This document shows, in pieces, positions 1 to 64,000 of a stretch of DNA of 64,000 nt. The notes below the pieces were generated by a model, which made no database searches, was not told the DNA's origin, and was given only the letters and a program-made list of their open reading frames with translations. The stretch is taken from assembly GCA_011033025.1 (NCBI GenBank), contig WFMF01000624.1, positions 23,918-87,917 of the forward strand. Reading direction: 5' to 3'. Numbering within the stretch: position 1 is the stretch's first letter; every line of letters starts with the position of its first letter. The DNA is from Beroe forskalii (Eukaryota; Ctenophora; Nuda; Beroida; Beroidae). The translations under genes were made by a program, and so were the position numbers.

Positions 1-221
1 GACTGCTGATTATGGAAAATCAAGCAGACGAATGAACTCGCATGTTTGCACTGAACTTTAAGCTTTTGAGACATCTTCACACACTGACAGTAATTCAGAG
101 GAATGTTAGTATGCAAAGAAAGAAAGAAGTTTGATATAATATGGCATACACGAGCCATTTCAACGAAAAGGCTATGAAAGAAGAAGGCAAACAGAGGCCC
201 TGCACCAACAGAATTACTGAC

Positions 222-313
222 CTGAAGCGATATTGGTTTCTTGTTTGGAATGATTTTTGCAAGAAAGGGAGCTATGGCAGATGTTACAAGCATACTGGAA
301 ATCGCTACAGCAC
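222..313 (-). CDS. Possible second coding exon of the same gene
   Basis: Downstream on the minus strand an AG acceptor (315-314, context AAAACAG) precedes an open frame that matches the phase-1 donor of the upstream exon. The join gives a Gly codon followed by AVAISSMLVTSAIAPFLAK and a short basic segment ending SLQ. The segment is hydrophobic and ends in a basic loop, as a membrane helix would. A reasonable donor CAG|GTCAGT follows at 221-216, giving a 92-nt exon ending in phase 0. If that donor is not used, the frame stays open to base 1. The polypyrimidine tract is weak, so the acceptor is uncertain. A link to the major facilitator fold is only a guess from the hydrophobic pattern. Confidence 0.28.
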
Positions 314-506
314 CTGTTTTTATATCATTGGGTTACTTTTCTTTATAAATTGTGAGGTAATGAACCAGAATTTGATTGACATCAAATTTCAAAGCCCTTA
401 CGGGTGGCTCAGTTGGGGTCATACTCAGAAGGAATTTTATTTTATTTAAACACTCTTCAATTTCAATTTTCAATTCAAGGTTCAAGGTTCATCAGATTTC
501 ACTCAC

Positions 507-681
507 CGACATTTTCATCAAGTTCCTCATTCTCAATAAAGTTGAAATAAAATCCTGCCGGAAAGTAACATGTCATTTGGGTCACGAAATTCCCAATGCA
601 GGCAAAGACAAGGACGATGGCAATATGGATCTTGCTGAGGCTTTGGATGGGAGTTTGTGCTCGAGTTGTTGATGCCTCCAT
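507..681 (-). CDS. Candidate first coding exon of an unidentified membrane or secreted protein
   Basis: Seen: reading leftward, the ATG at 681-679 has AAA before it and G after it (a strong initiation context), and an in-frame TAA lies four codons upstream. The frame encodes about 58 residues: a polar N-terminus, then a hydrophobic stretch (residues 19-34, IHIAIVLVFACIGNFV), then CYFPAGFYFNF and an acidic tail ending DENVG. It stops being exonic at a consensus donor GTGAGT (506-501), leaving phase 1. An in-frame TGA follows inside the intron at 501-499. The hydrophobic stretch could be a signal anchor or first membrane helix. Inference: this is the 5' coding exon of a gene running off the left edge. 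The family is not recognised; a multi-pass transporter is one possibility. Unlike nearly everything else in the window, the sequence has no second copy here. Confidence 0.45.
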
Positions 682-770
682 TTTGACGATTTAGTTGTGC
701 CTCACTATCTTTTTACTACGATGGGTCGGTTGATTGTGAAGTTTACACAATTTCGAAGTGATGGGCTAAC

Positions 771-1580
771 ACGTATGTGCATAGCTTCATCCCCCCTGAA
801 TCAAGGGGGGATGAAGATTTTGGGTCAGATAAGGTATGTGGGGGGTTGCCCTAATTTCAATGATTCTGGGGGGACTTGGACAGAAGGGGGGAGTGAAAAA
901 ATTAAGGGGGGATTGGGATCTGGCAGAAGAATTTCAAAATTTGAGATGGAAATCCTATATCCGTGAGAAACATTTCTTCTCAGACCCTCTGGCTTCTGGG
1001 GGCTGCGCCCCAAGACCCCCGCACTCTTTTTGTAGGTCTTCCAAATCACTACCATACTTCAATTCCCTGCCATTTTCAAGTGATATCAACTTAACAAATG
1101 TGTTTCTATGTTTTTATATTGTGTTGACAATATCCCTGAGGCTTGGTTTTATGCCCTGGTTCCATTACAATTGTCAATTTATAGCTTTATATATTCAAGG
1201 ATTAATTGACATCAAAATTGAACTTCTATTACCATTTCAGTCATTAGAAATATCATATGTTAAAACTCAAAATTGAATAAATTTATTGTCTGACCTGCGA
1301 TGTCAGCCACATTTCATAGTTTACATACTTTCATCTTGTCATTAGGTTTCTAGTTTCGGTTGACACTTTTGTAAACAATTCAACGGACATATCTTAGAAA
1401 AATTTTCTAAGTTTTTGGTGGGGGGTTGGTCGAATTTTGAAATTCAGGGGTCGGGTGCCCAAAAGGGGGGGGGGGATTGAGGATTTTGAAAATTCAGGGG
1501 GGAGGTTTTGCTTTGGCAAGGGGGAGTTGAAAAATTCAGGGGGGGATTGGACCCAGGATGAAGCTATGGTATGTGTGTAC
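771..1580. mobile_element. Putative non-autonomous element with G-rich interior
   Basis: The left edge (ACGTATGTGCATAGCTTCATCC broken as 771-792) reappears inverted at the right edge (1555-1580, GGATGAAGCTATGGTATGTG), giving imperfect TIRs of about 20 bp. The interior is rich in runs of five or more G and repeats the phrase AATTTTGAAATTCAGGGG near 1425-1550 and related phrases near 800-960. No target duplication could be fixed. Open frames through it are artefacts of the G runs. Confidence 0.4.
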
Positions 1581-1873
1581 ATAAATTGATTGAAAAATCC
1601 GTCGAAAGAACACGCAATATTCTGTGCATGCACAATTGCTGTAATTTATTTGTCATTGAATTTTTGTTGGAATCTTGACAGATCTTAGATCGATGCTTGT
1701 GCACACATATGGGTTACACAATTGAAAAGATGTGTTGGGAGCGAAGTAAAATTTTTATAAGTTTATACTTTACTAATTTCCATGATGATGAATAATTTCA
1801 CTGCCTTATTTCAGGATAAGAGAATTTTGTGTGAACTACGTGAATCTTTGGAAAATTTTGAACAAGATAGACC
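1581..1873. other. Unassigned AT-rich spacer
   Basis: No repeated, coding or structural signal was found in this stretch. Confidence 0.5.
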
Positions 1874-2114
1874 TCAACTAATCGTGAACATGTCCTAACT
1901 AGTGGGCATATACCGCGGTACGTACCGCGGTATGTGCCGATTAGTTAGAACATGTTCCGTGGTACATACCCCGGAACATATCCTAACTAATCGTCAGTGT
2001 CACGCGTCATGTCACGATTAGTTAGAAAAGCTACAGTCATAGGGGACGACTCCCCTGTTCGAAAGAAAATCCTAACTTTAATCGTGACGTGTCACGTCAC
2101 GATCTCGCGCGCGC
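1874..2114. repeat. Cluster of nested palindromes (TAATCGTGAC / TACCGCGGTA family)
   Basis: The block mixes ACTAATCG and its complement CGATTAGT with internal palindromes ATACCGCGGTA, GTACCGCGGTA and GTGACGTGTCACGTCAC. Each arm recurs in both orientations, so the single strand could fold into several alternative hairpins. The phrase TCCTAACTA, or its complement TTAGTTAGAA, recurs about every 50 bases. No coding signal. Confidence 0.6.
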
Positions 2115-2965
2115 ATTTTTTCTAGATTTTGTCAATGAGCAGAGCGAGATTCAGTGCTTCAGTGACAAACGAAGAAACAATAATAGTGGGGGTTCTTAGT
2201 ACAAAGATTATACTTCAATTGAGATTACAGTTCAGATGAGGGTACCAAAATGCTCGTCAGGATGTCTACTTTCGATTTAGCCACGGTCACAAGCCCAAAC
2301 TCGATGTGATCGGGGTCTAATTGGGCCTTAATTGACTCTAATTGGGCCATTTTCTGAATTGGCCCTAATTTGGAGTCTTATGGCCAAAAAGCCCCAGTTT
2401 TTATAGTAAACTATGTACTTTCCACGGGTTTTTAGGGTTTTCTAGGTCCCGATCGTCCCCGACCCCAGCAAGTACCTCTAATTGGGTATAATTGGCCTTA
2501 ATCGGGCTATTTTTGAAATTGGTCAAAATGCCCCAATTTTGATGGTAAACTATGTACTTTCCACGGGTTTTTGGGGTTTTTAAGGTCCCGATCATCCCCG
2601 ACCTCAGCAAGTACCTCTAATTGGGTATAATTGGCCTTAATTGGGCCAATTTCAAACTAAGGCATTCCTGGTCCATTGAGTCCCGGATTTTGAACTCAGT
2701 GAGTATTGTTAACGTTTTATTGGTCACTTTACAAGAAGAAAGCGTCCAAAAATCAGTAAGTATCACTAAATGGGTATAATTGGCCTTAATTGGGTAAATA
2801 TAAAGCAGGCAGTCCTGATCCGTTGAGTACTGGATTTTGAATTAAGTAAGAATTTCATATCCCAAATTGAATTAATTGAACTAGTCGGTTCCCGTCCTAC
2901 GGACGGCGAATGATGGCAGCCGCATGAGCTAACGGCCACATGTCCCTTTGACAGTGATTTGACCG

Positions 2966-3715
2966 ATGGAGTTTGGAGGGGAAATTCGAAACTTTAATTT
3001 CTGCGAAAAAAAGCTTCCCACGCCCCCAACGGTAACCCAATATTGCCGACAATATTCTCAAAACCTTTACTCATCATAAGCAACTCGATAGCGAAGGAAT
3101 TTTGAAAAAAATTCGAAAATCTATTTTTTTTCGAAAAAAGGGCGTGGCCTCCCACGCCCCTTAGGGTGACCCAATAATTCGGACAAAATTCTCAAAACTT
3201 TTATTCATCATAAGCAACTTGATGGCGAAGGAATTTTGAAAAAATTCGAAAGTTTAATTTTTGCGAAAAAAAGGGCGTGGCCTCCCACGCTCCTCAGAGT
3301 GACCCAATAATTCGGACAAAATTCTCAAAATTTTTATTCATCATAAGCAACTCAATGGCGAAGGAATTTTGAAAAAATTCGAAAGTTTAATTTTTGCGAA
3401 AAAAGGGCGTGGCCCCCACGCCCCTCAGGGTGACCCAATAATTCGGACAAAATTCTCAAAATTTTTATTCATCATAAGCAACTCGATGGCGAAAGAATTT
3501 TGGAAAAATTCGAAACTTTAATTTTTGCGAAAAAAAGGGCGTGGCCCACCACGCCCCTCAGGGTGGCCGAAAAAATCTCATATTATTTTTCTGATTTATT
3601 ATAAAGTTTTTGCAACACGATGAAAAAAAAAATTTCGTTGCCTACTTGAAAACGAATCGCCATAAATAAATAAATATATATATATTAACAACACGCATTA
3701 TATATAGTAAGATGG
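2966..3715 (+). repeat. ~120-bp satellite block with unique tail (block S, copy 1)
   Basis: About 4.7 tandem units of roughly 120 bp, each containing GGGCGTGGCC, a GACCCAATAATTCGGACAAA phrase, TTCATCATAAGCAACTCGAT and TTTTGAAAAAATTCGAAA. The tail (3576-3715) holds TTTGCAACACGATGAAA and ends near a (TA)n run and ACAACACGCATTATATATAG. The same block occurs inverted at 38650-41790 and at 53773-55806, so it is a dispersed unit that has been captured here inside the 2184-6232 element. Confidence 0.75.
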
Positions 3716-4721
3716 TGAACATAATTTCAACAAAACACAAATACTCCAAATTAAGTTCGATATTTGAACTTAAGTATTCAAGATAAAACAACCATGAATC
3801 GAATCTTATTTTATATATTATGATGATATTGATAATTGATGCATCCTATCAAAGTATCAATCCAAGTTTAAAAAACCGAAATAAAAAATTGTTACAATCA
3901 ATACTAAACAAGCATATACTTCTATAGAACTTTATGTAAGGTTGAAACACGAAATGTAATAAAGCTTAAACATATTAACTAGAGGATGCCGGAGAATTGC
4001 ATGAACATTTACACAGAGAGGTACAGCCCAAAACGTCATTGCTATAGCCTCATTGGATGATGATTCTGCTTATGTGGCAGCTGCAACGACCATTAGTTGA
4101 GCAAGTCGTTTTGCAGCTGCACTTCCGAAATGTGTCCCATTTTTTAGCTTTGATGACATCACGATTCACGCCCCATTCAAAATTTAGTCCATATCCATCC
4201 TCTGTATTTTTATACCCCCAATGCAGTGGTTCAGGCAAGATCGTGTTTTTCTGTAGACCATAAACTTGCTTGATACAGAGATCGTTTAAGCTTATTTATG
4301 AATGTGTGTGAAGTCATAGGAGGTCTTTTCAAAGGAAACAGCGGTAAATCACCATAAGTGTAGCTATGTCTTCAGAATTTAGGTTCATCATAAAAGAAGA
4401 CACGTCTTGACGTATCTGAGGGATTAGCAAACCCTCTATCTTCTTCCTCAAGGTAACAACAAGCATTGTTGATTAACAAATTAAAATCTTAACCACGTTT
4501 ATCATTAATTGACAAAAGAAGCAACATCTTAAACGTGAGTATATAGCGACTGAATTGAGAAAAATACAATTTAAGTCTTGAAAAAGCAAATTAGGGAAGT
4601 TATGATATTGATTGAAATTACACTCTGACTAGAGCTCGATTACATGCATTGATATTAAAAACCTGCCTACCACAAACCGGACAGTTATATCACTATTTTT
4701 ATTCACTCATGTGTGAGGGGA
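3716..4721. other. AT-rich core of the 2184-6232 element
   Basis: Apart from the Cys-rich relic at 4050-4238, nothing recognisable: no repeats in the window match this stretch and no long open frame is present. Confidence 0.4.
4050..4238 (-). pseudogene. Relic of a Cys-rich (CXC-like) transposon-associated protein
   Basis: The 62-codon frame reads a polar segment containing WGYKNTEDGYGLNFEW, then KKWDTFRKCSCKTTCSTNGR and CSC. The spacing W...C-S-C-K-x2-C-x4-5-C-S-C resembles the Cys-rich zinc-binding tail seen in a group of uncharacterised, element-associated proteins of many invertebrates. Those continue with further C-x-C groups, whereas here the pattern ends abruptly at HISRIIIQ and a stop. 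The start is arbitrary (5' truncation likely). Family placement is from memory of the pattern only; a chance frame remains possible. Confidence 0.33.
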
Positions 4722-4935
4722 TTGAATTCTGGGTAACTCGGTAATCTACCGATGCACAACCTGGGGCACATCTCGGGCACACCTCGAGATGTGTCCGAGA
4801 TGTGCCTCAGGGTGCCCGAGGTGTGCCCCAGGTGGTTGTGCCCAAATGTGCCCCAGGTGTGTCTTGTGCCCGAAATGTGCCCCAGGTTGTGCCCCAGGTG
4901 TGCATCGGCAGATTACCGAGGTACCGAATTCTGAA
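4722..4935. mobile_element. 214-bp foldback element with GTGCCCCAGG repeats
   Basis: The ends are inverted copies of each other: left 4722-4770 (GAATTCTGGGTAACTCGG, then TAATCTACCGATGCACA) and right 4899-4935. Between them GTGCCCCAGGTTGTG / GGGCACACC motifs repeat in both orientations. It sits inside the 2184-6232 element. The open frames rich in Cys and Pro across it arise from the short repeat. Confidence 0.6.
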
Positions 4936-5027
4936 ATGGATCAGATGACGGATGATATCAGTAGGTACTACTTCAATAGTCAATTAGGAGAATTGCGAAA
5001 AATTTAGGGCTAATGCCAACTATGATA

Positions 5028-5385
5028 GGTAAATTGAGTGATCCATCGAGGCCAGTATCGCGCCAGTAGCACGCCAGTATCAGGCCTACCTCACGCCGTT
5101 ATCGCGCCAGTATCACGCCAGTATCGCGCCAGTATCAGTTATCACGCAGTATCGCGCCAGTATCACGTCAGTAGCGCGCCAGTATCACGTCAGTAGCGCG
5201 ATACTGGCGTGATAATGGCGTACTACTGGCACGCTACTGACGTGATACTGGCGCGATACTGGCATGCTACTGGCGCGATACTGGCATGATACTGGCGCGA
5301 TAACGGCGTGAGGTAGGCCTGATACTGGCGTGCTACTGGCGCGCTACTGGCGTGATACTGGCCTCGACGGATCGCTCAATTTACC
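5028..5385. repeat. 358-bp quasi-perfect palindrome built of CAGTAKCGCGC units
   Basis: Left arm starts GGTAAATTGAGTGATCC and the right arm ends with its near complement GGATCGCTCAATTTACC. The axis is near 5206. Each arm is a string of roughly 10-11-base units CAGTATCACGC, CAGTATCGCGC and CAGTAGCACGC, all complemented on the other side. Unit-level palindromy (GCGC) plus arm-level palindromy allows a single large cruciform or many small ones. Confidence 0.85.
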
Positions 5386-6338
5386 GAAAAATAGAAATCA
5401 TAATTAATGAGAATGAATAGATTACAAAGGAAACATCAGTGGGTCAACAGACCTGGAGTGTCTCAGTAGGATATTGACCCAATTAAGGCCAAATATACCA
5501 AATAAGTGGTACTTACTGAATTTTTCGATGCTTTTTGCTTGAAAAATGGGATATAAAACGTTACAAATTCAAAATCAAGCGCTCAACGGATCAGGACTAC
5601 CTGCTTCATATTGACCCAATTAAGGCCAATTATACCGAATTAGTGAAACTTACTGAATTTTTGGACGCTTTCTACTTGTAAAGTGGCCAATAGAACGTTA
5701 AAATACTCACTTAGTTCAAAATCCGGGGCTCAATGGACCAAGAATGCCTTAGTTTGAAATTGGCCCAATTAAGGCCAATTATACCCAATTAGAGGTACTT
5801 GCTGAGGTCGGGGACGATCGGGACCTTAAAAACCCCAAAAACCCGTGGAAAGTACATAGTTGACCATCAAAATTGGGGCATTTTGGCCAATTTTGAAAAT
5901 AGCCCAATTAAGGCCAATTATACCCAATTAGAGGTACTTGCTGGGGCGGGGACGATCGGGACCTAGAAAAACCCTAAAAACCCGTGTAAAATACATAGTT
6001 TACTGTAAAAACTGGGGCTTTTTGGCCATTAGACTCCAAATTAGGACCAATTTCGAAAACGGCCCAATTTGAGTCAATTAAAGCCCAATTAGACCCCGAT
6101 CACATCGAGTTTGGGCTTGTCACCGGGGCTAAATCGAAAGTACACATCCTGACGAGCATTTTGGTACCCTCATCTGAACTGTACTCTCAACTGAAGTATC
6201 TTCCCAATTTTATGTACTAAGAACCCCCACTATAAGTAACTTCATATGATTTTTGACAAGTCACAAGACAAGTCGATGAAACCTAAGTTTGCCGTTGGTT
6301 TCGACCTTCTACGACCATTACTTTGGGAGTTATAAAAA

Positions 6339-8470
6339 CCTTCAAATCAAAAGGTGATAACTTGAAAAGTATAGTTTTGAGATAATCGAAAAAACTGATT
6401 TTCTTCAAAACTAATGGTCAAATTTTCTCAAGTTTTGGTTTCCTAAATAGTATGAAATAATGTAGTATGATCAGATAATGTTTTCACTCCTCCCGATGTC
6501 CACCTAATTAATTACAATTAATTAATTACCTGAAAAATTGACAGTTATCACCTTTGGTCGAAACTTTAATTTACAAAAATAATTTGAAGAGGTGATATCT
6601 CTAATTATAACCTTTTGAATTACTTTTCTCCTACTAAAAACAGCAGTATTATCATAAATTACATTGAGTTATCACCTTATTGCCTTAAATTCCATTTCAA
6701 GATATCAAAATGTTCTTGAATTATTTCAAAACTGATATTTGAAGACGCCATCCTTTTTATTCTCTTCGGTTCTTATTTTATTTTCAAAAACAATAAAATT
6801 ATAAAGTTTCATGAAATTTAATGACATCATTACGAAATTTCACGATTTTTAGCGCCTCTGTAGTGATTTTAATAAGGAAACAAAATCAAGCTCTATTATC
6901 ATTTAGCCTCTTTTATGATACTGTTCACAACTATTTTGCACCCTAAAAGTTTAAGTTTCAAATCAAATTGTGGCTGCTATCTAGCTATTTGTGTGAGTTC
7001 ATCAAACTACTTTTCAGTAGTACTATGTACCATACTAGCATAAAGCATTGACATGTCTGCTTAAAATTGCAAACTATTCAGAAAGTATGGAAGTAGAAAC
7101 ACTAAACACCATTTAAATCAACAATATCATCATGTCTTGAGCAAACTCCGTGCTTCATTGAGGATTAACACAGTCCTTTTATCAGTCACAAAATACCACT
7201 TACAATTTACATCTACCAGTTTTACTCATTACTTTGTTTTTGTGAAGAATGGCCAGAAATTAAGACAATTTTTATTTAACAAACTGACAACCATAGGCAT
7301 AAAATCGTATGTTTTCGGTCAGATATGTGGTTCTTATCATGGTTAATAAATGACCTGTATACCATCCAATGGTGTCAATTAGATTTTGGCCGAAGTTGGC
7401 CCCGTTGTTAGATTTTTTGATTAATGCAAAGTCTATTAATATTTTACATTTTTGTGATACATGATGATGAAGAAATTCCAAAATGATCTCGACTTGATTA
7501 CTGGAAATACTATTGCTCCTCATCAAATCCACGCTTTATGATACCACTGTGGTCATCTTATTATTACAACCTATATGCCATTCCAATTGATTAAATCAGA
7601 AAAAGAATCCTCCAAATCAGCTAATCATCCATTCATCCTAGAAATGAAATCGTTGCTTCTTGAATTTCCTATTAGTAATTTCCTAACTTGCAGATTCCAA
7701 ATAAGGCAAAAATATTTGAGTAATAGAGGTTAGAGCAATAGTACCCTAATCATCAATCACTACATTGTTCACAGGTACTCAATTTTAAAACAGATGGGTG
7801 ACACAATAATGGAAATAATTTGGGAATTGCATAACTATGTCATACACCAATTTGTCAAAAATGAACTGTTGGCACTGAAAAGTAATGTTTCACCTCGATA
7901 CTTCTGTATATTATTGCTGGTCAATGCTCACGAAAGCATGTCAATAAAAACTTCCATATACTGTTAGTACCTACTATGAAATTACTATCATAGGTATTTT
8001 TAGATTTCCTAGACAACTCTTTGATACAACAGAGGCCCATTATAGTACTTAATAAAACATTCTTACAATTTCTTATTTCTCAAATTGAGAACCCTAAATA
8101 TGTGAAAAATTTCTTTCAAACTTGGTTATAACTCAAGTTATAACCTGAAAATTAATAGAAAAAAGCAAACAATCTTTCAAAAATAGGGTTATAACTGGAG
8201 TTATAACTTTTTTTCGGAATTTTGGACTGTTTATTTTTACCAAAGGTGATATGTTGAGTTATAGCCCTAGAAAATTTATTTTATTATTTCAAATTATTTT
8301 TAGGAGGTAATAACTCGGGTTATAACTTTTTGGCAAAACTTTCTAAAAAAATTTTGTTGCTGATTTTGCTCAAATCACTTCAAAATTTCACTCACGGGTG
8401 CGCAATGAGATTCTGAATCACTTGGTAAGGTTTTTTTGAAAAGGTGATAACTCGAGTTATCACCTTTTGA
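6339..8470 (+). mobile_element. Family B element, copy 1 (non-autonomous, ~2.1 kb)
   Basis: Ends CCTTCAAATCAAAAGGTGATAA (6339-6360) and GTTATCACCTTTTGAT (8455-8470). It is the reverse complement of 25098-27249 over nearly its whole length. Motifs AGGTGATAAC and GTTATAAC, and the palindrome GATAACTCGAGTTATC, recur many times towards both ends. It lacks the outermost CGTCA found on the other copies, so the ends are slightly eroded. No transposase frame is present. Confidence 0.8.
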
Positions 8471-8853
8471 TCATTGTATAATAAATAATCAATATTCAGG
8501 TTGAAAATGACATAAAGCATATGTCGAAATATTCCTAATATGACGGCTTTTTATTTTGTTTTCAAGTTTATTCTGCTACTCCGCTTCCCGCCCAAGGTTT
8601 ATATTAAAGGAAAATGGTTTCAGGATCATAAATCCACTATTTCATGCATAAAAACGCGATTTTCGGTATTTTACCTGTATAAGGAATGGCCAAAAATGGG
8701 TGTGGCATGTGCCAGTGTTTCCCGATGGAGTTGGGCCGAAAAATTTTTTCTGGTGGTTCAGTGACCCCAAACGCAAAATATAATCAAGTATTCAGACTGA
8801 TTCGGCACAAATCGTGTTTTCTGAACATCCCTAGTATACTATGTACTATATTA

Positions 8854-10745
8854 ACCACAGACAAAACCGCAAGCGGCTGTCATAGCAACCCCCTCACAGA
8901 GTCACAGGGGCGCCGCTTTTTAATTGTAAGAGGTTATTATGATCTAAAAATACGTGATTAAGCGTCAAATATAGAAATAATTTGTTAAAATCCTTGAAAT
9001 AGTGATTTGCCTAATTTCTACAAAACGTCCACGTGAACTCACGTGCACTTCATTTCCATCGGCCATTTCTTGTTATATTGAAGTACCAAGGAAATCAAAA
9101 TGTTGATTCAATCACTATCGTATAGCACTTTTGGAATTCGGCCTGAAATTGGACTTGGCCAAATTCTCGACTTTTTCGCGCGGCTCAAATTTACGTTTTT
9201 GAGGGGCCACCACACCCTTCCCTTAAATCGGGAAGACTTGAAACTTTTTACCCTTGATATTTGACTGAGAAAGAACATTGATACGCCTGGAAAAGATGGA
9301 GCAATGTTCGTGAGCTGAGATATAGATGCTTAAAGTCACCATATTTTGGCCTAGTAAGGATCCTCGATCTTTGGAGGCCTCCCATGACCTCATTTTTTCA
9401 CCAATCACCATGAAACTTCTTTGATGGCTAAATCTTGAGGTCTAGATGCTACATAAGTCGGGAAATCATGACGCGGTAGAAAACTTTTCAGATACAGTGC
9501 TTCAAAGTGGTCCAAAATTACGTTTTTCGCTAAAAATCGTGATTTCATCGATTTTGATGACGTCATAACAGCAAAAAAATCGATCCGCGAAACTTCCTAC
9601 ATAGCCTAAGCCACAATTTTATCTTAGCTGAAAAAAACACGCCCTCGATCAAGGCTCTACCATTTGTGGTTCTCGAGATTTCATCGTTACAAATTTGGTC
9701 CTAAATTATCACGTCTATAAATGAGTATACCACAGACAAAACCGCAAGCGGTCGTCATAGCAACCCCCTCACAGAGTCACAGGGGCGCCGCTTTTTAATT
9801 GTTTGAGGTTATTACGATCTAAACATACGTTATTAGGTGTTCGAAATAGAAATCATTCGTTAAAATCGTTGAAATAGTAATTTCCCTAATTTCTACAAAA
9901 CGTCCGCGTGAACTCACGTGCAAAATTCATTATATGGACCTGGAATCATGTTTCTCTATTGCATTGTGACTTGTTTCAATCAAATCAAGTCGAAAATTCG
10001 GTCTTAAGACTCAAATTTCAAATTTGCCTAATTTCTACAAAACGTCCACGTGAACTCATGTGCACTTCATTTCCATAGGCCATTTCTTGTTCTATTCGAG
10101 TACCAAGTAAATCAAAATGTTGATTCAGTCACTATCGTATAGCACAACAGCCCTGCACTTACGGAATTCGGCCTGAAATTGGACTTAGCCAAATTTTCGA
10201 CTTTTTTGCGCGGCTCAAATTTACGTTTTTGAGGGGCCACCACACCTTCCCCTTAAATCAGGAAGACTTGAAACTTTTTACCCTTGATATTTGACTGAGA
10301 AAGAACATTGATTCACCTGGAAAAGATGGAGCAATGTTGGTGAGCTGAGATATAGATGCTCAAAGTCACCATATTTTTGCCTAGTAAAGATCCTTGATTT
10401 TTGGAGGCCCCCCACGACCTCATTTTTTCACCAATCACCATGAAACTTCTTTTGTGGCTAAATCTTGAGGTCTAGATGCTACATAGGTCGGGAAAACATG
10501 ACGCGGTAGAAAACTTTTCAGATACAGTGCTTCAAAGTGGTTCAAAATTACGTTTTTCGCTAAAAATCGTGATTTTATCGATTTTGATGACGTCATAACA
10601 GCAAAAAAATCGATCCACGAAACTTCCTACATAGCCTACTACATTCTCCCATCTTAGCTGAAAAAAACCCGCCCTCGATCATGTCTGTATCTTATATGGT
10701 TTTTGAGTTTACCCTGTCGAAAATTGGGTCCCAAAATTATCACGT
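8854..10745 (+). repeat. Two direct ~0.9-1.0 kb units (U1 8854-9728, U2 9729-10745)
   Basis: Both units start ACCACAGACAAAACCGCAAG and run in parallel through CATAGCAACCCCCTCACAG, TTTTTGAGGGGCCACCACAC and GATGACGTCATAACAGC. U2 has an extra ~120-bp internal duplication (about 9911-10035), so the phrase TTCTACAAAACGTCC occurs twice in it. The near-palindrome CACGTGAACTCACGTG follows that phrase. No coding capacity; host or transposon origin unknown. Confidence 0.75.
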
Positions 10746-11470
10746 CTATTCCCGCCCTGGCCAGGGCGGTAACCCCCCCGCGGTAAAAGTAAAAAGAAAA
10801 CTGGCCAGGGGTATAAGTTAGAGATTTGAGTGTCACAGGGTGATATAATATACATGATAATTAGGAGCAAAGTTATAAAGCCGAGATCTCAAGAACGGGA
10901 TATGGTAGAGCCATGATCGAGGTCAGGTTTTGTTGATCTAAGATGGGAAAATGTTATAGGCTATAAGAGAAGTTCTGGTGACGTCATTTTCACGTCACTA
11001 TGACGTCATCAACTTAGCGAAATTTTATTGCTTTTTTAGCGAGAATAGGCCATCTTTATGCGCATTTTTTTTCACTAAGAAGGAATGGAGATAGCTCAAA
11101 AAATGTTGAAAAATCGTTGGTTGGAAATTTAAAGAGCTTTCAGAAAATCATACGGATCATTGGGCTATCTCGATTTTTCATCGAGATATACGCGATTTTC
11201 TAAGGTACGGTGAAAAATCAATTTCAAAATTTTAGGAAAATCTTAAACGAGTGATATGTCAAGAACTGCAGCTTATCTTGAGATGAGACCGGTCAAAGTA
11301 TGTTGTACTAAGGCGGAATTGTCTTATAGGCTATATGGGAAGTTGGTTTGAGCTTATTTGGGTGCTGTGATGACGTCATCAAAATCGTTTAAAACCACTA
11401 AAATAGCGTATTTTGTGATAGAACGCTATTTTGCGCTACTTTTACATCTCCAACTCATAGATTATGTGGG
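10746..11470 (-). repeat. Diverged inverted partner of the U units
   Basis: The block 10860-11400 contains TGGTAGAGCCATGATCGAGG and AGATGGGAAAATG, which match in reverse the end part of U1/U2 (9620-9690). GTGACGTCATTTTC and TGATGACGTCATCAAA recur. Together with U1/U2 it makes a loose inverted structure centred near 10745-10830, where CCGCCCTGGCCAGGGCGG forms a short GC palindrome. Confidence 0.5.
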
Positions 11471-11479
11471 TCAGTCAGA

Positions 11480-11691
11480 ATAACGGGGGGTCCGAATAAC
11501 GGGGTCCGAATAACGGGGGTCCGAATATCGGGGGTCCAAATAACGGGGGTCCGAATAACGGGGGTCCGAGTAACGGGGGTCCGAATAACAGGGGTCCGAA
11601 TAACGGGGGTCCGAATATCGGGGTCCGAGTAACGGGGTCCGAATAACGGGGTCCGAATAACGGGGGTCCGAATAACGGGGAAATATACGAT
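11480..11691 (+). repeat. 15-bp minisatellite (GGGGGTCCGAATAAC)n
   Basis: About 14 units of 13-15 bp with variable G-run length (four or five G) and occasional ATATC or GAGTAAC variants. The G-run variation shifts frames, so the RYSDP-repeat translation on the minus strand is a by-product. It is flanked by diverged U-type sequence. Confidence 0.9.
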
Positions 11692-11930
11692 GGACTAGTG
11701 AAGCACGTGAGTTCACGCGGACGTTTTGTAGAAATTAGGGGATTTGAAGAAATTGATATTTACACGGGATTTTCGACTTGGTTACGTTGAAATGAGTTCA
11801 AATACGACTTATGCACGTGAAATTAGATCGGGTTGCTATATTTAAGCACGTGAGTACACACGGACGTTTTGTAGAAATTAAGACATATATCAATTCTAGT
11901 AATTTCAAGTTAAAATAACTTAGTTTTGGA
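11692..11930 (-). repeat. Two inverted CACGTGAG...GGACGTTTTG motifs
   Basis: AAGCACGTGAGTTCACGCGG and its variant AAGCACGTGAGTACACACGG are each followed by ACGTTTTGTAGAAATTA. Both are reverse copies of the motif found three times in U1/U2, so this may be the far terminus of the same composite element. Confidence 0.5.
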
Positions 11931-13615
11931 CTTCCTCAGGGTGATTTATGTGGGTTAGACTTGCGTGTGGGCTAGTAACGTATGATAGGATCAACAGATG
12001 CTTCCATGGAAAAATCAGATAGAATAGACATTTCTCCTAAGGCCAAGACAACGATGTAACAGTAGGTACTACACTCGAAATTTCCATTTTGAGCTTAGAT
12101 TAAAGTTCAAAACGAGATCAAACTTAAAGAGCCAACATTGAACTTGTATAAACTAAAAGAATGACTGGATCAGATCATGTAAATTCATTGCTGATCAATT
12201 GCTCATCTAATAGCAATTTATGAAAATTTGATTTTAGCTTTATGCATTAATAACATAGTCATTGGGATCAAAGTAAGCCCATGGACCACAGTCAGCCCAT
12301 AATGATTTAGACAATAAATCACAGCATCATTATTATGACAGAAACTTACAGTTTAATATGATATCTTAAAGTATTCAAATCACAAAGAAAACTTTCTTGC
12401 TGTGCTATAAGCAGTAGAAGGCTTAGTTTTGTAGGCTACCCACTGGCTTTGGCAGGGTTAAGACATCTATTGGGCTCACAATAAAGAGCTGGTTATACTT
12501 TATGAATACCTTACGAGACATATTTAAAAGGTACGAAATTTGGGGATTTTACAAAAAAATCCCCATATTTTCGTTCCCCCAAAATTTCGATCCCCAAAAT
12601 TATTTCCCCCAAATAAGTTAATTGCGGGTTTGTGATTTGACTAACAGTACATAAAATATGGAATTCCCAGACAAATTTCAATAAGTATATCAGTGCAGAA
12701 GAGTTAAAAATATCTTAAATGCAGTAATTCCTAATAAAACCTCCTACACTTGACTCGATAAAAGGGATCTTGTACTGGAAATTCTACTACTTCGATCACC
12801 TCAGTAATATTGGCCTTTCTGAAGTTCTGATTTATTCCAAAGTTACCTTAAGTGTTTTTCGAATTTGAAAAAGGCGAAAATCACCTGATTTAATTTGGGG
12901 CATGATTCTGGGATTTTTGAAAAAATTCTATATTTTCGAACCCCAAAATTTTGATCCTGGAATTATTGTCCATGTTATCATGGGTGGTGAGAGCCGGGAC
13001 AGGGTTTTTTCCCGGCTTTATTCATGAAGCCGGGGAAAAGTATCCTTTTTCCCCGGCTCAAATGGACAAAATTTTTCAACCTTTCTTATATAAAATCGCA
13101 AATCGTGTCCAGCTTTGAGCCTGTTTTCAAGTTACACTTTCTGGCCAATCTATAATTCAGAAAATTTTGTTTTGCTATTTCAAGGCCACACTTTTGGACC
13201 AAATAAGATTATGACCATCATTAACTGGATGTTAAACTAGATTCAGTGTGTTACTGTAAGTGTACATGACTTTTCATTTGATAGGCGGTTTTATCAATCG
13301 GTAATTCCATGCACAACACAATATTAAGGATGTCACTTCATATGCTCATTTCTTGATATGCTGCAAACATGAGAACATGCAGATATTGGTCCGACCTGAT
13401 TGCTTTAGGAAAAACAAACAACCTTGGGACTGGGAGTGGGAAGCTAATGTTTCATACAACTACGTTACTGTTTGTCTTTTGGGATCAAAAATGTTGTTGG
13501 ACTGCTATAATTAAATTACCATAATTCAATTAGCGTTAATTTTCTAGGGAAAAATTCCCCGGCTCAAAAATCAACATTGCGCCACCGTTGCATGTTATTT
13601 TGTCTTGTAAGGTAA
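11931..13615. other. No gene recognised
   Basis: Mostly unique AT-rich DNA. Short CCCCAAAATTTCGATCC-type phrases recur near 12545-12615 and 12940. A small inverted pair around 12990-13062 (CCGGGACAGG...CCCCGGCT) has a further CCCCGGCTCAAA at 13556. No long frame. Confidence 0.4.
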
Positions 13616-13624
13616 CTAACTAAG

Positions 13625-13760
13625 TAGATTTCTTTGAATCATGAAGACATCTTTCTTCAAGATATCAATCTGCAGGACTTTTTCCAACTCCGTACTTGAA
13701 CACCAACATGATCCCTTAAGGTAATGTGGAGAGCAATGGGATCTAAGTGAGTTACACCAA
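13625..13760 (+). repeat. Dispersed repeat, copy 1
   Basis: Shares CTTTCTTCAAGATATCAAT, TCCAACTCCGTACTTGAACA and ACCAACATGATCCCTT with 18757-18880 in the same orientation. Unknown family; about 130 bp are alignable. Confidence 0.65.
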
Positions 13761-14740
13761 GATGATTGGTGTGCAGGCATCATCAGTCCAATACCTAGGC
13801 TAGGGGTCCTTGGGAGGATATTGCGCAGCATGTTCTCTTATAAGGTGGTCTTGTCTCTGGCACTTCTTGTGTCACGAGGCAGCCAGCTAAGTCCTGTTCC
13901 ACCTCCGGCTTACTTCTGCCCAGGTGCACCCCGGGTCATGCTAAGGTCTAGGCAGCACAGAGCCAGACTCTCATCCAGTTCTGTGTCCATATCATCCACT
14001 TCTCTGTCCCCCCCTGTTTTCACCTCCTCACCTTACTTCACACCCACGCAGCCCTTTTTCTTGGCTCTCTTCCTTCCTCGTAACCCTTCTTCCCCAGTTC
14101 CTTGAATCCCTTTTTCTTGCTTGCAGTCCTGCTACTTTCTTTCCTCCTCTTCCCCCTTCAGCATCTCCTAGAGACTGGTGATCTGGACATGCAGATTAAC
14201 ACAAGGTATACTATGAGTCACAACTCCACTTTGATCGCAAACAGATGCAAAACGAACACACCTAGATCCCACCCAATTATACACCTATTCAAATCATTTT
14301 CGAGCTTATCAAGAAGCAGCATGCGCATGCAGTGCGTATGCATGCTGCATGCAGCTTATCAGTTATGTTGTTACCATAAAAGTCTCAACGACCAACCCTT
14401 TCAGGAAACCTTTCAGCAACTCTTTCAGGACTACTCCCTAGGCATAATCCATCATGTCCCCTGTGCAGTGTGCAGGCCTCCCTGTACGGCTGTGCATAGC
14501 ACTAGCCAATGGAGAACCCAGTGCAGCACTTCTAACTTTTTGAGGGCATTGTTGCAGCAGTTGGAGCATGTGGAACTACCAGATCACTGGATCCAATGAA
14601 GAGTAGAGACCCACATCCTACCTGGTTTCACTAGACAGGGCCGACTGCAGTCATCACAATCATATCTCTGCACTAGAGCTATGCTAATGCAGAGACGTAC
14701 TCACTGGAGTACTAAATATGATTACTGCTCGCCCACCGGA
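13761..14740. other. Unique, GC-richer stretch without a recognised gene
   Basis: Less AT-rich than its surroundings and pyrimidine-rich around 13990-14165. Frames of 94 and 165 codons exist but the longer one lacks an ATG at its apparent start (TTG) and neither shows a recognisable domain. A short palindromic patch (GCATGCGCATGCAG...TGCATGCTGCATGCAGC, 14320-14355) is present. Confidence 0.35.
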
Positions 14741-15310
14741 AACATGTCGGCCCAATGTTTTTGGGAAGGGTAGGTAAAATATGTCCTCCCCAACCTTTTG
14801 TTGGGGGGGACCGGGGGGTTTTGGTTTTTCCGTCAACATCTATCTATCTATCTATCTACCTAGGCTAAAAAAGGGGGATTAACCCGGGGACCGCCGGGGG
14901 CCCGTGGACCCCGCGGGGCCCCGGGGGGATCCATTTTAAATCCAAAATTTTTTTGGGGACTTTGGGGACCCCGGGGGTTTTGAACCCCCGGAGTGGTGGG
15001 GGCCCCTGGTCCCCTAGGCCGCCGCACTGGGGACAAACCGGTCCCCAAAAGTCCACCAGGGGAAAAAAAAATTTGGGGGAAGTCCGCGGGTGGGACTCAC
15101 AGGGACCACTGGGGATCGACCATCGGACCCCCCAAATGGAGCCCCGGGGGGCCGATCACCAGGGGCCCCGCTCCACCAGTGGACCCGACCCGCCAGGACT
15201 CGACCCCGCCGTGGCTCAGACTCCGCCAGTGGACTCCACCGGTGGAGTCCTCCGGCAGACTCCACTGGTGGACTCCTCCAATGGACTCCGCCAGTCCATC
15301 ATCACTTGGG
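14741..15310. repeat. GC-rich low-complexity block with CCACCAGTGGACTCC motifs
   Basis: Long G and C runs at 14800-15120, a (CTAT)n run at about 14841-14860, then 15168-15299 with CCACCAGTGGACYC, CCACCGGTGGAGTCC and ACTCCACTGGTGGACTCC in both orientations. The same motif family makes the larger array at 17913-18380. The homopolymer texture at 14790-14990 suggests local consensus error. All overlapping Pro/Gly-rich frames are by-products. Confidence 0.6.
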
Positions 15311-15478
15311 TATGAATGTATGTATGTATGTTTTGCAAAATGATAAGCTCATCACTTAGAGTTACACTTTAAAGGCGAAATTTTGACATCAGCCTCTCGT
15401 TTCAAAATTGGACCATGAGGGGGCTTTGAAGCTCAGTTTATGTACAAATTTTGTTCCAATTTCTCAATTTATTAATTA

Positions 15479-17577
15479 CTAGCAGGCCCGTTCGGCGCTG
15501 CTACGCAGCATCACACTCGCAAATTTAGAACCTAAACAGTTCAAATTAATTAAAAAACTGTTTACCGCATCGAAAAATTCGAATCAGAACCAAAGTTGTT
15601 AGTTGTTCAGTGGAGTAGCGCAACAAAATCAACAAAGCCAGAAATGAAATTCACGCCCTTCTCATATCACCATAGCAACGCAAGCTTTTCCCACTATCTG
15701 CACGTGCATGCCGACACAAATCCATACACACATCGACACAGTGCCCATACACATGGTTTTCCCATTTCATTCTATAATGCCGACACAATAACCCACGCCG
15801 ACACAAAAATCCAATACTAATATCGCCGGGACACAGTGTCCATACACACGGTTTTCCCATTCTTATCCATGATGCCGACACAATAATCCACACACACGCC
15901 GACACAAAAATCCATTAATTTTACCAAATTATATATATAACTAGCAGGCCCGTTGATCTCCTATCATTAGCTTTCATTTTACATGCGCTATACGCCGCCT
16001 CTTTCGCAAATTTCAATCATTGATATTCAAATTAATGAAAATCTTTTTACCGCATCGAAAAATTCGAATCAGAACTAAAGTTATGCGCTCCAGGGGAGTA
16101 GCATAACAAAGCCAACAAAGCAAGAAATGAAATTCATACACTATACATGTTACCATAGCAACGCAAGCATTTCCCACTATCTGCACGCGTGCATGCCGAC
16201 ACAAACCCATACACATCGACACAGCCCATACACACGTTTTTCTCATTCTAATCTATGATGCTGACACAATGACCCATACACACGCTGACACAAAATCCAC
16301 ACACACGCCGACACAGTGTCCATACACACGGTTTTCCCATTCTTATCCATGATGCCGACACAATAATCCACACACACGCCGACACAAAATCCATACACTC
16401 TTACGAAATTATATTAGAGATAAAGACTAGCAAGCCCGTTGGACCTTCAAATACACAAACACAGCTCACTTGGCGCTGTTACGCAGCACCTCGTTCGCAA
16501 ATTTTCAAATCAACCAAATACTTTTTACCGCATCAAAAAATTCCAATCAGATCAAAAGTTATTACGGATCAACGTATTCAAAACAGCATTAAACAGAAAT
16601 GAACACGCGCGCAATATGTAACCATAGCAACGCGCGCGCTTATATCCAAACTGCACGTGGGCGCCTCAAAATATGTCTACAAAAGGACAAAAGACGTTAC
16701 GACGTACATAATAATAATATTACAGAGGTTGCGAAATTATATTAGAGACTAGAATGCCCGTTGGGCCTGCTAATACATAGCTCACTCGGCGCTGCTACGC
16801 AGCACCTCGTTCGCAAATTTCAGATCTGCTGAATACTTTTACCGCATCAAAAACTCCAATCCGTTCAAAAGTTACGGCAACGTAATCAAAACACCGTTAA
16901 CAGAAATGAGCGCGCTGGCAATTCTCGCACGTGTCACCATGGTTACCCGCACAAATCATGTCATGCGCGTTCCGAAGATGTTTCCGCCGTTACGACAAAC
17001 AAAAAAACAGAGGTTGCGAAATTATATTAGAGACTAGCAGGCCCGTTGGGCCTGCAAATAGACAGCTCACTCGGCACTGCTACGCAGCACCTCGTCCGCA
17101 AATTTCAAATTGACTAATTACTTTTTATCGCATCAAAAAATTCCAATCAGATCAAAAGTTATAAAGCTCCGAAATTAAAACAGCATTAAACAGAAATGAA
17201 CGCGTATAATTAATCTGCGTGCATTTTCCCCTATTGGCGTTGCCGTTATGGGGCGTGACGTACGGAGAAAAACACAATCTGCGACTTTATAGAAGTAAGA
17301 CTAGCAGGCCCCGTTGGGCCTGCTAATACTAGTCACTCGGCGCTGCTACGCAGCACCTCGTTGGAAAGTTTCAAATCAACTAAATACTTTTTACCGCATC
17401 AAAAATTCCAATCCGTTCAAAAGTTATGCGAAACAGCATATTCAAAACATCATTAAACAGAAATGAACGCGCGCGCAATATGTAACCATAGCAACGCGCG
17501 CGCCTATATCCATACTGCACGCGTGCGCCCACAAAAGGACTAAAAACGTGGCAGAGAATGCGAAATTATATTAGAGA
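15479..17577 (-). mobile_element. Tandem array of six non-autonomous Helitron units
   Basis: On the minus strand the outer 5' end is A|TCTCTAATATAATTTCGC (17577 leftward) and the outer 3' end is a hairpin GCAGGCCC..GGGC-type stem followed by CTAG|T (15479), matching the Helitron rules of 5'-TC, 3'-CTRR after a hairpin, and insertion between A and T. Unit 3' ends lie near 15479, 15941, 16427, 16749, 17033 and 17300. Inner junctions read CTAG directly followed by the next TC, or by a few bases. Shared interior: GCTGCTACGCAGCACCTCG, TTTTTACCGCATCAAAAA (plus-strand reading) and CCATAGCAACGCGCGCG. No Rep/helicase is encoded. The upper two units carry ACACAC-rich expansions. Confidence 0.88.
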
Positions 17578-17912
17578 TACCCTGTGGTTGAATATCAGTA
17601 GTCGCCATGAGCAATCCTCGATCAAGTTTTTATTTTAAAGTGAGCTGTGGCATCTGGCTGTGGTATCTGAGCAACAACAAAATAATCAAAATGCAGAAAC
17701 TTGTAAGGACAGAAAATAATGTGATTTCGTATGATATAATTATTTTTATCAATGGAAACGCTTGATAATGCGCAATTCATGATGTGAGCACGAGACGTCG
17801 CACAAAACTCAATTAGGGATCGTTCACATAATATTACGTAATCGCCTAGGGGGAGGGCGGAGTTTTCAAATGATTACGTTTGACTTTGATTATAGGGAGG
17901 GGGAGGGGGTTT
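17578..17912. other. Unassigned spacer
   Basis: Includes GGGATCGTTCACATAATATTACG (17818-17840), which resembles the ends of widespread small DNA transposons, but no partner end was found. Confidence 0.3.
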
Positions 17913-18380
17913 GGTGGACTCCGCTGGTGGACTCCGCTGGTGGAGTTTTTGTCCACCGGTGGACTCCGCTGGTGGACTCCACCTGTGGACTCCGCTGGTG
18001 GAGTTTCTGTCCACCGGTGGACTCCGCTGGTAGACTCTACTTGTGGACTCCGCTGGTGGACCAAAGTCCGCTGGTGGAGTCCGCTGATGGAGTCAACCGG
18101 TGGACAAAAACTCCACGGTGGACTCCAATCCGCGGCGGACTTTTTTCCCTGGTGGACTTTTTTGGTGGACTTTTTCGGTGGACTGTCCACCAGTGCGCGC
18201 GGCGGAGCCCGAGCGGACCCGCAGCGGACCCACCACTCCGCGGCGGAGTTTTGAAAAGTCCGCTGCGGGTCCACCAAAGTCCACCAAAAAAATTTTCTGG
18301 TGGACTTTAGTGGAGTCCGCCGCGGACCCGCAGCGGGTCCACCGGGTCCGCAGCGGGTCCGCCGCGGAGTTAAGTCCACC
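17913..18380. repeat. Two-strand GTGGACTCCGCTG array with hidden palindromes
   Basis: The first third is GGTGGACTCCGCTGGTGGAC repeated with variants (CCACCGGTGGACTCC). The rest mixes GGTGGACTTTTT, CCGCGGCGGAC, GACCCGCAGCGGACC and reverse copies GTCCACC. Because GTGGAC and GTCCAC alternate, all six frames stay open for long distances. That explains the several Pro/Ser/Trp-rich frames of 96-182 codons, which are not judged real genes. Confidence 0.85.
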
Positions 18381-19490
18381 CATTTTTTAGCCAATACCTA
18401 CCTCAGCTTTTGGGGTGTTTAAATTGTGAGAGCTTTTTATGAGGTAGGCCCCCAGCAGTCTTCCCTGGGGCCAGGGTATAGCACTGTCAAGTCACTTGAC
18501 AGTGCTTAATTTCTTGATGGTTGGAATAAAGACAAAGACCATGAGCAATTTTCAGTATCATTCAGGCAGGTGGTCACTGTACTTGACTCAAGCAAAACAT
18601 TTAGTGAAGAGAAGTAGAGAACCAGTGGATAGATCCGGGTATATTTGTGACCTTTTACATTGCACACAGCACATTAATAGAATTTCTGAGTGGCATGCAT
18701 CCTGATCCAGTACTCCATCTTGAGAGATGCTTCTTTGGAAAATAAGGGTTAAAACATAAAGAATCATAAAGAAATCTTTCTTCAAGCCATCAATCTGCAA
18801 GACTTTTCTCCAACTCCGTACTTGAACACCAACATGATCCCTTCAGGTAATGGAATGTGGAGAGCTGAAGGATCTAAGTATATTTATCAATTAATTTATT
18901 AGGAACACTTCTTTGTAGAACAAATACAGCCACCTTTGTAGTCAAGCCATAGAGCTTTCCAACAATGGGATTCATGAAATAAATGCCTTCATCAGAGAGC
19001 TAGGCAGATCCTAGCAAATGCAGTCCTAATTCATAGATAAAATTCATGGAGACAATCAAACTTACAACACAACACATCAAATTAACAAAGGTAAAGGGGG
19101 GCATCAAATATGGCTGTAGCACTGAATATGATCTGATCCAATCCAAAGTCTTATCTTTAAAGGTGTAAGGGCATATGACAATCTTAAAACAAACACTGAG
19201 TAACGATTTCTTATTTTGTAATCCAAGGATCAGAGTGGAGAGGGAAGAGACTAAACTGTGAATCATCAACTTTGCTATTTCAACAATCAGCTCATGTGTC
19301 TCATTAAAGTGTTGTGTTGCTAGGGCCCTGGTTAAGGTTTCACCCACAGAGTATCAACACCCCTTGTTAGGGGAAAGTGTTGTGAAATCTGGTAACTGAC
19401 AGTGACAAAGTATGAAAATCAATGGAGAAAATTTATGAGAAAAATATTGGGAAAAATCTATGGAGGATAAAATTTATAAATGAGAAAACT
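18381..19490. other. Unique stretch plus one dispersed repeat
   Basis: Contains copy 2 of the dispersed repeat (18757-18880) and the short palindrome CACTGTCAAGTCACTTGACAGTG (18481-18503). A minus-strand open frame of 115 codons (19347-19000) has a GTG at its apparent start and no recognisable domain, so it is not called as a gene. Confidence 0.4.
18757..18880 (+). repeat. Dispersed repeat, copy 2
   Basis: Direct copy of 13625-13760 with a few indels (for example AATGGAATGTGG against AATGTGG). Confidence 0.65.
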
Positions 19491-19734
19491 CTGTTAAGCA
19501 TTGCCTGACCCCCTCGCGGGGGCGCCACGACTTGCATTTTCGATAATATTTGAAATAATAAAATAATGGTTCTGACGACGTCAAACAAAGAAAACTTATG
19601 GAGAAAATAAGAATTATTTTTATTTTTAATGTGATTCATTGTATTGCTAATTGCTAAAAGGTGTCTTTGGTTGCCCTAACCAACGCCTTATTCTGCGCGC
19701 GGCGTTCCTCCTCGCCGGCGGCCGTTGCAGACCC

Positions 19735-20180
19735 ATAACTGACGTCGTCAGACCCATTACTAACGTCATCAGACCTTCCTAAGCCCGCATAGGTGTGTGT
19801 ACGCGCCGCGCGAGCCACACAGGGATATACGTGTTTAGCAACATCAGACCCATTATAATTACTGACGTCGTCAGACTCATTGCATTACTGACGTCGCCAG
19901 ACCTTGCTAAACACGTATATCCCTGTGTGGCTCGCGCGGCGCGCTTCTCCCGTAGGGAAGCGCGCGCGCGTAGGGAAGTGCGTAGGGAAGCGCGCGGTGC
20001 GTACACACACCTATGCGGGCTTAGGAACGTCAGACCCATTACTGACGTCGTCAGACCCATTACTGACGCGATGTCGTTAGACCCACGACACAGCGGCGGT
20101 AGGCCGCGCGCGCGTTTCCTAAGCCCGCATAGGTGTTTGCTAAACACGTATATCTCTATTTGCGTTTGTCTGACATCGTC
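19735..20180. repeat. Hairpin module CTAAGCCCGCATAGGTG / TAAACACGTATATCCCTG
   Basis: Inverted arms 19779-19843 and 19908-20033 pair CCTAAGCCCGCATAGGTG with its complement, and AGGGATATACGTGTTTAGCAA with its complement. GACCCATTACTGACGTCGTC units (about 21 bp, itself containing GACGTC) fill the loop and flanks. The same arm sequence is found near 21127-21215, 24622-24690, 32400-32515 and 54588-54607, so it is a dispersed hairpin. Confidence 0.7.
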
Positions 20181-20404
20181 AGACCCGATATTTCAAATTT
20201 TAAATGAAGTAAACTTCAAAATGAACCAATCAAAATGGAATCAATTCCATTTTCAAATCGGTTCATTTTCATTTTCACTTCATTTTGAAATTGATTTAAA
20301 TTTCAAATTGAATCGTTTAAACATGGCCCAGAAGGCTCAAGGTGAATTAATTCAATTTCAAAATGAAATTGATTTGGAACTTTATTTCAAAATGAGATGG
20401 ATTT

Positions 20405-20765
20405 AAAATCAAATCAAATAAAATATATATAAGATACATATAATATATAAATAAAACATGTAAATATATAATATTTAATAATAAATAATATATAATATAT
20501 ATAAAATATATATGAAATGTATAAAATATATATGAAATTTAATAAATATATATATGCAAAAACAATATATATAAAAAATAATATGTATAAAAAATAATAT
20601 ATATATAAAAAATAATATATATAAAAAATAAAATATATAAAAAATAATATATATATAAAAATAATATATATAAAAATAATATATAAAATAATATATAAAA
20701 TAATATATAAAATATATATAAAATAATATATATAAAAAATAATATATATATATATGAAAAATAAT
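20405..20765. repeat. AT block (ATAATATATATAAAAA)n
   Basis: Degenerate ATATATAAAAAATAAT repeat. Its reverse complement is split across 25055-25097, 27250-27418 and 32009-32155, with other elements between these pieces. Confidence 0.85.
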
Positions 20766-20774
20766 ACTATTTTT

Positions 20775-20905
20775 TTAGTGAGCCTTGTCGTACATGCACG
20801 TGTACGAGAAGGCTCACTAATAAAAAATAGTGATCATGAATTACTATTTTTACTAGTGAGCCTTCTCGTACATACACGTGTACGAGAAGGCTCACTAATT
20901 CTACG
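20775..20905. repeat. Hairpin array, AGTGAGCC type (two stems)
   Basis: Two palindromes of about 46 bp: AGTGAGCCTTGTCGTACA...TGTACGAGAAGGCTCACT (one arm mismatch) and AGTGAGCCTTCTCGTACA...TGTACGAGAAGGCTCACT. They are separated by AAAAAATAGTGATCATG, itself near-palindromic with TAGTGAATTACTATTTTT-like sequence. Mirrored at 24912-25040. Confidence 0.9.
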
Positions 20906-21291
20906 TCGCGCGCGCACTGATACAGTGGTGCCTTTCATGTTAACAATCAAGCTAAGTAAGTGAATTCACTTACTTAGCTTGATTTGATGTGTTGCGCCAA
21001 AGTTACTGCAACTGTGCTGCACGCGTCGCGCGCACGAACGCCATGGCTAGGCCCTTTGCTCTAACCAGATCCCTAATTTTGTGCGCGCGGCTTCTTGTTC
21101 CTCGTCGTTCGACGCCCCTGGTTAGTTCCTAAGCACGCATAGGTGTGTAAGCGCCGCGCGCTTCCCTGAGGAAGCGCGCCGCCCAACGCAAACAGGTATA
21201 TACGTGTTTAGCAACTGGTTAGGGAAGCTAAGCCCTCATTAAGCGCAAGTGGTCTTATTGACTGCATAGCGTGTTTCACTATCCATGAAGT

Positions 21292-23360
21292 TCATCTCAC
21301 CAAATGACGAAAATTAATGAGGACTCTGGTTAGGGCAATCCATGAAGCATCTGCATCAAATGGAAATAATAAAATTGAATAGTTGACTCTTAGTCCACAA
21401 ATATTTTTGTCACTCACTCATAGATTTTATTGTCCCATTCCCCATATCAGATTGTATAGTAATATTCTCAATTTTAATGTGACACCAAATGAATTGAAAT
21501 TCGAAAGATTTGTTAAATCAAAGATTTTACATTAAGCTATTATGATTAACCACTTCGAATTTTTCATATGGAGTTTTTACTACTTACCACTCTCTATCTC
21601 TCTTTCTCTCTCTAAATACACTCCCACCTTCTCTCTAAACTCTCAGAATTGTGGAGTTCACAATTGACATTTGACAAGGGATGTCCTGACAATGACATGA
21701 ACAATTCCTGCCAGGTCTCTTTCCTCCTTTTCAACTTTTCAATGCTTGCAACATAGAAACCAATAAGCAGTATTTTTATTATGTTTGTGTCTTATTTCTG
21801 CTTAATGATGTAATCCAAAGAAGAATGTGAAATGAATATTAGTGTTGATATGTTATCAAATCTTCTTATCAAAAATTTTCCATCTATCTATCTATCTATC
21901 TATTGCATTGATCTTTGATTTCTGTTTGATGAACTATGTACAGTATATAGAATTTTTGTGTTTCACTGAAATGATCAATCACTTCAAATATGTAAATAGA
22001 TGGGACAAGTATGGTGTAAAAGGTGCTGTGCTTAATTGGATTTCATCATACTTATCAGATAGGAAGTTTAAAGTTATAGTCAATGACAGTTCATCTCAAG
22101 AAGCAATTCTTGATATTGGGGTCCCACAGGGATCTATATTGGGTCCACTACTGTTCATTCTATATACAAAGGATTTGGAGAGATATAATATCCAAGTATG
22201 GACTCTCTGTGCACTTATATGCTGATGATACACAGGTTTATTTCTCATTTGATGTCCATTCACCTAATCCTGACCTTTCCGTCATTAAAAGATTGCTTCA
22301 CAGAGATTAAGTCATGGATGATGTGCAGCTTTCTTAAACTGAATGAGGACAAGACAGGAATTCATTGACATTGGCTATTACATCAGTCCCATTGAAAAGT
22401 TGAGCCTCAGTGATTCTGTGGATGAAATAACTGTCAGTCAGTCCTAGCAACTAAAAACCTGGGTTTTTATTTTGACCACCGACTTAGCATGGATGATCAG
22501 ATTAAGCACATCTCTCAAATATGTTACCTAAACCTGAGAAATCTCAGGGCGCATTGGCTCACGATTAACACACAGCCTTAAAGTACAGCTAGTTCATGCA
22601 AACATACTATCAATGATAGATTACTGTAATGCATCATATGCTATAGTTACTGAAAAAGAATCTCCAGAAACTTCCAAAAGCTTCAAAATGATGCAGTTAG
22701 ATTCATCTTCAAGTTGAATGGTAAATGAAATGGTCACCAATCAGTCCTTACCTCAAGGAGTTACACTTTCTTCCAGTTGTCTACAGAATACAATTCAAAA
22801 CTGCTCTTCTTGTCTTTAAATGCATCAACAACATGGCACCCAAATATCTGAAAGAACTTCTTTGCCTAAGAGAAACTAAAGAATGAGCCTTCGTCTGGAT
22901 GATGACTTTTTTCATGTTAAAGACACCAAGTCCACCGAATTTTTCTAGGACTCTTAATGCTTTTTATTATAATGGACCAAGAGTATGGAATATGTTACCT
23001 TATCAACTAAGATGTTTGTCGAATATTGATATATTTAAGCGAGGTTTAAAGACACATTATTTTGAACTAGCATTCAGTGGAATCCCTTGAGATAATTTGA
23101 TAACTTAGTTAGTGGAGCTAAAACTTGATTTCTGTGATAGTTGTTTTCAAAGTAGTGTGGATTTTCTTCAGGTCACGCTTGAATGGCTAGAATATTTCCC
23201 TCACAGATATTTATTCAACAATGTCTAAGCGTGTTATAAATGTATTAATTTATTTATTTATTATTATATGGCAAGCCATAGGATATGTCCTGGTCATACC
23301 TAGTTTCGAGGAGGCCATAGCTAGACATTGTCTTTTTATAAGATATAATTTAATTGATAA
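21292..23360 (+). repeat. Repeat A, copy 1 (interrupted by a LINE)
   Basis: From TCATCTCACCAAATGACG through the (CTAT)n run at 21883-21902 to TTAATTGATAA it matches 34013-34845 almost base for base, and 23721-24542 in reverse, except for the LINE at 22009-23264. No gene product is recognised in repeat A itself. Confidence 0.85.
22009..23264 (+). pseudogene. 5'-truncated LINE with broken reverse transcriptase (CR1/L2/Rex-like)
   Basis: Translations show the fingers/palm phrase YGVKGAVLNWISSYLSDRK and, near 22110-22170, VPQGSILGPLLFILYTKDL. A frameshift near 22190 leads to YADDTQVYFSF (catalytic YADD, about 22217-22250). From about 22310 to 22890 the frame is broken by several stops. A C-terminal piece (about 22935-23087) with YYNGPRVWNMLP and FKRGLKTHYF is typical of LINE ORF2 ends. 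It terminates with (ATTT)n-like DNA at 23247-23264. Comparison with the uninterrupted copy places the junctions at 22009 and about 23264. The endonuclease domain and 5' half are missing, so it is dead on arrival. Confidence 0.85.
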
Positions 23361-24542
23361 ATCTTAATCTACCTTACCTTGTCATACCTTGGTTGAGTCT
23401 ATTTTGATTCAGCAGTTATCTATCTCAAAGATAGATAACATTACATAATGACATTATCCTGCCTCTTATTGTAGGCAAGGTAGTAAATAAATTTTCAACA
23501 CTACTTATTACAATCAAATTTGAGGAAGGTGCTTATCACCAAATGGAGTTTTCTGAAGACGAGAAATAATATAATCATTTTCAATGTTGTATTCTTGAAA
23601 CTGGCAACCAGCAGTGTAAAGTAGATCTGATTTGAATCCATTTTTGCGTTCTCAGTGTTTTACTATGGGGTCCCCCACAGTCAATGCTAAAAGCAATCAA
23701 GTTCAACACAATTCTTATCAATTAAATTATATCATCTTATAAAAAGACAATGTCTAGCTATGGCCTCCTCGAAACTAGGTATGGCCAGGACATATCCTAT
23801 GGCTTGCCATATAGTCAAATTGTCCCATCTATTTACATATTTGAAGTGATTGATCATTTCAGTGAAACACAAAAATTCTATATACTGTACATAGTTCATC
23901 AAACAGAAATCAAAGATCAATGCAATTGATAGATAGATAGATAGATAGATGGAAAATTTTTGATAAGAAGATTTGATAACATATCAACACTAATATTCAT
24001 TTCACATTCTTCTTTGGATTACATCATTAAGCAGAAATAAGACACAAACATAATAAAAATACTGCTTATTGGTTTCTATGTTGCAAGCATTGAAAAGTTG
24101 AAAAAGGAGGAAAGAGACCTGGCAGGGAATTGTTCATGTCATTGTCAGGACATCCCTTGTCAAATGTCAATTGTGAACTCCACAATTCTGAGAGTTTAGA
24201 GAGAAGGTGGGAGTGTATTTAGAGAGAGAAAGAGAGATAGAGAGTGGTAAGTAGTAAAAACTCCATATGAAAAATTCGAAGTGGTTAATCACAATAGCTT
24301 AATGTAAAATCTTTGATTTAACAAATAATTCGAATTTCAATTCATTTGATGTCACATTAAAATTGAGAATATTACTATACAATCTGATATGGGGGAATGG
24401 GACAATAAAATCTATGAGTGAGTGACAAAAATATTTGTGGACTAAGAGTCAACTATTCAATTTTATTATTTCCATTTGATGCAGATGCTTCATGGATTGC
24501 CCTAACCAGAGTCCTCATTAATTTTCGTCATTTGGTGAGATG
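23361..24542 (-). repeat. Repeat A, copy 2 (inverted, no LINE)
   Basis: Reverse complement of 34013 to about 35195, including the uninterrupted LINE target (TGGGACAATTTGACTATATG). It is joined tail to tail with copy 1 at 23360/23361. Confidence 0.85.
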
Positions 24543-24911
24543 AACTTCATGGATAGTGAAACACGCTATGCAGTCAATAAGACCACTTGCGCTTAATGAG
24601 GGCTTAGCTTCCCTAACCAGTTGCTAAACACGTATATACCTGTTTGCGTTGGGCGGCGCTTACACACCTATGCGTGCTTAGGAACTAACCAGGGGCGTCA
24701 AACGACGAGGAACAAGAAGCCGCGCGCGCAAAATTAGGGATCTGGTTAGAGCAAAGGGCCTAACCATGGCGTTCGTGCGCGCGACGCGTGCAGCACATAG
24801 TTGCAGTAACTTTGGCGCAACACATCAAATCAAGCTAAGTAAGTGAATTCACTTACTTAGCTTGATTGTTAACATGAAAGGCACCACTGTATCAGTGCGC
24901 GCGCGACGTAG

Positions 24912-25050
24912 AATTAGTGAGCCTTCTCGTACACGTGTATGTACGAGAAGGCTCACTAGTAAAAATAGTAATTCATGATCACTATTTTTTATTAGTGAGC
25001 CTTCTCGTACACGTGCATGTACGACAAGGCTCACTAAAAAAAATAGTATT
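24912..25050. repeat. Hairpin array, AGTGAGCC type (right shoulder of IR2)
   Basis: Mirror image of 20775-20905, including the same single arm mismatch (TGTACGACAAGGCTCACT), so the two shoulders share a recent origin. Confidence 0.9.
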
Positions 25051-25097
25051 ATTTTTCATATATATATTATTTTTTATATATATTATTTTTTATATAT

Positions 25098-27249
25098 CGT
25101 CACCTTCAAATCAAAAGGTGATAACTCGAGTTATCACCTTTTCAAAAAAACCTTACCAAGTGATTCAGAATCTCATTGCGCACCCGTGAGTGAAATTTTG
25201 AAGTGATTTGAGCAAAATCAGCAACAAAATTTTTTTAGAAAGTTTTGCCAAAAAGTTATAACCCGAGTTATTACCTCCTAAAAATAATTTGAAATAATAA
25301 AATAAATTTTCTAGGGCTATAACTCAACATATCACCTTTTGGTAAAAAATAAAACAGTCCAAAATTCCGAAAAAAAGTTATAACTCCAGTTATAACCCTA
25401 TTTTTGAAAGATTGTTTGCTTTTTTCTATTAATTTTCAGGTTATAACTTGAGTTATAACCAAGTTTGAAAGAAATTTTTCACATATTTAGGGTTCTCAAT
25501 TTGAGAAATAAGAAATTGTAAGAATGTTTTATTAAGTACTATAATGGGCCTCTGTTGTATCAAAGAGTTGTCTAGGAAATCTAAAAATACCTATGATAGT
25601 AATTTCATAGTAGGTACTAACAGTATATGGAAGTTTTTATTGACATGCTTTCGTGAGCATTGACCAGCAATAATATACAGAAGTATCGAGGTGAAACATT
25701 ACTTTTCAGTGCCAACAGTTCATTTTGACAAATTGGTGTATGACATAGTTATGCAATTCCCAAATTATTTCCATTATTGTGTCACCCATCTGTTTTAAAA
25801 TTGAGTACCTGTGAACAATGTAGTGATTGATGATTAGGGTACTATTGCTCTAACCTCTATTACTCAAATATTTTTTGCCTTATTTGGAATCTGCAAGTTA
25901 GGAAATTACTAATAGGAAATTCAAGAAGCAACGATTTCATTTCTAGGATGAATGGATGATTAGCTGATTTGGAGGATTCTTTTTCTGATTTAATCAATTG
26001 GAATGGCATATAGGTTGTAATAATAAGATGACCACAGTGGTATCATAAAGCGTGGATTTGATGAGGAGCAATAGTATTTCCAGTAATCAAGTCGAGATCA
26101 TTTTGGAATTTCTTCATCATCATGTATCACAAAATGTAAAATATTAATAGACTTTGCATTAATCAAAAAATCTAACAACGGGGCCAACTTCGGCCAAAAT
26201 CTAATTGACACCATTGGATGGTATACAGGTCATTTATTAACCATGATAAGAACCACATATCTGACCGAAAACATACGATTTTATGCCTATGGTTGTCAGT
26301 TTGTTAAATAAAAATTGTCTTAATTTCTGGCCATTCTTCACAAAAAACAAAGTAATGAGTAAAACTGGTAGATGTAAATTGTAAAGTGGTATTTTTGTGA
26401 CTGATAAAAGGACTGTGTTAATCCTCAATGAAGCACGGAGTTTGCTCAAGACATGATGATATTGTTGATTTAAATGGTGTTTAGTGTTTCTACTTCCATA
26501 CTTTCTGAATAGTTTGCAATTTTAAGCAGACATGTCAATGCTTTATGCTAGTATGGTACATAGTACTACTGAAAAGTAGTTTGATGAACTCACACACATA
26601 GCTAGATAGCAGCCACAATTTGATTTGAAACTTAAACTTTTAGGGTGCAAAATAGTTGTGAACAGTATCATAAAAGAGGCTAAATGATAATAGAGCTTGA
26701 TTTTGTTTCCTTATTAAAATCACTACAGAGGCGCTAAAAATCGTGAAATTTCGTAATGATGTCATTAAATTTCATGAAACTTTATAATTTTATTGTTTTT
26801 GAAAATAAAATAAGAACCGAAGAGAATAAAAAGGATGGCGTCTTCAAATATCAGTTTGAAATAATTCAAGAACATTTTGATATCTTGAAATGGAATTTAA
26901 GGCAATAAGGTGATAACTCAATGTAATTTATGATAATACTGCTGTTTTTAGTAGGAGAAAAGTAATTCAAAAGGTTATAATTAGAGATATCACCTCTTCA
27001 AATTATTTTTGTAAATTAAAGTTTCGACCAAAGGTGATAACTGTCAATTTTTCAGGTAATTAATTAATTGTAATTAATTAGGTGGACATCGGGAGGAGTG
27101 AAAACATTATCTGATCATACTACATTATTTCATACTATTTAGGAAACCAAAACTTGAGAAAATTTGACCATTAGTTTTTTGAAGAAAATCAGTTTTTCGA
27201 TTATCTCAAAACTATACTTTTCAAGTTATCACCTTTTGATTTGGTGACG
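25098..27249 (-). mobile_element. Family B element, copy 2 (2152 bp)
   Basis: Begins CGTCACCTTCAAATCAAAAG and ends CACCTTTTGATTTGGTGACG; ATAT flanks both ends (25094-25097, 27250-27253). It is inserted in the AT block of the right arm of IR2. Inverse of copy 1 throughout. It is more complete than copy 3, keeping a ~190-bp segment around 26045-26235 that copy 3 lacks. Non-coding. Confidence 0.9.
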
Positions 27250-27418
27250 ATATATTATTTTATATATATATATATATATACTGTATAATATATTATTTTT
27301 ATATATTTTATTTTTATATATATTATTTTATATATTTTATTTTTTTATATATATTATTTTTTATATATATTATTTTTTATACATATTATTTTTATATATA
27401 TTGTTTTTTACATATAGG
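27250..27418. repeat. AT block continuation
   Basis: TATATATTATTTTTTATATA repeats, continuing the block at 25055-25097 after the B element. A near copy lies at 29677-29848. Confidence 0.8.
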
Positions 27419-28145
27419 GACGTTAAATATAGCATTCTTAGCAAGTTTGAGAATAAAGAGAACGACAAAGTAAGATGTCAGAAATTTCATAACGAAAAAT
27501 AATGACACTAAGTTACAAAGCAACGTTTCAATATGATCAACATACCATGTTCACGCTAATACTTTTCTCCATTACCTCGTATATATACCGACTATGAACT
27601 TAAAGCTGTCAAGTCGAGTAACACATGTTTAATGACTTCTCTGATTTCTAGTCAGAGCTCTCACTGTCATTAACCATGCTTCACGACCAAACACTGTCAT
27701 ACCAATCAGCAATCTGAGCATTCACTTTCTCATTCAGGTTACTAATTAGCATCACAGGATCCACTCGGAATACTAAAATACATACACATACACTAAATAT
27801 ACCAATCAGAGCAAACATATCAAATACAATTAAAATTAAGATTAATTAACCATCTAGGTACGTCAAATAAGAATAGCTTATATGATTTCTCCTGAATGTT
27901 TAACTTAGGGTTAATCTTTTGGATAGACCAGTGCCTCCTTGGTTCTACGCTTAAAAGTTTTATGTTCAAAAGTTAAAATTTTGGGACTGTCTGTGTTAAA
28001 AAGTGTGGCCTGGATTTTCTAAAAATATGTTTAGCGACTACTGAATCAGTCTTTGGGTCAGCATGTTCCTTCATTCTATCCTGAATGTTTCGCGTTGTTT
28101 CACCACATCTGGTTTTAACATTGAGTAGCACTCAAGATAGTATAT
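27419..28145 (-). pseudogene. Penelope-like element, 3' fragment 1
   Basis: On the minus strand this corresponds to the end of the GIY-YIG domain, the ORF stop and the 3' region of the element at 30604-32008, from about 31390 onward. Single-base indels near 27945 and 28020 break the frame. Sequence beyond 28110 departs from the family. It is the first half of a ~1.0-kb direct duplication with 29543-30566. Confidence 0.8.
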
Positions 28146-29402
28146 ATATATTATTACTGATTGGGAGTATTAGCACTCTAACCTCATCTCAAATACCTTA
28201 GTATTCGGCAACGTGTTATGAGGCACTCTAATACAACTGATCAATACTTGCGTGCGGTATCCGAATTTCCATAGCAACAGCAGCATTCATATCCCCTTCC
28301 CCTTTTGTTTCTCTTGATTAGTTAAAAATCTCTTGGAAAGGTTGAATTTTATTGTGTACAGCAGGCGGTGGCACATAGTTCACGTAAAACTTTCAAATTA
28401 AAATTAAGAAGACAAGCAGGTTAGTAATTGATATCACGTCACACTACATCAATGAAATTGAAAGGACTACCCTTTTCAGAATTTGGCTCGTTCAGAATCT
28501 TCCCCAAACGCTGACGGCTGATGTCCAAGCTGCTGACTGATTGACAGAATATTGCAGGTAATGATTTAAGGAGGTGCTGTATAACAGATAGGACGTGTGA
28601 TGCTTGGAACTTTCATTACTGTCAAAATAGAGAGATGGAGTTCGTCAGGATACATTCTTTAGATTTTCCTTCATTGTGTTATTTGGTGGCTTAGATCTGT
28701 AGTATGATGAGTCTATAAAGTGCCCACCCGAGTACATGGGTTCTGAGCTGTCCCGAGGACGTTGAAATAGCAGCGAAGCTGCTATTTCAACTTCCTCGGG
28801 ACAGCTCAGAACCCAGTCATTTTTACTGTCACAATTAGAGTATCTTTTCATTTTTTACGGTGCTTCTCCTTGATAATAAATACTTCCAGTGACATGACTG
28901 GAAATTTGCCATGCCTTGTTATGAATGATATATTTCTTGTTTGGTTAGTAATAGTGATATTGTACCACGTGAGACTGTTGTCAACTGTTTTCAGTTCAAA
29001 CCAAGACTTACTGTTTAACTCACGGAATGTTTTGCTTGTACCGAAATTGTTGACTGGTTAAAATCAGATGTTTGGTACTTGTTCATCATTTTTGCTGCTT
29101 AATAAATGAACTCCATAATTTGCCTCGTTGTACTTGTCTGCTATTTCAGCTTTCATTAAGGAATTCAAGAAATGCACCCATCTTCATGTTTTGGTGAATG
29201 TCGAGCCATCATTTGACATTCTGACGTTGGATTTGTTGGCTGTGAAAAATTGGCGGGAATTTCATTATGTGGCAATTCGGTACCACTTTTGTCGCCGTTT
29301 TTTGTGTTTTCTGCAGGGCGCTGTACATAAGTGATGGATGAAATTGCGCGTCCGGGGCACGCGCACGTACGAATTTCTTAGGAATTTTGTCTTAAAATCG
29401 CC
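28146..29402. other. Single-copy stretch between the two duplicated blocks
   Basis: Apart from the hairpin at 28737-28815 nothing is recognised. Frames of 60-70 codons lack identifiable domains. Confidence 0.4.
28737..28815. repeat. 79-bp hairpin with GAA loop
   Basis: Arms of 38 nt (TGGGTTCTGAGCTGTCCCGA, then GGA-GTTGAAATAGCAGC) pair with one mismatch around the loop in GCAGCGAAGCTGC. The core GCGAAGC is the well-known exceptionally stable DNA mini-hairpin. Could act as a terminator-like or cruciform structure; no gene boundary is seen. Confidence 0.9.
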
Positions 29403-29528
29403 ATGCTACGTAGCGTGCTAACACGCTACGTAGCGTGTTTACACGCTACGTAGCGTTCCTCGACCCGGGTTTCCAACCGGTAACTTACCGGTTCCGAACC
29501 GGTACGTTAGCGTGCCGGCACGCTATTT
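29403..29528. repeat. Palindrome array CACGCTACGTAGCGTG
   Basis: Three successive copies of CACGCTACGTAGCGTG-type perfect palindromes, followed by AACCGGTAACTTACCGGTT, GAACCGGTAC and AGCGTGCCGGCACGCT. Each is self-complementary and centred on TACGTA, CCGG or GCCGGC. Confidence 0.9.
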
Positions 29529-29542
29529 CAACTCGTCAGGGT

Positions 29543-29676
29543 ACATTATTTCATACTATTTAGGAAACCAAAACTTGAGAAAATTTGACCATTAGTTTTG
29601 AAGAAAATCAGTTTTTTTCGATTATCTCAAAACTATACTTTTCAAGTTATCACCTTTTGATTTGAAGGTGACGATA
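29543..29676 (-). mobile_element. Solitary end of a family B element
   Basis: Matches the last ~130 bp of B copy 2 (27118-27249), ending TTTTGATTTGAAGGTGACG and then ATAT. It is cut off abruptly at 29543 next to the palindrome array, as part of a larger direct duplication. Confidence 0.8.
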
Positions 29677-29849
29677 TCATGATTATATATATATATATAT
29701 ATATATATACTGTATAATATATTATTTTTTATATATTTTATTTTTTATATATATTATTTTTTATATATTTTATTTTTTATATATATTATTTTTTATATAT
29801 ATTATTTTTTATACATATTATTTTTTATATATATTGTTTTTACATATAG

Positions 29850-30568
29850 GGACGTTAAATATAGCATTCTTAGCAAGTTTGAGAATAAAGAGAACGACAA
29901 AGTAAGATGTCAGAAATTTCATAACGAAATAATGACACTAAGTTACAAAGCAACGTTTCAATATGATCAACATACCATGTTCACGCTAATACTTTTCTCC
30001 ATTACCTCGTATATATACCGACTATGAACTTAAAGCTGTCAAGTCGAGACACATGTTTAATGACTTCTCTGATTTCTAGTCAGAGCTCTCACTGTCATTA
30101 ACCATGCTTCACGACCAAACACTGTCATACCAATCAGCAATCTGAGCATTCACTTTCTCATTCAGGTTACTAATTAGCATCACAGGATCCACTCGGAATA
30201 CTAAAATACATACACATACACTAAATATACCAATCAGAGCAAACATATCAAATACAATTAAAATTAAGATTAATTAACCATCCTAGGTACGTCAAATAAG
30301 AATAGCTTATATGATTTCTCCTGAATGTTTAACTTAGGGTTAATCTTTTGGATAGACAGTGCCTCCTTGGTTCTACGCTTAAAAGTTTTATGTTCAAAAG
30401 TTAAAATTTTGGGACTGTCTGTGTTAAAAGTGTGGCCTGGATTTTCTAAAATATGTTTAGCGACTACTGAATCAGTCTTTGGGTCAGCATGTTCCTTCAT
30501 TCTATCCTGAATGTTTCGCGTTGTTTCACCAACATAATTGGCTTCACATTGCGAGCACTCAAGATAGT
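29850..30568 (-). pseudogene. Penelope-like element, 3' fragment 2 (inverted partner of the main copy)
   Basis: Reverse copy of about 31317-32005. The minus-strand frame from about 30568 to 30270 encodes the GIY-YIG domain from YYLECSQCEANYVGE to the normal end FDVPRMVN. It starts inside the domain, so it is 5' truncated. Only ~35 bp of AT sequence separate it from the plus-strand element, giving a head-to-head inverted pair. A frame read on the plus strand across 30489-30600 is antisense to this fragment and not a real N-terminus. Confidence 0.88.
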
Positions 30569-30603
30569 ATATATATATTATTTTTTATATATTTTATTTT
30601 TTA

Positions 30604-31616
30604 TTGAGAAGCGTGATGAAGATAATGGTATAGCTGATGTTGAGTTTTATGATAAATCTACACAAATGAGATATGTGGTTAGATGCTTTACACGTTATGT
30701 TGATGATATTTTAGCTGCATTTGAGAGCTCAGAGAAAGCTCACGAATTTTTAGCATTTCTTAACAGTTTACATGGTAATATAAAATTTACGATTGAAGAA
30801 GAAGTTATGGGGCGGATGCCCTTCTTGGACATATTGCTGATAAGAGAGAACGATCATATGTCAACCACAGTCTATAGGAAAACGACACACTCTGGGGTCT
30901 ATGCTCATTTCACTAGTTTTGTTCCATTTGCCCTCAAACTCCAATTGATAAGAACACTACTGCACAGAGCTTACGAGATCTGCAGCAGTTATGAGCTTCT
31001 TCATGCGGAATTTGAGAGAATAAAGCTAATGATGATGAACAATGGGTACAACAGGGATTACATCTACTCGGTTGTAAACCGCTTCCTTACAAGAAAGGCG
31101 TCAGAGAATAGACCTTTTGAAGGCCCCAAGCCAAAAGAGATCTATATCCGTCTCCCATTCCTTAAGGATAGCACTTACAAACTGGAGAAGTGTATCAATA
31201 GCTGTCTCAGCCAGATTAAGTGTGGCGCTCTCAGAGTCAAAGTATTTTACACTTACTCGAGAGTTTCTGATAGACTGAGGTTCAAGGATAGGTCTTCGAT
31301 CATCAACAATGCCATTTACTATCTTGAGTGCTCGCAATGTGAAGCCAATTATGTTGGTGAAACAACGCGAAACATTCAGGATAGAATGAAGGAACATGCT
31401 GACCCAAAGACTGATTCAGTAGTCGCTAAACATATTTTAGAAAATCCAGGCCACACTTTTAACACAGACAGTCCCAAAATTTTAACTTTTGAACATAAAA
31501 CTTTTAAGCGTAGAACCAAGGAGGCACTGTCTATCCAAAAGATTAACCCTAAGTTAAACATTCAGGAGAAATCATATAAGCTATTCTTATTTGACGTACC
31601 TAGGATGGTTAATTAA
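30604..31616 (+). pseudogene. Penelope-like retroelement polyprotein: C-terminal RT plus GIY-YIG endonuclease
   Basis: The open frame encodes about 336 residues. It begins mid reverse transcriptase: EKRDEDNG, then RYVDDILAAF with the catalytic YVDD at 30696-30707, GRMPFLDILL and STTVYRKTTHSGVYAHF (all typical of Penelope RTs). A linker with NRFLTRKASENRP follows, then the endonuclease from 31317: YYLECSQCEANYVGE, the conserved Arg in TRNIQDRMKEH, and NPGHTF. It stops normally after FDVPRMVN. The palm motifs before YVDD and the whole N-terminus are absent, so it cannot be autonomous, but the remaining frame has no stop. This suggests recent insertion. It belongs to the endonuclease-positive Penelope clade. 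Confidence 0.93.
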
Positions 31617-32008
31617 TCTTAATTTTAATTGTATTTGATATGTTTGCTCTGATTGGTATATTTAGTGTATGTGTATGTATTTTAGTATTCCGAGTGGATC
31701 CTGTGATGCTAATTAGTAACCTGAATGAGAAAGTGAATGCTCAGATTGCTGATTGGTATGACAGTGTTTGGTCGTGAAGCATGGTTAATGACAGTGAGAG
31801 CTCTGACTAGAAATCAGAGAAGTCATTAAACATGTGTCTCGACTTGACAGCTTTAAGTTCATAGTCGGTATATATACGAGGTAATGGAGAAAAGTATTAG
31901 CGTGAACATGGTATGTTGATCATATTGAAACGTTGCTTTGTAACTTAGTGTCATTATTTCGTTATGAAATTTCTGACATCTTACTTTGTCGTTCTCTTTA
32001 TTCTCAAA
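31617..32008 (+). other. 3' untranslated region of the Penelope-like element
   Basis: Conserved with the inverted fragments at 29850-30270 and 27419-27890, ending TTCTCAAACTT at the AT block. I searched by eye for the hammerhead ribozyme core often carried by this retroelement group and found no intact core here. Confidence 0.7.
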
Positions 32009-32182
32009 CTTTTTACATATATATATTTAATAAATTTCATATATATTTTATACATTTCATATATATTTTATATATATTATATATTATTTATTATTAAATA
32101 TTATATATTTACATGTTTTATTTATATATTTATACATATCTTATATATATTTTGTTAGTGAGCCTTCTCGTACACCGTACGC
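32009..32182. repeat. AT block end with half hairpin and GTACACCGTAC terminus
   Basis: ATATATTTTATACATTTCAT-type DNA leads into TTAGTGAGCCTTCTCGTACACCGTAC (32155-32182), a single hairpin arm. The same junction occurs at 53216-53239, and a related one (CCTTCTGGTACACCGTAC) at 55214-55231, so this marks a family terminus. Confidence 0.75.
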
Positions 32183-32851
32183 CTGGCGATAATGACATTG
32201 CATTACTTCGAAAATACAGACTTTGAAAATACAAATTGACAAATTTGGGATGATACCCAACCAAGTGTCCCAATCCACATTTGGACGTCACACTAGCATT
32301 GCTATTTGATCCCACCAAATCAGGATCAGGAGTAGGAGAAAAAACAGCGTAGAAGCTATCTAAGCGGAAGCCTACGGCCACATGTTACATGTTGAAAATT
32401 AGCTAAACACGAATATCCCTGTGACTACCTTGGCGCGCGCACTTATTTGTCTTGCTTAACACGTATACCCCTGTTTGCGTTGCGCGGCGCATACAAACAC
32501 CTATGCGGGCTTAGGAATCATTTGTCGTACGATGTACGATTGACGCGGACGATGTATGACCCGCTGACGCCAGCCGCGCGGCGCTGATTCTCAATTTCAT
32601 GAGGGTCTGTCATAGATGGATTTCACCCATCCCTAGCGCGCAACACTCGGAAATTTGAAGGGTCGTGTTCATGTTGCGGAGAAAAATGGCGCGCGGCGGA
32701 GGGTAGGGTAAAATCCTACTAGGTCTGTCAACACTCAACGGCAAACGGCGATCAAAACGCAAACGCGCCTATCCGATGGGAAGCGTGCAGCGCGTACATA
32801 CAACATACACCTGTCACCTATTAACTTAGGCAGCGCTCAGGCTTAGGGTAT
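32183..32851. other. Spacer with a CTAAGC/TAAACACG hairpin copy
   Basis: 32395-32520 holds GCTAAACACGAATATCCCTG, TTAACACGTATACCCCTG, GCGTTGCGCGGCGC and CACCTATGCGGGCTTAGGAA, a member of the hairpin family described at 19735-20180. The rest is unassigned and CpG-rich. Confidence 0.5.
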
Positions 32852-33090
32852 GTCTCCCATATAAACTGCTCTGAGTGACGTCACAGATCTAAACGTCAAT
32901 TTTTCTGTATCCTAAACCTATCCATAGCCCTAACCAAAACCCTAACCTTAATCCTAACCCTAACCCTAACAAAGCCTGACCCTAATCGTGACCCTAACCC
33001 TAGTCCTTAAAGCGCTAGGTGCGCTTAATTATATTTTTCTGAGTGACGTCATTGTCATAGATAATGAAGGCTCCCGTTTATATGGGAGAC
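32852..33090. mobile_element. 239-bp MITE-like element enclosing telomere-like repeats
   Basis: Perfect 15-bp inverted ends GTCTCCCATATAAAC and GTTTATATGGGAGAC, with TGAGTGACGTCA inside each end. The middle (32935-33005) is degenerate CCCTAA repeats (CCTAACCCTAACCCTAAC and variants). Target duplication not evident. Confidence 0.7.
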
Positions 33091-34012
33091 TCACCAGGCT
33101 TAGTATATAGTAAAAAAATCACGATCATTTTGCATGTGCATCTTCAACTCTTTGATGCATGTTACCTTGTGTAGGAGACCTAGGTCCCCTGGAGACCGTG
33201 CCCTTTAAGGTAGAGGTGTCATAGAGGGGTCATAGAGTAAAGGTGTCATAGAGGGATCATAAAGGTACCATAGAGGTAAAGTGTCTCAGAGGAACAGCCA
33301 GGTTGAGTACTATATTATCAATCTCCCATGCTCGGATAGGGTTACGGCTATGTAACTGATACCTAACACGACCTGGTTGATAGGGCAATGGCTGCGCCGC
33401 AACGCGTAGCGTGACGTGTCCAGCACGTGACCGAACCAATCACAGGAATCGTGGGACAGAAGTCCACCAGTTCTACTTACCTCTTGTGTCCGCGCCGTAG
33501 CCGGTGCGGCCGTTTTTCACCGGGTTTGGAGCGCTGTGCGCTCAGGTACCCATGTTTGCTAGGGTACTAGGTTATATTCGTAGCTAGAATACCCTCTATC
33601 CTGGGAGTATCCCCTCGTAGTGCTCAAGAGCAACATAGTTTTAAGTAATAGGATATCTTAGGTAAGTTGTAGGGTTAGGAAAATTGTAGTTCAACCGTTG
33701 AAGTAAGGTTAGTATAGGCATATTTAAGGTTAGTTATAGTAATAGGTTAAGGTTTGTTATCGTCATAGTCTAAAGTTAGTTATAATATTCATAGTTTAGT
33801 CATAGAGTATTTAGCCACTAAGGCCTTAGCCACGTAGCATAAGTCAGGGTAACTACGTCTTCCGATTTAATAGAGGTCTCGTAGATGGCTTTAGGTTCCA
33901 GTTCCACCCCATACCAGTTCATAGCTTATTGAGGGTAGCTATTGCCGGGGAGTAGAAGCGATTGTTTTTGTTAATAAATAATTTGATTATCGTTTAAATT
34001 TTTTTTTCCCCC
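33091..34012. other. Unique stretch with a GTCATAGAG minisatellite
   Basis: 33205-33275 repeats AGGTGTCATAGAGGGGTCATAG variants. AGGTTAG-type phrases recur from 33630 to 33790. The stretch ends TTAATAAATAATTTGATTATCG then T and C runs, directly abutting repeat A at 34013; this could be the poly(A) end of a retrosequence. Confidence 0.4.
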
Positions 34013-36297
34013 TCATCTCACCAAATGACGAAAATTAATGAGGACTCTGGTTAGGGCAATCCATGAAGCATCTGCATCAAATGGAAATAATAAAATTGAA
34101 TAGTTGACTCTTAGTCCACAAATATTTTTGTCACTCACTCATAGATTTTATTGTCCCATTCCCCCATATCAGATTGTATAGTAATATTCTCAATTTTAAT
34201 GTGACACCAAATGAATTGAAATTCGAAAGATTTGTTAAATCAAAGATTTTACATTAAGCTATTATGATTAACCACTTCGAATTTTTCATATGGAGTTTTT
34301 ACTACTTACCACTCTCTATCTCTCTTTCTCTCTCTAAATACACTCCCACCTTCTCTCTAAACTCTCAGAATTGTGGAGTTCACAATTGACATTTGACAAG
34401 GGATGTCCTGACAATGACATGAACAATTCCCTGCCAGGTCTCTTTCCTCCTTTTTCAACTTTTCAATGCTTGCAACATAGAAACCAATAAGCAGTATTTT
34501 TATTATGTTTGTGTCTTATTTCTGCTTAATGATGTAATCCAAAGAAGAATGTGAAATGAATATTAGTGTTGATATGTTATCAAATCTTCTTATCAAAAAT
34601 TTTCCATCTATCTATCTATCTATCTATCTATTGCATTGATCTTTGATTTCTGTTTGATGAACTATGTACAGTATATAGAATTTTTGTGTTTCACTGAAAT
34701 GATCAATCACTTCAAATATGTAAATAGATGGGACAATTTGACTATATGGCAAGCCATAGGATATGTCCTGGTCATACCTAGTTTCGAGGAGGCCATAGCT
34801 AGACATTGTCTTTTTATAAGATGATATAATTTAATTGATAAGAAATGTGTTGAACTTGATTGCTTTTAGCATTGACTGTGGGGGACCCCATAGTAAAACA
34901 CTGAGAACGCAAAAATGGATTCAAATCAGATCTACTTTACACTGCTGGTTTACTGCCAGTTTCAAGAATACAACATTGAAAATGATTATATTATTTCTCG
35001 TCTTCAGAAAACTCCATTTGGTGATAAGCACCTTCCTCAAATTTGATTGTAATTAGTAGTGTTGAAAATTTATTTACTACCTTGCCTACAATAAGAGGCA
35101 GGATAATGTCATTGTAATGTTATCTATCTTTGAGATAGATAACTGCTGGGTCAAAATAGACTCAACCAAGGTATGACAAGGTAAGGTAGATTAAGACAAA
35201 GTAGGGTAGATTATGACAAGGTAAGGTTGATAATCAATTTCTAGCAAAGAAAATCTGGTGATATGTAGCTTTCAACTTCAGAAGGTCATCCCTATAGAAA
35301 AATCTAGCCTTGGTCAGTTCTAGCTCTAGGAATATTGGTTGATTGATTTAAACCATTTGTAATGGCATGATTTGGGCTGGGCCTTTGCCCTTTACAAAAG
35401 TACAAAGAAGAGTACCTATATTCAACCATTAGTAGGATTGTAATTCAATTCTCTCAGACACAATATGGCTATTAGTTGTCTTATTTTTTGGGTCATGATA
35501 CTTGGTAGGTATGGATTGTCTATTGTCAACTAATCAATTCATGACCTCCATTACACAGATGTCTGCCCTATAACATCAAAATTATATAATGAAAACTTTC
35601 TGAAGGTAATTTTAGATTCTCATGATAACCAATAAGTAATTATTCTCACCATTGTTGCAAAAACTTGTCACCATTTGATTCCAATTATCCAATATTTCCA
35701 GCATATGGCAAGCTGAGTTGTGATTTTGGGTTGGTGTTGAGCAAAAGCAGTCTGCAGCAATATCACAGACAAAGGTACAACGATCCTAACTCTTCAGCAT
35801 CAAGCATGGTAAGATTCTGAATTTAAACATTAAGCCTATTTAGGGCTACTGAGTCTATGGACTCAGTGGCAGAACAATGTCAAACTCACTAACCTGAAAG
35901 CAAACTAATACATTATAATAATATAATATCAATACTGTGGTTTTTCATGTTGTTATCATAATTCACCTGCCTGCAGTCAAACTTATAAACTCAGATGAGC
36001 TGAAAATATTGGAAATGTGTTTGACTTGAACCCACAGTCTTGGTGCCCAGTTAGTTGTTAGTTGTTTTGCTAAGTGGGCTATTGGTGTGATTGCTCAATT
36101 GGTACAGCAGAGACTGACACCAGAGGTTGTGGGACGTTATGGCCAAGAATCTGATACCTATTTCATTAATTTTTATCGTTTTCAATACTTTTCAGGTTTG
36201 AGTTTTGACATGATCAATCCCTGTATTGTGGTATTTTGCTGAGACTTGAGCTGCTATCGCCTTACACCTGTAAACCAAACCATGTGAATCACATCCA
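34013..36297 (+). repeat. Repeat A, copy 3 (uninterrupted, longest copy)
   Basis: 34013-34845 equals copy 1 without the LINE; 34824-35195 equals copy 2. The part from 35195 to 36297 extends beyond both other copies but is duplicated at 36797-38270. Contains the (CTAT)n run at 34604-34631 and a tRNA-like patch at 36085-36145. No coding frame of note. Confidence 0.8.
36085..36145 (+). other. tRNA-like patch, copy 1 (possible SINE relic)
   Basis: GGTGTGATTGCTCAATTGGT is like a tRNA D-arm with its A box, followed by an anticodon-arm-like ACTGACACCAG and AGGTTGTGGGAC in the T-arm (B box) position. The B box is degenerate and no cloverleaf closes, so this is not a functional tRNA. Confidence 0.3.
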
Positions 36298-36796
36298 TTA
36301 ATAGAACACTAATGATTTTTAAAACCCCATGTTGGTTTTTCCACCCTTTTTTTTTCAAAAAAGAAAAATTAATTCTTCAACAAAAATTTTTCAATTTTAA
36401 TTATTTACTTTTTTAAAACTTGTAAGAATGGGGGTTTTTACTGATTTTGATTTTTTATGTTTATTTGATGTAAGCAATTTACCCTTCATCAATTTTTGAC
36501 AACCCAATTTCATTATTTCAAGCTTTAGAATTTTTGGAAATTTGATTTTATATATTAATGCAAATGTAAATATAAAATTTTTCACGTTTTGGGAAATAAA
36601 ACCCAAAAAATTAATTTTTTTTAATCCTTTTTTTGCAAAAACTTCATAATAACAATATAAATAATGGATTACTTTTTTTTTAAAAGGGGAAAAATTTTAA
36701 AAAAAAGTAAAGGGGGCCCCCCGGGGGGGCCCCCTTTTTCTGTAAAAAATTTTTTTTAAACCTTTTGAAATTTTTTTTTTTTTAAAAAAAAAAAAA
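36298..36796. other. Homopolymer-rich, probably corrupted sequence
   Basis: Dense runs of T, A, G and C (for example GGGGGGCCCCCCGGGGGG-like runs at 36711-36735). Order-preserving weak similarity to 38275-38600 (TTTTTCAATTTTAATTATT, TTTTTTATGTTT, TTTGATGTAAGCAA) indicates a badly called copy of that segment, not a real insertion. Confidence 0.65.
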
Positions 36797-38270
36797 ATAT
36801 AATTTAATTGATAAGAAATGTGTTGAACTTGATTGCTTTTAGCATTGACTGTGGGGACCCCATAGTAAAACACTGAGAATAAAAATGGATTCAAATCAGA
36901 TCTACTTTACACTGCTGGTTTACTGCCAGTTTCAAGAATACAACATTGAAAATGATTATATTATTTCTCGTCTTCAGAAAACTCCATTTGGTGATAAGCA
37001 CCTTCCTCAAATTTGATTGTAATTAGTAGTGTTGAAAATTTATTTACTACCTTGCCTACAATAAGAGGCAGGATAATGTCATTGTAATGTTATCTATCTT
37101 TGAGATAGATAACTGCTGGGTCAAAATAGACTCAACCAAGGTATGACAAGGTAAGGTAGATTAAGACAAAGGAGGGTAGATTATGACAAGGTAAGGTTGA
37201 TAATCAATTTCTAGCAAAGAAAATCTGGTGATATGTAGCTTTCAACTTCAGAAGGTCATCCCTATAGAAAAATCTAGCCTTGGTCAGTTCTAGCTCTAGG
37301 AATATTGGTTGATTGATTTAAACCATTTGTAATGGCATGATTTGGGCTGGGCCTTTGCCCTTTACAAAAGTACAAAGAAGAGTACCTATATTCAACCATT
37401 AGTAGGATTGTAATTCAATTCTCTCAGACACAATATGGCTATTAGTTGTCTTATTTTTTGGGTCATGATACTTGGTAGGTATGGATTGTCTATTGTCAAC
37501 TAATCAATTCATGACCTCCATTACACAGATGTCTGCCCTATGCCCTCAAAATTATATAATGAAAACTTTCTGAAGGTAATTTTAGATTCTCATGATAACC
37601 AATAAGTAATTATTCTCACCATTGTTGCAAAAACTTGTCACCATTTGATTCCAATTATCCAATATTTCCAGCATATGGCAAGCTGAGTTGTGATTTTGGG
37701 TTGGTGTTGAGCAAAAGCAGTCTGCAGCAATATCACAGACAAAGGTACAACGATCCTAACTCTTCAGCATCAAGCATGGTAAGATTCTGAATTTAAACAT
37801 TAAGCCTATTTAGGGCTACTGAGTCTATGGACTCAGTGGCAGAACAATGCCAAACTCACTAACCTGAAAGCAAACTAATACATTATAATAATATAATATC
37901 AATACTGTGGTTTTTCATGTTGTTATCATAATTCACCTGCCTGCAGTCAAACTTATAAACTCAGATGAGCTGAAAATATTGGAAATGTGTTTGACTTGAA
38001 CCCACAGTCTTGGTGCCCAGTTAGTTGTTAGTTGTTTTGCTAAGTGGGCTATTGGTGTGATTGCTCAATTGGTACAGCAGAGGACTGGACACCAGGAGGT
38101 TGTGGGACGTTATGGCCAAGAATCTGATACCTATTTCATTAATTTTTATCGTTTTCAATACTTTTCAGGTTTGAGTTTTGACATGATCAATCCCTGTATT
38201 GTGGTATTTTGCTGAGACTTGAGCTGCTATCGCCTTACACCTGTAAACCAAACCATGTGAATCACATCCA
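36797..38270 (+). repeat. Direct duplicate of 34824-36297
   Basis: Near identical over ~1.47 kb; differences are mainly single-base or homopolymer changes (for example GTGGGGGACC against GTGGGGACC, AGAGACTGACACC against AGAGGACTGGACACC). Its continuation to 38650 is the clean version of the corrupted stretch 36298-36796. Confidence 0.9.
38055..38117 (+). other. tRNA-like patch, copy 2
   Basis: The same patch as at 36085-36145 with extra G residues (GAGGACTGGACACCAGGAGG), which brings it closer to a tRNA anticodon arm. Still no complete cloverleaf. Confidence 0.3.
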
Positions 38271-38649
38271 ACAGGTAAGAAAACATTATTTCAAAATAGA
38301 AATAATTTTTCAATTGTAATTATTGGTACTTTATTATTAAACTTGGTAAGCTAAGGGGCTGGTGGTTTTAGGCTGATTTCTCGATTTTTTGATGTTTCAT
38401 TTGATGTCAATGACACCATCTCAATTCCTTGGCATCACATTAAAACCCTGACACCACCTGAGATTTCATTACTTAGGCATCAGACTTGTATGAATGTTTT
38501 GGAAATCTTGAGTTTGTGATATGATGTACCTATAAGCAAATGTAAGATGATGCACTCAACATTTTATCATCACGTTTTGGACAACTAAGTTTCAGAAAAT
38601 CTGAATTTCCGCTTCGTATGTACAGCTACCTTTTGAATTGCAAACATCT
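38271..38649. other. Unique continuation of the duplicated segment
   Basis: No gene recognised; serves as the clean reference for 36298-36796. Confidence 0.4.
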
Positions 38650-38774
38650 TACTATATATAATGCGTGTTGTTAATATATATATATATATGTGGCAGGCGT
38701 TAGCAATTTCAAGTAGGCAATGAAATTATTATTTAATCGTGTTGCAAAAACTTTATAATAAATCAGAAAAATAA

Positions 38775-41321
38775 GGGGGGATTGTAGCCCAAAAAAAACC
38801 AAGCCCTACCCTATTTTTCGATTCTTGGGCTAGGTTTTTTTTGGTTTTTTTAGGTTTTTTTTGGGTTACATTTTGGTCATTTCTGGGGCTTTTTCCAATG
38901 AATTTTGACATAAAAATCTGTTGTTTTTGAACATAAATTTCACAGTCTGTGGCTTTTAAAGTTTATTTGGTGAATAGAAACGGCTATTTTCACATTTTCA
39001 GAGCTTGAAGGGCTTAGGTATCACCTAACAGTAAAATGCACAATATTGCCTGACTAACTGGTGTCTTTGCTGACTTACTGGTGACTCTTGCCTCAGTGAC
39101 TGGTGACCCATGCCAGACCCAGCTTGTAACTTTGCCTAACTCACTGGTGACTATGACCTGATCAATGGGACCTCAAACCTGAGCGGCTGTGACTCCTGGC
39201 TGACAAGCTGAGTGCTGTCCAGCTTTGCAACTCTTGCCTAATTCACTGTTGACTCTGACCTGACCAACTAGGGCCTCTTTCTCTCTAGCCTGACTGAATT
39301 ATGACTTTTGCCTGACCTATTGGCTTTTTGGTGACCTTTACCCGAACTCCAGATGGCAATTCTTGCATGATCAAATTGTGACCCAAATTGTGACCAAGTT
39401 AGGCCTTTTGCCTGAATTCCTCAATGACTGGTGACTCCCCATTACCTGATCTCCCGGCGCCTCCTACTTGACCTACTAGCGTCTCTCATCTGGCTTACTG
39501 ACAACCTAAGCTGACCTAATAAGGAACCTTATCTGGCCTACTGGCGACTCTTACCTGGCCTAGTGACGCTTCTTATCTGACCTACTGACTAATCTTCTCT
39601 GACCTACTTGCGAATCTTACCTGACCTACTTTGTACTTTCGACCATTGCCTGACCATAGGTGACAGCAGACACTTACCCAGACCCAGCTGGTACTTGCCT
39701 GATCCACTAGTAAAGGGCAGTAAAACTTAAATTAAAAGCTCAAATAGATATAACTGTTTTAGCCATTGGCGTCTCTTGATCCTACCTGACCTACTAACGT
39801 CTTCTGATCCTACCTGACCTACTAGCTTCTCCTGATCCCACTGACCTACTGGCGTCTTCTGATCCTACCTGACTAACTGGCATATTCTGGACTGATCCTA
39901 CCTGACCTACTGGTGTCTCCTGATCCAGCCTGACGTACTGGCATCTCCTGATACTACCTTACCTATTGGCATGTCCTGATCCTACCTTACCTACTGGCGT
40001 CTCTAGTTCCTACCTGACCTATGACTGGCGTCTCCTGATCCTACCTGACCTGCATCTGGCGTCTTCTGATCCTACCTGAGCATCGTGATCCTACCTGACC
40101 TAATGGCATCTTCTGATCCTACCGTACCTACTGGTGACTGCTATCCTACTTGATCTACTGGCGTATCCGGTTCCTACCTGACCTATAACTGGCGTCTCCT
40201 GATCCTACCTTATGACCCAGCTGGTACTTCTGGTATGACCCACTGCTGACTCTTAGCTGATCAAGTAACCCACTGGTGATTCTGAAGTGATATTCTGGCC
40301 AAATACCCTCCTGCATGAACCAGAGGCTGACTAGACCCTTGGCGGCATCCTTTTCAGACTCACTTCTCCCAGCGTTAATTGCTCAATTATGACTTCACAG
40401 GACAGTAGGACACGTTTCATCAACAAGTCGACTCTCAAAGAAGCTGGTGGCACTTTCCTGTCCCTTGCCACACAGATGACTTTTGACAGCTCGTGAAAGA
40501 TATGCTGAGCATCAATAATCAAGCCTTGCTGACTGATGAAGCCTTTATCATTGCTTGGTGACTAAGTGCCTACAAACTGGTCTTCTGGTGATCATTGTGG
40601 CTGACCTTTGTCAATCATGATTTAGCAAGAATGCTAAATTGCTCTCAACTAAGCCGACCTTCATCTGGCGACCTTCACCTGGTGCCTTGTTGGTCCTTTC
40701 TTGCCCCCTTGTGACTCCCAGCTGACTCCCTGTAACACTTCTCTGGCCTCTGGTGACACTAGTCTGACCTCCTCATGAAGCCTTATCTCGCCCTGAGATG
40801 CGATGTAACACTTGGTGAATCCTTGGCCCTTCGTAATCCGGCCCTGGAGAACCAAGGACGACTTTTGAAGGACCCTCGGGTCTTGAATAACCCCTACGTG
40901 GTAATGAGTGGCCAGAGCGCTCTTGTTTAGACCAGTTTGGCCTGATTCGACACCTTTTGATCCTTTGCTGTTCCTCTCTAATCACTGTTGGACCAAGGTC
41001 CCGTGCTATCTCATGATTTTCCGTTGTACCTTATCAAAAAGCACTGAGGGCTCTTAAAATGCTTCTCAAATGCTAATTAAGTCCTTAAAATAGTGATTTA
41101 AGCCATCTGTAATTATTGAAAACTATTGAGTATCAATAAGAATATGTAAATAACACAAATAACACATTGGTGTGAAATGTCCAAAAAGTTCAAAAATCCA
41201 ACCAAAAAACCAAAAAAACCAAAAAAACCGAAAAAAACCAAAAAACCAAAAAAACCAAGCCCTACCCCAAATTTGGGATCTTGGGCTTGGTTTTTTGGTT
41301 TTTGGTTTTTGGGCTAATCCC
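38775..41321. mobile_element. 2.55-kb inserted element (family F)
   Basis: Ends GGGGGGATTGTAGCCC and GGGCTAATCCC are imperfect inverted repeats, each followed inward by AAAAAACCAAGCCCTACCC-type sequence. AAATAA stands on both sides (38769-38774 and 41322-41327), and the uninterrupted block at 3576-3600 has one copy. The middle is degenerate repeats; no transposase. Assignment to a superfamily is open because a 6-bp duplication does not decide it. Confidence 0.65.
39040..40330 (+). repeat. ~28-bp minisatellite TGATCCTACCTGACCTACTGGCGTC
   Basis: Two tiers: 39040-39700 very degenerate CTGACCTACTGGTGACTC units, and 39770-40210 well-kept CTGATCCTACCTGACCTACT units ending GGCGTCTC. Further decayed units run to about 40780. 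It makes up most of element F. Confidence 0.75.
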
Positions 41322-41871
41322 AAATAATGAGAAATTTTGTCGGCCACCCTGAGGGCATGGGTGGCCGCCCTTTTTCCGCAAAAATTAAACTTTAGAATTT
41401 TTTCAAAATTCCTTCGCTATCGTGTTGCTTATGATGAATAAAAATTTTGAGAATTTTGTCCGAATTATTGGGTCACCCTGAGGGGCGTGGGGGGCCACGC
41501 CCTTTTTTCGCAAAAATTAAACTTTCGAATTTTTCAAAATTCCTTCGCCATTGAGTTGCTTATGATGAATAAAAATTTTGAAAATTTTGTCCGAATTATT
41601 GGGTCACTCTGAGGAGCGTGGGAGGCCACGCCCTTTTTTCGCAAAATTAAACTTTCGAATTTTTTCAAAATTCATTCACCATCAAGTTGCTTATGATGAA
41701 TAAAAAGTTTTGAGAATTTTGTCCGAATTATTGGGTCACCCTAAGGGGCGTGGAGGCCACACCCTTTTTTCGCAAAATAGATTTCAGCCTGTTCATAGAA
41801 CAAGCACAGATACACGCCTAGAATCAGAAGCAATCATGCTTTTTTACGACACAATTTACTGCATTGACAAA

Positions 41872-42931
41872 TCTTACTTATAAAGTCGCGCGTTCATTTC
41901 AGTTTAATGCTGTTTTGATTTCGCTGCTCCGTAACTTTTGATCTGATTGGAATTTTTGATGCGGTAAAAAATATTCAATCAATTTGAATTAAAAATTTGC
42001 AAACGAGGTGCTGCGCAGCAGCGCCGAGTGAGCTGTGTATATGCAGGCCCAACGGGCCTGCTAGTCTTACTTATAAAGGCAAAAGGGGGAGAAGAGACAT
42101 CGTTGCTTTGGAAACCAATTCTGTGCACGTGCATATTAAAATCAGTTCTTTTAGACTGCTTTATATTACGCCGCTACTGTTAAATGCTGTACTGTAGCTT
42201 TTGAAAATTTGACGCTGTTTTTCTTCAAATTCAAGATCTCAAGACTTCAAGATGGAGAATGTACATTACTAGAATAACAGAGGTTATTTCAGATGGTTTG
42301 TTTTCATAAAACTGTGGCATAAAATTGTTCAATGTCAGTATGACAATCGGTTGTCTGAATTAACATCACGTTGGAATCAAAGCGGAACAAAAGTCACGTG
42401 GTTTAGCACGACTAAGAGTAACCGAAGGATTTTTATTTTCCACTCTGCTCTTTCATAAAATTGAATATTCGATTTATTTGCTCACAACTTTTGATCTGAT
42501 AGTAATTTTTTGATTCGGTAAAATTATTCCATCAATTGGAATGGTACAGTGTTAGGAATTTGCGAACGAGGTGCTGCATAGCAGCACCGAGTGATCTATG
42601 TGTTTGCAGGCCGAACGGGCCCGCTAGTCTCTAATATAATTTCGCAACCTCTGTACTATTATCATTTTTTGTACGTAGTAACGTCTTTTGTCCTTTTGTA
42701 GACACATTTTGGAGCGCCCACGTGAAGTATGGATATAGGCGCGCGCGTTGCTATGGTTACATATTGCGCGCGCGTTCATTTCTGTTTAATGTTGTTTTGA
42801 ATACGTTGATCTGTAACTTTTGGAATTTTTGATGCGGCAAAAAGTAATTAGGTGATTTGAAATTTGTGAACGAGGTGTTGCGTAGCAGCGCCGAGTGAGC
42901 TGAGCATTAGCAGGTCCAACGGGCCTGCTAG
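41872..42931 (+). mobile_element. Tandem array of three Helitron units
   Basis: Opposite orientation to the first array. Units: 41872-42064, 42065-42627 and 42628-42931. The outer 5' junction is A|TCTTACTTATAAAG and the outer 3' end CTAG|T. Inner junctions are CTAG|TCTTAC and CTAG|TCTCTAATATAATTTCGC with no base between. Each unit ends with TGCGAACGAGGTGCTGC, GCAGCGCCGAGTGA, then a GCAGGCCC / GGGCCTGC hairpin (variants GGCCGAACGGGCC, AGGTCCAACGGGCCT). Units have different 5' parts but a shared 3' end, and none encodes Rep/helicase. Confidence 0.88.
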
Positions 42932-42954
42932 TAATATATAAAATAGACGCTGTT

Positions 42955-43085
42955 TTTCTTCCTTGGCATCGCTTTCTACCTTGACACCGCTTTACCACTT
43001 TTTCAACTTGGCACTGCTTTAATACCTGGACAGCAACTTGACGCCGCTTAACTAAAAGCAAATACAACCTTGACACTGCTTTACG
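42955..43085 (+). repeat. Degenerate ACCTTGACACCGCTTT repeat
   Basis: Around six units of about 20-22 bp. A longer relative lies at 47035-47400 and, inverted, at 59480-59860. Confidence 0.7.
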
Positions 43086-43676
43086 TTCTCGTATCTGCCT
43101 TACCTTCGCGGCCCGAATATCTGGCAGGCTATCAACTCAATACTACGGAGCAAGATTATGAGGCCATATCAACGACAGATTGATCAAGCATTCCTCGACC
43201 CACGTACACTATGATATATTGCACCCGTCGGAAAATTAAATGAGTTTTAAACTTTACAACACTACTTTATACAATCAAATTTGAGAGGACATGTAACAGA
43301 GTCAATATATCTTATGTTGTACAGAGGGTTACAAACCCCTCAGTTGTCCTCACCTAGCGTTTCACTTCGTTAATATGCTATAACCACCATTGGGGAGCTG
43401 AAGTTCCTAATTGAGCACTTGTTTTAGTTACAGCCTGGTGTCTATCTCACTGGCTGCCAGTTGTAGAACCTTCGCCTGGAACTCGCCTTTATTTCTCAGT
43501 AAATCCTACTTCCATTGTACCTGTTTCATGTCGTAAGCTTTTAAGTAAGGGGTTGCAAGCTGGGATCTGAAGTGTGAACTGATGTAAAAAATGTGCATTT
43601 TCCTGTCAAAATACCAATGAGTGGATTCTGAGGTTGAATCAGTTGAATCACGAAAATCCAAGTGATAATGAAGGGT
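43086..43676. other. Unassigned
   Basis: No repeats, structures or frames of note. Confidence 0.4.
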
Positions 43677-43815
43677 TTAGTAACGAGTAAAAATTGCTAA
43701 CCGTGATATTAAACACGAGGGGCGAAGGCCCCAGTGTGTAATATCGCATTAAGAACCGAGGCCGAAGGCCGAGGTTTTTTATTGCAGGGGTTTGCACTTT
43801 TTACGAGTTATTAAA
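43677..43815. mobile_element. ~140-bp foldback element with two CGAAGG hairpins
   Basis: Ends TTAGTAACGAGTAAAAATTGC and GCACTTTTTACGAGTTATTAA are imperfect inverted repeats. Inside lie GGGGCGAAGGCCCC and GAGGCCGAAGGCCGAGG, two small GC hairpins with GAA loops. Confidence 0.55.
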
Positions 43816-44084
43816 GTGAATTATGTACCGTAATTACTCGTAAAAAAGGGGATAATTTCAAATACAAGGAAATGTTCTAATTTATGATATGAAGCTACAA
43901 CTGGGTCGACTGTGCGAAATTATAAATTATTAAGAAAGGCACTGTTCCACTGCACCATAATAAATTATTATGACCTTCAGTGCGTAATAAATCCGGATTT
44001 AGGCACTTCAGTGCGTAATAATTTATTGCGCACGGTACCCTGGTGCCTATAGGGTTTTTGAATACATAGCAAAAACATGCCTGG
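43816..44084. repeat. Palindromic patch with AATAAATTATT and CAGTGCGTAATAA
   Basis: ACTGCACCATAATAAATTATTATG, CTTCAGTGCGTAATAA and ATTTATTGCGCACGGTACC form several overlapping short inverted repeats around 43945-44045. No gene. Confidence 0.45.
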
Positions 44085-44176
44085 AAGGTGCATAATACTG
44101 CGTTATACTATAACAGCATACTCCTCCAAAAATACCTCGAGTAGTTAACTATGAATGTTACAGTAGTTTCTTATAT

Positions 44177-46704
44177 CGTCACCTTCAAATCAAAAGGTGA
44201 TAACTCGAGTTATCACCTTTTCAAAAAAACCTTACCAAGTGATTCAGAATCTCATTGCGCACCCGTGAGTGAAATTTTGAAGTGATTTGAGCAAAATCAG
44301 CAACAAAATTTTTTAGAAAGTTTTGCCAAAAGTTATAACCCGAGTTATTACCTCCTAAAAATAATTTGAAATAATAAAATAAATTTTATAGGGCTATAAC
44401 TCAACATATCACCTTTTAGTAACGAATAAAACAGTCCAAAATTCGAAAAAAGGTTATAACTCCAGTTATAACCCTATTTTGAAAGATTGTTTGCTTTTTC
44501 TATTAATTTTCAGGTTATAACTTGAGTTATAACCCAGTTTGAAAGTAATTTTCACATATTTAGGGTTCTCAATTTGAGAAATAAGAAATTGTAAGAATGT
44601 TTTAAGTACTATAATGTGCCTCTGTTGTATCAAAGATTCGTCTAGGAAATCTAAAAATACCTATTATAGTAATTTCAGAGTAGGTACTAACAGTATATGG
44701 AAGTTTTGACGTGCTTTCGTGAGCATTGGTCAGCAATAATATAGAGAAGTATCGAGGTGAAACATTTCTTTTCAGTGCCAACAGTTCATTTTTGACAACT
44801 TGAGTATGACATAGTTATGCATTTTCCAAATTATTTCCATTATTATGTCACCCATTTGTTTTAAAATTGAGTACCTGTAAACAATGCTGTAGTGATTGAT
44901 GATTAGGGTACTATTGCTCTATTACTAAAATATTTTTGCCTTATTTGGAATCTGCAAGTTAGGAAATTACTAATAGGAAATTCAAGGAGCCACGATTTCA
45001 TTTCTACGATGAATGGATGATTTGCTGATTTGGAGGATTTTTTTCTGATTTAATCAATTGGAATGACATATAGGTTGTAATAATAAGATGACCACAGTGG
45101 TATTAACCATGATCAGAACCACATATCTGACCGAAAACACACGATTTTATCCCCAGTGGAATAATTTTAAAAAGTGGCTGGGAATCTGTAACTAAGAGTA
45201 AAAAGAGGCTTTTTCAGCTTTGGGTAAAGACTAGCTGGTTTTGACATGTTTTCACTAAAATGACCGAAATTTTAAAAGATAAGTTCGATTGCTAGCTAGA
45301 GAAACAATAGAAACGTGCAAAAATGTTTTTCATTGAATATGGTAATTATTTTAAAATGTCTATGATGGCTATTTAGATAGTTTTCAATAAAAAATTTGAC
45401 CAAAGTCAAACACAAGGAAATACCCCGGCTGGTTTAGGAATGCGGTGGCTGGTTTAGGAATGCGGTGGCTGGTTTGGGAATGTGATGGCTGGTTTGGGAA
45501 TGCGGTGGGAATGCAGCTGCTGGATTCGGATTAGGCACCGGGAAAGGTCGATTATGGTATTCAGCTCTATGAATTTCATGATTTTGAGTTCATCAATTAC
45601 AGAATGTGTCCAGAAAAGCTTATTTCGTTCGAATTTAAGCTTTTTTTCGATTTCGTATTTGGAAATTTGACTGGGAATCTAATTCCTAAATTCCCCATAT
45701 TATTCCACTGGGATTTTATCCCTATGGTTGTCAGTTTGTTAAATAAAATAAAATGTTAATTTCTGGCCATTCTTCACAAAAAACAAAGTAACAAGTAAAA
45801 CTTGATAGATGTAAAGTGGTATTTTTGTGACTGATAAAAGGAATGTAAATCCTCAATAAAGCACGGAGTTTGCTCAAGACGTCATGATGATATTGTTAAT
45901 TTAGATGGTGTTTAGTGTTTCTACTTCCATACTTTCTGAATAGTTTGAAATATGTAATTTCAAGCAGACATGACATGTCAAAGCTTTATGCTAGTATGGT
46001 ACATAGTACTACCGAAAAGTAGTTTGATGAACTCACACAAATAGCTAAATAGCAGCCACAATTTGAGTTGAAACTTAATACTTTAATAAGGATTTTAGGG
46101 TACAAAATAATTGTGAACAGTATCATGAAAGGGCTAAATGAAAATTAATAGGGCTTTCTTTTCTTAAAATCACTACAAAGGCGCTAAAAATCGTGAAATT
46201 TCGTAATGATGTCATTAAATTTCATGAAACTTTATAATTTTAGTGTTTTTGAAAATAAAATAAGAACCGAAGAAAATAACAAAAAGGATGTCGTCTTCAA
46301 ATATCAGTTTTTAAATAATTCAAGAACATTTTGATATCTTGAAATTATGGAATTTAAGGCAATAAGGTGATAACTCAATATAATATGTGATAATACTGCT
46401 GTCTTTAGTAGGAGAAAAAGTAATTCAAAAGGTTATAATTAGAGATATCACCTCTTCAAATCATTTTTAAAATTAAAGTTTCGACCAAAGGTGATAACTG
46501 TCAACTTTTCAATTAATTAATTAATTGTAATTGGGTGGACATCGGAGGAGTGAAAACATTATCTGATCATACTACATTATTACATACTATTCAAAAAACC
46601 ATAAGTTGAGAACATTTGACCATTAGTTTTGAAGAAAATTAGTTTTTTTCGATTATCTCAAAACTATACTTTTCAAGTTATCACCTTTTGATTTGAAGGT
46701 GACG
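44177..46704 (-). mobile_element. Family B element, copy 3, with a precise empty site in the other arm
   Basis: Begins CGTCACCTTCAAATCAAAAG and ends TTTTGATTTGAAGGTGACG. ATAT lies on each side (44173-44176, 46705-46708). The right arm has a single ATAT at 63922-63925 (TTCTTATATGATAG in the same sense) and no element. The 2528-bp length includes a nested 561-bp element plus its 8-bp duplication, and lacks ~190 bp present in copy 2. The duplication can be read as ATAT, or TA with ends TCGTCACC. Confidence 0.92.
45152..45712. mobile_element. hAT-like 561-bp element nested in B copy 3
   Basis: Inverted ends CCCAGTGGAATAAT and ATTATTCCACTGGG, flanked by the 8-bp direct repeat ATTTTATC (45144-45151, 45713-45720). 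Other B copies have one uninterrupted GATTTTATGCCTATGG. An 8-bp duplication with CAGTGG-containing ends fits hAT; a 10-bp reading with ends CCAGTGG cannot be excluded. Contains a ~21-bp minisatellite GAATGCGGTGGCTGGTTT (45428-45510). No transposase. Confidence 0.82.
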
Positions 46705-47034
46705 ATATGATAGTTATATCAATTGTTATCAGTGTCTTCAGGCGTCAAAAACTCAAATTAGAATGCTGTAATTCCATATATCAGATTTGCTATTTTTGAA
46801 GGAAAATTCTTGAGAATTTTTCGGGTTTTTTTGCAAAAATGGGACAATTTTTGGTACTTTTTTCGAATTTTTCAGTGAAAAAAGTACGAGGTACTTTTCG
46901 AAATTTTCCTCAGACACCATACCATCCTTTGGGAACATATTATGTTCCATGAAATAAGTACCTTAACCCCCCCGCTCACAGCACCAAGGAAGTTAGCAGC
47001 AAAGCAGTCCGTTAATTTTTTGTGGGCAGCACGG

Positions 47035-47400
47035 TGCGTCTGACACCTCACACCACCTTAGTCCTAACTACCTTGACACCACCTCACTACCTTGACACCA
47101 CCTTCCTATTTCTAAATTACACCGCATCACAACCTTGACATCACCGCTTTTCAAGCTTGACACCACCTTACTACATTGACACCATCTACAACCTTGACAT
47201 CGTATCTCAAACTTGACCCCGCCTTACTACCTTGACACCGCTTTTCTGCCTTGACACCACCTCACTACCTTGACACCACCTTCCTATTTCTACACCACCT
47301 CACTACATTAACACCACCTTACTAGCTTGACACCATATACCAGTACCACCGTCTCGCAAACTCGACACCGCCTTACTAACTTGACAACACCTTATTATCA
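47035..47400 (+). repeat. ~20-bp repeat TACCTTGACACCACCTTAC
   Basis: About 17 degenerate units (ACCTTGACACCACCTCACT and variants). The inverted copy at 59480-59860 keeps the same order of variants, as expected from arm duplication. Confidence 0.85.
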
Positions 47401-47595
47401 ACAAACAGTGAAGAAGAGGAGAAGAGTAAAATGATGAGATGAGGTTAGGTATGTATGTATCTTTTGTAAATGATGAGGTAGTGATGAGGTAGTGATGAGG
47501 TAGTGATGAGGTAGTATGTATGTATGTTCGAAAATGGCCGATTTTTGATGAGCTCATTTCTGGAAGGCCCCTGAGCAGTTGCACAAATTATATGC

Positions 47596-48345
47596 GGTCA
47601 TACGAGCGAATTACTGCGGGAGACTCCCGGGAGTCCTACGGGGGTACTCCGAGAGTACCCCCGGGAGTCCTCCGCCATTACACACTTTTTAGATCTAGTG
47701 GGGGCCGAGGCCGGAGCCCCCGTCCCTGGCCCTAGATTTATTCTAGGGGGGCTTTTTGAAAACTAAAGGGGCCTAAATTTTCATAAGCGAATTTTCACAT
47801 TTCCAAGCCCTATACTAATTTTTCATAAAAATACAACTAAAATCATGTTTTATGTTTGCTTTGATTCTGAAAAGATGAATTTCAAGGAAACTTCAGTTTA
47901 TTTGAACTTGGTTTTACACTTCATTTTGCTGTTAAAATTTTCGAGAAAATCCTAGGTAGGGCCAAGACCCCCCTAAGATTTTTCAATGTGGGCCTCTTCA
48001 AAACTGGGGGAGGGGGGGCGTGTAATGCCAAGAGTACTAAGGGAGTCCTACGGGAGTACCCCGGTATCACGGTGAGCACCTCAGCGTGTAGAGTTATAAA
48101 ATATTATTGTCCTTGATTTTCACGTTCAATCTGTCTTAATCGTGGAATAAAATAGGAAAGTGGCAGGATAAACTCAGATATGTCCACGGTGAGTTTTTGT
48201 TGAAAAGTTGAAGTGGCAGGATTAAGCACGGATATGTCCGTGAGATGGCCACTGGCCAGCAACAAAGTTCCTATTGCTAGCCTCTGTCCCCCTGAGTCCC
48301 GGATGACTCCCGGAGAGTCTCCCGGAGTAATTTGCTCGTATGACC
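47596..48345. mobile_element. 750-bp TIR element G (left arm)
   Basis: Ends GGTCATACGAGCGAATTACT...GGGAGACTCCCGGGAGTC and, inverted, GACTCCCGGAGAGTCTCCC...TTTGCTCGTATGACC, about 40 bp with few mismatches. The outer part of each TIR is itself palindromic (GACTCCCGGGAGTC). The interior contains a second CTCCGAGAGTACCCCC palindrome at 47645. No target duplication was found. Confidence 0.75.
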
Positions 48346-48923
48346 ACTGTTTGCAATACAAACAGTATACCGCTACTAAATTGCATGGTCGCCCAAACGA
48401 GAAGGGCGATAATGAATTATTTACAGTACTAGAGTACTAGAATGATACTTTCTCACATTTTGAGCCACGTTGATACCGTTCAGAGCTAGCTCGAGACGGT
48501 TGGACACTAGAAATGCGAGAAGTTAAGTATCAATTGCTTAAAGTATTAATACACGGTATAATGGTATGGTATAGCCTACTGTGTTAATAAGGGTGGGAGT
48601 AGACTACAAATTATTTTATCAATGCTTTAATTTGTTTAAACTCATGTTCCTTTCTTCAGGTTGTACCGGCCGATCCTACTCCTGCCTCCGGTAGTCCTGG
48701 TACTCCTTTGAAAGTTTGAAGTGCTGATCAAGATTTCCTGATCTGATACGAATCGTCCTCCTACACCATGGGACATTTGCAATGGAATTTGTAAACTTTT
48801 CCTATTCATTACATATTCATCATTGCAATCAGTACTCAAACCTATAGTCATCAGCTGTTCATTATGCAATATGCAACCCTTCCGGTGGTTTATTAACTTC
48901 TCTTTTTCCCATTATGCACCATT

Positions 48924-49096
48924 GGTCGTAAGAAAGTATACCAATTAAAAACAGTGTTAAAATAGTGATCAGAGAGTGGCCAGGAGGAGTTCACCAGGGG
49001 GTCAGCAGGGGTTCACCAGGAGGGTGTTAGCAGGGGGGTCAAGAGGACGTCAGCAGAGGGTCACCAGGGGGGTCATTGGTATACTTTCATACGACC
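48924..49096. mobile_element. 173-bp TIR element H (left arm)
   Basis: 22-bp ends GGTCGTAAGAAAGTATACC(AAT) and inverted ATTGGTATACTTTCATACGACC. The inside is GTCAGCAGGGGTTCACCAGG-type repeats. The ends resemble those of element G (GGTCATAC), so the two may use one transposase. Confidence 0.75.
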
Positions 49097-49901
49097 CTTT
49101 CATGCACCATTTGATTATGAACACTTGAATCAGGACTTACATTCAAGGACTTACATTCAAGCGGTATTTTTATTACATATTACGGGATATTGCTGAAGTT
49201 TACCTAATGGGCGAATATAGCTACTGGTTTAATTTATCAGTTTTGAAATCTGTCGTAACCTACCATCTGCTCATTTGTGGTCATCAGTCAACTGCAAAGC
49301 GTAAATTTAAGTTATTAAAAGAGCTGTTAAACTCATGTCAACTTGAGATATTAGAAGCAACAGAGCATTGGGAACAAGCTTCGCTCTTTCAGATTTCTAG
49401 TAGTTTTACCGCTTTTGGTACCCTTTCTGGGCATTTGAGTTTTTAGTGATGAATGATGAGCTCAAATGCCCATAATTGTGTTATATTTGCGGGATCCCTG
49501 ACTTCAGTTCCGTTCTCATTAATGTTGCATAATGTTGCATCTAGGAAATACAAGAGGGTATATATAATATTTATTGTATCAAAAATTGTGATTCATAGCT
49601 ATTTAAACTTATATCAACTAATTAAACAAAAAGTATGAAATGTTTTACTTTGTTTCTCTAAATTTTCGCAAAATGTGTTTTCTCTTCTTGTCTTCAGCGC
49701 TGCTCACTTGATTTAAACATGGTTATTCATGAATCAAAGAAATGTGCTCTGATAGCATTAACAGTAGGCGTTATGAACTCAATATGGCAGTTATCAATGC
49801 TTGAGTGGATCTCAAATCAATTGCAGATTAGATTTTGATTAAAAATAAAAGGAAATAGTTTTCCACTTGTTGCGGAAATAACATTATACATGTGAGAAAC
49901 T

Positions 49902-50141
49902 AAAGCGCCCGCAACGCTCGTCGGTCGATCGAACGGAACCGGTCGATCGATCAACTTCATTTGATCGACTGATGTGTTCTAAATAGAAAATCTTTAAGCT
50001 AGTAGGGAAACAACTAAATATTGCCCATTTAAACACGATTTAAGTCATTAGGGACCAGTAAAACTCATTATTCATTCAAATGGAGTTGATCGATCGACCA
50101 ACTCCACTCGATCGACCGACGAACGCCACGGGCGCCTGAAG
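49902..50141. mobile_element. 240-bp element K, present only in the left arm
   Basis: The right arm reads GAGAAACTCGCAGATATAG across the site; the left arm reads GAGAAACT, 240 bp, then CTCGCAGATATAG, i.e. a 2-bp CT duplication (49900-49901, 50142-50143). Ends AAAGCGCCCGCAACGCTCGT and inverted ACGAACGCCACGGGCGCC share GCGCCCG plus CGTCGGTCGATCGA. Additional GATCGATCGACC palindromes lie inside. Too short to encode anything. Confidence 0.85.
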
Positions 50142-50890
50142 CTCGCAGATATAGATTCGTATTTTCATGAAAATCATGATAATAATCTTGAGGACGCTGT
50201 GGATTATTAAAATCAATTGAGCAGAACTAACTAACCAAGAAGAGAGAACTCGAAATTTTACTGGGTAGTGTACCGCGTATAAAAGGCAGTGCTGCAAAAT
50301 TTAAACTTCCCATTGCGGTTTCTTTTGGGGGTTTTTGTAGATTTAGCTGCTGCAATTGAACTTCCCTTTAATTACCAATTAGTAGAAAGCATTGAATTTA
50401 TGGCGATTTTGACAATTTCAGGAGTATTTAACATGAAAAACCATGAAAAATTGGATGTCGCGTTTGTGGGTAGGGGAGCAGGCTGGGAATTGGGTACGTC
50501 GGGAATTGCCGGGATTTCGTAGTTATCCTTTTTGGCCGTTGAAAAGGTTCAATCCCGGCTGAGTTTCTGATATTATGATGATGGCATTGTCCGTGGTTCC
50601 TTCAAGTGTTTGGCAGATTGCCAATTCTAGTCCTTATCATCGCTGAAAATTGTGTGATTAAACGTCATCAGCTAACGGCCATACAAATGACGGTACTATT
50701 TTTCGCCACCACCTATATTCGGAAACTTCTGGGCACAAATTTTGTATTTTATGGAATGCGCGATTAACATTTTATCGACGCGCGCGCAAAATAGTGAAGT
50801 AAATTTTCCGGTCAAAATTTTTTTCAAAAAATATCTGTCGGAATCAGGGGCGTTTCTTCAAAGCAGAATGCCGAACATAAGGTCAATATA

Positions 50891-52187
50891 CTGCCGTGAT
50901 CTGGAAAAAGGAAGTAACTGCAAATTTTGAAGTTTTGGAGATATGGGTACCAAAATTTTCAGCTCGTTGAGCTCTACAAGATGAGCTACTGTAAAGCCAT
51001 TAATTTTCGCGAGGCATTAATTTTCGCGAATTTATTTGGAAAAGAAAATCCGCGAAAATATCAGACGTGAAGTTAATTTTCAATTTTGGAGATAAATTTA
51101 TATATCTGCGTTTTTCGAGTCCAATTCATTTGCCGTTATTCCCTCTTAAGTATTCCATAGATTGGTTTGTCATCAAGGCATTATTTTTCAACCCAAAGTG
51201 TCTCATTAGAAACATTAAGCCTTCAACTAAGATCTCAGTATCGTTTACGAATGACATGCTGTAATGTCTGACAGACACACTTAAGTAAACATAGACGAAC
51301 AAGACACCTCATTAAACCGGGCTTTTGCCTTTATACAATCACCGGCTATCAAGGTTTACAGCAATTAGCGAAAATGTTAAATGACCACGTACAAGCACTG
51401 GTTTATCTTCAAGAGTTCAAGGGATATTGAAATGCGTGAAAATTAAAACCGTGAAATTAGTCTGATTTTAAAGAAACGCGAAAAATAGCACCCGCGAAAA
51501 TATGTGGCTTTACAGTATGTCATTGGAATGAGAAATGCTCCTGAAAAAACTCGAAAAGAAGTAACTGCAGTTTTTGAGAACATTTCAGCGATTTTGTGAT
51601 TTTGTTATCTGGAAGAAGGAAGTATCTCACGCAGATACTTCCTTTTTCCAGATAAACCTTGAAAATTGGGCACTTACTTCCCTTTTGAGACAGTTTTCTC
51701 CAGAGTGTTCAAATTATAATTTGTAAAAAGGAAGTATCTTACTGATTATTCATGCCTTATACTTCTTTTTTCTAGGTAATACTCTCATAAAGGCCAGAAT
51801 TGAAAGGAAGTATCTTACATAGATACTTCCTTTTTCCAAATAAACCTTGAAAATGTGTTAGTTACTTCCTCTACTGAACATAGTTTGGTGTGCTGTTTCA
51901 AGATAAAAGGAAGTAACTGACAAATGTCCCAGAAAAAGGAAGTAACTGCAGTTTTAGTCGGAATTTCTTTCAAATCATTAGCAATTAACCCATTACTGTG
52001 GATGCACTGATTATTGAATAGAAATAAAAATTAGCGAGCGAGAATTTATGATCATTCACCTCTCAGTATATATGAATTTCACCATATCTATCCGAAAATA
52101 AATTGTCGAGAAAATGTGAAACGCAAAAGTGCGATTATCTCGAAACGAAGTTCATGCTAGTTACTTCCTTTTTCCAAATCACGGCAG
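50891..52187. mobile_element. 1.3-kb TIR element C with GGAAGTAACT repeats
   Basis: Ends CTGCCGTGATCTGGAAAAAG (50891) and, inverted, CTTTTTCCAAATCACGGCAG (to 52187), flanked by TATA on both sides; the duplication is TA or TATA. GGAAGTAACTG / GATACTTCC motifs recur about ten times inside, in both orientations. It carries nested element D. The right arm lacks it, although the missing block there is wider (50793-52510). Confidence 0.8.
50990..51515. mobile_element. 526-bp TA-flanked MITE D nested in element C
   Basis: Ends CTGTAAAGCCATTAATTTTC and, inverted, GAAAATATGTGGCTTTACAG, with TA on each side (50988-50989, 51516-51517), as for Tc1/mariner-type insertion. ATTTTCGCGA phrases repeat just inside both ends. 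A 65-codon frame inside is not recognised. Confidence 0.82.
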
Positions 52188-52510
52188 TATAGCTCATAAG
52201 AAAGGGCTATTTCTGCCCTAACTAATGAACCAAAACTTTTCCCCATGAACCCAACAGGAAAGTCAAGCGAGGCAATTGAAAAAAGGTGGTCGAAAAATCG
52301 ATAATTTGGGCTTTCAACGGAAATCTCTCGCTTCCTATTGATAGAAACAACTTTAAATTTGTACTGGGTTCAAGATTAATGTATTTTCTTTCGAATGAAA
52401 TAAAGATCACTGGATTTAATAAATCAGAAGCGAAGATATGGTCACTGCAAGATGTCTGATTGGACCGAATTTTCGCGCAAAAATAGCGCCGCGCCAATAA
52501 TTATGACACC

Positions 52511-52835
52511 CTACTGTACACGAGTATGTACGAAAAAGCTCACTAAAAAAAATATAGCGACTACTATTTTTGTTTAGTGAGCCTTTTTCGGCATACACGT
52601 CTACTGAAAACTCACTAATGAAAAATAGCGATCACTATTTTTATTTAGTGGGCCTTCTCGTACATACGCGTACGAGGAGGCTCACTAATTGTATTTAGTG
52701 AGCCTTCTCGAACACGCGTATGTACGAGAAGGCTCACTAATAAGAAATAGTGACCACTATTTTTCATTAGTTGTTAGTGAGCCTTCTCGTACACGTGTAT
52801 GTACGAGAAGGCTCACTAAAAAAAAATAGTGATGA
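52511..52835. repeat. Hairpin array, AGTGAGCC type (left arm, five stems)
   Basis: One half and four full palindromes of 44-48 bp with stem AGTGAGCCTTCTCGTACA, spaced about 60-65 bp. Spacers such as AAAAATAGTGATCACTATTT are also self-complementary. The central loop differs from stem to stem (ACACGTGTAT, ATACGCG, CACGCGTAT). The first stem begins CCCTACTGTACACGAG, similar to the terminal CCCTACGGTGTACGAG read inward from 53242. Confidence 0.9.
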
Positions 52836-52837
52836 CA

Positions 52838-53239
52838 TATATTAAATATATATCTTATATGTTATATTTTATATATATGTATTATTTTTTTCATATATAT
52901 ATTATTTTCATATATATATTATTTTCATATATATATTATTTTCATATATATATTATTTTCATATATATATTATTTTTTTTCATATATATATTATTTTTTA
53001 TATATATTATTTTCATATATATATTATTTTTTCATATATATTATTTTTTATATATATATTTATTAATTTTATATATTTTATATATTTCATATATTTTATA
53101 TATTTCATATATTATATATATTATATATTTTATATATTTTATATATCATATTCAATTCATATACATATATTTTATATGTTTTGTTTATATATTATATGTA
53201 TCTTATATATATTTTATTAGTGAGCCTTCTCGTACACCG
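52838..53239. repeat. AT block (CATATATATTATTTT)n ending in a half hairpin
   Basis: TTTTCATATATATATTA units change at about 53050 into TATATATTTCATATATTTTA, then TTAGTGAGCCTTCTCGTACA and CCGTA at 53216-53239. The inverse partner in the right arm is 55807-56050. Confidence 0.85.
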
Positions 53240-53672
53240 TAGGGAGGTGTTATGTTATGTGTTGACTTTTGATGTGATGAGGCTGCCATTTGGGGCAGGC
53301 AGCACCGACGAGTTGAAGTGTTCCTGTTGCAGCCATCAAGGGATTAGATGCCTTCCATGCCCAGTAATTCCTATTGCCAGGCGTTGCCTGGCCCCCTCGC
53401 GCGCGCGAAGCGCGCGCGCCCCGCAGGCAACGTCTGGCAAAATTCCTACGATTCAAAAGGTTGAGACACCAACGTTAACTTTAAGAATAAATTCAAACCG
53501 AAAAAAGAAAACAGCATCGACTTTCAGATTAGATTAAAAAAACAGACGGCAGACAGAATAGTATTCAAATCCAATTCAATTTCACATGGGCAGTTTTACA
53601 AATACATACTGATAATGATGAGTTGAACTCAATGTGCCGGTTCCCCTAACCAGGGGTGTCGCGAATTAACGA
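53240..53672. other. Central sequence left of the gap
   Basis: Not shared with the right arm. Contains the GC hairpin at 53375-53439; nothing else recognised. GCCTGGCCCCCTCGC resembles a phrase at 19503-19525. Confidence 0.4.
53375..53439. repeat. 65-bp GC hairpin with GCGAAGC tip
   Basis: TGCCAGGCGTTGCCTG pairs with CAGGCAACGTCTGGCA, and the inner CGCGCGCGC pairs with GCGCGCGCG around GAA. The tip GCGAAGC is an exceptionally stable DNA mini-hairpin, and such structures often stop sequencing, which may relate to the nearby gap. Confidence 0.9.
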
Positions 53673-53772
53673 NNNNNNNNNNNNNNNNNNNNNNNNNNNN
53701 NNNNNNNNNNNNNNNNNNNNNNNNNNNNNNNNNNNNNNNNNNNNNNNNNNNNNNNNNNNNNNNNNNNNNNNN
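53673..53772. other. Assembly gap (100 N)
   Basis: Exactly 100 Ns, the customary placeholder for a gap of unknown length. It lies in the centre of the long inverted duplication. Confidence 0.97.
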
Positions 53773-53966
53773 CGTGTTGCAAAACTTTATAATGAATCAG
53801 AAAATATAGAAATTTTTTTGCGGCCAATTTGAGGGGAGATGGGGGGCCACGCCCTTTTTTCGTCAAAATTAAAGTTTCTGAATTTTTTCAAAATTCCTTC
53901 TCATCGAAAGGTTCCTTGGTGATGAATAAAAATTTTGAGAATTTTGTCCGCAATATTGTTGTTTGA

Positions 53967-55231
53967 GTACGGTAAAAATTGGTGAAGGATAAGTTATTGT
54001 ACCCCTTTTAAAAAATAAATAACTTTATCCTTCTGGGATTTGTGTGTCCCAAAAGGATAAATTATTTTTATTTTTGAAAGAAAAATAACTTATCCTTCTG
54101 GTACACGAGAAAACCAGAAGGATAAGTTATTTTTATTTTGAAAGAAAACATAATCTATTCTTTTCTGGATGAGTGTGTCCTGTGAAGAAGGAAAGTATTT
54201 TATTTTTGAAAAGAAAAATAACTTATCCTTCTGGGACACGAGTGTGTCCTGAATGAGCTGTTATTTTTAACTTTAAAGAAAAAACCATCCTTCTGGGACA
54301 CGAAAAATCCCGGGAAAGGGGGGTTATTTTTAATTTTTTTAAAAAAATTTAATTTTTCCTTTTGGGGTATTGGGGGCCCGAAGGGTGGGGTTTTTTTTTT
54401 CAAGGTGTGTGTATTGGAGCGCCATTTTTTGGAAAAATTTTTTGGTCCGGGAGGCGAAGTCTGGCAGGTCATGCAGGTGGATTTTGTTTGGGGGCCTCGA
54501 CCCCCTTTTTTAAAAAATGTTTATCCCTTTTGGTTCGGGAGAAAAACCCGCGGCTCAGGAACACAACTCTGCAAGTCGGGGGTCAGTTCCTAAGCCCGCA
54601 TAGGGGTGATTCCCCCAAAACCCTAAGGGAAAACCGGCCAAAAAAAGCAAAACAGCCAGACAAAAAATGTTTAGGGGGGTCAGGCAACACCTGACAAGTT
54701 TGCTAATGGATGACACTTGCTAGACTCCCCCGCAGGCACTTTTATGGTTTTAAAGAAAGATTTTGTACACAGTGTTAATACTGCCTACTGTAAAAATAAA
54801 AATAACTTATCCTTCTGGGATGATCAGAACAGAAGGATGTTATTTTCTTTTTCAAAATTAAAAAATAACTTATCCTTCTGGGATATACTAGAAAACTTAG
54901 AAGGATAAGCTATTTTTCTTTTAAAATTAAAATAACTTATCCTTCTGGGACATTACTGTGTTCTAGAAGGATAAGTTATTTTTCTTTTCAAAATAAAAAT
55001 AACTTATCCTTCTGGGACACACTGTGTATCAGAAGGATATATTTTTATTTTCAAAATAAAAAATAACTTATCCTTTCTGGGACATTTACCTGTACTAGAA
55101 GGATAAGTTATTTTTCTTTTTTCAAAAATAAAAAATAATTTATCCTTTGGGATATTATTCGTGTCCCAGAAGGATAAGTTATTTCTATTTTTTAAAAAGG
55201 TACAATAACTTATCCTTCTGGTACACCGTAC
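53967..55231. mobile_element. Hairpin-array element M1: ~11 AACTTATCCTTCTGG stems with TIRs
   Basis: Left end GTACGGT, then AAGGATAAGTTATTGTACC and TTTTAAAAAATA. The inverted right end reads GTACGGTGTACC, AGAAGGATAAGTTATTG, TACC and TTTTTAAAAAATA, so the TIRs run about 55 bp. TGA flanks both sides (53964-53966, 55232-55234). The interior is a row of palindromes with stem AATAACTTATCCTTCTGG, different 10-17-nt loops, and spacers such as TTTTCAAAATAAAAA. The stretch 54290-54700 lacks clear stems and looks corrupted or foreign. No protein is encoded. Confidence 0.82.
54290..54790. other. Homopolymer-rich interruption in the hairpin array
   Basis: G, T and A runs suggest poor base calling through a structured region. 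The second half contains CCTAAGCCCGCATAGGGGTG (the 19735 hairpin family) and GTCAGGCAACACCTGAC, so another palindromic element may be nested here. Confidence 0.5.
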
Positions 55232-56059
55232 TGAGGGGCGTGGGAGGCCACGCCCTTTTTCGCAAAATTAAAAATTTCGAATTTTTAAAAATTCTTTTCG
55301 CCATTGTGTTGCTTTTATAATGAATAAAAATTTTGAGGATTTTTTCCCCCAATATTGGGTCGCCCCTGAGGGGCGTGAGGGCCACGCCCTTTTCCGTCAA
55401 AATTAAATTTTCGAATTTTTCAAAATTCCTTCGCCATCGAGTTGCTTATGATGAATAAAAATTTTGAGAATTTTGTCCGAATTATTGGTCATTCTGAGGG
55501 GCGTGGAGGTCACGCCCTTTATTTCGCAAAATTTAAGTTTCGAATTTTTCGAAATTCCTTCGCCATCAAGTTGTTTATGATCAGTTAAGCTTTGAGAATT
55601 TTGTCCGCATGATTGTCGTTCTGAGGGGCGTGGAGGCCACGCCCTTTTTTCCGAAAATTTAAATTCGAATTTTTTCAAAATTCTTCCGCCATCGAGTTGC
55701 TTATGATGAGTAAAGGTTTTGAGAATATTGTCGGCAATATTGGGTTACCGTTGGGGGCGTGGGAAGCTTTTTTTCGCAGAAATTAAAGTTTCGAATTTCC
55801 CCTCCAAAATCAAATATATAAAATATATGAAATATATAAAATATATAAAATTAATAAATATATATATAAAAAATAATATATATGAAAAAATAATATATAT
55901 ATGAAAATAATATATATATATGAAAAAAATAATATATATATGAAAATAATATATATATGAAAATAATATATATATGAAAATAATATATATATGAAAAAAA
56001 TAATACATATATATAAAATATAACATATAAGATATATATTTAATATATGTCATCACTAT

Positions 56060-56385
56060 TTTTTTTAGTGAGCCTTCTCGTACATACACGTGTACGAGAA
56101 GGCTCACTAATGAAAAATAGTGGTCACTATTTCTTATTAGTGAGCCTTCTCGTACATACGCGTGTTCGAGAAGGCTCACTAAATACAATTAGTGAGCCTC
56201 CTCGTACACGCGTATGTACGAGAAGGCCCACTAAATAAAAATAGTGATCGCTATTTTTCATTAGTGAGCCTTCTCGTACACGTGTATGTACGAAAAGGCT
56301 CACTAAACAAAAATAGTAGTCGCTATATTTTTTTTAGTGAGCTTTTTCGTACATACTCGTGTACGAGGAGGCTCACTATTTTGCG
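56060..56385. repeat. Hairpin array, AGTGAGCC type (right arm, five stems)
   Basis: Inverse of 52511-52835 with one difference: the outermost stem is complete here (56336-56380) but halved in the left arm. Confidence 0.9.
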
Positions 56386-57849
56386 CGCGCGCGTCGATAA
56401 AATGTTAATCGCGCATTCCATAAAATACAAAATTTGTGCCCAGAAGTTTCCGAATATAGGTGGTGGCGAAAAATAGTACCGTCATTTGTATGGCCGTTAG
56501 CTGATGACGTTTAATCACACAATTTTCAGCGATGATAAGGACTAGAATTGGCAATCTGCCAAACACTTGAAGGAACCACGGACAATGCCATCATCATAAT
56601 ATCAGAAACTCAGCCGGGATTGAACCTTTTCAACGGCCAAAAAGGATAACTACGAAATCCCGGCAATTCCCGACGTACCCAATTCCCAGCCTGCTCCCCT
56701 ACCCACAAACGCGACATCCAATTTTTCATGGTTTTTCATGTTAAATACTCCTGAAATTGTCAAAATCGCCATAAATTCAATGCTTTCTACTAATTGGTAA
56801 TTAAAGGGAAGTTCAATTGCAGCAGCTAAATCTACAAAAACCCCCAAAAGAAACCGCAATGGGAAGTTTAAATTTTGCAGCACTGCCTTTTATACGCGGT
56901 ACACTACCCAGTAAAATTTCGAGTTCTCTCTTCTTGGTTAGTTAGTTCTGCTCAATTGATTTTAATAATCCACAGCGTCCTCAAGATTATTATCATGATT
57001 TTCATGAAAATACGAATCTATATCTGCGAGTTTCTCACATGTATAATGTTATTTCCGCAACAAGTGGAAAACTATTTCATTTTATTTTTAATCAAAATCT
57101 AATCTGCAATTGATTTGAGATCCACTCAAGCATTGATAACTGCCATATTGAGTTCATAACGCCTACTGTTAATGCTATCAGAGCACATTTCTTTGATTCA
57201 TGAATAACCATGTTTAAATCAAGTGAGCAGCGCTGAAGACAAGAAGAGAAAACACATTTTGCGAAAATTTAGAGAAACAAAGTAAAACATTTCATACTTT
57301 TTGTTTAATTAGTTGATATAAGTTTAAATAGCTATGAATCACAATTTTTGATACAATAAATATTATATACATTGTATATATTGTATACCCTCTTGTATTT
57401 CCTAGATGCAACATTATGCAACATTAATGAGAACGGAACTGAAGTCAGGGATCCCGCAAATATAACACAATTATGGGCATTTGAGCTCATCATTCATCAC
57501 TAAAAACTCAAATGCCCAGAAAGGGTACCAAAAGCGGTAAAACTACTAGAAATCTGAAAGAGCGAAGCTTGTTCCCAATGCTCTGTTGCTTCTAATATCT
57601 CAAGTTGACATGAGTTTAACAGCTCTTTTAATAACTTAAATTTACGCTTTGCAGTTGACTGATGACCACAAATGAGCAGATGGTAGGTTACGACAGATTT
57701 CAAAACTGATAAATTAAACCAGTAGCTATATTCGCCCATTAGGTAAACTTCAGCAATATCCCGTAATATGTAATAAAAATACCGCTTGAATGTAAGTCCT
57801 TGAATGTAAGTCCTGATTCAAGTGTTCATAATCAAATGGTGCATGAAAG

Positions 57850-58020
57850 GGTCGTATGAAAGTATACCAATGACCCCCTGGTGACCCTCTGCTGACGTCC
57901 TCTTGACCCCCTGCTAACACCCTCCTGGTGAACCCCTGCTGACCCCCTGGTGAACTCCTCCTGGCCACTCTCTGATCACTATTTTAACACTGTTTTTAAT
58001 TGGTATACTTTCTTACGACC
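57850..58020. mobile_element. TIR element H (right arm)
   Basis: Inverse copy of 48924-49096 with the same GGTCGTA ends. Confidence 0.75.
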
Positions 58021-58598
58021 AATGGTGCATAATGGGAAAAAGAGAAGTTAATAAACCACCGGAAGGGTTGCATATTGCATAATGAACAGCTGATGACTAT
58101 AGGTTTGAGTACTGATTGCAATGATGAATATGTAATGAATAGGAAAAGTTTACAAATTCCATTGCAAATGTCCCATGGTGTAGGAGGACGATTCGTATCA
58201 GATCAGGAAATCTTGATCAGCACTTCAAACTTTCAAAGGAGTACCAGGACTACCGGAGGCAGGAGTAGGATCGGCCGGTACAACCTGAAGAAAGGAACAT
58301 GAGTTTAAACAAATTAAAGCATTGATAAAATAATTTGTAGTCTACTCCCACCCTTATTAACACAGTAGGCTATACCATACCATTATACCGTGTATTAATA
58401 CTTTAAGCAATTGATACTTAACTTCTCGCATTTCTAGTGTCCAACCGTCTCGAGCTAGCTCTGAACGGTATCAACGTGGCTCAAAATGTGAGAAAGTATC
58501 ATTCTAGTACTCTAGTACTGTAAATAATTCATTATCGCCCTTCTCGTTTGGGCGACCATGCAATTTAGTAGCGGTATACTGTTTGTATTGCAAACAGT

Positions 58599-59296
58599 GG
58601 TCATACGAGCAAATTACTCCGGGAGACTCTCCGGGAGTCATCCGGGACTCAGGGGGACAGAGGCTAGCAATAGGAACTTTGTTGCTGGCCAGTGGCCATC
58701 TCACGGACATATCCGTGCTTAATCCTGCCACTTTCCTATTTTATTCCACGATTAAGACAGATTGAACGTGAAAATCAAGGACAATAATATTTTATAACTC
58801 TACACGCTGAGGTGCTCACCGTGATACCGGGGTACTCCCGTAGGACTCCCTTAGTACTCTTGGCATTACACGCCCCCCCCTCCCCCAGTTTTGAAGAGGC
58901 CCACATTGAAAAATCTTAGGGGGGTCTTGGCCCTACCTAGGATTTTCTCGAAAATTTTAACAGCAAAATGAAGTTTAAAACCAAGTTCAAATAAACTGAA
59001 GTTTCCTTGAAATTCATCTTTTCAGAATCAAAGCAAACATAAAACATGATTTTAGTTGTATTTTTATGAAAAATTAGTATAGGGCTTGGAAATGTGAAAA
59101 TTCGCTTATGAAAATTTAGGCCCCTTTAGTTTTCAAAAAGCCCCCCTAGAATAAATCTAGGGCCAGGGACGGGGGCTCCGGCCTCGCCCCCCACTAGATC
59201 TAAAAAGTGTGTAATGGCGGAGGACTCCCGGGGGTACTCTCGGAGTACCCCCGTAGGACTCCCGGGAGTCTCCCGCAGTAATTCGCTCGTATGACC
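58599..59296. mobile_element. TIR element G (right arm)
   Basis: Inverse copy of 47596-48345, shorter by about 50 bp: the left arm carries a second AAGTGGCAGGAT... phrase near 48165-48225 that is missing here. Confidence 0.75.
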
Positions 59297-59479
59297 GCAT
59301 ATAATTTGTGCAACTGCTCAGGGCCTTCCAGAAATGAGCTCATCAAAAATCGGCCATTTTCGAACATACATACATACTACCTCATCACTACCTCATCACT
59401 ACCTCATCACTACCTCATCATTTACAAAAGATACATACATACCTAACCTCATCTCATCATTTTACTCTTCTCCTCTTCT

Positions 59480-59860
59480 TCACTGTTTGTTGATAATAAG
59501 GTGTTGTCAAGTTAGTAAGGCGGTGTCGAGTTTGCGAGACGGTGGTACTGGTATATGGTGTCAAGCTAGTAAGGTGGTGTTAATGTAGTGAGGTGGTGTA
59601 GAAATAGGAAGGTGGTGTCAAGGTAGTGAGGTGGTGTCAAGGCAGAAAAGCGGTGTCAAGGTAGTAAGGCGGGGTCAAGTTTGAGATACGATGTCAAGGT
59701 TGTAGATGGTGTCAATGTAGTAAGGTGGTGTCAAGCTTGAAAAGCGGTGATGTCAAGGTTGTGATGCGGTGTAATTTAGAAATAGGAAGGTGGTGTCAAG
59801 GTAGTGAGGTGGTGTCAAGGTAGTTAGGACTAAGGTGGTGTGAGGTGTCAGACGCACCGT
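59480..59860 (-). repeat. ~20-bp repeat, right-arm copy
   Basis: GTAAGGTGGTGTCAAGGT units; inverse of 47035-47400. Confidence 0.85.
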
Positions 59861-60028
59861 GCTGCCCACAAAAAATTAACGGACTGCTTTGCTGCTAACT
59901 TCCTTGGTGCTGTGAGCGGGGGTTAAGGTACTTATTTCATGGAACATAATATGTTCCCAAAGGATGGTATGGTGTCTGAGGAAAATTTCGAAAAGTACCT
60001 CGTACTTTTTTTCACTGAAAATTCGAAA

Positions 60029-61202
60029 ACGACCGGTTACAGTTTTCGAAAATTCCGGTTTCGGTTTCGGTTTCGGTTAACCAATTTATGGAATGTCGGT
60101 AACGGTTACGGTTACGGTTTGCCAAATTCATTAACGTAGGTTACGGTTTCGGTTACGGTTAGTAACAGCCAAAAACCGCGGTTACGGTTTCGGTTACGGT
60201 TTGCTCAAATTAACGGTTTTTATTCGGTTCGGTTCGGTTAGTGGACATTTTAAAATCTTTGACTCAAAATTTTAAATAGTCTATCCTATAGTAGTGAAGT
60301 ACCTATAGTAGTGAAGTACCTTTCCTATATTTGTCGATAAACATAATATTATACATTATGCAAACTGTACCAAACGAGTTACAACATGCGAACTGCTGCC
60401 TCTCACTCTAAATATCATGTTAACTTCAATATCTTCTATAGTTCTATCCATCCAGTGTATTTGCGTTGTTATTGGTCGGCTAATATTATCGAGTGGCGAA
60501 GCCACGAGATGATATCAGCCGACCATTAACGCTCTTATTTTCCAACACACAAGAACTTTTAACCAATAGCAGTTCGTTGGATACGTTGGATCGGACATAA
60601 TTATCACGGACTCTAGTTTCACGGACATAAAACTTCACGGACATTAATATTCACGCTCGATCCAACCACCTCAAATTTTAAGAAATCTTCAAAATACTCG
60701 GCTCGACTTCTCCCGTTTCCTTCCACGACTTGATAGTTGATTACTTACTTGAAGATTTTTCCCTCCCCATTGGCCTTTTTGTGTATACAAAAAGGCAAGA
60801 AGGAGGGTTGGTAGAGATCGTGGTCAGGGAAGGTTAGAAATAGGATATGTGTATATCAGGTCGAGGTTTGCAATACAACTACTGTAATTTCTGGAAAGTG
60901 CCTGGATTTCTCCTTTATAATATCAGTCGCGAAAATGTCTCTCCGTCCCTCCGTGTCCCATTTTCACAAAATGTTCAAAATCACGAATTTCTCAATTTTG
61001 GAGATGTCGATTATCAAAAACGTAAATCTTTTAGGCTGACCAGGCCCATCCGTGCCACATATTGCTCGAACTCTCCTAAATTATGATAAGTTCTAAATTA
61101 ATTAAAAGGGCTGATGAAGATTTCGTGTCTGAAAATCTTAGGACTGAGTTGGGCTATGGATTGTAGGAAAAGGCTTCGGTTCTGTACTTCGTTAAGTGCC
61201 AA
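60029..61202. other. Start of the right-arm-only block; (GGTTTC)n-like repeats
   Basis: 60040-60240 is dense in CGGTTTCGGTTTCGG and CGGTTACGGTTACGG. The same repeat closes the block at 63565-63690 in the same orientation. In between are a 51-bp hairpin (60474-60524), short CACGGACAT repeats (60607-60645) and GGCCTTTTTGTGTATACAAAAAGGC (60772-60795). No gene. Confidence 0.5.
60474..60524. repeat. 51-bp hairpin with GCGAAGC tip
   Basis: GGTCGGCTAATATTATC pairs imperfectly with GATGATATCAGCCGACC around GTGGCGAAGCCAC; again the GCGAAGC mini-hairpin sequence. Confidence 0.85.
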
Positions 61203-61204
61203 AG

Positions 61205-61530
61205 TCAGTCAATCAGTCAGTTAATCAGTCAGTCAATCAGTCAGTCAATCAGTCAGTCAATCAGTCAGTCAATCAGTCAGTCAATCAGTCAGTCAATCAG
61301 TCAGTCAGTCAATCAGTCAGTCAATCAGTCAGTCAATCAGTCAGTCAGTCAGTCAATCAGTCAGTCAATCAGTAAGTCAGTCAGTCAGTCAATCAGTCAG
61401 TCAATCAGTCAGTCAATCAGTCAGTCAATCAGTCAGTCAATCAGTCAGTCAATCAGTCAGTCAATCAGTCAGTCAATCAGTCAGTCAATCAGTCAGTCAA
61501 TCAGTCAGTCAATCAGTCAGTCAATCAGTC
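61205..61530 (+). repeat. Microsatellite (AATCAGTCAGTC)n
   Basis: About 27 units of 12 bp with a few 4-bp expansions (extra CAGT). Long enough to be length-polymorphic. Confidence 0.95.
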
Positions 61531-61795
61531 GCGAAAATTACCAACGTGCGGCTAATTTATACACCAATCCTCGAAAGTTGGAGACACCGCTATTTTACAG
61601 CAACAATTAATTGCGTACATTAGGTGCGCAAATAGCTGTCGTGGTCAGGCAATAGGCATGAATACTGATCTTGTGCGATTGAGATGATAATGCTTTCATT
61701 AAAATTCACTCTCTCTATTCTATTTGTAAAAATTGTCCTTCAAAGCACCTCGTAGGTGTTTGGGTGATATCGGATAAATAGAATTAGATAATATA

Positions 61796-63398
61796 GGGTA
61801 AAACGGGGTGGAGTGGGACAGGAGGTAAAGAGGGACAAATTGGGGTGAAATGGAACACCTGGGGGAAAGTGGGACACTTAACGAAATTTCAAAAAACCTT
61901 CACCTATGCAAGCTATGGTCAAGACTACACTTTGGGTAAAGAGGAACACTGTCAAAATGATGCATAAGACCGATGTGGGGTAAAGTGGGACAAATTTTCG
62001 AAAATTTTCCAAAGCAACACTCCAACAGTATTTCATGCAATAAAAGCCACTGGGTAAAGTGGGACAGTCATATTTTATATATTTTACCCATTGTGGGGTA
62101 AAGTGGTACAGCAATAACAATTGATTTTTATAATGATCTAGACATTTATTTGTCATAATTTAGATGGAATTCTATTGCCAACAAGACTTTACAGTTGAGT
62201 GGGGAAAGTGGAACAGGAATTTAATCTTGATTATTGGATTGGTGGGGTAATGTGGGACAATTGATAAAAGTATGGAACTAATCGAAAATCGCCCTGTTTT
62301 TGTGACTTATGTATGTGAGAATATCAATAATGCCTATTAAAACTTTTAATACAGCATCACGAATTAAAATTATTGATTTTTATTGAATTTTTGACAATTT
62401 TGCGCAACTGTCCCACTTTCCCCAAAATTATTATACCATATCATTTAGTGCTATTTTCAAGAAAAAATTAAGTATACTATAACCAAAGTGAAAAATCTTG
62501 ATGAAAAACAACCTCCACAGCATAATTGTTTCCTTAGGAATACATGATTTCATTTGATCTGACTTGACTGTCCCACTTTCCCCATTAACATGATTTTCAA
62601 TGAAAATAAAATTTCATGCATGAGAAACTTATAAGGGATGTTTTAGTAAACAAATTATGAATTGCAAATGCTTTTTTATTGCTTATATTGTGATAATTAT
62701 CCTTGTTAACTATTAGTGTCCCTCTTTCCCCCACAACGTGTTAATTATAGGTAATTACATTTTCTCATTAAATTTCGTCATTTTGGGCTTCACTCAGATG
62801 ACAACTGAACCGTTGGAATGGAGAAAAATCGATAAATGGTTCCCATACAACAAATTTACGAAGTTTTTTAGGTGAGTGCGGGTAAAGTGGGGCATTTTTA
62901 AAAAGGCTGTAAAATGACCAAAAACCAAAATTCTTGCCAAAGAGGTACTTATTTTCCATGTTTGGCCATATATGAACCTTTTATGAAATTTGAAAGTTTA
63001 AATCTAAAGAATAATTTTTGGGGTAAAGTGGACCAATTCATTCAATTCTCCGATTTGCCCAATTAGACTCAATCTTTCTCTGTTCCAAAGTGGTTTATTC
63101 GACTTATTTTAAAGAACTGTACATGTCCAATGAAGAATAAACTTCTCAAATGGTTATCTCAGGGCTACAGAGACTGTCCTCTTTACCTCCACATGAGGGG
63201 TGAAGTGGGACATGCTGCGGGAAAAGATGGACAGCTTTTTTCTATATGAAAACCATTGGTTGAGATTTTTCGACCAATTCTATGGAAAGAGGATGGGTTC
63301 ATTGCTAAAATCATCAACCAAAAATTAATTTTTCGTTAAAAATGTGACTGTGGCACCTGAATATGTCTCAAATTGTCCCACTTCACCCCGCTTTACCC
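61796..63398. mobile_element. 1.6-kb TA-flanked element J studded with GGGTAAAGTGGGACA
   Basis: Ends GGGTAAAACGGGGTGGAGTG(GGACA) and, inverted, TGTCCCACTTCACCCCGC(TTTACCC). TA lies on both sides (61794-61795, 63399-63400). The terminal motif recurs about 13 further times inside, in both orientations, on average about every 100 bp. No transposase frame; TA suggests Tc1/mariner-type mobilisation. Confidence 0.82.
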
Positions 63399-63564
63399 TA
63401 CTATATCATCTCTAGCACGTTATGTTATCCAAAATTTCGAGCATCAGTCATTTCATGACGGCGAAACATACACAGGTTTCCAATTTAACACAGAGTGATT
63501 TCAATCATTATGTTCCAATCATATTTCAATCATTATGTAAATAACCGAAAAAGAAACCGGAAAA

Positions 63565-63690
63565 AATAAATAATTTTCCCGGTTTCGGTTTCGGTTTCGG
63601 TTTCCAAATTTGAAAAACTCGGTTCCGGTTCGGTTCGGTTTTTGGATTCTGTCCAGCTCGGTTTCGGTTTCGGTTTAAACCGGTTTTCGT
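63565..63690 (+). repeat. (CGGTTT)n-like repeat closing the right-arm-only block
   Basis: CCCGGTTTCGGTTTCGGTTT and CGGTTCCGGTTCGGTTCGG; direct relative of 60040-60240. Confidence 0.75.
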
Positions 63691-64000
63691 TGATAACTCG
63701 AACATTTTTTGAGGTAGACATTTCAAATTTTTGGTGCAAAATTGTATCGTACATACCTATGACATACCAAAGTTTCATTGAGAAACTCCAAACACAACCA
63801 AAGTTACAGCGCGCTAACTTTGTAACGTTCTTTTTGGACCACCCGGTATTATATGGAATTACAGCATTCTAATTTGAGTTTTTGACGCCTGAAGACACTG
63901 ATAACAATTGATATAACTATCATATAAGAAACTACTGTAACATTCATAGTTAACTACTCGAGGTATTTTTGGAGGAGTATGCTGTTATAGTATAAACGCA

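Follow-up and report, generated by a model that had tools for sequence, protein, structure and literature searches.

Galileo, an element of the P superfamily in Drosophila, duplicates 7 bp of target DNA. Its THAP transposase is known, transposase-binding sites have been identified in the tandem repeats of its arms, and its terminal repeats are long and internally repetitive, as they are in the ctenophore family described below; unlike the units of that family, the repeats are not described as hairpins in the sections of the Galileo report consulted (PMC3688188). Tetris, a foldback element of Drosophila virilis put in Mutator by its authors, is likewise non-autonomous, has a repeat part resembling its terminus and, in the available text of its description, yielded no transposase, but its target duplications are 8-10 bp and its units about 220 bp long (PMC4079207). 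Tm1, a Mutator/foldback element of root-knot nematodes, differs in having mostly 9-bp duplications, 13-15-bp units and a transposase-coding member (PMC3169594). Among the matches listed, the closest published structure is that of the gadMor-hAT-1784 MITE of Atlantic cod, which according to the excerpted account lacks a coding frame and has terminal repeats of about 600 bp that consist of tandem units, with internally inverted repeats arranged one after another, but whose units measure 167-169 bp and which is assigned to hAT (PMC12368964).

The locus considered here lies in a 64,000-nucleotide stretch of the genome of the ctenophore Beroe forskalii (the window). We regard it as one copy of a non-autonomous, foldback-type cut-and-paste DNA transposon family, a reading to which we give a probability of about 0.8. 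The initial annotation held that hairpin arrays are not the usual content of a MITE; Tetris and the cod hAT MITE, with their arms of tandem repeats, speak against this, as far as the accessible parts of both reports go (PMC4079207, PMC12368964). What distinguishes the ctenophore family from the cod element is that its unit is a near-perfect hairpin made of two copies of the element's end. Among the matches listed (open papers), there was no published description of such a unit or of the family itself.

The element in the window and its host satellite

The whole element spans 53968..55230 (1263 bp, TACGGT...ACCGTA, no strand assigned), with limits and length taken from the paired-end analysis. 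Terminal inverted repeats of about 55 bp beginning GTACGGT had been proposed. The two ends do form a 55-nt inverted repeat with 82% identity, but the element starts at TACGGT, the leading G being flank, and the terminal repeat of the family consensus is about 66 bp long. The left terminal repeat (53968..54036, forward strand, beginning TACGGTAAAAATTGGTGAAGG...) is decayed, at 12.5 edits from the family consensus, and among 44 ends only the left end of L019 is worse (16 edits). The right one (55166..55230, reverse strand) is near consensus, at 2 edits. The borders had been read as two TGA triplets, which does not hold: the duplication is 5 bp long, ttgag on the left (53963..53967, forward strand, from flank comparison) and ctgag on the right (55231..55235, forward strand, 4/5 identical to the left), and is exact in 18 of 28 copies of the family.

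About eleven palindromes sharing a stem had been counted, and this number stands, with 11 unit copies at 60% identity or more (repeat family D2), five on the left and six on the right. They do not form one continuous array but two blocks. The left block (54006..54376, forward strand) consists of tandem hairpin units of about 66 bp, the fifth and last of which is heavily decayed, as seen from repeat families D1-D5 and the folds of two units; the right block (54788..55192, reverse strand) has units of about 67 bp, as seen from the repeat analysis and the folds of three. Between them lies a degraded core of about 400 bp (forward strand, approximate limits 54377..54787), which from about 54452 on is related to the palindromic core that other copies possess, its longer stretches being 68-76% identical. 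The five folded window units are hairpins, as are two units from other copies; compared with dinucleotide shuffles, these seven single units have z values of -6.1 to -14.0. An Rfam scan of the window gave no match at gathering thresholds.

The element sits, as originally described, within a unit of a satellite with a period of about 130 bp. The left part of this satellite (53773..53962, forward strand) is cut by a 100-N gap at 53673-53772, and the later units of the right part (55236..55743, forward strand) are empty sites. In 11 alignments, the joined flanks match satellite units across the junction at 76-84% identity, with small indels at that point. The empty units that had been proposed as a check therefore exist, near 3000-3500, 41400-41800 and 55200-55800; since they differ around the junction, the exact bases of the duplication do not follow from them. 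The window copy is an old, decayed insertion within a satellite unit.

The element is flanked by a large inverted duplication (46860-53081 and 55809-60029), about 99% identical in its outer parts and 93% in an inner AT-rich part. Near its centre lies the 100-N gap, and one arm contains 1.7 kb (50798-52509) that the other lacks. The duplication is either a true palindrome or the product of joining two allelic contigs head to head. Together with the gap and the messy core, the nearly identical sequence on either side might suggest that the element itself is an assembly artefact at a scaffold gap; this is very improbable, since a further 27 paired copies are spread over 25 other contigs and 20 of these copies have exact duplications.

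Elsewhere in the window, a 12-bp unit, AGTCAGTCAATC, is repeated in 27 copies at 61203-61530 (96% match), and a frame at 30471-31613 with a weak, below-cut-off GIY-YIG match looks Penelope-like. In the mitochondrial COX1 of this genome TGA encodes Trp, and 5 of 7 AGR codons stand at Arg positions when aligned to a solved COX1 chain. Together with the fast divergence of the gene, this codon use suggests a ctenophore.

Dispersal, target duplications and empty sites

The search covered the 216-Mb genome in 1134 contigs. A 15-mer of the stem occurs exactly 377 + 367 times on the two strands (reversed control, 0 + 0), and a terminal 23-mer with up to two mismatches is found at 100 places or more (42 + 58; reversed control, 0). 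Neighbourhoods were taken for many of the end matches, in three sets of 20 stretches, of which five in the last set belong to a second family. Facing ends defined 27 pairs, accounting for 54 of 100 end places and located on 25 contigs; the window copy, the left end of which is too decayed for the 23-mer search, was added (n=28). Paired elements range from 379 to 6231 bp, and the longest contain inserts, such as an apparent non-LTR retroelement in L022 (frames judged by eye) and an insert just past a complete core in L025.

Exact target duplications of 5 bp flank 18 of the 28 elements and exact duplications of 6 bp two more (L018, L031); mispaired flanks match in 7 of 756 cases. The other eight pairs lack an exact 5- or 6-bp duplication. 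Three of them, including the window copy, have one mismatch in five, and the remainder (L028, L035, L036, L041, L043) have two to four. An empty-site search with 22 elements within 315 kb of fetched DNA gave matches across the junction for 8, several of them poor or in repeats. Four candidates were examined closely, and one is clean over 200 bp: the site of L039 has an empty paralogue on the same contig (L068), in which ATTAT stands once at the junction and 190 of 207 positions agree. This paralogue (contig C370) lies a few kb away, inverted and at 92% identity, and so constitutes a second local inverted duplication in the genome.

The array had been said to behave like a mobile element, with the lack of any other locus carrying both ends, or ends that fall off the array limits, named as evidence to the contrary. 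The paired ends, target duplications and empty sites agree with mobility, 27 further paired copies were found, and the ends coincide with the array limits. The family thus combines a duplication of constant length with terminal inverted repeats common to dispersed copies, as in transposons with terminal inverted repeats that move by cut and paste, and it is from the ends, duplications and empty sites that we conclude movement of this type. Tandem units of about 69 bp in varying number would also be expected of a hairpin satellite dispersed by chance, with no transposon involved, but fixed ends at the array limits, target duplications and empty sites make such an origin hardly credible.

Very small hairpins (47-83 bp) with ends TTCCCCTAACCAGG/TTGCCCTAACCAGG also look mobile. 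The 315 kb contain 10 distinct candidate pairs (one place being listed twice among 11 entries), for example L066:4700-4746 and others in L018, L025, L031 (two), L036 and L041. Their flanking repeats are exact over 8-10 bp in 6 of 10 and over 7 bp in one, with shifts of up to two bases allowed and without a control. At L066 the small hairpin interrupts an end of the family studied here, with the repeat CTTTTTTAG.

Termini, hairpin units and growth of the arms

In 22 elements, 42 of 44 ends are within 3.5 edits of a single consensus of about 66 bp, TACGGTGTACCAGAAGGATAAGTTATT-GTACC-T/A run-ATAACTTATCCTTCTGG. This terminal repeat is followed in each arm by tandem hairpin units of about 69 bp separated by A/T-rich spacers. 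The consensus unit has the stem AAAAATAACTTATCCTTCTGGGACAC and a four-base loop, GAGT. Both halves of the unit repeat the subterminal end motif GTGT[A/C]CCAGAAGGATAAGTTATT, and each half contains the terminus's inner part, GTGTACCAGAAGGATAAGTTATT, in the form GTGTCCCAGAAGGATAAGTTATT, with 22 of 23 bases identical (GTGTACC.. against GTGTCCC..).

The initial annotation saw stems with differing loops. Stem number does vary between insertions, from 9 detected in the window copy, the fewest among 22 elements, to 27. Loops mostly do not: of the 85 hairpins detected in these elements, 52 have the consensus loop, GACAC-GAGT-GTGTC, the TACAC variant of it or a complement of either, which implies that loop variability in the window copy, one of the most decayed, is due to decay and is not part of the design. 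Loop polarity is also regular: of 81 scorable hairpins (four more are ties), 76 have GAGT where they stand in the left half and ACTC where they stand in the right. The arms are thus mirror images, and the whole element can fold back. In comparisons of L030, the core between them, of about 470 bp, aligns along its whole length with either strand of other copies and is therefore a palindrome as well; it is absent from L021, L023 and L026 (of 22 elements), where no gap between stems exceeds about 150 bases. Arms of this kind, in which long inverted repeats at the termini contain a variable number of tandem repeats, place the family among the foldback-type elements.

A short hairpin around CACACACCTATGYGGGCTTAGGAAC is present in the family core (e.g., in L030 and L038) and occurs as a separate repeat in the flanks of L018, L019 and L026; elements of the family seem to have inserted into this separate repeat.

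Copies differ by whole units. When L038 is aligned with L030, for example, three gaps measure 63, 66 and 65 bp, and two others 43 and 24 bp. Across the 40 best pairwise comparisons, there are at least 65 gaps of 61-76 bp and at least 41 of 20-30 bp, the aligner used being one that favours unit-length gaps in repeats. Within a copy, units are slightly more similar than expected once each unit's divergence is corrected for (78 inner segments, residual -0.35). The effect is small, and a residual as low occurred in 1 of 3000 shuffles; it fits local duplication or exchange between arms. A conserved order of units across copies was not seen (same-index units, 4.27; different-index units, 4.24). The proposed expansion of stem units inside a transposon shell is therefore supported in part: judging from the whole-unit differences and the within-copy similarity, units have probably expanded or been exchanged inside the shell.

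Growth by self-insertion has also to be considered. Other copies would repeatedly have received insertions of the element in their hairpin loops or ends; the rest would then have been lost by recombination, with joined half-ends left as hairpins. The correspondence of 22 of 23 bases between consensus hairpin half and terminus would be expected from this, and intact termini do lie at hairpin loops in L036 (beside GTGTG) and L042 (beside CACAC), with a near-intact one in L035, which leaves room for such growth. These are, however, three cases only, in none of which the two inner ends are both preserved with flanking duplications on either side, and the common internal spacers are unlike the terminal spacer, so that most units are not recent copies of an end. 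We consider self-insertion unlikely. The same low probability attaches to its fuller form, in which a transposon would assemble its arms out of its own ends: the units would be fossils of two ends joined head to head, each added when a copy inserted into another copy's hairpin loop, and the array would be a growing pile of retired ends still able to bind transposase.

Transposase and superfamily

No transposase was found in the frames, judged by eye, of the long elements L020, L022, L025 and L028 and beside unpaired ends. Fourteen frames picked by eye were scanned against Pfam, and none of the 8 with matches (3 below the curated cut-off) is a transposase. Of the first six proteins, one matched GIY-YIG and another RVT_1, both below cut-off, and four matched nothing; the other eight gave RVT_1 twice, SpoU, papain, LRR and, just below cut-off, PHD, with nothing for two. 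A 436-aa frame in the L025 insert had no Pfam match. As far as scanned, the DNA beside unpaired ends thus consists of retroelements and host genes. With no transposase gene in the copies inspected (the 14 by-eye frames having been scanned against Pfam), the family is non-autonomous in the manner of a MITE, and the enzyme probably acts in trans.

A second family of hairpin arrays, with the stem TTAGTGAGCCTTCTCGTAC and AT-rich arms, is present in the window at 20754-20899, 24913-25071, around 32158, 52510-53241 and 56053-56378. Its terminus, TACGGTGTACGAGAAGGCTCAC, has 7 copies genome-wide and shares with the family studied its outer ten bases, TACGGTGTAC, and, one base further, AGAAGG; the hairpin style is alike. 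One enzyme may serve several such families. Two unpaired ends of the second family (L069, L070) were rejected as autonomous candidates, as they share only 48-87 bp with their relatives.

The ends of hAT elements have A at position 2 and G at position 5, as does TACGG here. Elements of the P superfamily, including Galileo, make duplications of 7-8 bp, and the ends of Transib and RAG begin with CAC and are accompanied by 5-bp duplications. Both assignments were rejected, the first because the duplications here are 5-6 bp and the second because the ends begin TACGGT. Mutator/foldback elements such as Tetris and Tm1 were set aside on similar grounds, as they need duplications of 8-10 bp. In the available text of a report that cites the hAT5 group, 5-bp duplications define that group, so that the duplication length found here argues against Mutator-type foldbacks and fits hAT5 (PMC12730594).

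A place specifically in hAT5 is possible, and we put it forward tentatively. Besides the shared 5-bp duplication and the hAT-like end, the genome contains 23 hAT domain matches. However, none of the 15 matches tested has an end of the family within 400 bp downstream: exact ACACCGTA is absent from these stretches, and two 8-mers with one mismatch to it (L086, L088) compare with about two expected by chance, by our estimate. The group is also defined, in the sections of the report consulted, on autonomous hAT transposons, none of which is linked to the ctenophore family (PMC12730594). The hAT5 assignment is thus unproven, although the duplication length fits.

For the non-autonomous foldback-type transposon that we favour, a transposase supplied in trans would recognise the ends TACGGTGTACCAGAAGGATAAGTTATT, and insertion by this enzyme would create the 5-bp, sometimes 6-bp, target duplications observed. 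The arm repeats might serve as extra transposase-binding sites, by analogy with Galileo, and the number of units would shift when units and arms undergo unequal exchange or slippage. That the array multiplies putative binding sites we infer from the terminus motif in the unit halves, the binding sites in the arm repeats of Galileo and the part of the terminus shared by the arms of Tetris.

The repetitive arms for which foldback elements are known have an unclear origin; in this family, the halves of a palindromic unit copy the element's own end. With 9-27 detected stems per copy in one genome, the family makes two questions testable: do such arms act as arrays of sites for transposase binding, and is their growth due to slippage, to exchange or to self-insertion? 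The mirror-image arms are also candidate causes of inversions, as has been proposed, in the excerpted account, for the cod element (PMC12368964).
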